DNA of 49,155 nucleotides, from the NCBI GenBank assembly GCA_029262295.1, contig JAJCZR010000076.1, forward strand, positions 1-49,155, written 5' to 3'. The notes below the pieces were generated by a model. The model had not been told where the DNA came from, ran no database searches, and saw only the letters and a list, made by a program, of their open reading frames with translations. Positions 1 to 49,155 of this stretch are shown here, piece after piece (positions within the stretch are counted from its first letter, which is position 1; each line of letters begins with the position of its first letter). A program made the position numbers and the translations under genes. Origin of the DNA: Deltaproteobacteria bacterium (GTDB lineage: Bacteria > Desulfobacterota_D > UBA1144 > Nemesobacterales > Nemesobacteraceae).

Positions 1-589
1 AGCTTACAATCCTCATTTGAAATAGCTTAGTTCTTAAATCACCTGCACCAATTGAATGATGTAAAGCAATTGATTTCCATCCCGGCGTCATATACCAATT
101 CCAGATAGATTTTGGGAAATATCCCCACTTTAATTTATTACCTGAAAGCAAAAGATCGTTTACAACTTTTTGATCCCATAACTTTTCATCTTTCACAATT
201 CTTAATACTTGTTTCCAAAAATCAAGAACCTCCTTATTACATCTACACGCCATAAAGCCAATATTTACATTAGTGAATTTCTTCTCACCCTGAAAAACAA
301 TATCGTATTTATCTAAACTTTCTTTTATTATGGGCTCGATTTTCTTAAAAAATTGAATATCTATATCACTAAAAATTATGAGTTCTCCGAAGTTTTTTTC
401 TATCAACTCAATAAGAAGGTTTGTCTTATAGACCCATGTTTGATATCCGCCACCAGTACCTTTACTAACTTTATCTTTCACGAAAAGAATATATTCAACG
501 TCGAAATTATCTCTTAAAGTTCTTGAAAATCTTCTTTTTAAGGGCAGAAAATCTTTGCTGTAGAAAGTATAGAGTTTTATCTTGTTCAC
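1..589 (-). CDS. Glycosyltransferase-like protein, nucleotide-diphospho-sugar transferase fold (partial)
   Basis: The frame is open from a GTG at 589 to the left edge of the window, so about 196 residues are seen and the C-terminus is missing. The protein starts MNKIKLYTFY and has a DxD-type metal and nucleotide-sugar site, IIFSDIDIQFF, with DID at residues 75-77. This resembles the Nucleotid_trans/GT77-like group of inverting or retaining transferases, which move a sugar from a nucleotide donor. A following stretch, NVNIGFMACR, is typical of the same fold. The GTG lies 10 bp after the stop of the upstream myo-inositol oxygenase-like gene, so the two are probably co-transcribed. Acceptor and donor cannot be told. 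The start is uncertain because no clear ribosome binding site precedes it. Confidence 0.6.
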   Translation of the reverse strand, partial: MNKIKLYTFYSKDFLPLKRRFSRTLRDNFDVEYILFVKDKVSKGTGGGYQTWVYKTNLLIELIEKNFGELIIFSDIDIQFFKKIEPIIKESLDKYDIVFQGEKKFTNVNIGFMACRCNKEVLDFWKQVLRIVKDEKLWDQKVVNDLLLSGNKLKWGYFPKSIWNWYMTPGWKSIALHHSIGAGDLRTKLFQMRIVS

Positions 590-599
590 TTTTTGTTTA

Positions 600-1352
600 C
601 TAGAAGGCTATTGGATGAGGGAAATATTGTTCTATCATACCTTTATAATCTTCAATTTTTTTATTAGGCATATTATAGATAGATTTGCTTTCCATATCAT
701 ATTTTCTAAAGTTCTTTAAGTATTTTTCAGTATATTCTCTATCACGCTCATCCATTAATGAGAAGTTGGCTTTTATTAGAATACTGTGATAACGAATAAT
801 CCAAGCGATGTTATCAGGCACATGATCTTTGAATCTATTGTAGACAAATTCGTCGTGATTCCACTGAAAAATACAATTGTCCAAACCAACTTCTTTTTCA
901 CGGGTGGTTACAACTGTATTCATACAAACAATATTTTCAGGATCTTCATCAGTTAAAAGAAGTAACTTCCCAAGATCATGTATTAAAGCTGATACAATCA
1001 TTGCCTCATCTTTAACCCCATCTTTTTCCATAGCCTCAACAACCTGAAGAGTATGAACAAGCTGACTTACACAATACAAAGCAGGATCAGTAGGATCAAC
1101 GCAACGTGCCAGGTCTTTCATTAAATCCCAAACATATACCTTTCCAAAAACAGGCTTTTCGTATTTATTTTTTAGATATCTTACTTTTTCAATTGTTTGT
1201 TGGTTATGAGTCTCAACAATTGATTTTGAATTTTTATGGAATTTTTCTTTCTCAATATCGTGTTTAGTTTTCTTTCTTACACGATTGATTTTGAAACCAA
1301 ACTTTCCTAGCAACCTATTTGTAGAATTGAAAACAGTGTCCATATACTCCAT
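600..1352 (-). CDS. Myo-inositol oxygenase family (MIOX) di-iron protein
   Basis: MIOX enzymes cleave myo-inositol with O2 to D-glucuronate using a non-heme di-iron centre held in an HD-domain fold. Counting from the ATG at 1352 (250 residues), all expected metal ligands are visible: His100 in LVHTLQV, His125-Asp126 in IHDLGK, His166 in WNHDEF, His189 in RYHS and Asp219 in KYDME. The C-terminal half (GLDNCIFQWNHDEF, then YKGMIEQYFP) follows animal MIOX closely. The frame stays open further upstream to a TTG at 1409, which would add a hydrophobic N-terminus. The ATG is preferred, although the ATG at 1343 is also possible and has GGAG just before it. The gene is followed 10 bp later by a glycosyltransferase, so its product may feed a uronate or inositol-linked sugar pathway (inference). 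A different HD-domain substrate is possible. Confidence 0.78.
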   Translation of the reverse strand: MEYMDTVFNSTNRLLGKFGFKINRVRKKTKHDIEKEKFHKNSKSIVETHNQQTIEKVRYLKNKYEKPVFGKVYVWDLMKDLARCVDPTDPALYCVSQLVHTLQVVEAMEKDGVKDEAMIVSALIHDLGKLLLLTDEDPENIVCMNTVVTTREKEVGLDNCIFQWNHDEFVYNRFKDHVPDNIAWIIRYHSILIKANFSLMDERDREYTEKYLKNFRKYDMESKSIYNMPNKKIEDYKGMIEQYFPHPIAF

Positions 1353-1445
1353 ACCCTGAGGAAAAATGCTGTGAAAGAAGACAATAATACTAATCAACAA
1401 TTTTATCAATAAACTTATAATTAGTATCAGGAAAGAACTATAGTG

Positions 1446-1462
1446 GCGGAGAGCGAGGGATT
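1446..1462. repeat. Left direct repeat, copy of tRNA-Ser 3' end
   Basis: GCGGAGAGCGAGGGATT is identical to 1816-1832. It corresponds, on the minus strand, to the 3' strand of the T-arm and the acceptor stem of tRNA-Ser. Identity stops after this stretch, so this is a fragment and not a second tRNA gene. Confidence 0.85.
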
Positions 1463-1463
1463 T

Positions 1464-1486
1464 CCTTCGACTAGGCTCAGGACAGG
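1464..1486. repeat. CCTGAGC...GTCGAAGG-type dispersed repeat motif
   Basis: On the minus strand the motif reads CCTGTCCTGAGC followed by CTAGTCGAAGG. From memory, this string belongs to a dispersed intergenic repeat type common in many environmental bacterial genomes, where its translation gives CHPELVEG-like peptides. Here it sits between the end of the GIY-YIG gene and the duplicated tRNA fragment, so it forms part of the inserted unit. Only one copy was noticed in this window. Confidence 0.55.
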
Positions 1487-1524
1487 CTTCTCATCCAACA
1501 CAACCACAACAAACTTTAATTAAT

Positions 1525-1777
1525 CTAATACTTACTACTTTTTTCAACCAAAGATTTTTTCTTTTCAAAAGACCATCCTTTTAGCTGCTTTTCTCTTTAT
1601 TATTGCTTCCTTTTCAGTTTCGTATTCTTCAGTGTAAACAAGTTTTAGCATTTCAAATCTTTTAGTATATCTCGATTCTTTTCTCATATGTTTTGCAATT
1701 CTACCTTCAAGGTTTTTTGTTATACCAACATAGTAAGACTCACTATCACAGAGCAAAATATATAAATGCCATTTCAT
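1525..1777 (-). pseudogene. GIY-YIG nuclease-like protein (UPF0213/YhbQ type), frameshifted
   Basis: The protein starts MKWHLYILLCDSESYYVGIT, where YIL and YVG are the GIY-YIG signature pair, and continues with the conserved Arg of LEGRIAKH. As read, it stops after 70 residues (stop at 1565) with an atypical tail, KRKAAKRMVF. Removing one A from the AAA run at 1596-1598 (minus strand) restores REKQLKGWSFEKKKSLVEK and a stop at 1525-1527. That is the usual family C-terminus and gives about 83 residues. The break is therefore a single-base frameshift: a true mutation, a recoding event or a sequencing error. The gene lies between direct repeats of the tRNA-Ser 3' end. A possible -10 (TATAAT) is at 1799-1804, but no matching -35 is seen, so it may be read through from the tRNA. 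Confidence 0.8.
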
Positions 1778-1815
1778 GAAAAAAGTTAAATCAGAAGTAT
1801 TATATTAATTTAAGT

Positions 1816-1832
1816 GCGGAGAGCGAGGGATT
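1816..1832. repeat. Right direct repeat within tRNA-Ser 3' end
   Basis: Exact 17-bp partner of 1446-1462. It covers one base beyond the discriminator, the acceptor 3' strand and part of the T-arm, which is a usual attachment position for elements that integrate into tRNA genes and leave the tRNA intact. Confidence 0.85.
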
Positions 1833-1899
1833 CGAACCCCCATGCCCGTTAGGACGCCTGTTTTCAAGACAGGTGCATTAGCCGTTCTGCCAGCTCTCC
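1817..1899 (-). tRNA. tRNA-Ser(UGA)
   Basis: The minus strand folds as a class II tRNA. The acceptor GGAGAGC pairs with GCTCTCC and is followed by discriminator G, as expected for serine. The D-arm reads GCAGAACGGCTAATGC. The anticodon stem CCTGT/ACAGG holds the loop CTTGAAA with anticodon TGA. A long variable arm follows, then the T-arm with TTCGAAT. CCA is not encoded. The anticodon reads UCA and related serine codons. The 3' end is repeated at 1446-1462. Confidence 0.93.
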
Positions 1900-2082
1900 G
1901 AAAAAGTGTGATGAATTATACACTAATTGATTCTAATTTGAAGAAAAAAGCTATTTTAACAATCTACTTAAATAAGGGTAGGACAAAATTAATAAATGCA
2001 AAAATCAATACACATATAAAAAGCGGAAGACCTGAAAAAATTAATAGTAATATAGAATTTTTCTTAAACATAATAATAAAGT

Positions 2083-2988
2083 TTAATCTACTTTTGTAAG
2101 GCCTTCCAATGCTAGTATTAATGCCTGAGTACCAAGTTTTCCATGTCCCATTTCATTTGCTTTTTCGTAAAGACTTTTCACAAGTTTAAGACCGGGAAGA
2201 TCAATTCCCATTTGTTCAGATTCTTTAACAGCAATTCCCATATCTTTTATAAAGTGCTCTACAAAAAACCCGGGATCATAATCTTTATCAACAATACGAG
2301 GCCCAAGATTATTTAGAAGCCAGCTTGAAGCTGCCCCGCTTCCAACTGATTTAAGCATAGTGTGAGGGTCAAGCCCGGCTTTATAACAGTATAAAAGATT
2401 CTCACAAACCCCAATCATATTTCCAGCCACAGTGATCTGATTACACATCTTTGTATGCTGCCCTGCCCCAGCCTCTCCCTGATAAACAATGTTTTCACCC
2501 ATTAAATTAAAAATGGGTAAAAGTTTTTCAAATACTTTGTTATCGCCTCCGACCATTATTGAGAGTTTTCCATTTTTCGCACCAATATCACCACCTGATA
2601 CAGGGGCATCAAGTGAGTAGCTGCCATTGTCTTTTGCTTCTTTATATATTTCTTTTGCCAAAGTTGGTTCAGTTGTAGTCATATCAACCAAAACCATATT
2701 CGATCTTAAGCCGGTAAAAATTCCATTTTCACCAAAATAAACTTCTTTTACATCATCTGGAAATCCAACAATTGTGAAAACGATGTCAGAATTGGAAGCC
2801 ACTTTTTTTGGGTTATCAACCCAATTGGCACCTGAGTTTAAAAGCTGTTCGGCTTTGTTTTTGGTTCTGTTAAATACTAAAGTTTCGTAACCCTTTTCAA
2901 TAAGATGGGCACACATTGCACGGCCCATAATACCTGTGCCAATCCAACCTATTTTGGTTTTACCAGGTTCAACTTTTTTATCCAACAT
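2083..2988 (-). CDS. Beta-hydroxyacid dehydrogenase (3-hydroxyisobutyrate/tartronate semialdehyde reductase family)
   Basis: This is a 301-residue NAD(P)-dependent enzyme of the 6-phosphogluconate dehydrogenase-like superfamily, which interconverts beta-hydroxyacids and semialdehydes. The N-terminal Rossmann domain has the dinucleotide motif IGWIGTGIMGRAM (about residues 13-25). The substrate loop DAPVSGGDIGAKNG lies near 128-141. The catalytic Lys is in GAGQHTKMCNQ near 180, and an all-helical C-terminal domain follows. Length and motifs are complete. Family members include 3-hydroxyisobutyrate dehydrogenase, 2-hydroxy-3-oxopropionate reductase and glyoxylate/succinic semialdehyde reductases, and sequence alone does not choose between them. 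The gene is last in a minus-strand run after the 549-residue unknown protein (33-bp gap). Confidence 0.88.
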   Translation of the reverse strand: MLDKKVEPGKTKIGWIGTGIMGRAMCAHLIEKGYETLVFNRTKNKAEQLLNSGANWVDNPKKVASNSDIVFTIVGFPDDVKEVYFGENGIFTGLRSNMVLVDMTTTEPTLAKEIYKEAKDNGSYSLDAPVSGGDIGAKNGKLSIMVGGDNKVFEKLLPIFNLMGENIVYQGEAGAGQHTKMCNQITVAGNMIGVCENLLYCYKAGLDPHTMLKSVGSGAASSWLLNNLGPRIVDKDYDPGFFVEHFIKDMGIAVKESEQMGIDLPGLKLVKSLYEKANEMGHGKLGTQALILALEGLTKVD

Positions 2989-3021
2989 AATAAAGGAAGT
3001 GATAATTAAGATTAATTTAGA

Positions 3022-4671
3022 TTAGCTTGAAAGAGCATTTTGTTTCAGCAAAGGAAGATATTTTCCACCTAAAAGAATATGTCCGTCATCAGTGCCTGAC
3101 ATCAATCTTTCTACTAAATATTTTTTATCAGGGCCAAGAATATTCACGCCATGATCTGATTCAACAAGACAAAGCAATTTAAGCTCGTTTCCGTTTCTAT
3201 TTGCAGTCTCATAAATTGCCGAGTAATTAAGAAGTGCTGCTTCGACTGTGCCGCAGGGAAGCGAAGGATTGTTAGCTCCTGCATGATGTTCACTATCTAC
3301 GAACCAGTTAGGGTCAGGGTAGCCATGAAAATGGAGTATAGGCATACCTTCTTTAATAAGATAGGGAGCATAAAGTGATGAGGATAAAGCTTGGGCCAAA
3401 ATAACAAAAGTATCAAAAGAAGGCCTTATATCTTTTCTTGTAAGATCTATCCCCTTTGGTATTTCAAGATAGAGCTGCCCTTTAATCAAACCAATTCTCA
3501 CAATATCAGATTTTGGGTTAAGGTTGGTTTTATCACACCCGGACCTTGAAGTGACGATACGAATATCGGGCACCTGCTGGTAAATGTTTTCATCTTTTAT
3601 AACTGTCTTTATATACCATCTTTCATTTTTATCAATCCTCACAGCTCCATCATCAAAACTTTCAACAACTTCAAGGGCATTCCAGGCTGGCTCATCAATA
3701 TACTTTTCACCTTCGTATTTAGGTGCTTCCACAAATGCAATAAAACCGTAGGAAACCCCTGTTCTTCCATCCATTACTTTTTTCACTACATCCCTATGCG
3801 ACTGCCGTCGGATTCTGTCATTAAACTTTGAACCTTCCGGGAAAAGATGGGTTTTTTTAAGCTCCTTTCCAAGTTCCGAAAGCTGGTCTGCATATACAGT
3901 TTCATCAGGATCAAACTCACCTTTAATAAAACGGTTGAGAACAGGAGGTTTGATAGGGGCATATATCTTTGGCACTAAAGACTTTAAAACAAAGCTATCT
4001 AAACCATTATGCTCATAAATTGAGTCGGAAAGGTTCATATTGATAATCCCAAATTTTTTATCTGAAACACCAATAACTATCTCCGACATACTGTTTATAA
4101 GGTTTTTAAGTCCTATAGATATTTTCTTGTCGTAGGCAAGATCTTCGTCTTCAAACTCTGGATCAAGTGTTTTCAACGTGATTACCTGCGTGTTATATGG
4201 ATCCTGAAGATTGCCAATAGTAAAGTTATCAGCCCAGCCGCTTATCTTTAGTATTTCACTCACTGATCTGTCATCGTTTCTTACAAATGAGTAAATATCC
4301 TCTGCCATTTTCATAAAAAATCTTCTAACAAGTGAAGGTTCTTTTCTTACTGCCACTACAGCATGAATGTTGCCCCTTACCTTTCTTATACGAAAAAGTC
4401 TTGAGAAAAAACCATATGTGTCACCGGGAGTAGTGGCTTCTTTCCAGTCAATTACGGTTACTCCATTTTTAATTAATGAACCTTTAAGTGCTTCACGAAA
4501 GTTTTTTACTTCGGAATCAAAATAATGCGGTGGCACAGGTTTAAATGTCACACGTACCCTTTCTGCCATCTCAACAGGATTTTTAGGATTTATTATATCC
4601 TTATTTATTGGCATTCCAGCCAGTCCAATAATCGTTTTTACATCAAGATCGGCAATCTGTTTTGCTTCCAT
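3022..4671 (-). CDS. Conserved-looking protein of unknown function, about 549 residues
   Basis: I do not recognise a family. The ATG at 4671 is preferred because GGAGG lies about 11 bp upstream; the frame also opens at a TTG (4689) that overlaps this GGAGG. The protein is soluble: no signal peptide and no membrane segment are seen. It is rich in charged residues, with a basic early region (RLFRIRKVRG) and a C-terminal part that looks like an active or binding site: LHFHGYPDPNWF, then SEHHAGANNPSLPCGTVEAA, then LVESDHGVNILGPDKKYL. Clustered His, Cys and acidic residues there could bind metal (inference). It lies between plsC and a beta-hydroxyacid dehydrogenase on the same strand, so a link to lipid or acid metabolism is possible but unproven. 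Confidence 0.7.
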   Translation of the reverse strand: MEAKQIADLDVKTIIGLAGMPINKDIINPKNPVEMAERVRVTFKPVPPHYFDSEVKNFREALKGSLIKNGVTVIDWKEATTPGDTYGFFSRLFRIRKVRGNIHAVVAVRKEPSLVRRFFMKMAEDIYSFVRNDDRSVSEILKISGWADNFTIGNLQDPYNTQVITLKTLDPEFEDEDLAYDKKISIGLKNLINSMSEIVIGVSDKKFGIINMNLSDSIYEHNGLDSFVLKSLVPKIYAPIKPPVLNRFIKGEFDPDETVYADQLSELGKELKKTHLFPEGSKFNDRIRRQSHRDVVKKVMDGRTGVSYGFIAFVEAPKYEGEKYIDEPAWNALEVVESFDDGAVRIDKNERWYIKTVIKDENIYQQVPDIRIVTSRSGCDKTNLNPKSDIVRIGLIKGQLYLEIPKGIDLTRKDIRPSFDTFVILAQALSSSLYAPYLIKEGMPILHFHGYPDPNWFVDSEHHAGANNPSLPCGTVEAALLNYSAIYETANRNGNELKLLCLVESDHGVNILGPDKKYLVERLMSGTDDGHILLGGKYLPLLKQNALSS

Positions 4672-4791
4672 AGATTTTATAACCTCCAAGGGTTATCACA
4701 TCTTTAATAGGCAAAGATATAAAACAATATAAAATGATATATAACTGTTGAATTTTGACCACTTAATCGAAAAGAATCAACACACCATAAT

Positions 4792-5529
4792 TTAAACCTG
4801 ATTTACTATTTTTTCAATTTCATCTTCCATCTGCTTTCTAACAAGTTGAGAAAGTTCCTCTCTGCCTTTTTTCCCTTTAGGATAATCATTTGGGTCTATC
4901 GCAGGCAAAACCCTTATCGTCATCTTTTTACTTTTATCAAGATCAATTTTAATCTGGTTTTTTGGTCTTATATCTTTCCCGCCCCATATAATCATTGGAA
5001 TAATGGGTGCTCCCGAAAGGGACGCTATCAAAAAAACGCCTTGTTTAAAAGGAAGAAGATTTCCATCTTCACTCCTTGTACCTTCAGGTGCAATCATTAC
5101 TGCATCAGTTCCTGTTTTGAGATCTTTCACAATATCTCTTACCTGTTTAGTATCATTGACCGAACCGTCCCTTTTCACGAAGTAGTGACCGGAGAGCAAT
5201 GCAACCATTCCCACAAACGGTAAATATAGTAATTCCCTTTTCATAACTGCCTTCCAGCCAACAGGCACCACTGCCGAAAAAGCAAGAATATCAAAGGTGC
5301 TTTGGTGGTTGTATAAAATCAGGCAGGGTTTGCCCCTTGGTATATTCTCCAAACCATCAACATCAAGCTTAACACCAAAAGAATTTAGAATTGTTCGCCC
5401 CCATGGACGTATACAAAAATCCACTGCTGCCTTTGTACTCCAAAATGAGGCAATAATTCCAAGTGTGCCCCAAAAAGCTGTGAGCAAAAACATTAAAATG
5501 TTGGCAATCCAGGATTTTATTGTTTTCAT
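4792..5529 (-). CDS. plsC: 1-acyl-sn-glycerol-3-phosphate acyltransferase (PlsC family)
   Basis: PlsC acylates lysophosphatidic acid to phosphatidic acid at the inner membrane. The 245-residue protein has an N-terminal hydrophobic segment (about 8-30), the catalytic HX4D motif NHQSTFD (His75, Asp80), the substrate loop KRELLYLPFVG and the phosphate-binding motif APEGTRSEDG (EGTR 149-152), then GAPIIPMII. All four family blocks are present. The gene follows a diacylglycerol-kinase-like gene by 28 bp on the same strand. Both act on phosphatidic acid or diacylglycerol, so they probably form a phospholipid unit. Acyl chain and exact acceptor are unknown. Confidence 0.92.
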   Translation of the reverse strand: MKTIKSWIANILMFLLTAFWGTLGIIASFWSTKAAVDFCIRPWGRTILNSFGVKLDVDGLENIPRGKPCLILYNHQSTFDILAFSAVVPVGWKAVMKRELLYLPFVGMVALLSGHYFVKRDGSVNDTKQVRDIVKDLKTGTDAVMIAPEGTRSEDGNLLPFKQGVFLIASLSGAPIIPMIIWGGKDIRPKNQIKIDLDKSKKMTIRVLPAIDPNDYPKGKKGREELSQLVRKQMEDEIEKIVNQV

Positions 5530-5557
5530 TAATCTCTTTAATTAAAAGTAGGTGAAT

Positions 5558-6442
5558 TTAAATTGAAGGAACAATTAAATTAATACTATTCTCAGAAATT
5601 TCAATTTTGTGTTTTCCTTTTTCAAGTATGAATACTTCCCCATCAATATGCGCAGGAAGATCTGTAAAGGTTTCAAATTCAAGTTTTTTAGACTTAATCA
5701 GATCCACTTTTTTTATATTTTTTTTTCCCTTTAGCACATTTGGTATTTTAAACAGTCTTTCAATTGGATTCATATTACTTACAATATGAAAATCAAGAAA
5801 ACCATCGAATATTGAGGCATCAGGTGCAAGATTAAACTTCCCTCCTTGAAATGGGCCATTTGATGCACCAAATAAAAGAAGATTCTCATTTCTTCTTTCA
5901 TTATTAAGTAAAGACTCTGTTTTAAAAGCAGAAAAAGAAAATGCCTGGTATATAGCTCCTATAATATAACCTGATATACCGAAATATTTTTTTAATCGAC
6001 TAAACATATGAGCAACCGCCCCATCCATACCAATACCAAGCCCATTAATAAAGCAGCGTGATCCTATATAAGCAACATCGCCCGACTTTACTTCACCATT
6101 TAAAATTGTGTTTATAGCTTCATTTTTCTTTAATGGAATTCCCATTGCTTTTGGAAAATCATTGCCGCTTCCAGTTGGGATTACCCCTAAAGCAACATCT
6201 TTATTAACTATTTCCCTGGCAATCTCACTTGTAGTGCCGTCACCACCTACTGAAACAATATGAGTGAATCCACTAGATACAGCAGTTTTGGCAAGTGCTC
6301 CTGCATCACCTCTTTTTTTGGTTAAATGAATTTCAAAATCAGCCCCACTCTTGTTAAAAGAGGATTCAATTTTTTCTAATATTTTCTTTAATCTAGATGG
6401 ACCAGCTTTGGGATTTGCTATTATAAAATATTTTATTATCAT
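5558..6442 (-). CDS. Diacylglycerol/lipid kinase family protein (DagK catalytic domain)
   Basis: Members phosphorylate diacylglycerol or related lipids with ATP at the membrane face. From the ATG at 6442, the protein begins MIIKYFIIANPKAG, the usual family start. The nucleotide loop SVGGDGTTSE (GGDGT 66-70) and the motif PTGSGNDFPKAMGIP follow, then a C-terminal beta-sandwich domain with NGLGIGMDGAVA and SNGPFQGGKF. The reading frame extends upstream to a TTG at 6463, but that start has no support. The gene is divergent from rpsB, with about 135 bp between them, and lies 28 bp ahead of plsC. The family also contains sphingosine and YegS-like lipid kinases, so the substrate is open. Confidence 0.88.
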   Translation of the reverse strand: MIIKYFIIANPKAGPSRLKKILEKIESSFNKSGADFEIHLTKKRGDAGALAKTAVSSGFTHIVSVGGDGTTSEIAREIVNKDVALGVIPTGSGNDFPKAMGIPLKKNEAINTILNGEVKSGDVAYIGSRCFINGLGIGMDGAVAHMFSRLKKYFGISGYIIGAIYQAFSFSAFKTESLLNNERRNENLLLFGASNGPFQGGKFNLAPDASIFDGFLDFHIVSNMNPIERLFKIPNVLKGKKNIKKVDLIKSKKLEFETFTDLPAHIDGEVFILEKGKHKIEISENSINLIVPSI

Positions 6443-6504
6443 AAAGCACTCAAAATAAAACAATTATAATTGATTTATAAAGCAGTTAAAGACAGAGAAA
6501 TTAT

Positions 6505-6532
6505 TTGATAAACTCGCATTTTTATGTTAAAT
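6505..6532 (+). promoter_or_regulatory. Possible sigma-70 promoter for rpsB
   Basis: TTGATA (6505-6510), 16 bp, then TTAAAT (6527-6532), about 46 bp before the rpsB start. The -35 is good and the -10 is moderate. The position is right for the rpsB-tsf-pyrH-frr operon. Confidence 0.4.
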
Positions 6533-6578
6533 AAAGTGGTTTATTCGGATTTTTGTCAAGATTATCAGGAGGAATTTA

Positions 6579-7523
6579 ATGAGTGAACAAGCTCAAGTTG
6601 CAGAAGAAGTAAACATGAAGCAGCTACTGGAAGCCGGTGTTCATTTTGGACACCAAAAAAGCCACTGGAACCCTAAAATGGAGTCTTACATTTTTGGGGC
6701 AAGAAATGGAATTCATATTATTGATCTTCAACAAACAGTAGGGCTATTTAAAAAGGCTTATGAATATGTAAGAAGTGTTGCAAGCGAAGGTGGTGACATA
6801 CTTTTCATTGGAACAAAAAAACAGGCCCAGGGGATTATAGAAGAAGAAGCCCTCAGATGTAGTATGCCTTACGTAAATTCAAGATGGCTTGGCGGTACAT
6901 TAACAAACTTTAATACAATCCGTTCAAGAGTTGATTATCTTTTGGAACTTACAAAACTTGAAGAAGATGGCCAGCTGGAACTACTTCCAAAAAAAGAAGC
7001 AAAAAACCTTAGAAGGGAAAAAGCAAAGCTTCAGAATATTCTTGGTGGAATAGTAAATTTAAAAAGGGCCCCAGATGCAGTTTTTATTGTTGATACCAGA
7101 AAAGAATCAATTGCCGTTAAAGAATCAAGAAATTTGGATATACCTATAGTTGCTGTTGTGGACACAAATTGTGATCCAGCAACTGCAGATTTAATTATCC
7201 CTAGTAATGATGATGCAATTAGGGCAATTAAACTTTTTACAGAAAAAATTGCAGATGCTTGTATTGAAGGAAGACACATGTATGAACAAAAACTAACCTC
7301 AGGTGAGATTGAAAAGCCGAAGGAACAAGAATCCAAATTAATTGTAGAGAGAAAGGTATTTGTCTTTAAAGACAGGGAAGTAGAAAAAGAAGAAAAAGCT
7401 GCAGCTTCTGTAGCAGTCTCTGAATCTACAATTAAAGAAAAACAGGAAATAGAAGCAGCTCAGAACACTGAAAGTGAAGAAGTAAGTGTTGAGAAAGAAA
7501 AGGGAGAAACTGATAATGGCTGA
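6579..7523 (+). CDS. rpsB: 30S ribosomal protein S2
   Basis: Structural protein of the small subunit, needed for S1 binding. AGGAGG lies just before the ATG (AGGAGGAATTTAATG). Diagnostic blocks are [19 protein letters not shown] near the start, [17 protein letters not shown] near 105, [12 protein letters not shown] near 165 and [13 protein letters not shown] near 187. The S2 core ends near residue 245. The remaining 70 or so residues are a Lys/Glu-rich, probably disordered tail, which makes the protein longer than the common 230-260. The gene overlaps tsf by 8 bp and opens the classic rpsB-tsf-pyrH-frr order. Confidence 0.98.
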
Positions 7524-8112
7524 GATAACAGCGGCAATGGTTAAAGATCTTAGGGATCAGACTGGTGCGCCATTTATTGATTGTAAAAATGCTTTGAATG
7601 AAGTTGATGGCAACATAGAGAAAGCCCTTGAAACATTGAGAATAAAAGGTGTGGCTAAAGCTTCAAAGAAAGCGGGAAGAGAAACCCACGAAGGAACCAT
7701 AACCTCCTATATTCATGGTGGTGGAAAAATTGGAGTATTGGTTGAGATAAACTGCGAGACTGATTTTGTTGCAAGGAATGAAGAATTTCAAAAAGTCTCA
7801 AAAGAAATTGCAATGCAAATTGCTGCAAACAACCCGAGATATGTAAAAAAAGAAGATGTTCCGAAAGAAGAGGTTGAAAAAGAAAGAAAGATACTTAAAG
7901 CTGAAGTGATAGAATCTGGAAAACCAGAAAATGTGGCGGATAAGATAGTTGAAGGAAGAATAAATAAGTTTTTTGAAGAAGAATGCCTTCTTGAACAACC
8001 TTATATCAGGGATCCAAAAACAAAGATAAGTGATATTGTTAGTGCCCTTATTGCAAAAATTGGTGAAAACATTGTAATAAAAAGATTTGTAAGATACCAA
8101 TTAGGTGAATAA
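7516..8112 (+). CDS. tsf: Elongation factor Ts (short form)
   Basis: EF-Ts exchanges GDP for GTP on EF-Tu. The start at 7516 gives [19 protein letters not shown], the conserved N-terminal UBA-like domain that contacts EF-Tu, then the core motif [16 protein letters not shown] near residue 80, and a C-terminal module ending [10 protein letters not shown]. At 198 residues it is the short type, with one core subdomain, rather than the 280-residue form of E. coli. The start lies inside the end of rpsB (8-bp overlap), which suggests translational coupling. Confidence 0.97.
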
Positions 8113-8123
8113 AATAGACACAA

Positions 8124-8861
8124 ATGGATTCACCCAAAAAGCCAGCCCATAAATACAAAAGAGTCCTCCTCAAACTAAGTGGCGAGGCCCTGCAAGGCTC
8201 TGATGAATTTGGAATAAGTTCTGAAATAATTGAAAAGATATCTGAAGAAATCCTTCATATACATAAAATAGGTGTGCAGATTGCCATTGTTATTGGCGGG
8301 GGAAACATATTCAGAGGGGTTTCCGGTTCGTCAATCGGCATGGACAGATCCACAGCCGACTATATGGGCATGCTTGCAACAGTTATTAATGCACTTGCAC
8401 TTCAGGATCATTTAGAGAGAAAGGGGCTCATTACAAGAGTGCAATCTGCCCTTGAAATAAAACAAGTTGCTGAGCCTTTTATTAAAAGAAAAGCCATCAG
8501 GCACCTTGAAAAAGGGCGCATTGTTATATTTGCCTCAGGAATTGGAAACCCCTTTTTTACTACTGACACAGCTGCCACTTTGCGGGCACTTCAGATCAAT
8601 GCAGATCTTATTTTAAAAGCAACAAAAGTTGATGGGGTGTACGATAAAGATCCAATGAAGCACGATGATGCAAAGAAATTTGAAGAACTTACTTACATGG
8701 AAATATTAAAGAATGAGCTTAAAGTTATGGATGCAACAGCAGTCTCACTTTGCATGGAAGGCAATATTCCAATTATAATATTTAATCTTTTTGAGAGCGG
8801 GAATATTAAGAATATTATTTCGGGCAAAAAAATTGGCACAATAGTAAGGAGTAGCACCTAA
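8124..8861 (+). CDS. pyrH: Uridylate kinase
   Basis: PyrH phosphorylates UMP to UDP and is an allosteric hexamer of the amino-acid kinase fold. The sequence has [15 protein letters not shown] near the N-terminus, the nucleotide loop [11 protein letters not shown], the UMP-binding [36 protein letters not shown] and VDGVYDKDP. The length of 245 residues is usual. It follows tsf by 11 bp and is separated from frr by one base, so the four genes form one transcription unit. Confidence 0.97.
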
Positions 8862-8862
8862 A

Positions 8863-9435
8863 ATGAGCGAAGAACTATCTTTGGAAGAAATCCATATTGA
8901 TGCAGAAGACAGAATGAAAAAAACTGTATCTGTTTTTGAAGGCGAACTCGCTAAAGTAAGAACTGGAAGGGCCACTCCTGCTTTGGTTGATAGTATCAGG
9001 GTCGACTATTTTGGTGCACCAACCCCGATGAACCAGCTTGCAAATGTATCTGTGCCAGAATCAACCACAATATTAATACAACCATGGGATCCAAATGTAA
9101 TTCCCGATATTGAAAAGGCGATTGCCCAGTCTGATCTTGGTATAACACCTGCAAATGATGGCAAGTTAATCAGACTATCAATTCCACCTCTTACAGAAGA
9201 AAGAAGAAAAGAGCTTGTGAAATATGTGGGGAAAATTGCGGAAGACCATAAAGTGGCAATCAGGCAGATAAGAAAAGATGTAAACAATCAGATAAAAGAT
9301 GCAGAGAAAAAACAAAAACTTCCTGAAGATGATGTTAAAAAAGTTTTATCAGAAGTACAGGACCTGACAGACAAGTTTATTGTTAAACTTGAATCTGTTT
9401 TTGATAAAAAAGAAAAAGAGATTCTTGAAATATAG
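8863..9435 (+). CDS. frr: Ribosome recycling factor
   Basis: RRF, with EF-G, splits the post-termination ribosome. The 190-residue protein has the family signature VRTGRATPALVDSIRVDYFG, then PLNQL-like PMNQLANVSVPES, RLSIPPLTEERRKELVKYV and the C-terminal helix SEVQDLTDKFI. The start is one base after the pyrH stop. In many genomes uppS and cdsA follow frr; here uppS is about 35 kb away. Confidence 0.97.
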   Translation: MSEELSLEEIHIDAEDRMKKTVSVFEGELAKVRTGRATPALVDSIRVDYFGAPTPMNQLANVSVPESTTILIQPWDPNVIPDIEKAIAQSDLGITPANDGKLIRLSIPPLTEERRKELVKYVGKIAEDHKVAIRQIRKDVNNQIKDAEKKQKLPEDDVKKVLSEVQDLTDKFIVKLESVFDKKEKEILEI

Positions 9436-9459
9436 GCAAACAATAGTAAGGAGTTTGAA

Positions 9460-9708
9460 ATGAGAAGCACTCTAAACAATTTATTTTCTTATCTCTTTAT
9501 AGCAGCAGTTGTAATTCTTTGTATCTCAGCTTTTGGTGCAGTGATTATTGGGCTTCGCAGTTTTTTCGCAACAATAAGTCCGGAAGAAAAAAAACTTGGG
9601 ACTAAATTTTTAATTGTTTTTATTTCATCTGGTATTGCTGCCCCGATCTTTTTATACTTAAACAGAATGTTTGAGAAAGACACTAAAGAATATGAAGATA
9701 TATTCTGA
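9460..9708 (+). CDS. Small two-helix membrane protein
   Basis: 82 residues, preceded by AAGGAG. Two hydrophobic helices are visible, about residues 12-33 and 47-63, joined by a short charged loop (SPEEKKLG), with an acidic C-terminal tail. I do not recognise a family. It sits 24 bp after frr and before the histidine kinase on the same strand, so it may belong to either unit. Confidence 0.6.
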   Translation: MRSTLNNLFSYLFIAAVVILCISAFGAVIIGLRSFFATISPEEKKLGTKFLIVFISSGIAAPIFLYLNRMFEKDTKEYEDIF

Positions 9709-9772
9709 ACAATTAAACTTTTTAGCTATCATTATAATAAGTAAATAATTCTAAGATCAAAGGTTTTTCAAA

Positions 9773-12154
9773 TTGATTGATAGCACTAATATAATTTTTT
9801 GCAGTAGCGATAGAAAGGCTCAAGATTACATGGAAGATTTTATTAATTCTTCAGTAATCTCACAGTACAGGGTCTCCTCCTTTGATGATATACCTTCTAA
9901 CCTCAAGAAAAAAAATCTCAACCTGATCATCCTCGAGATAAATGAGGAAAACACAAATAGAACAGGGCTCATTAAAAAAATGGAACGATCAGAGAACAAC
10001 ATCAAATCGATCCTGTTGGTAAAATCTGAAAAAGTTCTGGAAAGCATAGAAGCAAGCCTCAAAAAAAATGAGCTCGACAACTATCTGGTAAACCCCTACA
10101 GAAAAAAGCACCTTGAAGAACTGATAAAAAAATTAAATAGTGAGTTTATTCAAAACAATGGCGAAAAAGATGCTTCAACAAAAAGAATTGAAATAAAAGA
10201 AGAACCTCATAAACAAAATAGTTCTGAAGCATCTGAAGCAATTATTAATGAGAATAAAGAGATCCTAAAACAAGAAAAGATTGTACAGCAACCAGCAGAA
10301 GAACAAAAAATTGCACCCAAGACCACTATACAAATTGATGACCTTACAGAAAACTCTCCTCTTATTATTTTTACCATTAAGGAAAATAAATTTACTTTTG
10401 CAAACAAAAAAGCTGCTCAGACCTTTGGATATACAAAAGAAGAGCTTTTAAATACCAATCCTGCAAATCTTATATCCAAAAAGGAGCTGCGTGATGCTTT
10501 GGTTGGAGTTAAAGAACTGACAGGCACAGAAGAGAATACAAAGAAAATATCAATACAGCTTAGAACAAAAAAAGATGAAAAAGCAGTTGTTGAAGGTGAG
10601 TTAAGATATAAACCTGATTCGGATACATTTCAGTTTTATTTATCTCAAATTGGCACTTCCGAGCAAAACTCAGAAGAAAACCTAAGGCTTGCAGCTGCTG
10701 TAAAAAGTATTAACTCCGCTATCACTATTACTGATACAGATAGAAATATTATTTATGTTAACCCTACTCACAAAGGAATTTTTGGATATGATCCGGAAGA
10801 ACTTATAGGTAGGTCAAGCAAGGTACTTTATCCCTCCCAGGATCCTACTGGTGTGAGCGAAAAAATATATGATGCAGTCTTTTTACTCGGATGGCAGGGC
10901 GAGAGAATAGCAACAAAAAAAAATGGTGATGTTTTCCCTGTTTATGAGAAGACTTCTGCTATAAAAGGGGCAGATGGAAAAGAAATTGGGATTGTATCAG
11001 TGCAAGACGACATTACCCAGAGAAAAAGGCTTGAACAGGCACTAAAAGAATCTGAAGAGAAATATAGGACACTGATAGAAACTGCCAGCACACCTGTTAT
11101 TACAGTAAATGACAAAGGAATTATCAATCTTTTTAACCCTGCCGCAGAAAAACTTTTTGAATATGAAGATGAAGAAGTTATAGATAAAAATATAGTTGAA
11201 TTTATTTCAAAAAATTTCAGAAAACATTTTGAAGATGGTTTTAACAAAGATAATGAAATTGATATCTTGCACTATATTGAAAACACAATGGAGATTAAGG
11301 GCCTTAAAAAAGGCGGAGATGAATTTCCAATGGAAGTATCAATCTCCAAATGTAAAATTGAAGGGAGAGAAGTATTTACAATAATTATCTTTGATATAAC
11401 TGAGAGAAAAAACCTTGAGCAACAGCTTTTACAATCAGCAAAACTTGCCGCTGTGGGGGAACTAATCTCAGGGGTAACACATGAAGTGAATAACCCACTT
11501 GCAGTTGTGCTTGGTTATTCAGAAATGTTGATCCAGGAGCATGAAGCGGATGAAGAACTCCTAAAAATTGTTAAGATTATTCATAGTGAATCAGAACGTG
11601 CAAGAAAAGTAATCCACAACCTTCTTTCTTTTGCAAGGCAGCATAAACCAGATAAAGAATTAGTAAAAATAAATGAAGTAATTGACAACACCATCTCACT
11701 TACAGAATACGATCTTCGTAAACATAAAATAGAGATTGAAAAAAATTACGATGAATCACTTCCAAGCATCCTTGCCGATCCAAATCAGCTTCAGCAGGTA
11801 TTCCTAAACCTTATTATTAATGCACAGCATGCAATCGCTGATCAAAAAAATCCGGGTAAAATAATAATATCAACCGGAAAATCTGATGGCTCAGATCATG
11901 TAGAGATATGCATTGAGGATAGCGGGCCTGGAATACCAGAAAAGATTTTGGAGAAAATATTTGATCCTTTTTTCACAACAAAACCAGTTGGAAAAGGCAC
12001 AGGACTTGGGCTTTCAGTGTCATTCGGGATAATTGAAAGACATTCGGGGAGAATAAGTGTTGAAAGCGAAGAAGGGAGGGGAACAAAATTCCATATTGTT
12101 CTTCCGCTTGACACTACCCCTAAAGACCAAACAGAAGATGAAGCTTTCAGCTAA
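9773..12154 (+). CDS. Multi-PAS sensor histidine kinase with degenerate receiver-like N-terminus
   Basis: A 793-residue NtrB-like kinase without membrane segments, so cytoplasmic. Order: receiver-like domain 1-125, a charged linker, PAS domains at about 190-300, 305-420 and 425-545, then the HisKA dimerisation domain with the phospho-acceptor His in [10 protein letters not shown] (about 573), and the ATPase domain with [24 protein letters not shown] and GTGLGLSVS. The receiver-like domain has Glu55 where the phosphorylated Asp is expected, Ser11-Ser12 in the acidic pocket, and Asn in place of the conserved Lys (LVNPY), so it should not accept phosphate. The start is a TTG with AAAGG upstream. 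No partner response regulator is adjacent. Its 3' end overlaps serS tail to tail by 8 bp. Confidence 0.92.
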
Positions 12155-13424
12155 TTGTCTTTACACCATTCATATACGGAATTAATACACGAGGGATTTC
12201 AATTGAACCATCTTCTTGCTGATAGTTTTCAATTATAGCTATCACTGCCCTTCCCACTGCTACGCCAGATCCGTTTAAAGTATGCAAAAGGGAAGGTTTT
12301 GGTTCTTTAAATGGTTTGTATCTAATATTTGCCCTTCTAGCCTGAAAGCTCCCAAAATTACTGCATGAAGAGATCTCTCTGTATCTTCGTTCACTTGGCA
12401 CCCACACTTCAAGGTCATAAGTTTTAGCAGAAGAAAATCCTAAGTCACCTGAACAAAGTGCAACAACCCTGTATGGAAGTTCAAGTAACTCGAGAATCCT
12501 GGATGCATCATTCGTGAGTGCTTCAAGCTCACTATATGAATCTTCAGGTTTAGAAAACTTTACGAGTTCAACCTTGTTAAACTGATGCTGACGCATAATA
12601 CCATGTACATCCTTTCCATAAGATCCAGCCTCTTTTCTAAAACATGGTGTATATGCAACATATTTGACAGGAAGATCTTCAAAACTCAAAATTTCATCTC
12701 TGTGAATATTGGTTACCGGCACTTCTGCAGTAGGGACAAGGTAGTACTCTGTATCCTTAAGTTTAAAAAGATCTTCTTCAAACTTGGGGAGGTTTCCTGT
12801 GCCAGTAAAGCTATCTTTGTTTGCCACAAATGGGGGCAGAACTTCAGTGTAACCGTGATCCATTGTATGAACATCAAGCATAAAATTAATTAAGGCTCTC
12901 TCAAGCCTGGCACCGAGCCCTTTATAAAGGGCAAATCTTGAACCTGCAATTTTAGTTGCCCTTTTGAGATCAAGAATATCATGCTTCTCACCAAGCTCCA
13001 CATGATCTTTTATTTCAAATTCAAAATCTTTTGGCTCCCCCCATTTCCTGACTTCTACATTATCATTTTCATCTGAGCCTAATGGCACCGAATCATTTGG
13101 AATATTGGGGATTTGCAAAAGAAACTGATTTAGTTCACTTTCGGCATCAGATCTTTTTTCATTCAGGTTTTTAACTTTTTCGGAAATTACTTTTAGCTCT
13201 TCCATCAGGGCATCAAGTTCGCCTGTATTTCCTTCCCTTTTAAGTTTTCCTATCTGTTTTGAACCTTTATTTTTCTCACTTTCAAGCTGCTCAACTTCTT
13301 TGATTATTTCCTTTCTGTTTGATACAAGTTTATTAAAACCCTCAAGATCAAACTTCATTCCCCTGGATGATAGTTTTTCTTTTACCAATTCATTATTTAG
13401 TTCAATAAATTTAGGATCAAGCAT
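12147..13424 (-). CDS. serS: Seryl-tRNA synthetase
   Basis: This class II synthetase charges tRNA-Ser with serine. The N-terminal coiled-coil arm that grips the long variable arm spans about residues 30-105. The catalytic core shows [15 protein letters not shown], motif 2 as [15 protein letters not shown], and motif 3 near [18 protein letters not shown]. The length of 425 is usual. AAGGA precedes the ATG. Its substrate tRNA-Ser(UGA) is encoded elsewhere in this window. The gene converges with the histidine kinase and shares 8 bp with it, with no terminator visible between them. Confidence 0.98.
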
Positions 13425-13569
13425 AATAAATTCCTTTATCTCAGTGAATTAATACTCAAAATCAAGGGTTTTACTTTATCACTCGCAAATAATATTTCAA
13501 TAAGAAGGATATTGAAAAAAACAAAAGCTTATGTTTACTTACACCATAGCAAACTAACTGAAAATAAAT

Positions 13570-14622
13570 ATGAATATTGGTATACCAAAAGAAATAAAAG
13601 CATCTGAGTATAGAGTGGCCCTTACCCCAAGGGCTGTAAAAAAACTCGCAGATATGGGCAATAAAGTTTATGTAGAAAAAAATGCAGGTATAAACTCAGG
13701 TTTCAAGGATATTGAATATAAAGAGAGTGGCGCCACAATTGTGAGCTCAGCAAAACAACTTTATAACAAATCTAAACTGATTGTTAAAGTAAAAGAACCT
13801 CAAAAACATGAGTATGACCTAATTAATAAAGACCATATACTTTTTTGCTATCTTCATCTTGCAGCAGATAAAAGCCTTACAAAAATGCTTTTAAACAGAG
13901 GAACTACCGGGATTTCCTTTGAAACAGTACAATTACCCGATGGAAGCCTTCCACTTTTAGTTCCGATGAGCAGAGTGGCAGGGACACTAAGCTCCCATAT
14001 AGCCTCAAACATGCTACATAAAGACAAAGGAGGCTTAGGCAAGCTAATTTGTGGCCTTCCAGGGGTAAAACCAGCAAAAGTGCTGATTATTGGAGGAGGC
14101 ACTGTAGGTTTAAGTGCATGTGAAGCAGCAATAGGTTTGAATGCAGAAGTTACTGTTGTTGATATTAACACTGAAAAACTAAGTTTTTTTTATAATAAAT
14201 TTGGAGGCAAAGTAAAAACCCTTCCATCCTATCCTGATATTATTTATAGGGAATGTAAAGATGCTGATATCCTTATTGGAGCTGTACTCATCCCTGGGTC
14301 CAAAGCTCCAAAAATAATAAAAAAAGATTATATTAAAAATATGCAGAAAGGATCAGTTTTTATTGATGTTGCAATTGATCAGGGAGGCTCAGGCGAAACC
14401 AGCAGGCCTACAACCCATGATGACCCCATCTACACTGTAAATGAGGTTATTCACTACTGTGTTACAAATATCCCGTCTCTTGTTGCAGTGAGTTCCACAA
14501 AATATCTATCGAATGAAATTTTGCCTTATGTTGAAATGATAGCTGATGGGAAACATGAAACTCACCTCCCACTTAAAAAAGGAATTAACACCAAAAATGG
14601 CAAATTACTTATAGAACTATAG
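13570..14622 (+). CDS. ald: Alanine dehydrogenase
   Basis: It catalyses reversible NAD-dependent deamination of L-alanine to pyruvate and ammonia. The sequence starts MNIGIPKEIKASEYRVALTP and keeps the catalytic Lys75 in KVKEP and His96 in CYLHLAAD. The NAD-binding loop is KVLIIGGGTVGLSACEAA, and IDVAIDQGG holds the catalytic Asp. At 350 residues it is slightly shorter than the common 370. It is monocistronic as far as can be seen. An alanine transaminase (alaC) lies 12 kb away. Confidence 0.94.
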   Translation: MNIGIPKEIKASEYRVALTPRAVKKLADMGNKVYVEKNAGINSGFKDIEYKESGATIVSSAKQLYNKSKLIVKVKEPQKHEYDLINKDHILFCYLHLAADKSLTKMLLNRGTTGISFETVQLPDGSLPLLVPMSRVAGTLSSHIASNMLHKDKGGLGKLICGLPGVKPAKVLIIGGGTVGLSACEAAIGLNAEVTVVDINTEKLSFFYNKFGGKVKTLPSYPDIIYRECKDADILIGAVLIPGSKAPKIIKKDYIKNMQKGSVFIDVAIDQGGSGETSRPTTHDDPIYTVNEVIHYCVTNIPSLVAVSSTKYLSNEILPYVEMIADGKHETHLPLKKGINTKNGKLLIEL

Positions 14623-14644
14623 CCTTGTATATCTAAAATTTATC

Positions 14645-14673
14645 TTGACACCCAGCCCTTTTATCTCAATAAT
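14645..14673 (+). promoter_or_regulatory. Sigma-70 promoter directly ahead of bamD
   Basis: TTGACA (14645-14650), 17 bp, AATAAT (14668-14673). The bamD ATG begins only 8 bases after the -10, so the predicted start of transcription is at or next to the start codon, giving a leaderless or near-leaderless message. Confidence 0.7.
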
Positions 14674-14681
14674 ATTTCCCG

Positions 14682-15377
14682 ATGAAAAACTCCCTGACGA
14701 TATTTCTTTTAATTGCCACACTCACTTTAACTACTTCATGCTTCAAAAAAAATACTGGAACTGTAAGGTCAGCTGAAGAACTTTACAATGAAGCAATTAA
14801 TGAACTTGAGAGCAAATCTTCATTTCCCTATATTTTTACTGGGACAGACTACGACATACTATTTGAAAATTTAAAAGAGATTCAGATAAGGTACACATTC
14901 AGCCCTTATGCAACCCTTGCAGAAATTAGAACTGCTGATGCTTATTTTAAACAGGAAGAATACAGCCAGGCAATCACTGAGTATAAGGAATTTATAAATA
15001 ACCATCCTTCGCACCGAGAGATTGAACATGCAACTTACTATCTGGCTGAAACATACTATACCCTTCGAAGGGGAAAAGATAGGGATCCTGAAAAACCGTT
15101 TCTTGCAATTGAGTGGTTTTCAAAGTTTATTGAGCGATTCCCAGATTCGACCAAAAGGGTGGAAGAAGCAAAAGAAAAAATCATTGAATGCAGAAACATA
15201 CTTGCAGAAAGAGAAATATATATAGGTAACTACTATAAAAAGAAAAAAAACTATAAAGCTGCACTAAAAAGATACAACAATGTTTTAGAAAAATATCCAG
15301 AAACTGATTTTAACAAAAAGGCTGTTGAACTTATTGAAGAGACCAAAAGCAAAACTGAAGATAAGGGTTCATCTTAA
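14682..15377 (+). CDS. bamD: Outer membrane assembly lipoprotein BamD
   Basis: BamD helps the BAM complex fold outer-membrane beta-barrels and is anchored in the periplasm by a lipid. The signal peptide ends in the lipobox LTTSC (Cys20). The mature part is a run of TPR helices: SAEELYNEAINEL, YATLAEIRTADAYFKQEEYS, EHATYYLAETYYTLRRGKDRD and YYKKKKNYKAALKRYNNVL, with the DRDPEKP-type loop typical of BamD. The 231-residue length fits. Its neighbour 3 bp downstream is another lipoprotein. BamA itself is not in the window; the nearest Omp85 protein is TamA-like. Confidence 0.88.
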   Translation: MKNSLTIFLLIATLTLTTSCFKKNTGTVRSAEELYNEAINELESKSSFPYIFTGTDYDILFENLKEIQIRYTFSPYATLAEIRTADAYFKQEEYSQAITEYKEFINNHPSHREIEHATYYLAETYYTLRRGKDRDPEKPFLAIEWFSKFIERFPDSTKRVEEAKEKIIECRNILAEREIYIGNYYKKKKNYKAALKRYNNVLEKYPETDFNKKAVELIEETKSKTEDKGSS

Positions 15378-15379
15378 AA

Positions 15380-15841
15380 ATGAACATATCTGCGCAAAAA
15401 TTATTTCTAACTATATCTATTCTTCTTTTATTATCTTGCTTTAACTCTGACAAAAAAGAGATAAATAATTTACTGGATAAAAGGCAAAAAGCTTTTGAAC
15501 TTAAAGATGAAGGGCTTTACTCATCTTTAATTGTTGAAAACTATATAAATGATAGTAACGGAAAGAAGATTGATAAAGATGGTGTAATAAATCAATTTAA
15601 AATCAATGTTTCTGCTTTTGATAAAATATCTTTTGTAAAATCCAAAAGGGAAATATTTGTTAAAAAGAATTCTGCAAAAGCTATACTTGATACTTCAATT
15701 GCCCTTACAATTGATAATGAAACAGTAAATTACAGCACAAAAGAACTTCTAAGCTTTGTTAAAGTAGATGACAAAGTTTGGGAAATTTCAAAAGAATCTG
15801 AGCTCGATCTTTTCAGGGGCTTTGTTTTCGGGGAAAAGTAG
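15380..15841 (+). CDS. Putative lipoprotein with NTF2/SnoaL-like domain
   Basis: 153 residues with a signal peptide and lipobox LLLSC (Cys20). The mature protein begins with a helix (NNLLDKRQKAFELKDEG) and continues as a mostly beta domain (YINDSNGKKIDKDGVINQF, then KAILDTSIALTI), the layout of NTF2-like folds. I infer the fold from pattern only. It follows bamD by 3 bp and is probably co-transcribed; a role in the envelope is likely but not specified. Confidence 0.65.
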   Translation: MNISAQKLFLTISILLLLSCFNSDKKEINNLLDKRQKAFELKDEGLYSSLIVENYINDSNGKKIDKDGVINQFKINVSAFDKISFVKSKREIFVKKNSAKAILDTSIALTIDNETVNYSTKELLSFVKVDDKVWEISKESELDLFRGFVFGEK

Positions 15842-15842
15842 A

Positions 15843-16205
15843 TTAACCAAATTTCTTTTCGTCAGCTTCCTGCTCTTCTTTACAACTTATACAAAGTGTA
15901 GTTTCTGGTCTAGCAATCAGTCTTTCTTTTGATATATACTCACCACAAACTTCACAAACTCCATATGAATCTTGATCCATTCTGGCAAGTGCATCTTTTA
16001 TTTTTTGAATAAGTTTTCTTTCACGGTCTCTTTTTCTTAGTTCAATTTGCCTGCTCGACTCAGATACAGCCCTGTCAACTGGATCGGGATAGGTGGCATT
16101 ACCTTTGCTCATCTGATCCACTGTGCTTACTGCAATACCAAGTAGATCAGACAATTTTTTAATTAAATGCTTTCTGATGCTTTCTTTAGTTTTATTAGTA
16201 AGCAT
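15843..16205 (-). CDS. DksA/TraR family zinc-finger protein
   Basis: DksA-type proteins enter the RNA polymerase secondary channel and tune rRNA and stress transcription, usually with ppGpp. The 120-residue protein has a central coiled coil (about 45-75) and a four-Cys zinc finger: CEVC (Cys84, Cys87) and CISC (Cys105, Cys108), with the family stretch GEYISKERLIARPETTLC. The coiled-coil tip reads DPVDRAVSES, near the DPxDxA tip motif of TraR/DksA proteins. It is divergent from prmA and ends one base from the lipoprotein gene on the other strand. A second, Cys-poor homologue is at 18197. Confidence 0.88.
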   Translation of the reverse strand: MLTNKTKESIRKHLIKKLSDLLGIAVSTVDQMSKGNATYPDPVDRAVSESSRQIELRKRDRERKLIQKIKDALARMDQDSYGVCEVCGEYISKERLIARPETTLCISCKEEQEADEKKFG

Positions 16206-16262
16206 AATTGTAGTATATCACCAGCAATATATGCTGTAAATTCCTATATTTCACAACTTAAA

Positions 16263-17141
16263 ATGAAAAATAATATTAAACTAAAAACGGTATTACCAAA
16301 TATCATAGTTAGCACAGTGGGCGATCTTTTAATGGGTATTGGAGCAGAGTCTGTGAGTGAAAACATAGCAGTGGATGAGGGTGTCGAGCTTCATGCCTAT
16401 TTCCCGTTTGATACAGACAAAAAAAAGATAATTAAAATTCTTCGAAGCTTCATCTCTAACACATTTGACAGTATACAAGGTGATTTAAAAATTGAGTGCA
16501 ACTGGGAACCGGTAAAAAAGGAAAGTTGGGAAAAATGGAAATCATATTTAAAAACTGTAAGGGCAAGCAAAAGAGTAATAATAAGACCACCGTGGGATTA
16601 CTACAAAGCCCTTGAAGACGAACATGTAATTGAAATAAACCCCTCCCTTGCTTTTGGCACGGGGCACCATGAAACTACAACTATCTGCATACAATTTATT
16701 GATGAAATAATAGCTAAAAATAAAATTGATTCTGTTCTTGATGTTGGTTGTGGAAGCGGAGTTCTTGCAATATCTGCTTTGAAACTCGGGGCTAAATCAG
16801 CGGTTTGTATTGACAATGATTTTAAGGCTACAAGGGAAACAGTATCAAACTCCACAAGAAACAATGTTGAGATCCAAATAAGCTCAGTCTGTGGACTAAT
16901 AGGTGCTATTAACGGAAAATTTGATCTTATCGTTTCAAATATATATGCTGAAACGCTAATCAGTTTAAGAAAAAACTTTATTGAGAGACTTAATGAAAAT
17001 GGTTTTTTAGTTCTGTCCGGAATTATGAAAGAAAAAAAAGATACTGTAATAGGTGAGTTTTTAGCATCTGGTCTTTCTCTTGTCAATGAGAAGGTTGATG
17101 GTAACTGGGCAGGGTTATTATTTACTATTAATAAAACTTAA
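16263..17141 (+). CDS. prmA: Ribosomal protein L11 methyltransferase
   Basis: PrmA methylates lysines and the N-terminus of L11. The catalytic domain shows the pre-motif INPSLAFGTGHHETT, the SAM-binding loop VLDVGCGSGVLAISALKLGA and IVSNIYAETL in place of the more usual ANI motif. The N-terminal domain is less conserved. The ATG at 16263 is chosen because the longer frame from 16167 would run into the divergent DksA gene and adds unlike sequence. mtnA follows after 14 bp. Confidence 0.88.
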   Translation: MKNNIKLKTVLPNIIVSTVGDLLMGIGAESVSENIAVDEGVELHAYFPFDTDKKKIIKILRSFISNTFDSIQGDLKIECNWEPVKKESWEKWKSYLKTVRASKRVIIRPPWDYYKALEDEHVIEINPSLAFGTGHHETTTICIQFIDEIIAKNKIDSVLDVGCGSGVLAISALKLGAKSAVCIDNDFKATRETVSNSTRNNVEIQISSVCGLIGAINGKFDLIVSNIYAETLISLRKNFIERLNENGFLVLSGIMKEKKDTVIGEFLASGLSLVNEKVDGNWAGLLFTINKT

Positions 17142-17155
17142 CAAAAAGGTGAGTG

Positions 17156-18196
17156 ATGTCTTCATTTAAAACTATTGAATGGAAAAATAATAAGGTTGTA
17201 ATGATCGACCAGAGAAAACTTCCAACTGAAGAAGTTTATATTGAGTGTGATTCTTTTGAGCAAGTAGCTCAATGTATCAAGGATATGGTAATAAGAGGTG
17301 CCCCGGCGATAGGTGTTGCAGCTTCTATGGGCATCGCACTTGGAGCACTTAAAATAAAAACTGATAACAAAGATACTTTTTTAAAATCCCTTGAAAAAAT
17401 TTACTCAACAATCTGGAACACGCGCCCTACAGCAGTAAATCTTTTTTGGGCAATAGAAAAAATGAAAGCAATTGTAAAAGAGAATATTGATAATGAGATA
17501 CCGCAAATAAAAGATATTTTGATTAATAGTGCAATTACAATTTGTAAAGAAGATATAGAGGCATGCATGAGAATTGGTAAATTTGGATCAAAACTCATTG
17601 ATAAAAACTCAGTTGTGCTTACACACTGCAATGCGGGTGCACTAGCAACTGCAGGTTATGGAACCGCACTTGGAGTAATAAGGGCCGCATTTGAAGACGG
17701 AAAAGAAATAAGCGTAATATCTTGTGAAACAAGGCCTTTTCTTCAGGGCGCCCGTCTTACAGCATGGGAACTCAGTAAAGATAATATTCCCGTAAAACTA
17801 ATTACAGATAACATGGCTGGATATTTAATGAGCAAAAACAGGATAGACAGTATTGTGGTAGGGGCAGACAGAATTGCATCAAACGGGGATGTTGCAAACA
17901 AGATTGGCACTTATTCTCTTTCTATCCTTGCAAAACATCATAAGATTCCATTTTATGTGGCAGCGCCAGTCTCAACTATTGATTTTGAATGTAAATCAGG
18001 CGAACAGATACCTATTGAGCAAAGAAACCCAAAAGAGGTAACACATATTAATAATGAGCGAGTGGCTGCAGATGTGGAAGTTTTAAACCCGGCTTTTGAT
18101 ATTACACCAAATGAAAATATCGATGCAATAATAACAGATATGGGGTTATTTAGGCCCAAATATAAAGAAACGCTTGCTAAGCTTAGAAATGGTTAA
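17156..18196 (+). CDS. mtnA: S-methyl-5-thioribose-1-phosphate isomerase
   Basis: MtnA converts methylthioribose-1-phosphate to methylthioribulose-1-phosphate in methionine salvage. Family motifs: VIRGAPAIGVAASMGIALGA, THCNAGALATAGYGTALGV (presumed catalytic Cys), ETRPFLQGARLTAWEL and VVGADRIASNGDVANKIGTY (presumed catalytic Asp in GADR). AAGGTGA lies 3 bases before the ATG; a GTG three bases earlier is the other option. Its 3' end abuts the second DksA-family gene. Other methionine salvage genes are not in the window. The aIF2B-like relatives are less fitting because the MtnA-specific motifs are intact. Confidence 0.94.
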   Translation: MSSFKTIEWKNNKVVMIDQRKLPTEEVYIECDSFEQVAQCIKDMVIRGAPAIGVAASMGIALGALKIKTDNKDTFLKSLEKIYSTIWNTRPTAVNLFWAIEKMKAIVKENIDNEIPQIKDILINSAITICKEDIEACMRIGKFGSKLIDKNSVVLTHCNAGALATAGYGTALGVIRAAFEDGKEISVISCETRPFLQGARLTAWELSKDNIPVKLITDNMAGYLMSKNRIDSIVVGADRIASNGDVANKIGTYSLSILAKHHKIPFYVAAPVSTIDFECKSGEQIPIEQRNPKEVTHINNERVAADVEVLNPAFDITPNENIDAIITDMGLFRPKYKETLAKLRNG

Positions 18197-18673
18197 CTAA
18201 AAAACCCCTCTTTCCATCTCTTCCTGTGCTTCTATAGAGAGAGTTGTGAATGGAAGTGCCCTAAGCCTTTCTTCACCGATTTTCTCACCAGTAACATCAC
18301 AAAAACCGTAAGTACCTTCTTCTATTCTTTTAAGGGCTGCATCAATATGCACAAGTTTATTTCTTTCCCTGTTGGAAAGTGTAAGTGCAAGTTCACGCTG
18401 CCTGTCTTCAGAGGCATGATCGTAAAAATCACCGACATCAAACCTAAGGTGGTCCGACTCTTCTTTTACTGACCTGATCACATCTTTAAGCAGTTCCTTT
18501 CTCATTTGAACCAGCATTTCTTTCATCTCGTTAAGAAAGGGTGAACCGTACTTGTTAGGATCTACTTTTTTATTCGACTTTGCAGATCTTTTAGCATTTA
18601 TTGATTTAGTCGGTGTTTGCTTTTTTGTGCTTTTGGATGTTGATTTTGCTTTTTTTGATTTCTCAGTCGCCAC
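18197..18673 (-). CDS. DksA/TraR family protein lacking zinc ligands
   Basis: 158 residues starting at a GTG with AGGGA upstream. The first 40 residues are Lys/Ser/Thr-rich and probably disordered. The rest matches the DksA/TraR C-terminal region: coiled coil with DHASEDRQRELAL, then GTYGFCDVTGEKIGEERL and LPFTTLSIEAQEE. Three of the four zinc Cys are replaced: only Cys125 is left, with Thr, Ser and Ala elsewhere. Cys-poor DksA forms that fold without zinc are known, so this may be functional. It has a strong promoter of its own and lies tail to tail with mtnA. With the four-Cys protein at 15843 it gives a zinc/non-zinc pair. Confidence 0.86.
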   Translation of the reverse strand: MATEKSKKAKSTSKSTKKQTPTKSINAKRSAKSNKKVDPNKYGSPFLNEMKEMLVQMRKELLKDVIRSVKEESDHLRFDVGDFYDHASEDRQRELALTLSNRERNKLVHIDAALKRIEEGTYGFCDVTGEKIGEERLRALPFTTLSIEAQEEMERGVF

Positions 18674-18708
18674 GTTGATCCCTGTTTGTATTTATTTTGA
18701 GCTAAATT

Positions 18709-18736
18709 AAGATAAAACTATTAATTTTTTTGTCAA
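18709..18736 (-). promoter_or_regulatory. Sigma-70 promoter for the Cys-poor DksA gene
   Basis: On the minus strand: TTGACA (18736-18731), 16 bp, TATCTT (18714-18709), about 35 bp upstream of the GTG. The -35 matches the consensus fully. Confidence 0.65.
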
Positions 18737-18817
18737 GTACTACTATTTTATTTCAGAAAATCTTATTATTTGTATAGAATGTAGATTTGATTCTTATAAA
18801 TAATTGAACCTCAGAAT

Positions 18818-20377
18818 ATGGAAAAGAAAAGAGATCTTTGGCAAACACGCACCGGGTTAATTCTTGCAATGGCGGGTAATGCAATCGGGCTTGGCAATTT
18901 TCTCAGGTTCCCCGTTCAGGCAGCTGAAAATGGTGGGGGTGCATTTATGCTGCCCTATATCATTGCACTATTTCTGATTGGAATCCCTATAATGTGGGTT
19001 GAGTGGGCAATGGGAAGGTATGGGGGAGCTAAGGGACACGGAACAACCCCGGCAATATTCAATATGTTTTGGAAAAGCCCTTTTTCCAAAGTACTGGGCG
19101 TGTTTGGCCTCTGGATACCACTTGTTGTTGCTATTTATTACGTATATATAGAATCTTGGACCCTTGGTTTTTCTCTTCACTTTTTACTTGGTAGCAGCCC
19201 AACAATACCTCAGGATGCAGTAGTTGATGCAAATGAATACGTGAAACCATTTAGCAGCTTTCTTGGAAATTATATTGGCTCTGGGGAAGGAAGTTTTTTC
19301 ACACCGTCAAAAATGGCAATAATAGCTTTTGTTATAACCATATCTGCAAATGTTTATATACTCTTCAAGGGAATTTCAAAGGGAATAGAAAGATTTGCAA
19401 AAATTGCCCTGCCAACTCTTTTCATCCTTGCTATTATAATTTTAATAAGGGTTTTAACTCTTGAAACTGAAAATGGCACCGCTTTTGAAGGATTTAAATT
19501 TCTTTGGACTCCCGACTTTTCTTCACTAAAAAGCCCAAAAGTATGGATTGCTGCAGCAGGTCAGGTGTTTTTCACACTAAGCCTTGGTTTTGGAGCAATT
19601 ATTACCTATGCCTCTTATATACACCAAGATCAAGATATTACCCTTAATGGGCTTACATCTGCGACTTTGAATGAAACTGCTGAGGTATTCCTGGGCGGTA
19701 CAATTGCAATTCCGGCTGCAGTGGCTTTCTTTGGAGTGGCAGGTGCCATAACAATTGCCGAGTCCGGTGCATTTAACCTTGGATTTGTAAGCCTTCCTGC
19801 AATTTTCAGCAGCATTCCGGGAAATGTTCTTGGCATTGAGATGGGTAGAATCTTGGGATTTCTATGGTTTTTTCTTTTGTTTTTTGCAGGCCTTACATCC
19901 TCAGTGGCAATTACACAACCTGTGATCACTTTTTTTCAGGATGAATTTAATATTAATAGAAATAGGGCAGTGATCTATACCGTTTTGATTATCATAGTAA
20001 GTGTGCTCCCAATAATTTTTATAACTCAAGTACTTGATGAGTGGGACTTTTGGGTAGGCACGATAGGAGTTGTAATTTTTGGTCTTATAGAACTAATAAT
20101 GTTTATGTGGGTATTTGGATCAGAAAAAGCCTGGAAGGAAATAAACAGAAAAGGACGAATACAAGTGCCCAGAGTATTTTACTATATTATGAAGTATATT
20201 ACTCCCGTATTCCTTATTACGGTAATCTGCTGGTGGAGTTATGAAATACTTCCCTCTAAACTTGAAAAAACCAGTTGGAATGTGTGGTTAGCCAGAACAT
20301 ATCTGATAGCATTATTTATATTTCTAACAGCATTAGTGTTTATTTCCGACTATAAATTGAAGAAAAATAAGAAATGA
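18818..20377 (+). CDS. Sodium-dependent neurotransmitter-type symporter (SNF/LeuT family)
   Basis: Sodium-coupled uptake of amino acids or similar small molecules through the inner membrane. The first helix is diagnostic: [20 protein letters not shown], with the unwound, sodium-binding part of TM1, followed by [19 protein letters not shown] and [11 protein letters not shown]. About 11-12 hydrophobic helices are visible over 519 residues, the usual size. TM6-region [23 protein letters not shown] and the later [14 protein letters not shown] fit the fold. The substrate cannot be read from sequence. It converges on the hydroxylase gene, with 25 bp between them. Confidence 0.93.
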
Positions 20378-20402
20378 AAAAAATTATAGTAGTAATACCC
20401 AG

Positions 20403-21179
20403 CTATTTTTTATAAAACTCGTTTTCCCACTTTTTTTGCCTTTTATCTGCTTCTTTCATAAAATCAGCATCTCTTGCAACTTTGAGTAAAAAGTTATTAA
20501 GAAGATTAAATGGAAATTTTAGTGGCCTCACAAAATCTACGAAAAGAATTGCTCTAAAACCATCAGTATCATTCCATACTTGATGGTTAAAAGTATCATC
20601 AAATACAATACTTTTTCCTTCTTCCCAAAATCTAATATCATTACCTATCCTTATTCTGCACTGTTCCTTGGGTTCAGGAACAATTAGGCCCAAATGGTAT
20701 CTTAAAACTCCGTTATAAGGTCCTCTATGGGGCGGGATATGCTTTCCTGGGGAAAGTATTGAAAAGAATGCTGTTTTAACATTGGGAATTCTTTTCAGAA
20801 TTCGTACAGTTTCAGGACATCTTTTTGCATTTTCAACAGCTTCATAATCATAACCGAGAAGGAAAAAAGTTTTCCAGTCATTATCCTTATTTATATTTTC
20901 AACTTCAGCTATAATATCCTGAAAATTTGGTAGCTCTGTCCTTCTATTCATTACCTCATCTAACTCTTTTCTGATTAACTGCCATTCTGCCTCAACCTCA
21001 CCTACCCAGGGGAAAGTATCACTATCGTATACAGGCACATCTTTATAGACTGAGAACTTGGAATACAGACGTTCAAGTAAATTTACAAAAAAAGATGAAA
21101 CAGGGTTCATATAGCCCTTTTCAGGTATATCTCTTATAGAATAATCCTTATTAGGGTCAAAAATATTACTATCACTCAT
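20403..21179 (-). CDS. Aspartyl/asparaginyl beta-hydroxylase family dioxygenase (LpxO-like candidate)
   Basis: Fe(II)/2-oxoglutarate-dependent hydroxylase of the AspH/LpxO family. The core motifs are PHRGPYNGVLRYHLGL with the first metal His, RFWEEGKSIVFDDTFNHQVW with the second, and GFRAILFVDFVRPL with the Arg that binds 2-oxoglutarate. The N-terminal 150 or so residues hold helices and a VEAEWQLIRKELDEV stretch typical of the family. Bacterial members hydroxylate lipid A or ornithine lipid acyl chains (LpxO, OlsC) or proteins. The start at 21179 (ATGAGTGA) overlaps the stop of the upstream CDP-alcohol transferase by 8 bp, which indicates coupling and supports a lipid substrate by context (inference). 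Confidence 0.85.
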   Translation of the reverse strand: MSDSNIFDPNKDYSIRDIPEKGYMNPVSSFFVNLLERLYSKFSVYKDVPVYDSDTFPWVGEVEAEWQLIRKELDEVMNRRTELPNFQDIIAEVENINKDNDWKTFFLLGYDYEAVENAKRCPETVRILKRIPNVKTAFFSILSPGKHIPPHRGPYNGVLRYHLGLIVPEPKEQCRIRIGNDIRFWEEGKSIVFDDTFNHQVWNDTDGFRAILFVDFVRPLKFPFNLLNNFLLKVARDADFMKEADKRQKKWENEFYKK

Positions 21180-22521
21180 AAATAACTTCCTCATCTCCAG
21201 ATAAAGCTTTTTGTTTGCTCAAATTTTTGATTCTTATTATATCTTCCAATTGATGTATCAAGAAAAAGGTAAGTCCAAGAGTAGTAAAACCAAGTATGAG
21301 TTTATAACTGCCTGTAATAGCCATAATGAGGAAAGCCATTGAATAAATATTTCTTCTTCCAAGTGGCCTTAGAAGTGCAATTGCTTTTCTGAAAAATGTA
21401 AGTTCATCCTTGTTTACATGTTTATCCACTTGAAAATACGCTACAAGACTGCCTGAATCAGTATATTTAATGAGAAAATAAAATGACCATACAAGAAAAA
21501 ATATGAAAACAAAAATGTTATAGGATCCTAGAATTATTGGAACAGTACTTTTTGTTTGTAGATAATATCCAAGGGGCACACCAATTAAAAAAGAAAGCAC
21601 TGTAAACTGATCACTTACGGTATCAACCCATTGACCGTTTTTAGTTTCCATAAGTTTTATTCTTGCCACTTCTCCATCACACCTGTCAAGCACTGTAGCA
21701 GTCTGCATACATAATGCACCAATAATCGGGTACCCCAATGCATAAAATGGGCCGCATAATACACCAATCAGGTTTATTAACACACTTACCATATTTGGCG
21801 TAAGTGGTGTTTTTATTAGATTTTTGCTTAAAGGTAGTGACATTCTTCCATTAATATTTCTTGCAATCCATCCTGTGGCAGTTTTTCCTACATTCGAAAA
21901 TATGATTTTTTCAGCCTCTTTAACCGACTCTTTGCTGTCAGATAAACGAAACCAATAACCGTCCTTTATATTGATCGCTCTAACATTATCATTATCAATT
22001 TGATTATCTAACCACTCATCAAGTTTTAAACTTTTAATAATTTGGGGGATTTCAGAAGAGAGTGCGGCAAAAACCCCTATTGCCTTACCACCTATATTGA
22101 AGTGGTTGGTTACATTTTCTTTTTCAGTATCGGAGCTCACAAGATAATCAGGGGAGTCATCTGTGAGAACAAATGTCTTGTCTGTTTCTGATTTAATCTC
22201 AGAGAAAAACTTTTCAAGCGAATTTGAAGTAATAATTATATTTGATTCGACAATAAGTGCCCTTTTTGATTTAATATCAGGTATCTGACCCACTTTTAAC
22301 CATTCAACAGTTGAGGTAATTCTTTTATCTTTTTCAATTGATCTGATAATTGGGGAACTGGTGTCATCTGACACAATGTGAAAATGTTTTATACCAGCTC
22401 TTTGGGAGTTAATTATTAATCTTTTGAGTTGTGGAACTTCGGCAACAATTTTATTTTGAAAATTATAAAGGTTTTTGCTATTTATACCAATTCCAGAACA
22501 AACAATTAGAGCATGTTCCAT
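21172..22521 (-). CDS. CDP-alcohol phosphatidyltransferase fused to a degenerate nucleotidyltransferase domain
   Basis: 449 residues. The C-terminal membrane half carries the CDP-alcohol phosphatidyltransferase motif: Asp279, Asp282-Gly283, Ala286-Arg287, Gly296, Asp300 and Asp304, all present, with several helices. The N-terminal 210 residues resemble a sugar/inositol-phosphate nucleotidyltransferase (RAGIKHFHIVSDD, GKAIGVFAALSSEI, then YWFRLSDSKESVKEAEKII), but the nucleotide loop GxGxR is absent (LIVCSGIGINSKN). The whole layout recalls the fused IPCT-DIPPS enzymes that make inositol phosphodiesters. An intact nucleotidyltransferase is the next gene upstream, so this N-terminal half may be a scaffold. 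The product would be a phosphodiester-linked lipid or solute; inositol is a guess. Confidence 0.85.
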   Translation of the reverse strand: MEHALIVCSGIGINSKNLYNFQNKIVAEVPQLKRLIINSQRAGIKHFHIVSDDTSSPIIRSIEKDKRITSTVEWLKVGQIPDIKSKRALIVESNIIITSNSLEKFFSEIKSETDKTFVLTDDSPDYLVSSDTEKENVTNHFNIGGKAIGVFAALSSEIPQIIKSLKLDEWLDNQIDNDNVRAINIKDGYWFRLSDSKESVKEAEKIIFSNVGKTATGWIARNINGRMSLPLSKNLIKTPLTPNMVSVLINLIGVLCGPFYALGYPIIGALCMQTATVLDRCDGEVARIKLMETKNGQWVDTVSDQFTVLSFLIGVPLGYYLQTKSTVPIILGSYNIFVFIFFLVWSFYFLIKYTDSGSLVAYFQVDKHVNKDELTFFRKAIALLRPLGRRNIYSMAFLIMAITGSYKLILGFTTLGLTFFLIHQLEDIIRIKNLSKQKALSGDEEVIYE

Positions 22522-22525
22522 AATT

Positions 22526-23302
22526 CTAGTTTGTTGAATCTACAACTCTCAAAAGTCTCGGAGGATGCTTCTTATTCAAGAACTTGTCTGAATCGTACCT
22601 TGCTTTAAAAAGATCACCTGGATAATCAACATCCATCCAGTATAGATCTTCAATATCAAGGGCCTTAATATTATATCCCTTGTTAATCAGTCTGTGGATT
22701 GAAGATATATACCATTTGCCTTCTGCACCGGGTGTTCTCATCTCTTCTTCAATTGCCCTTTTTATAAGTTCAACACCAGTATCCCTGAAAACCCTTATAC
22801 CAACAGATTCTGCAGAAATATTGCTATTGATCCCCTTACTGATTTTTATAACCTTATCACCCTTGGTTATAACTTTCATATCTTCTTCTTCATAGGAAAA
22901 CTTCTTTTTTATCGGAAGACATACTTTTTCATCCATCATGGAAAGGGCTTTATCAAGAACTTCAATCTCAAAAACATCATCGCCATTCATTACAACGATA
23001 TCTTCATCCATCTCACTTCGTGCAATCCAAAGTGATATAAGACTGTTTGTGGTTTGATAGAAAGGGTTGTACAAAGTTTTTATCTTCATCCCAAGTCCAT
23101 CGTAGTTTCTAAGAAAGTTTTCAACTTTCTCGAAACCAAAACCAACCACAATTACAACTTCATTAATACCACAATCCCTTATGTGGTTTATTTGCTTCTC
23201 AAGTATTGTAGAACCGCCAAGATCAAGTAAACATTTTGGGATATATTGGGTATAAGGATATAGTCTACTGCCTCTTCCGGCTGCAAGTATAATAGCTTTC
23301 AT
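22526..23302 (-). CDS. Sugar/inositol/choline-phosphate nucleotidyltransferase
   Basis: Transfers NMP from an NTP to a phosphorylated alcohol or sugar. The signature MKAIILAAGRGSRLYPYTQ with downstream PKCLLDLGGSTILEKQI is intact. Further motifs are GINEVVIVVGFGFEKV, NSLISLWIARSEMDEDIVVMNGDDVF and WMDVDYPGDLF. The NSL-SLW stretch and overall shape resemble LicC- and IPCT-type cytidylyltransferases more than glucose-1-phosphate enzymes. The ATG at 23302 has AGGAG upstream. It lies 4 bp before the CDP-alcohol transferase, so it probably supplies the CDP-activated head group. It is first in the operon, with a strong promoter at 23407-23435. Confidence 0.88.
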   Translation of the reverse strand: MKAIILAAGRGSRLYPYTQYIPKCLLDLGGSTILEKQINHIRDCGINEVVIVVGFGFEKVENFLRNYDGLGMKIKTLYNPFYQTTNSLISLWIARSEMDEDIVVMNGDDVFEIEVLDKALSMMDEKVCLPIKKKFSYEEEDMKVITKGDKVIKISKGINSNISAESVGIRVFRDTGVELIKRAIEEEMRTPGAEGKWYISSIHRLINKGYNIKALDIEDLYWMDVDYPGDLFKARYDSDKFLNKKHPPRLLRVVDSTN

Positions 23303-23406
23303 CAACCAAACTCCTGATAACTTTTACTATAAAAAATTGATCGCCCCTATAATAGAAGTTAAATTTGAGCTGTATTTCATCTAAATCATTAGGTAATTAG
23401 GTTACA

Positions 23407-23435
23407 TTTATAACCTTACATACTCACAATGTCAA
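23407..23435 (-). promoter_or_regulatory. Sigma-70 promoter with overlapping palindrome, for the head-group cluster
   Basis: On the minus strand: TTGACA (23435-23430), 17 bp, TATAAA (23412-23407). The inverted repeat GGTTA (23400-23404) and TAACC (23411-23415) straddles the -10, a position where a repressor would block RNA polymerase. The predicted leader is about 95 nt. A further TATAAT-like element is at about 23459, and a TATTATAG element near 23350. Confidence 0.65.
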
Positions 23436-23495
23436 CTTTCTATTAAACTCAAATTATACAATATATTTTGGAAAAGTGGCCATTTCTACTATTAT

Positions 23496-23891
23496 TTATT
23501 GATCTGTATTAGCAAGCCGAAGGTTATTCAACTCTGATTTAATGTTTTTTATATTGTTATAATCATCTACATATACAAGTTTTGGAGAATGATTTTCAAA
23601 TTCATCTTCATTATATCTTGCAAAACTGGCAATTATAAGGCAATCACCTTCCCTTGCAAGATGGGCAGCTGCGCCGTTAACGCAGATTGTGTTTGAGCCC
23701 CTATCACCCTCTATTACGTAAGTTGAAAACCTGTGGCCGTTTGTAACATTAAAAATATGCACTTCTTCATATGGAAGTAAATCTGCTGCGTCCATTAAGT
23801 TTCTATCAATTGTAAGGCTGCCTTCATAATCAAGGTCGGCTTCAGTTACAGTGACCCTATGTATTTTTGATTTTAAAAGTACTCTTTGCAT
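23496..23891 (-). CDS. panD: Aspartate 1-decarboxylase
   Basis: PanD makes beta-alanine from aspartate for pantothenate. It is a pyruvoyl enzyme made as a proenzyme that cuts itself at Gly24-Ser25, seen here in YEGSLTID. Lys9 of LKSKIH and the motif [15 protein letters not shown], then [14 protein letters not shown], are also present. At 131 residues it is complete. GGAG precedes the ATG. It is third in panB-panC-panD, 12 bp after panC. Confidence 0.97.
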
Positions 23892-23903
23892 TAAAATCTC
23901 CGA

Positions 23904-24755
23904 TTAAAACTTTATATTATCGATTAATCTGGTTTTATTTATTTTAACTGCTATTACTGCAATGTCTTCTTTGCTGGCAACTGATTTAAGGGCAAGAGAC
24001 TCAGGGTCTCTTATTTCTAGATACTCAATATCATTTATTTTTGCCTCAGAAAGAAAAGTCTTTGCATTATTAACAAGCTCTTTCACATCGGCGCAACCAG
24101 CACTAAAATCATCTTTTATCTTAGTTAAAGATTTATATATAAAAGATGCACGTTTTTTCTCGTTTTGAGAAAGATATTGATTTCTCGAACTCATTGCAAG
24201 GCCACTTGGCTCTCTAAAAATAGGAAGTCCTATTATTTTCACATCGAGGTCAAGATCCAAAACCATTCTCTGGATTATTTTTAGTTGTTGATAATCTTTT
24301 TCCCCAAAAATTGCAAATGAGGGCTTAACAATATTAAGAAGCTTCAAAACTATTGTAGCAACGCCTTTGAAGTGTCCTTCCCTGCTTGCCCCACATAGAG
24401 GTTTTTGAAGTTTATCAACCTCAACAAAAGTCTGAAACCCTTCTGGATAAATACCATTAATTTCGGGACAGAAAATATAATTTACATCGAATTCAGAAAG
24501 TTTTTCAATATCACCTTCAATATCCCTTGTGTATTTTTCAAAATCTTCACTCGGAGCAAACTGGGTTGGGTTAACAAAGATGCTAACAACAGTAATATCA
24601 GCCAGCTCACAGGCTCTTTGCACGAGACTCAAATGCCCTTTATGAAGTGCCCCCATAGTAGGAACAAAAGATATTGTTTTTCCGTTTTTTATATGGGAGT
24701 TGGAAAGTGTTTGCATTTCATTTCCATTACTGACTTTTTTTATATTAGTTGTCAT
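23904..24755 (-). CDS. panC: Pantothenate synthetase
   Basis: Joins pantoate and beta-alanine with ATP. Motifs: SFVPTMGALHKGHLSLVQRA (HxGH nucleotide site), VSIFVNPTQFAPSEDFEKY, AIFGEKDYQQLKIIQRMV and EPSGLAMSSRNQYLS. The length of 283 is typical. Its start overlaps the end of panB by 11 bp, so the two are coupled. Confidence 0.97.
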   Translation of the reverse strand: MTTNIKKVSNGNEMQTLSNSHIKNGKTISFVPTMGALHKGHLSLVQRACELADITVVSIFVNPTQFAPSEDFEKYTRDIEGDIEKLSEFDVNYIFCPEINGIYPEGFQTFVEVDKLQKPLCGASREGHFKGVATIVLKLLNIVKPSFAIFGEKDYQQLKIIQRMVLDLDLDVKIIGLPIFREPSGLAMSSRNQYLSQNEKKRASFIYKSLTKIKDDFSAGCADVKELVNNAKTFLSEAKINDIEYLEIRDPESLALKSVASKEDIAVIAVKINKTRLIDNIKF

Positions 24756-25551
24756 AGCTATTTTCTTTTGAAGGGAAAATAGAACTTTTTACTTCGCTAA
24801 TATAGGAAGACACTGAGTCAGATATAACTTTTCTAATATCCCCATATTTCTTCACAAACTTTGGAAGTGGCTCCTCAGATAAACCGCAAAGATCGTTTAT
24901 TACAAGCACCTGTCCATCACAATCACTTCCAGCACCAATGCCTATTGTTGGAATTTTTAGTGTTTCGGTAATCTCTTTTGCAAGCTTTGAAGGAACGCTT
25001 TCGAGAAGTACAACCGACGCACCCGCCTTCTCTGACAAAACTGCGAGCTGAAGGAGTTTTTTATGATCCTCTTTGCTTTTTCCTTGTAGTTTGTATCCGC
25101 CCATCACATGAACAGACTGTGGGCAAAGCCCTAGGTGTGAGACAACCGGGATACCTGATTTAAAAATTGCATTTATTGTATCAATATATTTTTCATTTAT
25201 CTCCAGTTTTACAGATTCTGCACCACCTTCTTTTACAAGCCTTCCTGCATTTCTTACAGCTTCATCAATTGAGACCTGATACGACATAAATGGCATGTCT
25301 GCCGAGATATGTGACCTTCTTGTCCCACGTGAGACAAGTTTTGTATGGTAGATAATCTCATCAAGTGTAACAGGAAGAGTTGTTTCAAGGCCCTGGACTA
25401 CATTTCCAAGCGAATCACCTACGAGAAGACAATCAACACCAACTTCATCAAGTATTCTGGCAATCGTGGCATCGTATGCAGTAATCATGGCTATTTTCTC
25501 GCCACGATCCTTCATCGCTTTTAAATCTGTTATTCTTATTTTATTTGACAT
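24745..25551 (-). CDS. panB: Ketopantoate hydroxymethyltransferase
   Basis: First committed step of pantothenate synthesis: ketoisovalerate plus methylene-tetrahydrofolate gives ketopantoate. Family motifs: MITAYDATIARILDEVGVD, LLVGDSLGNVVQGLETTLPV (metal and substrate site), ADMPFMSYQVS, and VSHLGLCPQSVHVMGGYKLQG. The length of 268 is usual. It starts 29 bp after rlpA on the same strand and overlaps panC, so rlpA-panB-panC-panD may be one transcript. Confidence 0.97.
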   Translation of the reverse strand: MSNKIRITDLKAMKDRGEKIAMITAYDATIARILDEVGVDCLLVGDSLGNVVQGLETTLPVTLDEIIYHTKLVSRGTRRSHISADMPFMSYQVSIDEAVRNAGRLVKEGGAESVKLEINEKYIDTINAIFKSGIPVVSHLGLCPQSVHVMGGYKLQGKSKEDHKKLLQLAVLSEKAGASVVLLESVPSKLAKEITETLKIPTIGIGAGSDCDGQVLVINDLCGLSEEPLPKFVKKYGDIRKVISDSVSSYISEVKSSIFPSKENSYDN

Positions 25552-25580
25552 GGAGCAATAAATATAAGGAAAGTAGTTAA

Positions 25581-26249
25581 CTATTCAACAAAAATTGTTC
25601 CCCTGTAACCATGGCGTTTTAAGTGCTGGGAAAGATCTTCTGCCTGGCTCCTTTTGGAGAACATGCCCACCCTCACCCTGTAGTAGGTATTACCCCTGAA
25701 TTCAATTGGCTCAATTCTGGCATAATCACTGGCCACGCTGTTTATATCCTTTTTTACACTCTCAGCATTTACCTTACTGCTAAATGAACCAACCTGCACA
25801 GTATATAATGCTTTAAAGAGACTTGTTGATCTTTTTGAGGGCGTGGAAAGCACTTCCACTTTTACCTTTGCAGTACCGGTTTTCACCATACCAATTGATT
25901 TTGCAGATTTATAGGAAAGATCTATTATTCTTCCACCAACAAATGGGCCTCTATCATTAATCTTCACAACAACATCTTTTCCATTTTGAAGGTTCGTAAC
26001 CCTCGCAATAGTATCAAACGGCAGGGTTTTATGTGCTGCGGTGTAAGCGTTTTTATTAAATCTTTCCCCACTGGCTGTTTTATTTTTGTGTTCTTTATCC
26101 CCATACCATGAGGCCTCACCTATTTGCGTGGAGCCATCTATAACAATTCCTTTATCTCTTCTTGAAAGCGAATCATCAGGACTCGAAAATATCCCACAGG
26201 AAAGACTAAAACAAATTGTTGATAAGAGAAAAATCTTTAACCAGGACAT
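25581..26249 (-). CDS. rlpA: Septal ring lytic transglycosylase-type lipoprotein RlpA
   Basis: RlpA cleaves denuded peptidoglycan in the periplasm and is drawn to septa by a SPOR domain. The signal peptide ends in the lipobox SLSC (Cys18). The double-psi beta-barrel domain (about 40-130) has GEASWYG, ASGERFNKNAYTAAHKTLPF and VVKINDRGPFVGGRIIDLS, including the Glu, His and Asp expected of the active form. A SPOR domain follows (LYTVQVGSFSSKVNAESVKK to the C-terminus). It is upstream of panB. Confidence 0.93.
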   Translation of the reverse strand: MSWLKIFLLSTICFSLSCGIFSSPDDSLSRRDKGIVIDGSTQIGEASWYGDKEHKNKTASGERFNKNAYTAAHKTLPFDTIARVTNLQNGKDVVVKINDRGPFVGGRIIDLSYKSAKSIGMVKTGTAKVKVEVLSTPSKRSTSLFKALYTVQVGSFSSKVNAESVKKDINSVASDYARIEPIEFRGNTYYRVRVGMFSKRSQAEDLSQHLKRHGYRGTIFVE

Positions 26250-26358
26250 AAGTTTATTGTAACATGAATTCTTACTCCGTAGTAAAGGATTTTATTCAAG
26301 GTAATTTGCAATTCTCGCAATAACCCTAAGAACTAAAATCTAAAAACTATCAGCTCCC

Positions 26359-26386
26359 TTGCGATTGTCTGTAGTTAGAATAAAAT
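26359..26386 (+). promoter_or_regulatory. Possible promoter for alaC
   Basis: TTGCGA (26359-26364), 16 bp, TAAAAT (26381-26386), with the ATG at 26423. Both elements deviate slightly from consensus but spacing and position are right. Confidence 0.45.
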
Positions 26387-26414
26387 ACTTTTTTTATAAC
26401 TTAAAAAAAGTATT
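26384..26414 (+). promoter_or_regulatory. Perfect AT-rich inverted repeat ahead of alaC
   Basis: A 12-bp perfect stem, AATACTTTTTTT at 26384-26395 and AAAAAAAGTATT at 26403-26414, with a 7-base loop, ends 8 bases before the alaC ATG. It covers the predicted start of transcription, so it may act as a DNA operator or as a partial leader hairpin near the ribosome binding site. Confidence 0.6.
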
Positions 26415-26422
26415 GAGAAGCC

Positions 26423-27604
26423 ATGAGCAAATCTGAAGATTTTTCTTTAATCAAAAGACTCCCTCCCTATGTTTTAAGTGTTGTAAACGAACTTAAATAT
26501 AAGGAGCGGGCAAAAGGTGAGGATATAATTGATCTTGGAATGGGGAACCCTGATCAACCTACCCCTGCGCATATTGTTGATAAACTTAAAGAAGCGGTGG
26601 ACAACCCCAGAAACCACAGATACTCCTCATCCGCAGGAATTCCAAAATTAAGGCTTGCAATAGCAAACTGGTATAAGCGGAATTACAATGTAGAACTTGA
26701 TCCCGACAGCGAAGCAGTTGTCACCATTGGGTCAAAAGAGGGTATTTCCCATTTAATGCTCTCCATTCTTTCACCTGGAGATTCAGTTGTGGTGCCAAAC
26801 CCTGCTTATCCAATCCATATTTACTCTGTAATTATTGCCAGAGGAGATATTCAAAATGTTTCTCTAAGCAATAATGAAGAAGATCTGATAGAGTCTATTG
26901 AAAAAACAATAAAAGAAGTATGGCCTAAACCCAAAGTCCTTTTAATATCTTTTCCCAACAACCCTACAACTCAGGTCGTAGACTTAAACTTTTTTGAAAA
27001 GATAGTTGACCTGGCAAAAGAAGCCGGATTAATAGTTGTTCATGACCTTGCCTATGCCGATCTTTGTTACGACGGCTATAAAGCACCCAGCCTTCTTCAG
27101 GTACCGGGGGCAAAAGATGTGGGTGTTGAGTTTTATACACTTTCAAAAAGCTACAATATGCCAGGCTGGCGAGTTGGTTTTATGGTGGGAAACAAAAAGA
27201 TTATTGAATCCCTAAGAAGAATAAAAAGCTATTTGGACTATGGGATTTTTCAACCAATCCAGATAGCATCGATACTTGCACTCGATGGCCCTCAAAACTG
27301 TGTTGAAGATATTAGAAACCTTTATAAATTGAGAAGGGATAAATTGATTGAATCTTTCTCAAGGGCTGGGTGGAAAATACCAAAGCCAAAAGCCACAATG
27401 TTCGTGTGGGCAGAAATACCAGATGAGTTTAAGGAAATAGGTTCTCTCGAATTTTCCAAACTACTTATAAAAGAATCGAAAGTGGCGGTATCACCTGGAA
27501 TTGGTTTTGGCAATTATGGAGAAGGTTTTGTAAGGCTGGCGCTTGTTGAAAATGAAAATAGGATACTGCAAGCGGCAAGAGGAATTAAAAAGCTTTTAAG
27601 ATAA
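26423..27604 (+). CDS. alaC: Alanine transaminase (AlaC-type class I/II aminotransferase)
   Basis: PLP enzyme moving the amino group between alanine and 2-oxoglutarate. It starts [20 protein letters not shown] with the AlaC-type [20 protein letters not shown], then [32 protein letters not shown] and [16 protein letters not shown]. The PLP Lys lies in [17 protein letters not shown] and the carboxylate-binding Arg in FVRLALVEN. The length of 393 is usual. E. coli AlaC matches in order and wording of motifs, though LL-diaminopimelate aminotransferase relatives are close. It is divergent from rlpA. Confidence 0.85.
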
Positions 27605-27607
27605 AAA

Positions 27608-29419
27608 CTAAAATGCCTGTCCGATACTTACAAACACCTGAAGCCTGTTAAGCTCATCAACAGGGTTAAGTGCATAGCCAAGATCAAGTCTTACTGGGCC
27701 AACAATTGTATTGTATCTCACGCCTGTCCCTACTGCATATCTAATATCATCAAATTGATAATCAAAACTTTCTGAATAGACATTTCCATAATCAAAGAAA
27801 AGCACTCCACCTATTTTCTTTACTACTGGAAACCTTGCTTCCAGGTTCCCGACAAGTATTGAATTGCCCCCGAGAGGATCTTCATCATCATCCAGTGGCC
27901 CTAACCTTTGAAAAGGAAAACCCCTCATGCTCGTGCTCCCACCTGCAAAAAACCTTCTGAATACAGGCACTTCAAAGTCCTCTGTGGAAGCAAATGGTTG
28001 TATTGCACCCACTTGAAACCTTTTGGCAAAAACAAGGTTTTTATATTTTTTATAGGTTCTAAATTCAACAATTGATTTAATATAACTTTCATCCGATATT
28101 AACGATGCAAAGGATGACTCAACAAATGCTGATGCAAAAAAACCTTCTGTAGGGTCAACAAAATTATCTGTTGAATCGTAACGAAGTCCACCATTAAAAA
28201 GAAAAAGGGTCACATCTTCCTGACTTGTGACTAAAGGTGTGGAATCTGCTTCAGAGTTGATTTGGGCAAAGATGAGGTTTGTAGCAATATAAGAACTTAA
28301 AAAGCTGTTAATATTCCTTGAAAAACGAAGCTCTGAATCCACACTTTCACCTACAAAACCAGGAAGATCATTTCTTTCCAGGTTCACACTTCCCCTGAGC
28401 TCATTTCCTCTTCCAAGAAAATATGGCTGCCTTAGTACTATCTGCAAGTTTTGGGTAATAAAAGAAACCTTGCTACCTATCTCAAGTGTTCTTGCACCAC
28501 CCAAAAAGTTTCTCTGACTAAAAGACACCTGTCCCCTTACTATATCTTCAGTACCAGCGCCCACACCAAGCCTTACAGTCCGCAGTTTTCTCTCATTAAG
28601 AGTGTATATTGTCTTTACTCTTAGGTTTTCATCATCAAATTCGGTGTCAATTATCACAGATTTAAAAAAACTGAGTTTAAATATGTTTTCCTGTGAATTT
28701 GAAATACCCCTTAAACTAAATTGATCGCCCTCTTTATAAGTGATTTCCCTTGTAATAAGATATAAATCAATATCAGATACTCCCTCAATCACTATTTCAC
28801 CAAAGGTATATTTACTTCCCGGCTCAATCAGGAAAGTGGCTTTTGCCTCTTTCTCTCTCCTGCTTATTGTTGCTTCTGCTTTAACATTTGCATTTGGATA
28901 ACCTTTATTTGCCAGAAATTCACTCACGGCTGTCTTGGATTTTTCGTAATTTACAACAGAGAATATCTCACCCAACTTTATTGGTAAAAGCTTCACAATC
29001 TCACTTTCAATTTCTGCTTCATATCCTTCAGGAATCTGGATAACCAGATCTTTTAATATTATTGGCTCCCTCTCGTCCACAACAATTAAAATTTCAACTG
29101 AAGTTAACTTATCGTTAAACTTGAGTTCATAATCAATGTTAGAACTGTAATAACCGGAACGCTCAAGAAGGTCTTTGATTCTCAGTAAATCATCTTTAAG
29201 GGTCCTTTCATCAAATTCAGGATTCTTTACCCAGGGCTTTATTGAAGGGAATTTAGTGGCCATCGAATTTTTGACCTGCTCAAGGGATAATGCCATTATC
29301 CCTTCTATCTTTATTTTCTTTATTTCAATACTGCTTGTTTCTTCTTCAGCAAAAAGAAAATTTGAAAATGTAAGGTTTGACAATAAAATTAATAAGGCTA
29401 ATTTGAAAAAAATCTTCAT
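27608..29419 (-). CDS. tamA: Omp85-family outer membrane protein, TamA-like
   Basis: 603 residues with a signal peptide (to about residue 24), three POTRA-like repeats (about 30-270) and a C-terminal 16-strand barrel (about 290-603). The Omp85 signature RGF is in STSMRGFPFQRLGPL near 480, followed by GNLEARFPV and VGPVRLDLGYALNP, and the last residues GQAF suit a beta-signal. Three POTRAs and the size agree with TamA, which inserts autotransporters with TamB; BamA has five POTRAs and is about 200 residues longer. TamB is not adjacent. It converges on alaC. Confidence 0.85.
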   Translation of the reverse strand: MKIFFKLALLILLSNLTFSNFLFAEEETSSIEIKKIKIEGIMALSLEQVKNSMATKFPSIKPWVKNPEFDERTLKDDLLRIKDLLERSGYYSSNIDYELKFNDKLTSVEILIVVDEREPIILKDLVIQIPEGYEAEIESEIVKLLPIKLGEIFSVVNYEKSKTAVSEFLANKGYPNANVKAEATISRREKEAKATFLIEPGSKYTFGEIVIEGVSDIDLYLITREITYKEGDQFSLRGISNSQENIFKLSFFKSVIIDTEFDDENLRVKTIYTLNERKLRTVRLGVGAGTEDIVRGQVSFSQRNFLGGARTLEIGSKVSFITQNLQIVLRQPYFLGRGNELRGSVNLERNDLPGFVGESVDSELRFSRNINSFLSSYIATNLIFAQINSEADSTPLVTSQEDVTLFLFNGGLRYDSTDNFVDPTEGFFASAFVESSFASLISDESYIKSIVEFRTYKKYKNLVFAKRFQVGAIQPFASTEDFEVPVFRRFFAGGSTSMRGFPFQRLGPLDDDEDPLGGNSILVGNLEARFPVVKKIGGVLFFDYGNVYSESFDYQFDDIRYAVGTGVRYNTIVGPVRLDLGYALNPVDELNRLQVFVSIGQAF

Positions 29420-29493
29420 TTACTAAAAATTTCTTTAGATTTATAGTGGAATATTGGTGATTTTAATAATATAATCTTAACTATAATAACATT

Positions 29494-29919
29494 ATGCACA
29501 GAATACTTTTACAATTTTTAATACTATTTACAAATTTTTTCCTTATTTGCAATTACAGCTTTGCATCAAGCTGGAAATATCTTGGCTATGCAAATGTTGA
29601 AAGTGGGGAAATTTTCTATGTTTTTGTTGATAAAAAAAATTCAAAATTATCCGGGAATGAAAAAAATATCTTTGAAAAACACGTGTTCAACAACTCTCAA
29701 AAAATTGCCGGAGACAAAGATTATATGTCAATTGAAATTGAAAGGATATTAAATTGCAACGAAAAGAAAATACTCACCTCTAAAGTAAATATGTTTGATA
29801 GTAATGGTAATTCTGTTGCAACATTTACTCAAACTGACAAAAATCTATATACAAAAATTTTAAATAAAAATGATGTTAATTACTCTATCTTTAAGGAATT
29901 TTGTGACAATAAACCTTAG
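29494..29919 (+). CDS. Exported protein, surface-adhesin E-like fold
   Basis: 141 residues with a signal peptide (cleavage probably after YSFA, about residue 24). The mature part starts SWKYLGYANVESGEIFYVFV and has two Cys, in RILNCNEKK and KEFCDNKP, that could form a disulphide. This order of short beta strands and Cys is like the Adhesin_E family (inference from pattern). It is divergent from tamA and followed 23 bp later by a small membrane protein. Confidence 0.6.
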   Translation: MHRILLQFLILFTNFFLICNYSFASSWKYLGYANVESGEIFYVFVDKKNSKLSGNEKNIFEKHVFNNSQKIAGDKDYMSIEIERILNCNEKKILTSKVNMFDSNGNSVATFTQTDKNLYTKILNKNDVNYSIFKEFCDNKP

Positions 29920-29942
29920 ACACTTTACCAATTAAGATATAA

Positions 29943-30257
29943 ATGAGCGAATTCTTGTTTTTGGTATCAATCCTATTAGGTTTTCTTATCGGGACATTGC
30001 TAATTGGAAACCTTTTTTATTTCTTCTTTGTAGATCTTCCAAATATTATAAAGATAAAACTAAATGGTGAACTCAGCAATCCAATACAATCTTCTTTAAA
30101 AATAGTGGTTCCAATTATAATATGGATAGGTGTCTCAATTCTTACTCTCTATTTAATATCAAACTACTTTAGTTCTTATCTAAAGCTTTTTTATTGTGGG
30201 GCTGCAATATCTTTGGTATTCAATATAAATACAGTATTTAAATTTAACAAATCATGA
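29943..30257 (+). CDS. Small membrane protein
   Basis: 104 residues with three strong hydrophobic segments (about 4-32, 50-72 and 77-96). FYFFFVDLPNIIKIKL forms the first cytoplasmic or periplasmic loop. No recognised family. It abuts the convergent gene at 30258, sharing no terminator. Confidence 0.55.
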   Translation: MSEFLFLVSILLGFLIGTLLIGNLFYFFFVDLPNIIKIKLNGELSNPIQSSLKIVVPIIIWIGVSILTLYLISNYFSSYLKLFYCGAAISLVFNINTVFKFNKS

Positions 30258-30869
30258 TCATCTGCCATATTTGGGTTTGGAATAATCTCCATCAATAAAT
30301 GTTTTCTTCGCGGGATCTTCGAATTCCCCATAAAGTTTTTTATCAATCTCTTTTTTTATTTTTTTGGCCATCATAGGTTCATTTATAAACTCAAGTTTTA
30401 AAGAGTTGTTTTTTTCATTTGAATTGAGAAGAATTTTTGTGCTGGGCGTACTCCAGGTTAAAAGTTGATAGGAGAGCATTTTTTCCTGGCCCTGTGCTTC
30501 ACCAAATTCATTTTTAATATTATCCACATATATTTCTTTTGCTTTGTTCATTTTGTATTCGTCATCAAACTTAAAGAACAGTGCGCTTGACATTAACTTA
30601 TTCTTGTAAAATTCAAGACGGGTTTCACTATGCACAGCATCTACATCATGGCTGTCTGTTAATTGTCCGTTTACAATAAGTCTTCTTATATACTTTGTTT
30701 GCTCTTCATCTTTTAAGATCAGAATATCGTTTGCTTCAATCATCTTTTCCACATCTTTTTTTGATGTGCCAAATTCCACGCCCAAAGGTTTATTCAAATC
30801 AGTGGAATTTGCAGTAATTACAGCAAATATAAAAATAAAAAAAGAAAGGAAAAAATTTCTTGAAAACAT
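30258..30869 (-). CDS. Exported protein of unknown function
   Basis: 203 residues with a signal peptide (about 1-22, cleavage near ANS-TD). The mature part starts LNKPLGVEFGTSKKDVEKMI, a short motif seen in many small periplasmic proteins where a conserved G-x-S/T region precedes a two-layer alpha/beta fold, but the family is not recognised. The C-terminus is charged (DPAKKTFIDGDYSKPKYGR). GAGGTG lies before the ATG. It converges with the small membrane gene and diverges from the pseudogene at 30957. Confidence 0.65.
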   Translation of the reverse strand: MFSRNFFLSFFIFIFAVITANSTDLNKPLGVEFGTSKKDVEKMIEANDILILKDEEQTKYIRRLIVNGQLTDSHDVDAVHSETRLEFYKNKLMSSALFFKFDDEYKMNKAKEIYVDNIKNEFGEAQGQEKMLSYQLLTWSTPSTKILLNSNEKNNSLKLEFINEPMMAKKIKKEIDKKLYGEFEDPAKKTFIDGDYSKPKYGR

Positions 30870-30956
30870 TTATTTGCACCTCATAAAAAAATTTCAATAT
30901 TTGAATTGGATATAATTATAATCAAAAAAAGAGGCTCTTAAAAACTTTTTCTCATT

Positions 30957-31436
30957 ATGAAAACTATTATAGGGGTAATAGGATCGGCAAAATTTGATAA
31001 TTTATTGTGTAAAAATGCAGAAGAAGTGGAAAAACTTATTCAGTGATGAACTGTATATTGGTCTGTGGGAGCTATGAAGGTATTATGGAGGCTTCATCCA
31101 AAGGGGCAAAATCCTAAGGCGGTACAATAATTGGCATACTCCCTTGGAAAGATGGCAAATATGTTGATATCTGTGAGCCCAAAGGGCTTGGAGAAGCCAG
31201 AAATATTATAGTAGTAAATTCAAGCCATGAATTGATTGCAATAGAAGGGGTTTTTGGTACATTATCAGAAATACCTTTTGCCCAAAAGTCAGATATTCCA
31301 ATTATTAGGTTTAAACTCCTGAGATGTGTCGGATAAAATAATAAAGTGTGAGAATCCTGAACAAGCTGTTAATACTGCATTTGATTTTGCCACTGCTAAT
31401 TGGCGCAACCGGATGCAGCATAAAAAAAACAGCTAA
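30957..31436 (+). pseudogene. Decayed TIGR00725/LOG-like Rossmann-fold gene
   Basis: Three frames together give a TIGR00725-like protein: IIGVIGSAKFDN, then NCILVCGSYEGIMEASSKGA, GGTIIGILPWKDGKYVDI, KGLGEARNIIVVNSSHELIA and FGTLSEIPFAQK, then KIIKCENPEQAVNTAFDFA. Four lesions are seen: a one-base loss near 31043 (stop at 31044), an in-frame TAA at 31115-31117, an extra T near 31303-31308, and TGA at 31320-31322 where Trp is expected. The last 89 bases overlap the start of the LysM/M23 gene in another frame. Neighbouring genes have no such breaks, so decay is more likely than poor sequence. Confidence 0.88.
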
Positions 31437-32052
31437 AAAACCAAAATTAAGATATGCATCAAAATCACAACTGAAAAGTTGTGTTAATCATACTTATAAT
31501 TCTCGTGAACCCCTTGTTCGTCATAAACTCAAACAAGGTGAAACGGTATTCAGGTTATCAAAAATTTATGGCACCACAGTTGATGAAATAGTAAATCTCA
31601 ACCAGATTCAAGACATTGAAGATATACCTATTGGAACAACTCTTTTAATTGAAAGCTCAGTTAACATCTCAAATTTTTTATGGCCACTAAGTGGTAAAAC
31701 AACTTCAAGGTTTGGCATGAGAAGAGGAAGGCCTCACAATGGAATTGATATTGCAGCAAGAAAAGGAACAAAAATTAGGGCCACATCTGATGGGGTGGTA
31801 ATTTTAAGCGGAAACAATGTAGATGGATTTAGAGGATATGGTAAGTTAATTGTGCTCCAACACAATGAAGAATTAATCTCTCTTTATGCGCATAACAACA
31901 AAAACCATGTTTCATATGGAGAGTGCATAAAAAGAAACGAAATCATTGGAGAAGTGGGTTCCACAGGAAGATCAACCGGGCCACATCTTCATTTTGAAAT
32001 TAGAAAAAACAGAAAACCCGTTGATCCATATATTTTCTTGAAACAGGAGTAA
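31348..32052 (+). CDS. LysM/M23 peptidase-domain lipoprotein (NlpD-like)
   Basis: 234 residues. Signal peptide with lipobox GATGC (Cys23). A LysM domain (about 58-102: RHKLKQGETVFRLSKIYGTT) binds peptidoglycan, and an M23 domain (about 110-230) has TSRFGMRRGRPHNGIDIAA, YGKLIVLQHN, SLYAHNN and GPHLHFEI. The HxxD and HxH metal residues seem present, so it may be a true endopeptidase or an amidase activator like NlpD. The GTG at 31348 is the only start allowed: an in-frame TAA lies two codons upstream. Its first 89 bases also encode the C-terminus of the decayed TIGR00725-like gene. apt follows by 3 bp. Confidence 0.88.
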   Translation: MRILNKLLILHLILPLLIGATGCSIKKTAKKPKLRYASKSQLKSCVNHTYNSREPLVRHKLKQGETVFRLSKIYGTTVDEIVNLNQIQDIEDIPIGTTLLIESSVNISNFLWPLSGKTTSRFGMRRGRPHNGIDIAARKGTKIRATSDGVVILSGNNVDGFRGYGKLIVLQHNEELISLYAHNNKNHVSYGECIKRNEIIGEVGSTGRSTGPHLHFEIRKNRKPVDPYIFLKQE

Positions 32053-32055
32053 GAA

Positions 32056-32577
32056 ATGTCTGATATTAAAAAATATATAAGAGATATTCCCGATTTTCCA
32101 AAAGAGGGGATAATATTTCATGATATAACCCCGCTTCTGCAGAATGCCAATGCATTTCAAAAATCGATTGATATGATGGCTGAAATATTAAAAGATAAAA
32201 AAATCACTTCGCTGGTTGGAATTGAATCAAGGGGATTTATTTTTGCCTCTGCCCTTTCAATGAAGCTTGATACTGGCCTTGTGGTTATAAGAAAACCCGG
32301 AAAACTCCCATCCGTTACTATAGATGCATCCTATGATCTCGAATATGGCAAAGATACACTTGAAATCCATAAAGATGCTATTAATGAGGGTAGTAATGTT
32401 GTAATTGTGGACGACCTTCTTGCAACCGGTGGCACAGCAGGTGCTGCAGGAAAACTAATTGAAGAGCTTGGTGGAAAGATTGAAGGATATATGTTTTTAA
32501 TAGAATTAACTGAACTTAAAGGTGCATACAAGCTTAAACCCTCGGATGTATATTCAGTACTTAAGTTCCCTGTTTAG
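32056..32577 (+). CDS. apt: Adenine phosphoribosyltransferase
   Basis: Salvages adenine to AMP with PRPP. The motifs IRDIPDFPKEGIIFHDITPL, ESRGFIFASALSMKL, VVIRKPGKLPSVT and the PRPP loop VVIVDDLLATGGTAGAAGKL are all present. 173 residues is the standard length. It lies 3 bp from the peptidase gene and from aroB, so these share a transcript. Confidence 0.97.
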   Translation: MSDIKKYIRDIPDFPKEGIIFHDITPLLQNANAFQKSIDMMAEILKDKKITSLVGIESRGFIFASALSMKLDTGLVVIRKPGKLPSVTIDASYDLEYGKDTLEIHKDAINEGSNVVIVDDLLATGGTAGAAGKLIEELGGKIEGYMFLIELTELKGAYKLKPSDVYSVLKFPV

Positions 32578-32580
32578 GAT

Positions 32581-33681
32581 ATGGATAAAATAAGGGTAAA
32601 CCTAAAAAGAATGATCGATGATTCCTACGACATTATTATTGGAAAAGGAATTATTAAAACTATTTCCGAGGCACTTGCAAAGGAAAATATCGCTTATTCC
32701 TATGCTGTAATTACAGACTCAAATGTGGAAGGGCTGTATGGTAAAAACTTATATGAAAAACTTAGATCCACTTTTGATAAAGTAGATTTAATATCATTTC
32801 CTGCGGGTGAGCAAAGCAAAAACCGTGAAATAAAATCCTATATTGAAGACCATATGCTTACCTCTGGTTTTGCAAGGGATTCTGCAATAATTGCAATAGG
32901 GGGCGGCGTTGTTGGTGATATTGCAGGTTATGTTGCAGCAACCTATACAAGAGGGATTCCTTATATTCAAGTGCCAACAAGCCTTGTTGCTTGCGTGGAT
33001 AGCTCAATAGGCGGAAAGACAGCAATTGATACAAAACATGGGAAAAACCTGATTGGCTCATTTCATCAACCAAAGGCCGTTTTTATTGATATTGAAACAT
33101 TAAAAACCTTAAATACAAAACAGATAAATGAAGGCCTTGCCGAAGTTATTAAATACGGCGTAATTGAAGATAAAAACTTTTTTGAGTACCTGGAAGACAA
33201 TATCCACAAAGTTTATGAGTTTCAGGATGAAACAGTTTTTCACATAGTTAAAACCAGCTGCAAGATAAAATCTGAAGTGGTAGAAAAAGATGAAAAAGAG
33301 TCTAACCTTAGAAAGATTTTAAACTTTGGGCACACTGTTGGCCACGCCATTGAGCAGCTGTCCGACTATAAAATTTCCCATGGTGAAGCAATATCAAGGG
33401 GGATGGTATTTGAAGGTAAGATTGCTTTACAAATAACAGGCTGGAACAAGGATAATCAGAAAAGGTTAATACAACTATTTGAGAAAGCTGGATTACCAAC
33501 TGATCTTCCAGTCTATATGAATACAAATAAAATTATTGAAGTAATGAAACTAGATAAAAAAGCCAGGGAAGGTAAGATCGAAATGTCTTTACCAAAGAAT
33601 ATTGGAGAGATGTTTACCACAAATAAGAGCTATGGAATCAGTGTTTCGGATGAATTGATTAAATCAGCTTTGGGGCAATGA
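32581..33681 (+). CDS. aroB: 3-dehydroquinate synthase
   Basis: Second step of the shikimate pathway, from DAHP to 3-dehydroquinate, needing NAD and a divalent metal. Motifs: AIIAIGGGVVGDIAGYVAAT, GIPYIQVPTSLVACVDSSIG, KTAIDTKHGKNLIGSFHQP, and the metal ligands in RKILNFGHTVGHAIEQ and ISHGEAISRGM. 366 residues. The DAHP synthase that feeds it is 1.7 kb downstream but under its own promoter. Confidence 0.97.
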   Translation: MDKIRVNLKRMIDDSYDIIIGKGIIKTISEALAKENIAYSYAVITDSNVEGLYGKNLYEKLRSTFDKVDLISFPAGEQSKNREIKSYIEDHMLTSGFARDSAIIAIGGGVVGDIAGYVAATYTRGIPYIQVPTSLVACVDSSIGGKTAIDTKHGKNLIGSFHQPKAVFIDIETLKTLNTKQINEGLAEVIKYGVIEDKNFFEYLEDNIHKVYEFQDETVFHIVKTSCKIKSEVVEKDEKESNLRKILNFGHTVGHAIEQLSDYKISHGEAISRGMVFEGKIALQITGWNKDNQKRLIQLFEKAGLPTDLPVYMNTNKIIEVMKLDKKAREGKIEMSLPKNIGEMFTTNKSYGISVSDELIKSALGQ

Positions 33682-33739
33682 CTTTCTATGTCTTATTTTA
33701 AATCGTTTAAAGATAAGCAAGATACTTACTTAATAAAAA

Positions 33740-34354
33740 ATGCTTGACCAAATTAATCCCGTTTTAGATCCATCTGCTTTTTTACTTCCAGTTTCACCAA
33801 ATTTTATTTTTGAAAATAATAAACCGACAGCTCTTGAAATTGGTTTTGGAGAAGGTGAATTTATCACCCATCTCTCTTCGAATAAGCTTGATTGGAACTT
33901 TATAGGAATTGAAATAAAAAGAGGGCGTTTCAAAAAAGCAGTTAATAAAGCAAATACGCTTGCGTTACAAAATTTAAAGCTAGTAAATATTGAAGCTAAA
34001 ATTGCTTTGAAACAGATATTTGAGAGAAACTCATTTGACACTGTATATATAAATTTTCCAGATCCCTGGCCAAAAAACAAGCACTCAAAACACAGACTAT
34101 TTAACTACAATTTTATAAAATATCTATCCAAAGTAATAACTAATAGCGGCAGGGTAAAACTAAAAACTGATCATTATGATTATATTGCTAAAATAGTTAA
34201 TGAATTTGATAAAACCAAACTTTTTTCTAATAACTTTCAAAAAAATGGTTTTATAAGGGATAAAAGCAACAAATCTGAAACAAAATTTGAAGAAGAGTTT
34301 AAGGGAATAGGAAAAGAAATATATTTCACCACATTTACAAATTTATCTTATTGA
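33740..34354 (+). CDS. trmB: tRNA (guanine-N7-)-methyltransferase
   Basis: Methylates G46 of tRNA. The SAM-binding motif is ALEIGFGEGEFITHLS, followed by FIGIEIKRGRFKKAV, the family-specific YINFPDPWPKNKHSKHRLFN and LKTDHYDY. It is 204 residues, shorter than E. coli TrmB because the N-terminal extension is missing, which is common. Confidence 0.93.
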   Translation: MLDQINPVLDPSAFLLPVSPNFIFENNKPTALEIGFGEGEFITHLSSNKLDWNFIGIEIKRGRFKKAVNKANTLALQNLKLVNIEAKIALKQIFERNSFDTVYINFPDPWPKNKHSKHRLFNYNFIKYLSKVITNSGRVKLKTDHYDYIAKIVNEFDKTKLFSNNFQKNGFIRDKSNKSETKFEEEFKGIGKEIYFTTFTNLSY

Positions 34355-34382
34355 ATAATCTAATACTATTATGGAGGTCAAA

Positions 34383-34673
34383 ATGAATAAGTATTTATTT
34401 ATTGCACTGCTCGGATTAACCCTCAGTAGCTGTGCTGGTGGAGGAACGGGTACAGGTTATTTGTTTAATATAATATTTTTAATAATCCCTCTTTACTGGA
34501 TTGGATATTCTTTACTTAAAAAGACCGAAGATAACACAGATTCTCTATATGTAATTGAAGGGCAGCTTAAAAGGCTTATAGAAAGAGTTGACAAAATTGA
34601 AGATACAGCAAAAAAGCCTGTCCGTAAAAAAGCTGTTTCTACTAAAGCGAAAAAGACTAAAACGGATAAATAA
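34383..34673 (+). CDS. Small lipoprotein/membrane protein with basic tail
   Basis: The ATG at 34383 is preceded by GGAGG. 96 residues: signal with lipobox LSSC (Cys17), a glycine-rich stretch (GGGTGTG), one transmembrane helix (about 24-43), then a coiled-coil-like part (EGQLKRLIERVDKIED) and a Lys/Ala/Thr-rich tail ending at about residue 96. Not recognised. The tail resembles nucleic-acid or cell-wall binding tails by composition only. Confidence 0.55.
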   Translation: MNKYLFIALLGLTLSSCAGGGTGTGYLFNIIFLIIPLYWIGYSLLKKTEDNTDSLYVIEGQLKRLIERVDKIEDTAKKPVRKKAVSTKAKKTKTDK

Positions 34674-34675
34674 AG

Positions 34676-35224
34676 TTATTTATACTGTACGCTTTCTATA
34701 TAACGCTGCGGAACATTTCCTATATCATTCGTTATATGAACTTTACCATCTTCATCAGTCCATGTAATTAACTTAGACTTTTTATACTTTGTAGCACTTT
34801 TATTAGGCCTTGAGGCTTCATTAATAGTTTCTCTCGTATTCTCCTGTGATTCTGCTTCCGTGGCCTCTTCCTGCTCGGCCTTTTTCTTTTCAATCCTGGC
34901 TTTATTAGCCTCGGCGTTTGAAAGCCTCTTTTTACTTGTTCCAAGTGTACCAGGGGCTTCCCTATAATTATCCTCCGTTGAATCACCTAATGTTGATAGC
35001 CCAAAGGAATTTAGATCTTCAGTCGGTCTAACGGTATATTCGGGAAACGCAGCTGGTGAAGGCACTGCAGTGCCCGGAGTCGCAGGTGCCTGTGGAGGTA
35101 CAGCAACAGTTGCAGGTGGGGCAGCAGGTGTTGGAGGAGTCACCGTAACAGTTTGGGCAAATAAACTCAATGATATAGACGAAAAAAACAAAAGAGTTAA
35201 AGTAAATTTTGAGGTTTTCAACAT
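34676..35224 (-). CDS. Exported DUF4124-type protein with Pro/Ala-rich linker
   Basis: 182 residues from the ATG at 35224, with AGGAG upstream; a TTG two codons earlier is possible. Signal peptide (about 1-23), then a low-complexity Pro/Ala/Val segment (about 27-57), a charged Lys/Glu helical part (KARIEKKKAEQEEATEAESQ) and a C-terminal LITWTDEDGKVHITNDIGNV. This last block is the short DUF4124 motif (W-D-xG-x-HfT/N-d-P/I) of periplasmic proteins, whose function is unknown. It converges on the small lipoprotein gene with 2 bp between. Confidence 0.75.
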   Translation of the reverse strand: MLKTSKFTLTLLFFSSISLSLFAQTVTVTPPTPAAPPATVAVPPQAPATPGTAVPSPAAFPEYTVRPTEDLNSFGLSTLGDSTEDNYREAPGTLGTSKKRLSNAEANKARIEKKKAEQEEATEAESQENTRETINEASRPNKSATKYKKSKLITWTDEDGKVHITNDIGNVPQRYIESVQYK

Positions 35225-35317
35225 TTGCAAATTTCTCCTATTTATTATTCTTATAACTATATAATACTACCACTATTAAAATAACTCAATTAACTTTTGA
35301 GACAGGGCTTTTAAGCA

Positions 35318-35346
35318 TTGACATTAATCAGCCTACTATGTATTAG
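35318..35346 (+). promoter_or_regulatory. Sigma-70 promoter for DAHP synthase
   Basis: TTGACA (35318-35323), 17 bp, TATTAG (35341-35346). The expected start of transcription is about 35353. Confidence 0.7.
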
Positions 35347-35353
35347 TAATATC

Positions 35354-35376
35354 CGTTTTTACTACTGATAAAAACG
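35354..35376 (+). promoter_or_regulatory. Stem-loop at the extreme 5' end of the DAHP synthase message
   Basis: CGTTTTTA (35354-35361) and TAAAAACG (35369-35376) form a perfect 8-bp stem with a 7-base loop. It starts at the predicted first base of the transcript and ends just before GGAGG. Such 5' hairpins can protect mRNA from decay or control ribosome access. Confidence 0.6.
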
Positions 35377-35395
35377 CTTGGAGGAACCAGCAAAA

Positions 35396-36415
35396 ATGAT
35401 AGTTGTAATGAAAAGCAATGCGACTCAAAAAGAGATTGAAAATGTAAAATCAACCATTGAGGAGCTGGGTTACAAGCCACACCCGATTGAAGGAATCCTA
35501 AGAACTGTAATAGGAGTTGTTGGAGACGACAGGGGCAAACCGCATCATGTTGATAACCTTAAACAATTAAAAGGTGTCGATAACGTTGTACCTATAATGC
35601 AGCCATACAAACTGGCTAGCCGTGAAATCGAAGACCAGACCTCCACGTTTAAAGTAAGAGATGTAGAAATTGGGAAAAACAAGATACCTATTATTGCAGG
35701 TCCCTGCTCAGTTGAAAGTGAAGAGCAGGTAATGGAAATTGCAAAAGAGATAAAAAAATCCGGTGCTTCTATGTTAAGAGGTGGGGCATTCAAACCAAGA
35801 ACTTCTCCCTATACTTTCCAGGGAATGGGTGAGAAAGGCTTAAAAATACTTGATAAGGCAAGAGAACTTACGGGGCTTCCCATTGTAACGGAAATAATGG
35901 ACCCGGAAGATATAGATATACTTGAAGATTATGCAGACGTGCTTCAGATAGGTGCAAGAAACTCTCAAAACTATGCCCTATTAAAAAAAGTGGGCAAATC
36001 AAGTAAGGCAGTACTATTAAAGAGAGGAATGTCTACAACGATTAAAGAATTTTTGATGTGTGCAGAATATATTTTAGCAGAAGGAAACAACAGGGTTATG
36101 CTTTGCGAAAGAGGGATTAGAACTTTTGAAACTGCGACAAGAAATACATTTGATCTAAATGCAATACCCGTACTTAAAGAGAAAACACATCTTCCAGTAT
36201 TTGCAGATCCAAGCCACGGAACTGGCTACTGGCAATATGTAACCCCTGTTACCCTTGCATCTATAGCAGCTGGGGTTGACGGGTTGATTATAGAGGTTCA
36301 CAACAACCCTGAGATTGCTGTTAGTGATGGCGGACAGTCACTTAAACCTGACACTTTTGATAACCTTATGAAAAAAGCAAGACCTGTTGCGAAAGCCGTT
36401 GGAAGATCCATTTAG
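35396..36415 (+). CDS. aroF: 3-deoxy-7-phosphoheptulonate (DAHP) synthase, type I-beta
   Basis: First step of the shikimate pathway, from phosphoenolpyruvate and erythrose 4-phosphate. The start at 35396 ([15 protein letters not shown]) follows GGAGG; the frame extends 6 codons upstream to a TTG without support. An N-terminal ferredoxin-like regulatory domain (1-75) is typical of this subtype. The barrel shows [57 protein letters not shown] and [11 protein letters not shown]. The length is 339 residues. It is probably feedback-regulated by aromatic amino acids through the N-terminal domain, as in relatives. Confidence 0.96.
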
Positions 36416-36432
36416 TGTAAAAATTAAGTGTG

Positions 36433-36461
36433 TAGACAAATAGAATCATTGCGAGTATACT
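36433..36461 (+). promoter_or_regulatory. Sigma-70 promoter for the cold-shock gene
   Basis: TAGACA (36433-36438), 17 bp, TATACT (36456-36461). The start of transcription would be near 36468, which leaves a leader of about 100 nt before the ATG, like the long leaders of cspA-type cold-shock genes. Confidence 0.6.
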
Positions 36462-36567
36462 TACCTCTGAGTTTAAAGCAGTAGTTTCATTCTAAATTAA
36501 GATTTACTTCTAAGTTTTTTCTGAACCACTTGCAATACTCCAATTTAAATAAAGGAGGTACCTAAAT

Positions 36568-36780
36568 ATGTCTGAACGCGAAATAGGCACAGTAAAGTGG
36601 TTTAATTCCACAAAAGGCTTTGGCTTCATCGAACGTGAAAATAGTGAAGACGTTTTTGTTCATTACAGTGAAATAAATGGTGATGGATATAGAACACTTG
36701 AAGAAGGTGAGAAAGTAGAATTTACAGTCACCCAGGGACAAAAAGGCCCGCAGGCTTCAAATGTTGTTTTAAGCCAGTAG
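36568..36780 (+). CDS. Cold-shock domain protein (CspA family)
   Basis: 70-residue single-stranded RNA/DNA-binding OB-fold protein. RNP1 is KGFGFIE (16-22) and RNP2 is VFVHYS (30-35), after [20 protein letters not shown] lies upstream of the ATG. It ends with a strong intrinsic terminator 34 bp downstream. The long leader suggests post-transcriptional control by temperature (inference). Confidence 0.95.
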
Positions 36781-36813
36781 TATCAAATTAAAATTTAATT
36801 TGAAAATAAAGAT

Positions 36814-36841
36814 GCCCGGTAATTTTACCGGGCTTTTTTTT
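36814..36841 (+). terminator. Rho-independent terminator
   Basis: Perfect stem GCCCGGTA (36814-36821) and TACCGGGC (36826-36833), 4-base loop, followed by eight T at 36834-36841. It ends the cold-shock transcript. On the other strand the stem is followed by a weaker T-rich stretch, so it may also end the purN transcript. Confidence 0.93.
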
Positions 36842-36873
36842 TATATTCAGTCTAATTCTTTATTAGACTTGGT

Positions 36874-37476
36874 TCACTCTTTTACTAAAACCTTTCTTCC
36901 TTCTATCCTGAGTCTTTCTTCACAAAAAAGTTTTATAGCCTCTGGAAATATCTTGTGTTCTTCTGCATGTATCTTTTCTAAAAGTGACTCCTCTGTATCA
37001 TCATTGGCAATATTTACTGTTGATTGAAGAATGATAGGCCCGGTATCTACACCGACATTAACAAAGTGAACTGTGCATCCTGTAATTTTCACACCATAAT
37101 CTAATGCCTGAAGTGCAGAGTTAATACCTGGAAAAGAAGGGAGAAGAGCTGGATGAATATTAATAATTTTATTTTTATAATGATTGACTATAAGTGGGGT
37201 TAGTATTCTCATAAAACCAGCAAGAACAACAAGATCAATACTATATTTTTCAAGTCTCAATATTATTTTTTTTTCAAAATCTTCTCTTTTACTGAAATTT
37301 TTATGATCTACTACTTCAACAGGAATATCATAGCTTTTTGCTATACGAACCGCATACGCTTCTGGTCTATTGCAAAGAACAACGGCTATATTTGCAGACT
37401 CAATTTCTGCATCAATTATTGCCTGTAGATTCGAACCACTGCCCGATACAAAAATTGCAATATTCTTTTTAGACAT
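36874..37476 (-). CDS. purN: Phosphoribosylglycinamide formyltransferase
   Basis: Third step of purine synthesis, using formyl-tetrahydrofolate. From the ATG at 37476 the protein has NIAIFVSGSGSNLQAIIDA, LAGFMRILTPLIV, the catalytic IINIHPALLPSFPG (Asn, His) and VDTGPIILQ (Asp). 200 residues. The frame opens two codons earlier at a TTG. It follows the 5S rRNA gene, whose transcript probably ends before it. Confidence 0.96.
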   Translation of the reverse strand: MSKKNIAIFVSGSGSNLQAIIDAEIESANIAVVLCNRPEAYAVRIAKSYDIPVEVVDHKNFSKREDFEKKIILRLEKYSIDLVVLAGFMRILTPLIVNHYKNKIINIHPALLPSFPGINSALQALDYGVKITGCTVHFVNVGVDTGPIILQSTVNIANDDTEESLLEKIHAEEHKIFPEAIKLFCEERLRIEGRKVLVKE

Positions 37477-37556
37477 AAACAAAAATCTTAATTAAGTGAG
37501 CTAGAAAAAGCAAAAAAGTAATCTTGATAACTAAACTTGGTTAATAATAGGTAGGG

Positions 37557-37575
37557 GTGAAAAAAAGAAAAAAAA
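37557..37575 (-). terminator. Oligo-T run after 5S rRNA
   Basis: The minus strand after the 5S helix I reads eight T, C, then more T. With the closing 5S stem this can end transcription. Confidence 0.55.
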
Positions 37576-37686
37576 GGGCAGCTTCCTACTTTCCCAATCC
37601 TGAAAGGACAAGTATCATCGGCCTCGAAGGGCTTAACTTCCGGGTTCGAAATGGTACCGGGTGTTTCCCCTTCAGCATTGCCACCC
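37576..37686 (-). rRNA. rrf: 5S ribosomal RNA (solitary)
   Basis: The minus strand from 37686 reads GGGTGGCAATGCTGAAGGGG, then ACACCCGGTACCATTTCGAA and CCCGGAAGTTAAGCCC, the conserved loop A/B and loop C segments of 5S rRNA. Near the 3' end is GGATTGGGAAAGTAGGAAGC, and GGGTGGC pairs with GCTGCCC to close helix I. About 111 nt. No 16S, 23S or tRNA genes are near it. It has its own promoter and T-run and lies between rpoD and purN. Confidence 0.93.
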
Positions 37687-37696
37687 TGAGCAAAGT

Positions 37697-37724
37697 ATTA
37701 TAGTTTTTTGATCTTAAAAGTCAA
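37697..37724 (-). promoter_or_regulatory. Strong sigma-70 promoter for 5S rRNA
   Basis: On the minus strand: TTGACT (37724-37719), 16 bp, TATAAT (37702-37697), with the 5S start 10 bases on. It sits in the 51 bp between the rpoD stop and 5S. Confidence 0.8.
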
Positions 37725-37737
37725 GAAAAAATATAGA

Positions 37738-39288
37738 TTATTTTCCATATCCTTTAATAGGTGAGGTTTTTCCTGCTTTTTGTAACTTTCTTATAGCTTT
37801 AACTTCTATTTGCCTTACCCTTTCACGTGTAACCTGAAACCTTTTTCCAACCTCTTCGAGAGTATATTCTTTGTCTTCATCAATACCAAAACGCATTTTA
37901 ACAATATTTTCTTCCCTGTTGCTGAGATTGCTACATAAAGCATCTCTCATTATTTCTTTTAACTCTCTGGTTTCCAGCACTTCAAGTGGGGAAGTGGTAT
38001 TTATGTCTTCTAGTAGATCAATCAGCTTTCCGTCTTCATCACCAACTGGTGTCTCAAGAGAAACTGGGTCACGAACAATCTTTAATATCTTTTTTACTTT
38101 TCCAATGGGCATTCCGACTTTTTTTGATAGTTCTGAAGGAGAAGGTTCACGACCAAGCTCCTGCACTAAAGATCTTGAAACTTTTATCATTCTGTTAATA
38201 TTTTCAGTCATGTGAACTGGGATTCTTATAAGCTTCGATTGATCGGCAATAGCCCTTGTGATTGATTGTCTAATCCACCAAGTGGCGTAAGTGGAAAACT
38301 TATAACCTTTACCATAATCAAATTTCTCAACAGCTTTCATAAGACCCATATTTCCTTCTTGTATTAAATCGAGAAATGGAAGGCCCCTATTAAGATACCT
38401 TCTCGCAATACTCACTACCAATCTCAAGTTAGATTCAATCAGTTTTTTTCTTGATCCCTTAACGACTTTTTTTGCTTTATTGAATCTCCTTAAAGCCTTT
38501 TTTACAAGATCAAGATCATTCTCACCAAATTTTGCCTGTATATCATCAAGCTTGCGCCTAAGCTCAAGGCGTTTATCAAAAGAGCTTTCATCATTGCTCA
38601 TACTTGATTCAATTATCTCTGCGGATATCGCCTCCATTTTATCAAGATAGTCCTCAGCAACTTTATAAATACCATACATCTGTGAGCTATGAAGATCTAT
38701 TTTCTGAAGGGATTTGGCAATAAGTTCATTGTTTTTTTTGATTTGCCTCAGAGTAGACTCAATCTGCTTTTTACTGGCACTCGAGTCCTTCAGCTTATTA
38801 TTGAGTTGTTCGTTATTAAAATATATATTAGTAATGGAGCTTATTGATTTTCTTATACTGTTTAAAATTTCATCATCTTCTTCTTCATAATCATCAAAAT
38901 ATGTAATTTCACTTAAATTCAAGGCACCTTTTTGTATTTTTTCGCCAAGGTTAATAACCTCTTTAATCATTATTGGACACTCAATAATGGCTTTTGCAAT
39001 AATTTTTCTTCCTTTTTTTAATTTTTTTGCAATATCTATTTCTTCATCTCTTGAAAGAAGCGAATGGTCAGAAATATCATGAAGGTAAGATCTTATTGGA
39101 TCACTATCATGTTTTTTTTTGCTTGATTTAGGGGATTTTCGGGGTTTCGATGTTTTTATATCTTCTTTACTACTTACGGCAGAAAACATAAGTTTATCTG
39201 GGGCTTTAATATTAGCAGATTGATATGAAGACTCTTTTACATCTTCAACAACCTGGGGTTTTTGTAATTCTTCAGCTTTTCTAGACAT
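37738..39288 (-). CDS. rpoD: Primary RNA polymerase sigma factor RpoD (sigma-70)
   Basis: 516 residues. An N-terminal Lys/Ser-rich part (to about 60) replaces a clear region 1.1. Region 1.2 is [20 protein letters not shown], then a long non-conserved insert. Region 2 is [20 protein letters not shown] and [20 protein letters not shown], which reads the -10. Region 4 is [20 protein letters not shown], which reads the -35. These agree with the many TTGACA/TATAAT promoters seen in this window. It overlaps dnaG by 8 bp as the last gene of rpsU-dnaG-rpoD. Confidence 0.97.
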
Positions 39289-41074
39289 TTTTGATATTTC
39301 TTTTAATAGTTTTTTCTAGGTCAACCAGATCCCTATACTCTTTTAGTAACTCTTTTTCCAAATCTTTTTTTTCAGAACTACTAATTTGTTGAATTTTATC
39401 CCTTACAATTCTAAGCTCGAGATCAATACTTTTTAATCTAAGTTTATTAATGCAATTGTTTAAAATTCTTTCTGATTGCTCTTCATCTTCCAACTCATCG
39501 GAAGAAAATATCAAATCTGACAATAACTCCTGTAAAATTACATCTTCAAAACTATTTATAAAACCAGAAATATCTTTACTATTGCTTTCAAAAAGCCTCG
39601 TAAATATAACCTTTAAATCATTTTCTACAAAATAGCTGCAAATATCTTCAGGAACTTTAGAAGTAAGATTGGGAAACTTTAACAATATTTTCAGGATCAG
39701 TCTTTCAAGTAAATTGTCACTTCTTTTTTCTTTTTTACTAACAAGTGAGTGAGTATATTTTCTCATATTTAGAAGAGATAAGAGATCACTTTCCCTGAAT
39801 CCAAACCTGTTCGAAGCTTTTTTCAAATAACTGCTTTTCTCAATTGGATCAGAAATCTTGGCTATAAGTTCAACTAAAATCCTTGTTGACTCTTTTGATG
39901 ATATCTCATCATTTTTAAGTTTGTTATAAGTATCATCCACTATAAGATCTGCAACTCTTTTTGCATTACCAAGCAGGTCTAAAAAACCATCTTTTCCATT
40001 TTGATTTACAAAACTATCGGGATCAAGTTTGTTGGGAATTATACAAATTTTTGCCAAAACAGAATCTTCAAGAAATATCTCACCCGCTCTGATTGCAGAG
40101 TTTATTCCAGATGTATCTCCATCATAAACTACAATCACTTCATCACAAAAGCGTCTGAGAAGCATTGAATGTTGTTTTGTAAGTGAAGTTCCAAGGGTGG
40201 CAACTACATTCTTCACACCAAATGAATAAAGTGAGATAAAATCCATGTAGCCTTCAACAAGTATTGCAGTTCTTTTTTTTCTTATTTCATCTTTTGAGTA
40301 ATAAAGTCCATAAAAAAGATTTCTTTTTTGAAATATTTTTGATTCAGGAGAATTTAAATATTTTGGTTCCTGTGCATCATCAATAGAACGTCCACCGAAT
40401 CCAACTACATATCCATTTACATCTATTATAGGGAAAATCACCCTATCTCTGAAACGGTCATAAAAATCACTTGAAAAGTTAGTGTTTGAAAATTTAGAAC
40501 TCTCTTTTCTTATTACAAGGCCAACCTCTTCAAGATTTTGGATATCAATATTTTTTGAGTCAAAAAGCTTAACAAGATTATCCCAGTTGGAAGGTGCGTA
40601 GCCTATATTAAACTGTTTTGCTATTTGAGAGTTAATACCACGAGACTTCAAGTATTCTCGCGCATCTTGTGCAATCTCTCCTGAAATAAGTATTTTATGG
40701 TAATAATTTGATGTAAGTGAGTTTATTTTGAAAAGGTAGCTATTTTTAGAAGAACTTTTCTTTTGGTATTTTTGGGACTGAGGTATTTCAAGATTTGCCT
40801 TTTTAGCGAGTTCCAGCGCAGCTTCCATAAATGAAATATTGTTGTATCTCATCAAAAAAGCAAACATATCCCCTCCTGCTCCGCAACTAAAACAATGAAA
40901 AAGTCCCTTTTCTTCATTTACGTGCATTGAAGGGTTTTTATCATCATGAAATGGGCACAGGCCTTTATAGTTTCTTCCTGCCTTTTTTAATGAGACAAAA
41001 CTCTCAACAGTTTCAACAATGCTAAGCCTTCCCTTAATTTCTTGTATTGCAGAATTAAAGGAGAGGTTATTCAT
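39281..41074 (-). CDS. dnaG: DNA primase
   Basis: Makes RNA primers at the replication fork with DnaB. CHC2-type zinc finger: Cys40, His43, Cys61, Cys64 in [14 protein letters not shown] and [12 protein letters not shown]. The catalytic TOPRIM region has [28 protein letters not shown] and [11 protein letters not shown]. The C-terminal helicase-binding domain is divergent. 597 residues. It is in the macromolecular synthesis operon with rpsU before it and rpoD after it. Confidence 0.97.
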
Positions 41075-41150
41075 TATTATTTATTTTTCTGAGATAATTA
41101 AAACAAAAGAAGTAAATAAAATTTTTGGCAAAAACCAAATAAAAAAAGTT

Positions 41151-41342
41151 TTATCTTTTACCACCTTTTTTATTCATACGCTTTTTAGCTGCAAAGAGCT
41201 TTTTCTTTCTCTTTTCACTGGGTTTTTCATAATACTCTCTTCTTCTCACCTCTGATAGGACACCAGCTTTCTCAACCTGCTTTTTGAATCTTTTTAATGC
41301 ACTATCAATACTTTCATTGCTACCAACAAAAATGCCTGGCAT
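41151..41342 (-). CDS. rpsU: 30S ribosomal protein S21
   Basis: 63 residues: [20 protein letters not shown], then [18 protein letters not shown] and a basic C-terminus. GGAGG lies before the ATG. S21 helps translation initiation near the anti-Shine-Dalgarno sequence. It is first in rpsU-dnaG-rpoD, with a 76-bp gap before dnaG. Confidence 0.96.
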
Positions 41343-41378
41343 ATATAAATTAAACCTCCGTAGAAAAACTTACCATAA

Positions 41379-41405
41379 ACTATAATATGATATAAACTTT
41401 GTCAA
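41379..41405 (-). promoter_or_regulatory. Sigma-70 promoter for rpsU-dnaG-rpoD
   Basis: On the minus strand: TTGACA (41405-41400), 15 bp, TATAGT (41384-41379), about 37 bp before the rpsU ATG. Spacing is short by two, otherwise close to consensus. Confidence 0.55.
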
Positions 41406-41441
41406 ATATCTGAAATTATTAAAAATTTTCTTTATGTTTGA

Positions 41442-41624
41442 TTATCTATCAGATAGAGGAGCAAATTTTCCGACTTTATCGCAGTTCTTTTTGATTTGCT
41501 CTTCTATCTTTGCTCTGTTTTGCTCTTCAAATTTGTGATCATAATCTTCTTTTTCCGCTCTATGCTCTTCATATCTCACATTCCATGAATCTTTACTGTC
41601 CCGCACTTCATCAAGTAATCCCAT
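41442..41624 (-). CDS. Small charged protein of unknown function
   Basis: 60 residues from the ATG at 41624, which has GGAG six bases before it; a start four codons earlier lacks one. The protein, MGLLDEVRDSKDSWNVRYEE onward, is highly charged (Glu, Lys, Asp, Arg), predicted helical, with one Cys (KKNCDKVGKF). No family recognised. It follows the deacetylase gene by 21 bp on the same strand and precedes the rpsU promoter. Confidence 0.6.
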   Translation of the reverse strand: MGLLDEVRDSKDSWNVRYEEHRAEKEDYDHKFEEQNRAKIEEQIKKNCDKVGKFAPLSDR

Positions 41625-41645
41625 GTCACTCTCCAAATATTATAA

Positions 41646-42920
41646 TCAATTAAAAATAGATGTTACTGCAGCAATTTCAACCCTTCCATTAATTTTTGGT
41701 AAATATTCTGAAAGCACTTCAATTGATTCAGGATAAGTATGACATATACCAACGCCTACCCCCTTTTTTTCTGCAATTCTAATCAGATTCTCAATTTGAT
41801 TAATCATGTATTTTTTTCCTTTCTTTGAATCATCGAGAAATACATCTCTTTTAATAAATCTTAATCCCATCTGATCAGCCAGACGTGCTCCATATGATCT
41901 ATTGGACGTAAGGCTATCAACAAAATAAAGATCTTTTTCTTTCAGGTTTGCAAAAACAAGTCTCATAAGCTCTTTATTTTCTGTAAACTTTGAACCCATA
42001 TGGTTGTTAACACCCTTAATATGTGGAAAGGCATTTAAATTTCGAGTGAGCTCCTTTTCAACCTGCGTTTTAGAGTGACCAACAAGAAGTGCACCCTCAC
42101 CTGCATCAGCAGCAGTATATCCTGAAGAGTATTTTGGTTCCATAGGTAGGTGAAGTATGACCTCTTTTCCATTGTCATGTGCCTTTCTGGCAGCATACGC
42201 AGAAAATGGAAGATGCGGGAGTATAGCAAAATTAATAGGATAATCTATCTTTATGAGTCGGTCTATAGCATCTTTTTTTTGCCCTACATCATCCACAATA
42301 ATTACAATTTTTGGTTTTTCTTTTTTCTCCGCATTTTTTACAATTTCATTCTTTTGTAAGTTACTTTTTGTTTCCACCTTTTTTTTAGGTTCATCTTTTT
42401 TAACAATCTTTTTTGAAACAGGTTTTTTCTTTTTCGATAAAAAATCAAGTTTATGTGTTTTATATCCTAAAATAGATAGTTCGGTGGTTAAGCCCTTTTG
42501 CTTTTCTTTTATATTTAAAGACACATTCTCAATAGCGCTAATTTTATTTAGCTCTGATGAAAGAAGCTTACCGTTAAAATTTTCAAGCTCAGCTTTGCCT
42601 TCCTGAAATTTCCACTTTACCCCATCAATGGTTTTTTCGCTAAAAGAAAGATTAAGATCATTTGAAGAAATACCATAATTGAAAAAAACTTCTTTTAGGG
42701 CTTTATCAACCTGCACTATTTTCTCATTTAGTGCAGCACTTTTATCAGTAGCAATATCGTTTTTATTAAATGCAGTCCTTAAATAAATAAGGCCGGCAAT
42801 AGATACCAAAATAAAAAGAAATAAAAAGGAAAAAATTTTCACCAGGCTTATCTGGTTTTTTTTCTTTCTGTAAGTTCTTTTTTTTGACTTGGTTTTTTTT
42901 GTGGTCTTTTTAGTTGGCAA
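41646..42920 (-). CDS. Divergent polysaccharide deacetylase (YibQ/DUF610 family)
   Basis: 424 residues starting at a TTG with AAGG upstream. An N-terminal Lys-rich cytoplasmic stub, one transmembrane helix (about 28-48), a long periplasmic linker and a C-terminal divergent polysaccharide deacetylase domain (about 205-424): KIVIIVDDVGQKKDAIDRLI, PINFAILPHLPFS, EVILHLPMEPK, GVNNHMGSKFTEN and GVGVGICHTYPESI. Members are linked to cell-wall sugar processing and often lie next to CtpA peptidases, as here (19 bp after ctpA). The catalytic activity is unproven for most of the family. Confidence 0.87.
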   Translation of the reverse strand: MPTKKTTKKTKSKKRTYRKKKNQISLVKIFSFLFLFILVSIAGLIYLRTAFNKNDIATDKSAALNEKIVQVDKALKEVFFNYGISSNDLNLSFSEKTIDGVKWKFQEGKAELENFNGKLLSSELNKISAIENVSLNIKEKQKGLTTELSILGYKTHKLDFLSKKKKPVSKKIVKKDEPKKKVETKSNLQKNEIVKNAEKKEKPKIVIIVDDVGQKKDAIDRLIKIDYPINFAILPHLPFSAYAARKAHDNGKEVILHLPMEPKYSSGYTAADAGEGALLVGHSKTQVEKELTRNLNAFPHIKGVNNHMGSKFTENKELMRLVFANLKEKDLYFVDSLTSNRSYGARLADQMGLRFIKRDVFLDDSKKGKKYMINQIENLIRIAEKKGVGVGICHTYPESIEVLSEYLPKINGRVEIAAVTSIFN

Positions 42921-42939
42921 ATGAGAAACCTTATTAAAA

Positions 42940-44061
42940 CTACATATTTTTTATGAGATTTATTGCAGACTCTAGCTGCTTGTCTTTTGAATTTGTGTTA
43001 TTAACCACAAGGTCAGGTGTAATTCCCACTTCACTTATTGTTCTTCCGCTTGCAGTATAAAACTTTGCAGTAGTGATCTTAATACCAGTGCCATCTCCAA
43101 TCTCAATGATTGACTGTACAGAGCCTTTACCAAAAGTCTTTTTCCCTACAACTTTTGCCCTTTTATTATCTTTTAATGCACCTGCAAGCACTTCTGAAGC
43201 ACTTGCACTACCTTTATTGACTAATACCACTACAGGCACGTCAGTTAATTTATCTTTTTCAGCAAAATACTCTTTGGAAGTATTATCAAAACGTCCTCTA
43301 ACACTAACAATTAGCCCTTTATCTATAAGAAGATCCGAAAGTGAAATAGCCTGATCAAGAAGCCCGCCGGGATTGTTTCTTAGATCTATTATTAAACCCT
43401 TAAGTTCTGATCCTTTTTCAGTTTTGAGTTTATTATAAGAGCTCATAAACTCTTCTGTGGAATTTTTACTAAACTGGGAAAGCTTTATATAGCCAAATTT
43501 ATTTTCGAGAAGCTCATATCTAACACTTTTAAGCCTGATAATATCCCTTGTAACATTAATTTTCCTTGGTTTTTTGTCCGTTTCGCTCTTTACCAGAATC
43601 TCAACATCAGTCCCTTTCGTGCCGCGCATAAATTTAGCAGCTTTTCTGGTTGTAAAGTCTTTCGCATCATTTCCATCAATTGATAAAATTTTATCTCCTG
43701 CAACTATTCCTGCTTTTTCTGCAGGACCTCCTTCAATTGGTGTAATAACAGTCAAAAAACCGTCTTTCACGGTTATTTCCACACCTATACCGCCAAATTC
43801 ACCTGAAGTGCCTATTTCAACTTCCTTGAAATTTTCTGGGGACAAATATACAGAGTATGGGTCAAGTGCCCTCAACATGCCTCTTATTGCATTTGATGTT
43901 AGTTCTTTCGAATCAACATCATCCACATAATTTCTTTCAACAAGATCAAGTATCTTGGCAAAGTCGGAAAGACCTTCGTAAGTTTGTTCTTTTGCAGACA
44001 CGTTACTAAAACAAAGAAGGGTTAATAAAACTGGTAATATCAGATATTTATTTGTTTTCAT
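42940..44061 (-). CDS. ctpA: Carboxy-terminal processing peptidase (S41 family)
   Basis: Periplasmic Ser/Lys protease that trims C-termini and controls peptidoglycan hydrolases. Signal peptide to about residue 23 (NVSA), then PDZ (about 85-165, GGIGVEITVKDGFLTVITPI and DKILSIDGNDAKD) and the S41 core with LIIDLRNNPGGLLDQAISL, the catalytic Ser in GSASASEVLAGALKDN and Lys in GKKTFGKGSVQ. 373 residues. It is first of ctpA-deacetylase-small protein. EnvC-type M23 genes, which often precede it, are absent. Confidence 0.94.
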   Translation of the reverse strand: MKTNKYLILPVLLTLLCFSNVSAKEQTYEGLSDFAKILDLVERNYVDDVDSKELTSNAIRGMLRALDPYSVYLSPENFKEVEIGTSGEFGGIGVEITVKDGFLTVITPIEGGPAEKAGIVAGDKILSIDGNDAKDFTTRKAAKFMRGTKGTDVEILVKSETDKKPRKINVTRDIIRLKSVRYELLENKFGYIKLSQFSKNSTEEFMSSYNKLKTEKGSELKGLIIDLRNNPGGLLDQAISLSDLLIDKGLIVSVRGRFDNTSKEYFAEKDKLTDVPVVVLVNKGSASASEVLAGALKDNKRAKVVGKKTFGKGSVQSIIEIGDGTGIKITTAKFYTASGRTISEVGITPDLVVNNTNSKDKQLESAINLIKNM

Positions 44062-44111
44062 TTCAACTCTCAGTATACAATTAAAATTTTAGACGATATT
44101 ATAACCAAAGA

Positions 44112-44141
44112 ATTATATCAGGACAGTATTTTCGTATCCAA
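44112..44141 (-). promoter_or_regulatory. Possible promoter for ctpA
   Basis: On the minus strand: TTGGAT (44141-44136), 18 bp, TATAAT (44117-44112), about 50 bp upstream of the ATG. Confidence 0.45.
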
Positions 44142-44194
44142 ATGCCTATTTGAGAAAAGCTTATAATTGGCTATTTTATGTAAACAGGTTAACA

Positions 44195-44413
44195 ATGACA
44201 AAATTGATGGTAAATGTGGTATCCAGATTTCTGGAAAGTTATTTCTCAAATGTTCCAGAGATTCCAAAAGACTGGTTTATAGTAAAAAGAATTCTTTTTT
44301 ATATCTTTTCCACATTTGTTTATCTACTTGCTTTTATAGTTGTATTCACAGTTGTCTTGATTGTTTCCTTTATAGCCTATCCAATCTCAATGATCTATAA
44401 GGTTTTCAACTAA
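44195..44413 (+). CDS. Small membrane protein
   Basis: 72 residues from the ATG at 44195, with AGG six bases upstream; the frame opens earlier at a TTG (44150). A short amphipathic start and one or two hydrophobic helices over residues 34-70 (LAFIVVFTVVLIVSFIAYPI). No family recognised. It lies 20 bp before uppS on the same strand and may be co-transcribed. Confidence 0.5.
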   Translation: MTKLMVNVVSRFLESYFSNVPEIPKDWFIVKRILFYIFSTFVYLLAFIVVFTVVLIVSFIAYPISMIYKVFN

Positions 44414-44433
44414 AAGATAGATCAAGAAAATGA

Positions 44434-45171
44434 ATGAACAAAGTTAATAGTGAACTTAACCCACAAAGATTACCCCGGCACGTAGTAATAATCATGGATG
44501 GTAATGGGAGATGGGCTAAACAAAAAAAACTTTCAAGGTTAAGCGGACATAAAGAAGGAATGAAATCTGCAAGCCTTGCTGTTAAAGCAGCAAAAGAGCT
44601 TGGGATTAAATACATAACCCTTTTTGCATTTTCAGCCCAAAACTGGAACAGGCCCGAAAAAGAAGTCATTGCATTAATGAACTTACTAAAACAGTACCTT
44701 GAAAGTGAAAGTAAAGAACTTGTAAAGCGTGATATTAAACTTAATGCCATTGGAAGGCTGAATGAGCTTCCAGATGATGTTTTAGATGTGTTAAACAGTG
44801 CAATTGACTTAACCAGCAATTGCAAAGGCATGACCCTCACTTTAGCACTCAGTTATGGTGGAAGGGAAGAAATCATTGATGCTGTGAACAGTATTATTGA
44901 GATAGGTGATAGAAAAGCTGTAGATGAAAAATACTTTTCAGGCTTTTTATACACAAAAGACCTTCCTGAACCCGATCTTCTAATAAGAACAAGCGGTGAG
45001 ATGAGGTTATCAAATTTTTTATTATGGCAACTTGCCTACACAGAAATTTATGTCACAAAAACGCTTTGGCCTAATTTTAGAAAAAGCCATCTTGTAAGGG
45101 CACTTTTAAACTTTCAAAAAAGGGAAAGAAGGTTTGGTCTTACAAGTGATCAGGTAAAAAAAGAGATATAA
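44434..45171 (+). CDS. uppS: Undecaprenyl diphosphate synthase
   Basis: Makes the C55 lipid carrier for cell-wall and LPS sugars. Motifs: HVVIIMDGNGRWAKQ (catalytic Asp22), FAFSAQNWNRPEKEV, ALSYGGREEIIDAV, and DLLIRTSGEMRLSNFLLWQ with YTEIY. 245 residues. An out-of-frame ATG four bases upstream leads to a short dead end, so 44434 is the start. dxr follows one base after the stop; cdsA, often between them, is missing. Confidence 0.97.
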   Translation: MNKVNSELNPQRLPRHVVIIMDGNGRWAKQKKLSRLSGHKEGMKSASLAVKAAKELGIKYITLFAFSAQNWNRPEKEVIALMNLLKQYLESESKELVKRDIKLNAIGRLNELPDDVLDVLNSAIDLTSNCKGMTLTLALSYGGREEIIDAVNSIIEIGDRKAVDEKYFSGFLYTKDLPEPDLLIRTSGEMRLSNFLLWQLAYTEIYVTKTLWPNFRKSHLVRALLNFQKRERRFGLTSDQVKKEI

Positions 45172-45172
45172 A

Positions 45173-46336
45173 TTGAAAAAGGTTTCAATACTTGGATCAA
45201 CAGGATCAATTGGGGTTCAGTCACTCGATGTGATTAGAATGTTCCCGGAAAAGTTTAAGGTTGTTGCACTTTCAGCTGGAACTAATATTGAACTTCTTAA
45301 AAATCAGATTGATGAGTTTCGCCCTGATATAGCTTCTGTTTATAACGAAAAAGATGCCAAGGCACTGAATGAGATTAATTCTTTCGGCACTGAAATATTA
45401 TATGGGGACAATGGAAATAAAGAGGTGGCAGTTAAATCTGATTGCGATATTGTAATATCTGCAATAGTTGGATTTAACGGTCTAATACCTACTTTAGAAG
45501 CAATCAGGGCAAAAAAAACAGTTGCTGTTGCCAACAAAGAATCTCTGGTAGTTGCAGGTGAGATTTTAACAAGAGAGGCAGTGGACAACAATGTTTCAAT
45601 ATTTCCGGTCGATAGTGAACACAGTGCAATTTTTCAGGCACTTCATTGCGGAGAAAAAAAATTTTTAAAAAGAGTAATTATAACTGCATCAGGCGGACCT
45701 TTTTTAGATTTCCCCAAGAACAAACTGGATGAAGTGACAGTGGAACAGGCACTTAACCATCCAACATGGGATATGGGGGATAAAATCACTATAGATTCAG
45801 CAACACTTATGAACAAGGGATTTGAGGTAATTGAAGCAAAATGGCTTTTCGATATTCCTACTGAAAAGATATCCGTGTGGATTCATCCGCAGAGTATTGT
45901 TCATTCAATGGTTGAATATGTAGACGGTTCTTTTATATCGCATCTTGGTAAACCTGATATGAAAGTGCCAATTGCTTATGCTTTATCATATCCAGAGAGG
46001 CTTGCCCTTGAATCTGACACGGTAAAACCAGTAGATTTTTCAGGGCTTACATTCGAAGAGGTTGAAACAAACAAATTTCCCGCACTCAGTTTAGCTATTG
46101 AGTCAGTGAATCAGGGTGGCACATATCCAGCTGTGCTTAATGCTGCAAACGAAGTGGCAGTAAATGCTTTTTTGGAAAAAAAGATTAAATTTACTGACAT
46201 TAGTAATATACTTAGTAAAATTATGGACAAACATAATCCGCTTGACACAAACTCTCTTGAAAATATTATAGAGGCAGACAGTTGGTCGAGAAACAATACA
46301 ATTTCAATGATTTCACCAGGAGTTAAAAAATTATGA
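45173..46336 (+). CDS. dxr: 1-deoxy-D-xylulose 5-phosphate reductoisomerase
   Basis: Committed step of the MEP isoprenoid route, NADPH-dependent. Motifs: VSILGSTGSIGVQSLDVI, TVAVANKESLVVAGE, PVDSEHSAIFQAL, ASGGPF, and NHPTWDMGDKITIDSATLMN. 387 residues, TTG start. The product feeds uppS, its partner. The start of rseP overlaps its stop by 4 bp (ATGA). Confidence 0.97.
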   Translation: MKKVSILGSTGSIGVQSLDVIRMFPEKFKVVALSAGTNIELLKNQIDEFRPDIASVYNEKDAKALNEINSFGTEILYGDNGNKEVAVKSDCDIVISAIVGFNGLIPTLEAIRAKKTVAVANKESLVVAGEILTREAVDNNVSIFPVDSEHSAIFQALHCGEKKFLKRVIITASGGPFLDFPKNKLDEVTVEQALNHPTWDMGDKITIDSATLMNKGFEVIEAKWLFDIPTEKISVWIHPQSIVHSMVEYVDGSFISHLGKPDMKVPIAYALSYPERLALESDTVKPVDFSGLTFEEVETNKFPALSLAIESVNQGGTYPAVLNAANEVAVNAFLEKKIKFTDISNILSKIMDKHNPLDTNSLENIIEADSWSRNNTISMISPGVKKL

Positions 46337-47919
46337 GTGCACTTTTAGCCTTTACTTTTGTAATAGGAATTTTAGTTTTCTTCCATGAACTTGGCCATTT
46401 TCTTGTTGCCAAATGGTGTGGTGTAAGAGTAGAAAAATTTTCTTTGGGTTTTGGAAAAAAGATATTTGGTTTCACAAGAGGCGAGACAGAGTATTTGATT
46501 TCCCTTCTTCCTCTTGGCGGCTATGTAAAGATGTATGGGGAAGGAACAGAGGGGAATATAATTGTTGAGAACATTACCGGCGCATCAGGCGATCTTCAGT
46601 CTGGAGACAGAATAATTGAGATAGAAAATGTTGATTTAAAACAGTATGGCTCATGGGAGAAAGTGCTTAAAACTTTACTTTTAAAGCCAGCGGAAAAAAG
46701 AGAAACTAAAGTCGAGAGAGATGGAAAAGTTGTTGATCTTTCCTTGAAGGTAGATGAACTTGAGTCGATAGAGGCCTACTCAGAAAAAGAATATAAAAGA
46801 GGTTTTGCAAATCAGTCTGCCTTAAACAGGTTTCTTATTGTAATAGCAGGCCCTGCTATGAATTTCATTATCCCCTTTTTCTTTATGCCAATTGTTTTTA
46901 TGGTGGGAATAAATGTTCCTGCATATCTTGAAAAAACACCAGAGATTGGTTTTGTAAGACCAGACTCACCTGCCCAAAATGCCGGTTTTCAAAAAGGCGA
47001 TACAATTATAAAAATCAAAAACAAAAATGTAGATAACTGGCAAGAAGTTAATTTTATTTTTCAGTCAAACCCAGGCTCCGAGCTTAATATCGAAGTAAAT
47101 AGAGATGGTGTAATAGAAAGCCTCGATCTAAAAGCTGAAGTAAGTAATGACGGTCTTGTAGACCTCGGCTTTAGAAAACCCCTTAATGCTGTGGTTGGAG
47201 GAGTTGCCCCCGGGCAGCCTGCTGCTAAAGCTGGGATGAAAGAAGGCGACAAAATACTTGCAATAAATAGCGTAACTATTAATAACTGGGACGATATGTC
47301 TGATCTTATAAAACAAAGTGAAGGCAGCGAGCTGGATGTAAAAGTTGAGAGAAATAATGAAGATATCACCATAGGTTTAAAACCACAGCTAAGTTCCGAG
47401 CTCGGGAAATATGTTATTGGAATCGAACCCAAAATTGAAGAAATTACAAAAAAATATGGTTTTTTTGAATCAATAATTGTAGGGATAAAAGAAGCAGCAG
47501 TATTAACATTTACATTCACGCTCGCTTTCTTTTCATTCCTGGCAAAACTTTTTACAGGTGGTATTGCGCTTGGAGTTGCAGGAAAAAGCGTTGCCGGCCC
47601 ACTCATGATAGCAAAGATTTCAGGTGCTGCAGCTGAGGCAGGCCTTGCAAACCTTCTTAAGTTTACTTCTATAATAAGCATAAACCTTGCAATCATTAAC
47701 CTTCTTCCAATCCCTATGCTTGATGGCGGACATATTCTTTACCTTTTTCTCGAGAAGGTAAAAAGAAAACCGCTTAATGAAAAAACTATGGAAATAAGCC
47801 AGAAAGTGGGTTTTTCAGTTTTGATATTTTTAATGTTCATTGCAATTTATAACGACATTTCGAGGTTAGGAGGTGATATACTTAATCAGTTTATAAAGTT
47901 AATGGACGTTTTTAGATAA
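46333..47919 (+). CDS. rseP: Site-2 protease RseP with two PDZ domains
   Basis: Intramembrane zinc protease for regulated proteolysis of anti-sigma factors. Zinc motif HELGH (residues 18-22) in TM1, LISLLPLGGYVKMYGEG after it, two to three PDZ-like repeats (VENITGASGDLQSGDRIIEI, IGFVRPDSPAQNAGFQKGD, VAPGQPAAKAGMKEGDKIL) and the C-terminal LLPIPMLDGGHI with the third zinc ligand. The PDZ region holds an extra block compared with the E. coli protein (450 residues; here 528). It follows dxr and precedes DUF58. Confidence 0.95.
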   Translation: MSALLAFTFVIGILVFFHELGHFLVAKWCGVRVEKFSLGFGKKIFGFTRGETEYLISLLPLGGYVKMYGEGTEGNIIVENITGASGDLQSGDRIIEIENVDLKQYGSWEKVLKTLLLKPAEKRETKVERDGKVVDLSLKVDELESIEAYSEKEYKRGFANQSALNRFLIVIAGPAMNFIIPFFFMPIVFMVGINVPAYLEKTPEIGFVRPDSPAQNAGFQKGDTIIKIKNKNVDNWQEVNFIFQSNPGSELNIEVNRDGVIESLDLKAEVSNDGLVDLGFRKPLNAVVGGVAPGQPAAKAGMKEGDKILAINSVTINNWDDMSDLIKQSEGSELDVKVERNNEDITIGLKPQLSSELGKYVIGIEPKIEEITKKYGFFESIIVGIKEAAVLTFTFTLAFFSFLAKLFTGGIALGVAGKSVAGPLMIAKISGAAAEAGLANLLKFTSIISINLAIINLLPIPMLDGGHILYLFLEKVKRKPLNEKTMEISQKVGFSVLIFLMFIAIYNDISRLGGDILNQFIKLMDVFR

Positions 47920-47925
47920 AAATTC

Positions 47926-48852
47926 ATGAGCAGCAAATCTTCCCAAAAAGATAGTTGGACTAGAACAAAACCCACTAAAGAAGGTTTTTTCTTTATACTT
48001 CTATCCCTTATAATCGGCTTTGCAGCCCTAAACACCGGGAATAATCTTCTCTATATAATATTTGGAATCACTTTAAGCCTGGTTGCGCTATCAGGTGTAA
48101 TCTCTATGATAAATATTTCCTCAATTGATATAAACCTTGACTCGCATTCAGATATTTTTGCACTTACACCTGGCTATCTTTGGATATCAGTTAAAAACAA
48201 GAAAAAATATGTTTCTTCTTATTCGATAACAATTAATATTCAGGAAAACTCTTACTATCTTGATAAAGTCGGCTCTGAAAAGACTGAAAAACTAAGGGTT
48301 AAAAGTTTTTTCAAAGAAAGAGGGCTCAATAAACTTCCAGAAATCTCAATATCAACGCGTTACCCGTTCGGATTTTTTAAAAAATGGGTAAGTACAAACT
48401 TTGAGAAAAAAGATATAGTTGTATTTCCAAGATTAGTACAGGTAAACAGTAATGAAGATTTTTTGGAAAACTCAATAGGAGAAAACAATTCAAAACGAAA
48501 TGGCGGTGGAGATGAATTAAAATCTTTTAGAGAATACAATGAAGGGGACAACATCAAGGATATTCACTGGAAAGTATCTGCAAAGATGAACAAACTTATC
48601 TCAAAGGAATATTTCTCTGAAACCAGAAAAAACATTAAAATTGATTTTAGGCCTGGTGCTGAAGATAAAGCTGAACTTGAAAAATATATTAGTAAAAAAG
48701 CATCAACTTACCTGGATCTGATAAAAAACGGATATGATGTCGAGTTTGTTACTCAAGGGAAAACACTTGTTACTACAAAAGGAAATATAAGAGATAAAAA
48801 AGTATTAAACTACCTTGCACTATATGGGATGGAAAAAGATGTCGCCGCTTGA
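47926..48852 (+). CDS. DUF58 domain membrane protein
   Basis: 308 residues. Two hydrophobic helices near the start (about 20-64), then a beta-rich part and the DUF58 core GGDELKSFREYNEGDNIKDI followed by HWKVSAKMNKLISKEYF. DUF58 proteins are usually next to MoxR ATPases and are linked to stress or protein maturation, but no MoxR is seen on the left side; it could lie past the right edge. It overlaps the last gene by 14 bp. Confidence 0.85.
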   Translation: MSSKSSQKDSWTRTKPTKEGFFFILLSLIIGFAALNTGNNLLYIIFGITLSLVALSGVISMINISSIDINLDSHSDIFALTPGYLWISVKNKKKYVSSYSITINIQENSYYLDKVGSEKTEKLRVKSFFKERGLNKLPEISISTRYPFGFFKKWVSTNFEKKDIVVFPRLVQVNSNEDFLENSIGENNSKRNGGGDELKSFREYNEGDNIKDIHWKVSAKMNKLISKEYFSETRKNIKIDFRPGAEDKAELEKYISKKASTYLDLIKNGYDVEFVTQGKTLVTTKGNIRDKKVLNYLALYGMEKDVAA

Positions 48853-49155
48853 AGAAAAAGAAGAAATTATAAAAGTAAATGAACTATTTTATAAGGCCCT
48901 TGGCACAAGAAACCTTGAACTTATGCGTGATATATGGGTACGTGATGAAAGATCGGGTTGCGTTCACCCCGGATGGATTGTTCTCCGAAGCTGGGATGCT
49001 ATTATGCAAAGCTGGGAAAATGTGTTTGACCCTGAAGACCAGGTAGATATAAAAATCTCTGAGATTACAATTGAGATTAAAGACTCTTTTGCATGGCTAA
49101 CCTGCGTGCAGGAAATGGTTTATATAAAAAGGGAACCTGTAATGTTTAACCTTTC
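48839..49155 (+). CDS. NTF2/SnoaL-like protein (partial)
   Basis: Open from the ATG at 48839 to the right edge, about 105 residues. It reads MSPLEEKEEIIKVNELFYKA, then LMRDIWVRDERSGCVHPGW with AIMQSWENVFDP, which is the SnoaL-like pattern in which CVHPGW precedes a small ligand pocket. Members bind or convert small molecules; many are unassigned. The C-terminus is not seen. Confidence 0.75.
   Translation, partial: MSPLEEKEEIIKVNELFYKALGTRNLELMRDIWVRDERSGCVHPGWIVLRSWDAIMQSWENVFDPEDQVDIKISEITIEIKDSFAWLTCVQEMVYIKREPVMFNL

Follow-up and report, generated by a model that had tools for sequence, protein, structure and literature searches.

Small GIY-YIG nuclease genes between outward-facing REP hairpins, with a probable decayed copy beside a tRNA-Ser gene

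Results

The tRNA-Ser(UGA) locus and its GIY-YIG gene

Within the window (the whole stretch of DNA analyzed, 49,155 nucleotides), a GIY-YIG gene lies next to an intact tRNA-Ser(UGA) gene. The locus is composed of the following parts:

1446..1462 (-): second copy of the tRNA-Ser(UGA) 3' end, joined to a dispersed repeat; the same arrangement is found at tRNA-Ser(GCU), contig C38 of the source genome G000
1464..1486 (+): one member of the dispersed CTTCG..CTCAG (CTGAG..CGAAG) repeat family, CCTTCGACTAGGCTCAGGACAGG
1513..1533 (+): inverted repeat, downstream arm ACTTTAATTAATCTAATACTT
1525..1596 (-): displaced C-terminal coding segment in another frame, REKQLKGWSFEKKKSLVEKSSKY and a stop (REKQLKGW..KSSKY, then stop)
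1565..1777 (-): GIY-YIG ORF with a frameshift close to its C-terminus, 70 aa in the assembly; PF01541 match
1795..1815 (-): inverted repeat, upstream arm ACTTAAATTAATATAATACTT (gene sense)
1513..1815 (-): putative GIY-YIG unit of about 303 bp, bounded by the two inverted-repeat arms and abutting the tRNA end at 1816
1816..1899 (-): intact tRNA-Ser(UGA) (ARAGORN; RF00005 match)

As the original prediction had stated, the 17-bp sequence GCGGAGAGCGAGGGATT is present in two exact copies (1446-1462 and 1816-1832; 17/17 bp identical), and the right copy is the 3' end of the tRNA-Ser(UGA) gene. The enclosed GIY-YIG ORF matches PF01541 with 50.9 bits (cut-off 22.6). It is the only ORF of at least 50 aa lying wholly between the two copies, in line with the original prediction that nothing else able to mobilize the stretch is enclosed. 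A Pfam scan detected no integrase among 25 other ORFs of the window, immediate neighbors included, and no HUH Y1 transposase in the scanned window ORFs. Compared with integrative elements at tRNA genes, the far-boundary duplicate of the tRNA 3' end is present, and an integrase gene inside is absent. The seryl-tRNA synthetase gene is located at 12147-13424, about 10 kb from the tRNA-Ser gene; the neighborhood is otherwise ordinary chromosomal.

The gene is flanked by an imperfect inverted repeat of its own (core 19/21), with the upstream arm between the tRNA end and the gene and the downstream arm past the gene. Dinucleotide shuffling gave p = 0.001 and 0.0005 with two scorings. This repeat is AT-rich and modest, and the window copy has no canonical hairpin ends. 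The unit at 1513-1815 would be an insertion that separates the tRNA end from the dispersed repeat.

The ORF is frameshifted ahead of a conserved REK motif, as REKQLKGW and the natural C-terminus are encoded in another frame. A check of the catalytic residues found the GIY-YIG domain match present and the REK segment out of frame. All three residues of REK, as well as the K of K.W, are unchanged throughout the family alignment A1 (ten members), and the spacing in other GIY-YIG enzymes suggests that the E of REK is the catalytic glutamate. Judged from the assembled reading frame, the protein should be inactive; the frameshift is possibly a sequencing error in the draft genome.

The tRNA-Ser 3'-end duplication

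We examined 37 tRNA genes of the source genome (2.2 Mb, 83 contigs) for duplicates of their 3' ends. The last 16 nt are exactly repeated within 700 bp downstream at two of them, tRNA-Ser(UGA) and tRNA-Ser(GCU), the latter on contig C38; the other 35 carry no such duplication. Because only these two genes, both tRNA-Ser, show such a repeat, the 17-bp duplication is not due to chance. The tRNA-Ser(GCU) locus (C38:3319-3480) reads tRNA, about 48 bp, and a second copy of GAATCCCTCTCTCTCC. At both loci, the closely similar sequence GGATGAGAAGCCTGTCCTGAGnnnnnCGAAGG precedes the duplicate, and the CTGAG..CGAAG repeat is joined to it; among 58 genomes of the phylum, this fusion of tRNA-end duplicate and repeat occurs in two places only. 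The two tRNA ends differ at one base, where each duplicate agrees with its own tRNA, which speaks for duplication in place at both genes, or for conversion afterwards, rather than for import from one element.

The tRNA-Ser 3'-end duplication is a feature separate from the nuclease, found at two tRNA-Ser genes of this genome. The original prediction had taken the tRNA 3' end as the attachment site of a minimal mobile unit. The exact 17-bp duplication around the gene speaks for this, but tRNA-Ser(GCU) carries the duplication and the repeat with no nuclease gene, the inverted repeat of the gene sits inside the enclosed stretch, and related GIY-YIG genes are not near tRNAs. We rejected the model on the tRNA-Ser(GCU) locus and the survey of 37 tRNA genes and consider it extremely unlikely. 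Wide occurrence of the fragment without a nuclease gene had been named beforehand as contrary evidence, and tRNA-Ser(GCU) in the same genome comes near to this. The recurrence of such genes beside tRNAs, stated in the original prediction, did not hold either: Only five tRNAs lie in 719 kb around 80 related genes, none of them close, and a general link between GIY-YIG genes and tRNAs was rejected on this count. The suggested search for empty sites covered 29 tRNA-Ser(UGA) loci of order-mates. Two with less than 10 bp past the tRNA end were not counted as a test; the remaining 27, from order-mates that are distant, lack the GIY-YIG gene, the repeat, and the duplicate in the available sequence past the tRNA 3' end.

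The duplications may also be attR scars of a tRNA-targeting integrative island that lost its interior, with the GIY-YIG unit landing later in one of them. The geometry is textbook-like, and the arm sequence beside the duplicate is common to the two tRNA-Ser genes. The agreement of the differing base within each pair favors local duplication, however, and the scan of 25 other window ORFs gave no integrase. We regard such a lost island as possible, although rather less likely than its absence.

The dispersed CTGAG..CGAAG repeat

The repeat fused to the left 17-bp copy belongs to a dispersed family. The pattern CTTCGnCnnnnCTCAGnnCAGG has 11 matches in the source genome and 29-68 in seven order-mates, against 0-1 for the reversed-pattern control. 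At 1464-1486, the DNA fold is no better than that of shuffled sequences; set against the criteria for CGTC REPs, the repeat of the window has no YGTC tag and no stable stem. Elsewhere in the source genome (L010, L013, L014, and L015), the CTTCG..CTCAG core often lies in the loop of a larger palindrome, ATCCTGAA..TTCAGGAT, giving nested hairpins, and a TGTC tag adjoins those at L010 and L015. In genomes with the dispersed repeat, many of the small GIY-YIG genes are directly flanked on both sides by inverted palindromic repeats.

Small GIY-YIG genes between outward hairpin pairs

Using an alignment of ten small GIY-YIG proteins, 80 loci from many phyla were fetched. The query set was picked after the flanks in the phylum of the window had been seen, and the loci were chosen by similarity to it. 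Three tests were applied: The upstream flank was aligned locally to the downstream flank in reverse complement; hairpins made of a YGTC tag and a stem were detected in the flanks and counted against control window pairs and neighboring genes; and the small GIY-YIG loci of the window's phylum were examined as well.

In many phyla, two REP hairpins whose YGTC tags point away from the gene enclose small single-domain GIY-YIG genes. In flank counts that ignore relatedness, 60% of 78 GIY-YIG genes reached an inverted-repeat score of 14 or higher; among 1378 control window pairs drawn from these loci, the share was 0.15%. Outward-tagged YGTC hairpins are present on each side of 59/75 GIY-YIG genes compared to 1/1058 control window pairs (related sequences counted as independent) and 7/341 neighboring genes. 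The orientation in these 75 loci is biased, with 62/75 upstream flanks carrying the hairpin in sense and 30/75 in antisense, and 69/75 downstream flanks carrying the mirror form compared to 27/75. The 33 small GIY-YIG loci of the window's phylum agreed with this, at 58% (control, 1.0%). Regarding the minimal mobile unit without an integrase that had been predicted, the repeat-bounded appearance of small GIY-YIG genes supports this part, but the boundaries are inverted REP hairpins and not tRNA fragments.

The hairpins agree with the CGTC REP definition, as an unpaired CGTC or TGTC tag is located at one end and head-head dimers have the tags outside. Past the stem, most of the listed flank alignments, in an informal reading, continue as ..nATCCA, and in the window's phylum often as TCTA. 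The proteins have about 80-110 aa, and representatives match PF01541 only; the GIY, YIG, R, H, E, and N positions are invariant in the ten aligned members. With respect to RAYT/IS200-type criteria, representatives contain no HUH Y1 transposase, and the tags are YGTC with no GTAG tag. N. gonorrhoeae, S. meliloti, and A. lipoferum possess small GIY-YIG genes, and in N. gonorrhoeae, the gene adjoins CGTC REP pairs. A counter-example is the GIY-YIG gene on a Rhizobium tumorigenes plasmid (L183), which has no flanking repeat. At five loci (L004, L078, L079, L080, and L084), the flanking repeat itself encodes C-terminal residues of the GIY-YIG ORFs. A Parcubacteria contig contains three small GIY-YIG-like stretches in 5 kb (L127:2449-7380).

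Hairpin class, nuclease clade, and REP copy number

Hairpin class is paired with nuclease clade. On the nuclease tree of the phylum, hairpin class changes six times (minimum 5; shuffled mean 16.4; 0/200 shuffles as low), where the classes were defined on these same loci and loci fitting two classes were assigned to the first. The window protein groups next to the CTGAG/CGAAG clade on a long branch (support 89), in agreement with the occurrence of that repeat next to the window gene.

The REP GTCATnCTGAAnnnnnTTCAGnATCT (GTCATnCTGAA..TTCAGnATCT) is present in 19/21 genomes of the phylum with small GIY-YIG genes and in 4/37 without them (hand tally). The exceptions are four genomes with the REP and no detected small GIY-YIG gene and two with the gene and not that REP class. 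The source genome contains 27 copies and six small GIY-YIG genes; the 14 sister-genus relatives in the same family have neither a copy nor a short-frame GIY-YIG gene of this kind.

Presence and absence at orthologous sites

In related Bradyrhizobium chromosomes and Sphingobium plasmids, one and the same site occurs with the gene, without it, or with a solo hairpin.

Bradyrhizobium: Thirteen fetched genomes carry the gene at an intergenic site A, in either orientation. In L177, site A is without the gene, which is found 4 kb away at site B. Site B in the other genomes read holds nothing, other sequence, or short REP pairs. At L177:957-1140, site A without the gene contains a long palindrome, GTAGGATGG..GATGGGTTTCGC, which looks like a different repeat class.

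Sphingobium: The plasmid-borne gene has fnrL on one side and a response regulator on the other and is enclosed by perfect 31-bp inverted repeats. Related plasmids are without the gene; in TomTYG74, a single hairpin is found at this position.

Flavivirga: At L169:4936-6380, a hairpin/GIY-YIG/hairpin unit of about 505 bp occurs three times in tandem, and two of these copies have an in-frame stop.

No exact empty site was obtained, and no clean target-site duplication was found in Bradyrhizobium, Sphingobium, Shinella, or Rhizobium, where the flanks are too diverged or covered by other REPs.

Discussion

We observed an association of small GIY-YIG genes with REP hairpins, the outward orientation of the tags, the breadth of this arrangement over phyla, the correspondence of hairpin class and nuclease clade, and variation in presence and absence at orthologous sites. 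From these observations, we think it probable that the small GIY-YIG nuclease acts on the REP hairpins flanking it and spreads gene and repeats, and that the window gene is a decayed copy of this widespread single-domain nuclease (COG2827/UPF0213-like). The nuclease would recognize cognate REP hairpins, as single strands or as cruciforms, and cut them. The unit would be copied when the cut is repaired or replicated, and the gene would spread together with the repeats. Units bearing the gene would be autonomous, with pairs lacking it and single hairpins as non-autonomous derivatives; the window copy would have arrived by the same route. RAYTs are thought to spread GTAG REPs likewise, and non-autonomous derivatives have been proposed for them. 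A broader claim, for which we see the chances as evenly balanced, is that single-domain GIY-YIG nucleases are the missing mobilizing enzymes of the CGTC REP superfamily and its sister hairpin classes. The repeats would be spread independently of RAYTs, by elements of about 300-500 bp that require no transposase or integrase.

The main rival is homing. A free-standing GIY-YIG homing gene would cut gene-less REP pairs and be copied in by homologous repair, and the REPs would be landing sites spread by another enzyme. GIY-YIG is a classic homing nuclease domain (PMC1564403), whole REP pairs are found beside the gene in Shinella, Bradyrhizobium (L152/L177), and N. gonorrhoeae, and relatives show gene-less REP pairs or a solo hairpin at the same sites. 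Homing alone accounts neither for the pairing of hairpin class with nuclease clade nor for the missing REP in most gene-less genomes, and we judge it unlikely. Mobilization of hairpins by the nuclease and homing both predict specific cutting; they differ in whether new REPs need the nuclease.

Alternatively, the small GIY-YIG protein could be a domesticated repair enzyme that processes REP cruciforms and is kept beside REPs without being mobile. Structure-specific relatives are present within the GIY-YIG superfamily. One COG2827 gene of Caulobacter has an SOS box (PMC1839093). Such a host function fits poorly with genes that are present or absent at orthologous sites, occupy one site in two orientations, stand in tandem, carry in-frame stops in some copies, and occur several times per genome; we consider it quite improbable.

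CGTC REPs occur predominantly as head-head dimers and apparently have no dedicated transposase (Di Nocera 2013, PMC3733652). Their hosts include Neisseria, S. meliloti, A. lipoferum, and Caulobacter crescentus, and the superfamily takes in Neisseria dRS3 and Rickettsia RPE-4 and RPE-6 (PMC3733652). Caulobacter crescentus has three small COG2827 genes, the role of which is unclear (PMC1839093). Neither palindrom nor COG2827 occurs as a term in the GIY-YIG survey PMC1564403. Our search of the literature on GIY-YIG with REP, REPIN/RAYT, or COG2827, with preprints and most subscription papers outside it, found no report of a link, and the novelty of the GIY-YIG/REP link is not certain.

CGTC REPs are found in many bacteria, Neisseria (dRS3) and Rickettsia among them, and are described as being without a dedicated transposase. 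With a candidate nuclease marked by position, orientation, and co-phylogeny, their spread becomes directly testable. If the proposal is true, a new nuclease class would join the few enzymes that run a whole mobile element alone, the common small COG2827 gene family of unknown function would gain a role, and bacteria would have had a second, RAYT-independent route to genome-wide palindromic repeats.

Comparison with known systems

UPF0213/COG2827 proteins: The small GIY-YIG proteins are related to this family by profile search. The solved entries BH0048 (1ZG2) and EF2693 (1YWL) are hypothetical proteins without an assigned role.

I-TevI-type GIY-YIG homing genes: The GIY-YIG catalytic core is shared, and selfish spread is plausible for both. 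The genes described here differ in encoding about 80-110 aa with the GIY-YIG domain only, in not having been seen within an intron, and in being bounded by hairpins.

CGTC REP superfamily: Common features are the CGTC/TGTC tag, a stem starting with AT, the CCA tail, and head-head dimers with tags outside. Here, however, a GIY-YIG gene fills the spacer of the dimer, whereas no dedicated transposase was found for the superfamily (PMC3733652); the repeat of the window itself differs in having no tag.

RAYT/REP systems (REPtrons, REPINs): In both cases, inverted palindromic repeats, their tags outside, lie on either side of a small nuclease gene, the same repeats without the gene are dispersed genome-wide, and repeat and enzyme are paired in a class-specific manner. 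The enzyme is a GIY-YIG nuclease here and an HUH Y1 transposase there, and the tag is YGTC here (a CTGAG/CGAAG hairpin in one clade) and GTAG there.

Follow-up and report, generated by a model that had tools for sequence, protein, structure and literature searches.

We analysed a 49,155-nucleotide stretch of DNA (the window) from a genome placed in Candidatus Dadabacteria, a phylum of uncultured bacteria. Three closely spaced genes, here called genes 1, 2 and 3 in the order of transcription, encode a nucleotidyltransferase, a CDP-alcohol phosphotransferase and a hydroxylase (Table 1). All three matched Pfam families above the curated cut-offs, namely NTP_transferase (PF00483, 3e-13) for gene 1, CDP-OH_P_transf (PF01066, 2.4e-8) for gene 2 and Asp_Arg_Hydrox (PF05118, 1.7e-54) for gene 3. 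Genes 1 and 2 are separated by 4 bp (22522-22525). The overlap of genes 2 and 3 depends on the start codon of the hydroxylase: it is 8 bp for the ATG at 21179, just upstream of which lies the sequence GAGGAAG, and 23 bp for the ATG at 21194. The tight joining in the original prediction, with a 4-bp gap and, for the start at 21179, an 8-bp overlap, was confirmed at the predicted positions. Gene 1 has a possible alternative start, a TTG at 23305 upstream of the ATG.

Table 1. Genes, domains and motifs of the three-gene cluster in the window
Feature	Position	Strand	Length or residues	Order of transcription	Basis
Gene 1, CpgD-like CTP:phospho-acid cytidylyltransferase, predicted CTP:phosphoglycerate cytidylyltransferase	22526-23302	minus	258 aa from ATG	first	Pfam, model, tree, residues
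N106-G107-D108 of gene 1, metal site and predicted glycerate contact (CpgD N110-G111-D112)	22979-22987	minus	106-108		alignment
K196-W197-Y198 of gene 1 (W197 = CpgD W201)	22709-22717	minus	196-198		alignment
Gene 2, CDP-alcohol phosphotransferase with N-terminal degenerate nucleotidyltransferase-like domain	21172-22521	minus	449 aa	second	Pfam, alignment, model
N-terminal nucleotidyltransferase-like domain of gene 2, catalytic motifs lost	21883-22521	minus	~1-213		alignment, fold
Signature DRCDGEVAR-x8-GQWVDTVSD of gene 2	21610-21687	minus	279-304		alignment
Gene 3, Fe(II)/2-oxoglutarate acyl hydroxylase, AspH/OlsC/LpxO superfamily	20403-21179 (or to 21194)	minus	258 aa (or 263 aa)	third	PF05118, catalytic residues

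With a match at E <= 2.8e-42 as the criterion for presence of the transferase, genes 1 and 2 were kept in 54 of 57 Dadabacteria genomes; the three genomes with no strong transferase match (G030, G039 and G042) are all drafts, two of them <80% complete. The nucleotidyltransferase adjoins the transferase in every Dadabacteria neighbourhood that was read. The hydroxylase is an accessory member, lost in many relatives, and was present in 22 of the 57 genomes, adjoining the transferase in 21 of these 22. Because of this conservation and adjacency, the three-gene cluster is not a chance arrangement, and the conservation proposed as a check on the original prediction was borne out. A search of viral contigs for the pattern gave six matches with no relative among them.

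Gene 1 and the CpgD-type enzymes

The structure model of gene 1 (pLDDT 90) gave PntC (6pd2, Z 30.8), LicC (1jyl, Z 27.9) and IPCT (4jd0, Z 26.9) as the best matches in the PDB. We inferred a tree of 98 nucleotidyltransferases under a single model, in which Caulobacterales homologues stand in for CpgD itself. The Dadabacteria, Caulobacterales CpgD-type and Thermodesulfobacteriota enzymes formed one group in this tree (support 97/79, or 99/95 one node deeper with two further rows), apart from the enzymes linked to AEP transaminases, those linked to HisC/CobD and those of DIPPS; we regard the CpgD-type placement of gene 1 as having moderate support. Gene 1 shares the clade of the homologues of Caulobacter CpgD (CCNA_01210/CC_1152), their fold class, their catalytic residues and most of the contacts to CTP and glycerate, and CpgD, like gene 1, works with a CDP-alcohol transferase as partner.

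The catalytic and glycerate contacts described for CpgD are R16, K26, N110, G111, D112, M147, K161, S170 and W201 (PMC13228409). We mapped these residues via close Caulobacterales homologues rather than C. crescentus CpgD itself; the N-terminus of one of these (L158) is almost that of CpgD, as given by a primer in PMC12275187. The corresponding residues in gene 1 are R13, K23, N106, G107, D108, M142, K156, S166 and W197, none of which varies among the 21 Dadabacteria rows. They include the active site of the nucleotidyltransferases (R13, K23 and D108, for CpgD R16, K26 and D112), four positions of the glycerate pocket (N106, M142, K156 and S166) and the Mg-water tryptophan, W197. M142, K156 and S166 are also common in enzymes of the HisC-linked group and cannot by themselves be taken as diagnostic. 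The triplet N106-G107-D108 is equally invariant in the 11 Caulobacterales rows, whereas the homologues linked to AEP transaminases (13) and to HisC/CobD (21) without exception have an aspartate at position 106. W197 is invariant in the Dadabacteria, Caulobacterales and Thermodesulfobacteriota rows.

Gene 1 also differs from CpgD. It is only 33-38% identical to the nearest CpgD-type enzymes, it lies directly in an operon with its transferase, and no lipid kinase or LptF/G-type gene is found among the adjacent genes. CpgD N90, a direct contact to glycerate, is Ser87 in all Dadabacteria rows; the pocket is therefore not identical to that of CpgD, and we name the enzyme CpgD-like rather than CpgD. 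The original prediction that gene 1 makes a CDP-activated polar head is supported, and its predicted activity is the conversion of CTP and phosphoglycerate to CDP-glycerate.

The transferase and the hydroxylase

The model of gene 2 (mean pLDDT 82) has six helices of transmembrane length in residues 242-440. At full length it superposed ~330-370 residues on Archaeoglobus AF2299 (4q7c, Z 25.4) and IPCT-DIPPS (4mnd, Z 25.3), which share with gene 2 a nucleotidyltransferase-like front domain and a six-TM CDP-alcohol phosphotransferase. The predicted architecture of the AF2299/IPCT-DIPPS kind (Z 25) accordingly found support, as did transfer of the head by a membrane CDP-alcohol phosphotransferase. 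Every acidic residue of the class signature is invariant among 13 aligned Dadabacteria sequences. The claim of a fused enzyme holds only in part: the front domain is present and its fold matches nucleotidyltransferases (Z about 16), but the motifs AAGxGxR, PK and GD are absent from it in an alignment of 19 homologues. Because these motifs are lost, the front domain is probably not a second active cytidylyltransferase. In contrast to AF2299 and IPCT-DIPPS, the active cytidylyltransferase of Dadabacteria is a separate gene of another subfamily. Nor did NCBIfam NF041135 (85 bits against a cut-off of 580) point to an active inositol-1-phosphate cytidylyltransferase fused to the transferase as in IPCT-DIPPS.

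CpgA (CC_1159) is a predicted CDP-alcohol transferase that is thought to use CDP-glycerate (PMC11324152). Gene 2 and Caulobacter CpgA (CCNA_01217/CC_1159) both belong to the CDP-alcohol phosphotransferase class, but the similarity is remote and the N-terminal parts differ. We rejected gene 2 as an orthologue of CpgA, since BLAST gave 22% identity over 204 aa (E 3e-4) and gene 2 falls on a separate branch in a tree of the transferases, where it nests near myxobacterial sequences. Alignment with hhalign covered only 140 columns, and the signature reads DTVDGKLAR in the CpgA homologues versus DRCDGEVAR in gene 2.

Gene 3 shares with OlsC (ornithine-lipid 2-hydroxylase) and LpxO (lipid A 2-hydroxylase) the AspH-type dioxygenase domain and the residues for iron and 2-oxoglutarate. 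The catalytic H151, R160, H162, H199 and R209, aligned with AspH, are invariant in 8 homologues. It is closest to OlsC, yet its NCBIfam scores are below the curated cut-offs for both OlsC (307 bits, cut-off 450) and LpxO (140 bits, cut-off 500). An accessory hydroxylase of the OlsC/LpxO class, as predicted, is upheld. Lipid A was rejected as its substrate, since LpxC was found in none of the 57 Dadabacteria genomes; Omp85 was present in all 57, and the outer membrane of Dadabacteria appears from the gene content to be devoid of lipid A. Ornithine lipid was likewise rejected, since the source genome has no strong match to PF13444 and, differing in this from the context of OlsC, none of OlsB type; 12 of the 22 hydroxylase-bearing genomes, the source genome included, have no strong PF13444 match.

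The head group, its acceptor and the alternatives

Related genes are found in lipid clusters of other bacteria. On a Pseudomonas plasmid, a CpgD-like gene, a CpgA-like gene and a hydroxylase gene (52% identical to gene 3) are contiguous, and this trio lies within a sphingolipid cluster with SPT-type, ACP, acyl-AMP ligase, epimerase, acylglycerol kinase and LptF/G genes. A hydroxylase gene adjoins a CpgD-like gene in a Caulobacterales locus, and a CpgD-like gene in a Thermodesulfobacteriaceae locus is accompanied by LptF/LptG-type genes, a metallophosphatase, a CDP-alcohol transferase, a lipid kinase and a GNAT gene. The view that the combination was undescribed must therefore be narrowed: the three gene types occur together in a sphingolipid cluster of the Caulobacter (ceramide-diphosphoglycerate) kind (PMC11324152, PMC12275187), but the Dadabacteria transferase is of a different lineage and no ceramide-synthase homologue was found in the source genome.

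This last result bears on whether the lipids made by the cluster are the ceramide phosphoglycerates of Caulobacter, which we consider very unlikely. The CpgD type of gene 1 would fit, and at least nine genomes of families f3 and f5 encode a ceramide synthase homologue and a serine-palmitoyltransferase-like domain in one long frame. However, of the two SPT-type enzymes in the source genome one is BioF and the other, whose function is uncertain, is fused to a PilZ domain. Genes 1 and 2 also persist in genus g2 and family f8, whose one SPT-type match was BioF in the cases tested; these searches set back ceramide as a general acceptor, and gene 2 is no orthologue of CpgA. Another phosphorylated acid, polyol or amide might instead be activated, for a soluble compound or surface polymer rather than a lipid. 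Six-TM transferases of known substrate mostly take soluble acceptors (PMC4634129) and a soluble product is therefore possible; the replacement of CpgD N90 by serine points the same way, as do two neighbours in the clade (L047 and L050) adjoining asparagine-synthase-like genes, which might fit the phosphoglutamine cytidylyltransferase Cj1416 (PMC12275187). We still hold such a product to be unlikely, given that W197 is missing from both neighbours, that the operon has no glycan genes and that the association with a lipid acyl hydroxylase and lipid-cluster genes is a repeated one.

An inositol head, as originally suggested, is not supported. Gene 1 would in that case make CDP-inositol, and gene 2 phosphatidylinositol from diacylglycerol or, as in IPCT-DIPPS, di-inositol phosphate. 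Inositol-1-phosphate synthase is present in 54 of the 57 Dadabacteria genomes, the fold of gene 2 resembles AF2299 and IPCT-DIPPS, and a similar gene set was proposed for phosphatidylinositol in Bacteroides vulgatus and other Bacteroidetes by Heaver et al. 2022 (PMC9246714). That alternative inositol-lipid cluster shares a LicC-like NTP transferase and a CDP-alcohol transferase, but it lies near inositol-1-phosphate synthase and includes a HAD hydrolase, and the three-gene operon has neither: the synthase adjoins rplM-rpsI on another contig. A separate 228-aa PIP synthase in the source genome (145 bits to archaetidylinositol phosphate synthase, 118 bits to PIPSynth) could account for inositol, and gene 1 is not of IPCT type, with an asparagine at position 106 where four DIPPS-type rows, elsewhere in the tree, have methionine. 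Inositol specificity seems quite unlikely. An amine head, with gene 1 as a phosphoethanolamine, AEP or phosphocholine cytidylyltransferase of a Kennedy-type or phosphonolipid pathway, is highly improbable, even though PntC is the best structural match and PLP enzymes resembling AEP transaminase (PhnW/AepZ) or HisC/CobD are encoded in distant homologous clusters. The acidic pairs that hold the amine (PntC E104/E196, LicC D105/D192; PMC6697681) are replaced in gene 1 by N106 and, next to W197 at the position of E196, by I/V/A199, whereas all AEP- and HisC-linked relatives have D106 and E/D199; the Bacteroidales/Prevotella loci, with a HisC/CobD-like PLP enzyme, also have a residue pattern unlike that of gene 1. 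Furthermore, phosphatidylethanolamine is already served by PssA and Psd in the source genome, the operon has no aminotransferase, and full-length matches to the PEP mutase family are patchy across Dadabacteria.

The computational observations comprise the identities of the genes and their layout as an operon, their conservation and catalytic motifs, the placement of gene 1 in the CpgD clade with its matching residues, and, across the 57 Dadabacteria genomes, Omp85 in all and LpxC found in none. The most likely reading of the cluster is a CpgD-type module for a lipid head group. Gene 1 would join CTP to a small phosphorylated acid, for which 2- or 3-phosphoglycerate is the best candidate, yielding CDP-glycerate and releasing pyrophosphate. 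Gene 2, in the inner membrane, would then displace CMP and move the phosphoglycerate to a hydroxyl of a membrane lipid to give an anionic phosphoglycerate lipid, its front domain probably being structural or a docking module. Where present, gene 3 would hydroxylate an acyl chain of the phosphoglycerate lipid or another membrane lipid, by analogy at C-2. The exact substrate, lipid acceptor and hydroxylation site in this scheme are putative, and we rate the chances that the cluster makes CDP-glycerate and builds an anionic, optionally acyl-hydroxylated phosphoglycerate lipid as evenly balanced. The product is probably an acidic lipid of the membrane that carries phosphoglycerate as its head, akin to the one that enables Caulobacter to dispense with lipopolysaccharide, and may serve as an anionic outer-membrane lipid in cells devoid of lipid A.

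A bolder and rather doubtful extension is that Dadabacteria as a whole replace lipopolysaccharide by a permanent anionic lipid in the outer membrane. In this view a transferase with no relation to CpgA would place a CpgD-derived phosphoglycerate head on a glycerolipid, which the lipid acyl hydroxylase would trim. If so, the sphingolipid of Caulobacter would exemplify a wider lipid chemistry based on CDP-glycerate, which would be a core feature of a phylum and not a peculiarity of proteobacterial sphingolipids. The OlsC-type hydroxylase would be linked to a new lipid substrate, and the NGD/KW pattern of CpgD-type enzymes would provide a genetic handle for predicting phosphoglycerate lipids in uncultured bacteria. 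It would also suggest an answer to what replaces lipopolysaccharide in Dadabacteria.

Gene organisation and conservation

The three head-group genes are located on the minus strand at the positions originally predicted (see table), and all three were assigned to Pfam families above cut-off. The predicted 4-bp gap between gene 1 (nucleotidyltransferase) and gene 2 (CDP-alcohol phosphotransferase) is exact, while the 8-bp overlap between gene 2 and gene 3 (AspH/OlsC/LpxO-type hydroxylase) is correct when gene 3 starts at the ATG at 21179, preceded by GAGGAAG, and becomes 23 bp if the longer frame is used. The closest named relatives of gene 1 come from Candidatus Dadabacteria MAGs (73-76% identical), by which the 2.2-Mb genome (98.8% complete) is assigned to Dadabacteria. 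A second Omp85-family protein, in a 603-aa frame, is encoded near the cluster.

Coordinates of the genes discussed (L, loci from genomes or records; G000, the window's own genome; other G, related genomes)
Feature	Location	Strand
Nucleotidyltransferase (gene 1)	window 22526-23302	minus
CDP-alcohol phosphotransferase (gene 2; PF01066)	window 21172-22521	minus
Hydroxylase (gene 3)	window 20403-21179, or to 21194	minus
Second Omp85-family protein	window 27608-29419	minus
Other PF01066 proteins of G000	L128:5254-6072; L129:4680-5366	
AONS + PilZ-like fusion	L198:4446-6083 (G000:C47)	
AONS + GNAT-homologue frame	L196:352-3105 (G026:C18); also G015, G020, G021, G025, G033, G034, G039, G042	
Gene-1-type copies	L040:6001-6783; L039:6001-6783	
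IPCT-DIPPS-like enzymes	L133:3815-5131; L134:5039-6352; L135:4977-6305; L136:2163-3506	

Conservation of the cluster, proposed as a check in the original prediction, was surveyed in 60 related genomes, 57 from within its order and class and 3 from outside these, and was found for genes 1 and 2. Strong matches to gene 2 (E <= 2.8e-42) were present in 54 of the 57 genomes, even in family f8 with genomes of 0.8-1.1 Mb, and gene 1 adjoined gene 2 in all neighbourhoods read, mostly within a conserved panB-panC-panD / mtnA / dksA-like neighbourhood. Gene 3 was present in 22 of the 57, adjoining gene 2 in 21 of these, and was absent from family f8 and from genus g2, which has smaller genomes. The core thus consists of genes 1 and 2, with gene 3 as an accessory. 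Two Dadabacteria MAGs contained gene-1-type copies with no recognisable transferase nearby; in one of these (L040), an asparagine-synthase-family gene lies two genes beyond. The L040 chromosome and G010 are apparently one assembly, in which a copy beside the transferase is present as well.

Substrate of the nucleotidyltransferase

The model of gene 1 (pLDDT 90) matched PntC (Z 30.8), LicC (Z 27.9) and IPCT (Z 26.9), enzymes whose reactions all depend on CTP but whose substrates differ. To tell these classes apart, gene 1 homologues from many phyla were compared by their genomic context. Two distant cluster types recurred. The first, seen in Thalassolituus and Nitrospira, includes AEP-transaminase-like enzymes; the second, seen in Prevotella and relatives, includes HisC/CobD-like PLP enzymes and in many cases an adjacent gene of the LPG_synthase_TM family. 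The amine is held by E104 and E196 in PntC and by the corresponding D105 and D192 in LicC (PMC6697681). In all rows of both cluster types the equivalent positions are D and E/D, respectively. In the Dadabacteria gene 1, N106 and I/V/A199 take the place of these acids, which makes an amine substrate unlikely. Some Dadabacteria encode a separate IPCT-DIPPS-like bifunctional enzyme (L133 scored 284 bits against NF041135, below the cut-off of 580), and di-inositol phosphate may be an additional product there.

Outside Dadabacteria, the closest relatives to share the NGD and W[YF] pattern came from Thermodesulfobacteriota and Caulobacterales. These and the Dadabacteria enzymes formed one group in a maximum-likelihood tree (support 97/79, and 99/95 with two more rows), with the amine-type and DIPPS-type enzymes lying apart. 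Caulobacter CpgD has been shown biochemically to be a CTP:phosphoglycerate cytidylyltransferase that prefers D-2-phosphoglycerate (PMC12275187), and in its structures the glycerate contacts N90, N110, M147, K161 and a water-bridged S170, with W201 at a metal water (PMC13228409). Mapped onto gene 1 via close Caulobacterales homologues, the equivalents of N110, S170, M147, K161 and W201 were conserved in 21/21 Dadabacteria rows, and the N90 position is Ser87.

The signature of gene 2 (DRCDGEVAR-x8-GQWVDTVSD) is complete, with invariant acidic residues in the alignment. Its model (mean pLDDT 82), a nucleotidyltransferase-like front domain followed by six membrane-length helices, could be superposed over about 330-370 residues on AF2299 (Z 25.4) and on IPCT-DIPPS of Archaeoglobus (Z 25.3). 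The AAGxGxR, PK and GD motifs are gone from the front domain in the aligned relatives, and the active cytidylyltransferase is therefore probably the separate gene 1. Supply of gene 2 by gene 1 would follow the same logic as in Caulobacter, since in CpgD clusters the partner transferase, CpgA (CC_1159), is likewise a CDP-alcohol phosphotransferase by prediction and is proposed to take CDP-glycerate as its substrate (PMC11324152). At a Thermodesulfobacteriaceae locus, the transferase is followed by a DAGK-family lipid kinase.

Other head groups and the possible lipid acceptor

An inositol head group, suggested by the original prediction, was not borne out: inositol-1-phosphate synthase is present in 54 of 57 Dadabacteria genomes, adjoining rplM-rpsI in the window's own genome, which also encodes a dedicated 228-aa PIP synthase, so that inositol is accounted for without the cluster. 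PssA and Psd account for phosphatidylethanolamine. Just three PF01066 proteins were found in this genome, namely PssA, gene 2 and the PIP synthase. A phosphatidylglycerophosphate synthase (PgsA) was not found among them, whereas the family f8 genome examined has one; the usual phosphatidylglycerol route may be missing in G000.

Dadabacteria appear to be outer-membrane bacteria without lipid A, since LpxC was found in none of the 57 genomes and Omp85 proteins in all. In at least 9 genomes of families f3 and f5, a frame of about 820-950 codons joins a serine-palmitoyltransferase-like (AONS) domain to a homologue of the GNAT protein encoded beside CpgD-type genes. This protein is likely the bacterial ceramide synthase, and the frame is apparently a fused ceramide-synthesis enzyme. 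No ceramide-synthase homologue was found in G000, genus g2 or family f8; the serine-palmitoyltransferase-type matches were BioF and a PilZ-domain fusion in G000, and a single match, BioF where tested, in g2 and f8. The fusion combines an AONS-family acyltransferase with a PilZ-like domain (TIGR02266), beside a large sensor histidine kinase. Because genes 1 and 2 are retained in these lineages, ceramide is probably not the general acceptor, and a glycerophospholipid is the simplest guess.

The hydroxylase and the predicted module

Gene 3 encodes an intact AspH-superfamily dioxygenase, nearer to OlsC than to LpxO and under both cut-offs. Nine genomes with gene 3, including G000, showed no ceramide-synthase homologue and no strong match of the OlsB type, which argues for a glycerolipid substrate in these nine. 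On Pseudomonas plasmid pPNP1, a hydroxylase 52% identical to gene 3 is contiguous with a CpgD-like gene and a CpgA-like transferase (44% to a Caulobacterales CpgA homologue), inside a sphingolipid cluster with serine-palmitoyltransferase-type, ACP, fatty acyl-AMP ligase, epimerase, acylglycerol kinase and LptF/G genes. A Caulobacterales locus contains, in a row, a hydroxylase, a CpgD-like gene, a HAD hydrolase and a CDP-alcohol transferase fusion. The three-part combination, which the original prediction could not match to a described pathway, thus recurs across phyla, since two loci outside Dadabacteria join the hydroxylase with the same partners. In Caulobacter, another enzyme, CC_0202, is credited with hydroxylating the amide-linked acyl chain of these sphingolipids (PMC11324152). 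Sphingolipid/CPG-type clusters were located on two plasmids, pPNP1 and Diaphorobacter pDCB2, one of which was assigned to the conjugative IncP type; such clusters are possibly mobile lipid-modification cassettes.

The cluster very probably makes a CDP-activated head group, and there is about an even chance that phosphoglycerate is put on a lipid; all of these functional steps are ones that we infer. The cluster is best read as a CpgD-like CDP-glycerate module that would yield an anionic phosphoglycerate lipid, which could optionally be hydroxylated on an acyl chain. Because the transferase belongs to another lineage, the N90 position differs and ceramide is likely absent, the predicted Dadabacteria module is a variant of the known Caulobacter pathway, not identical to it.
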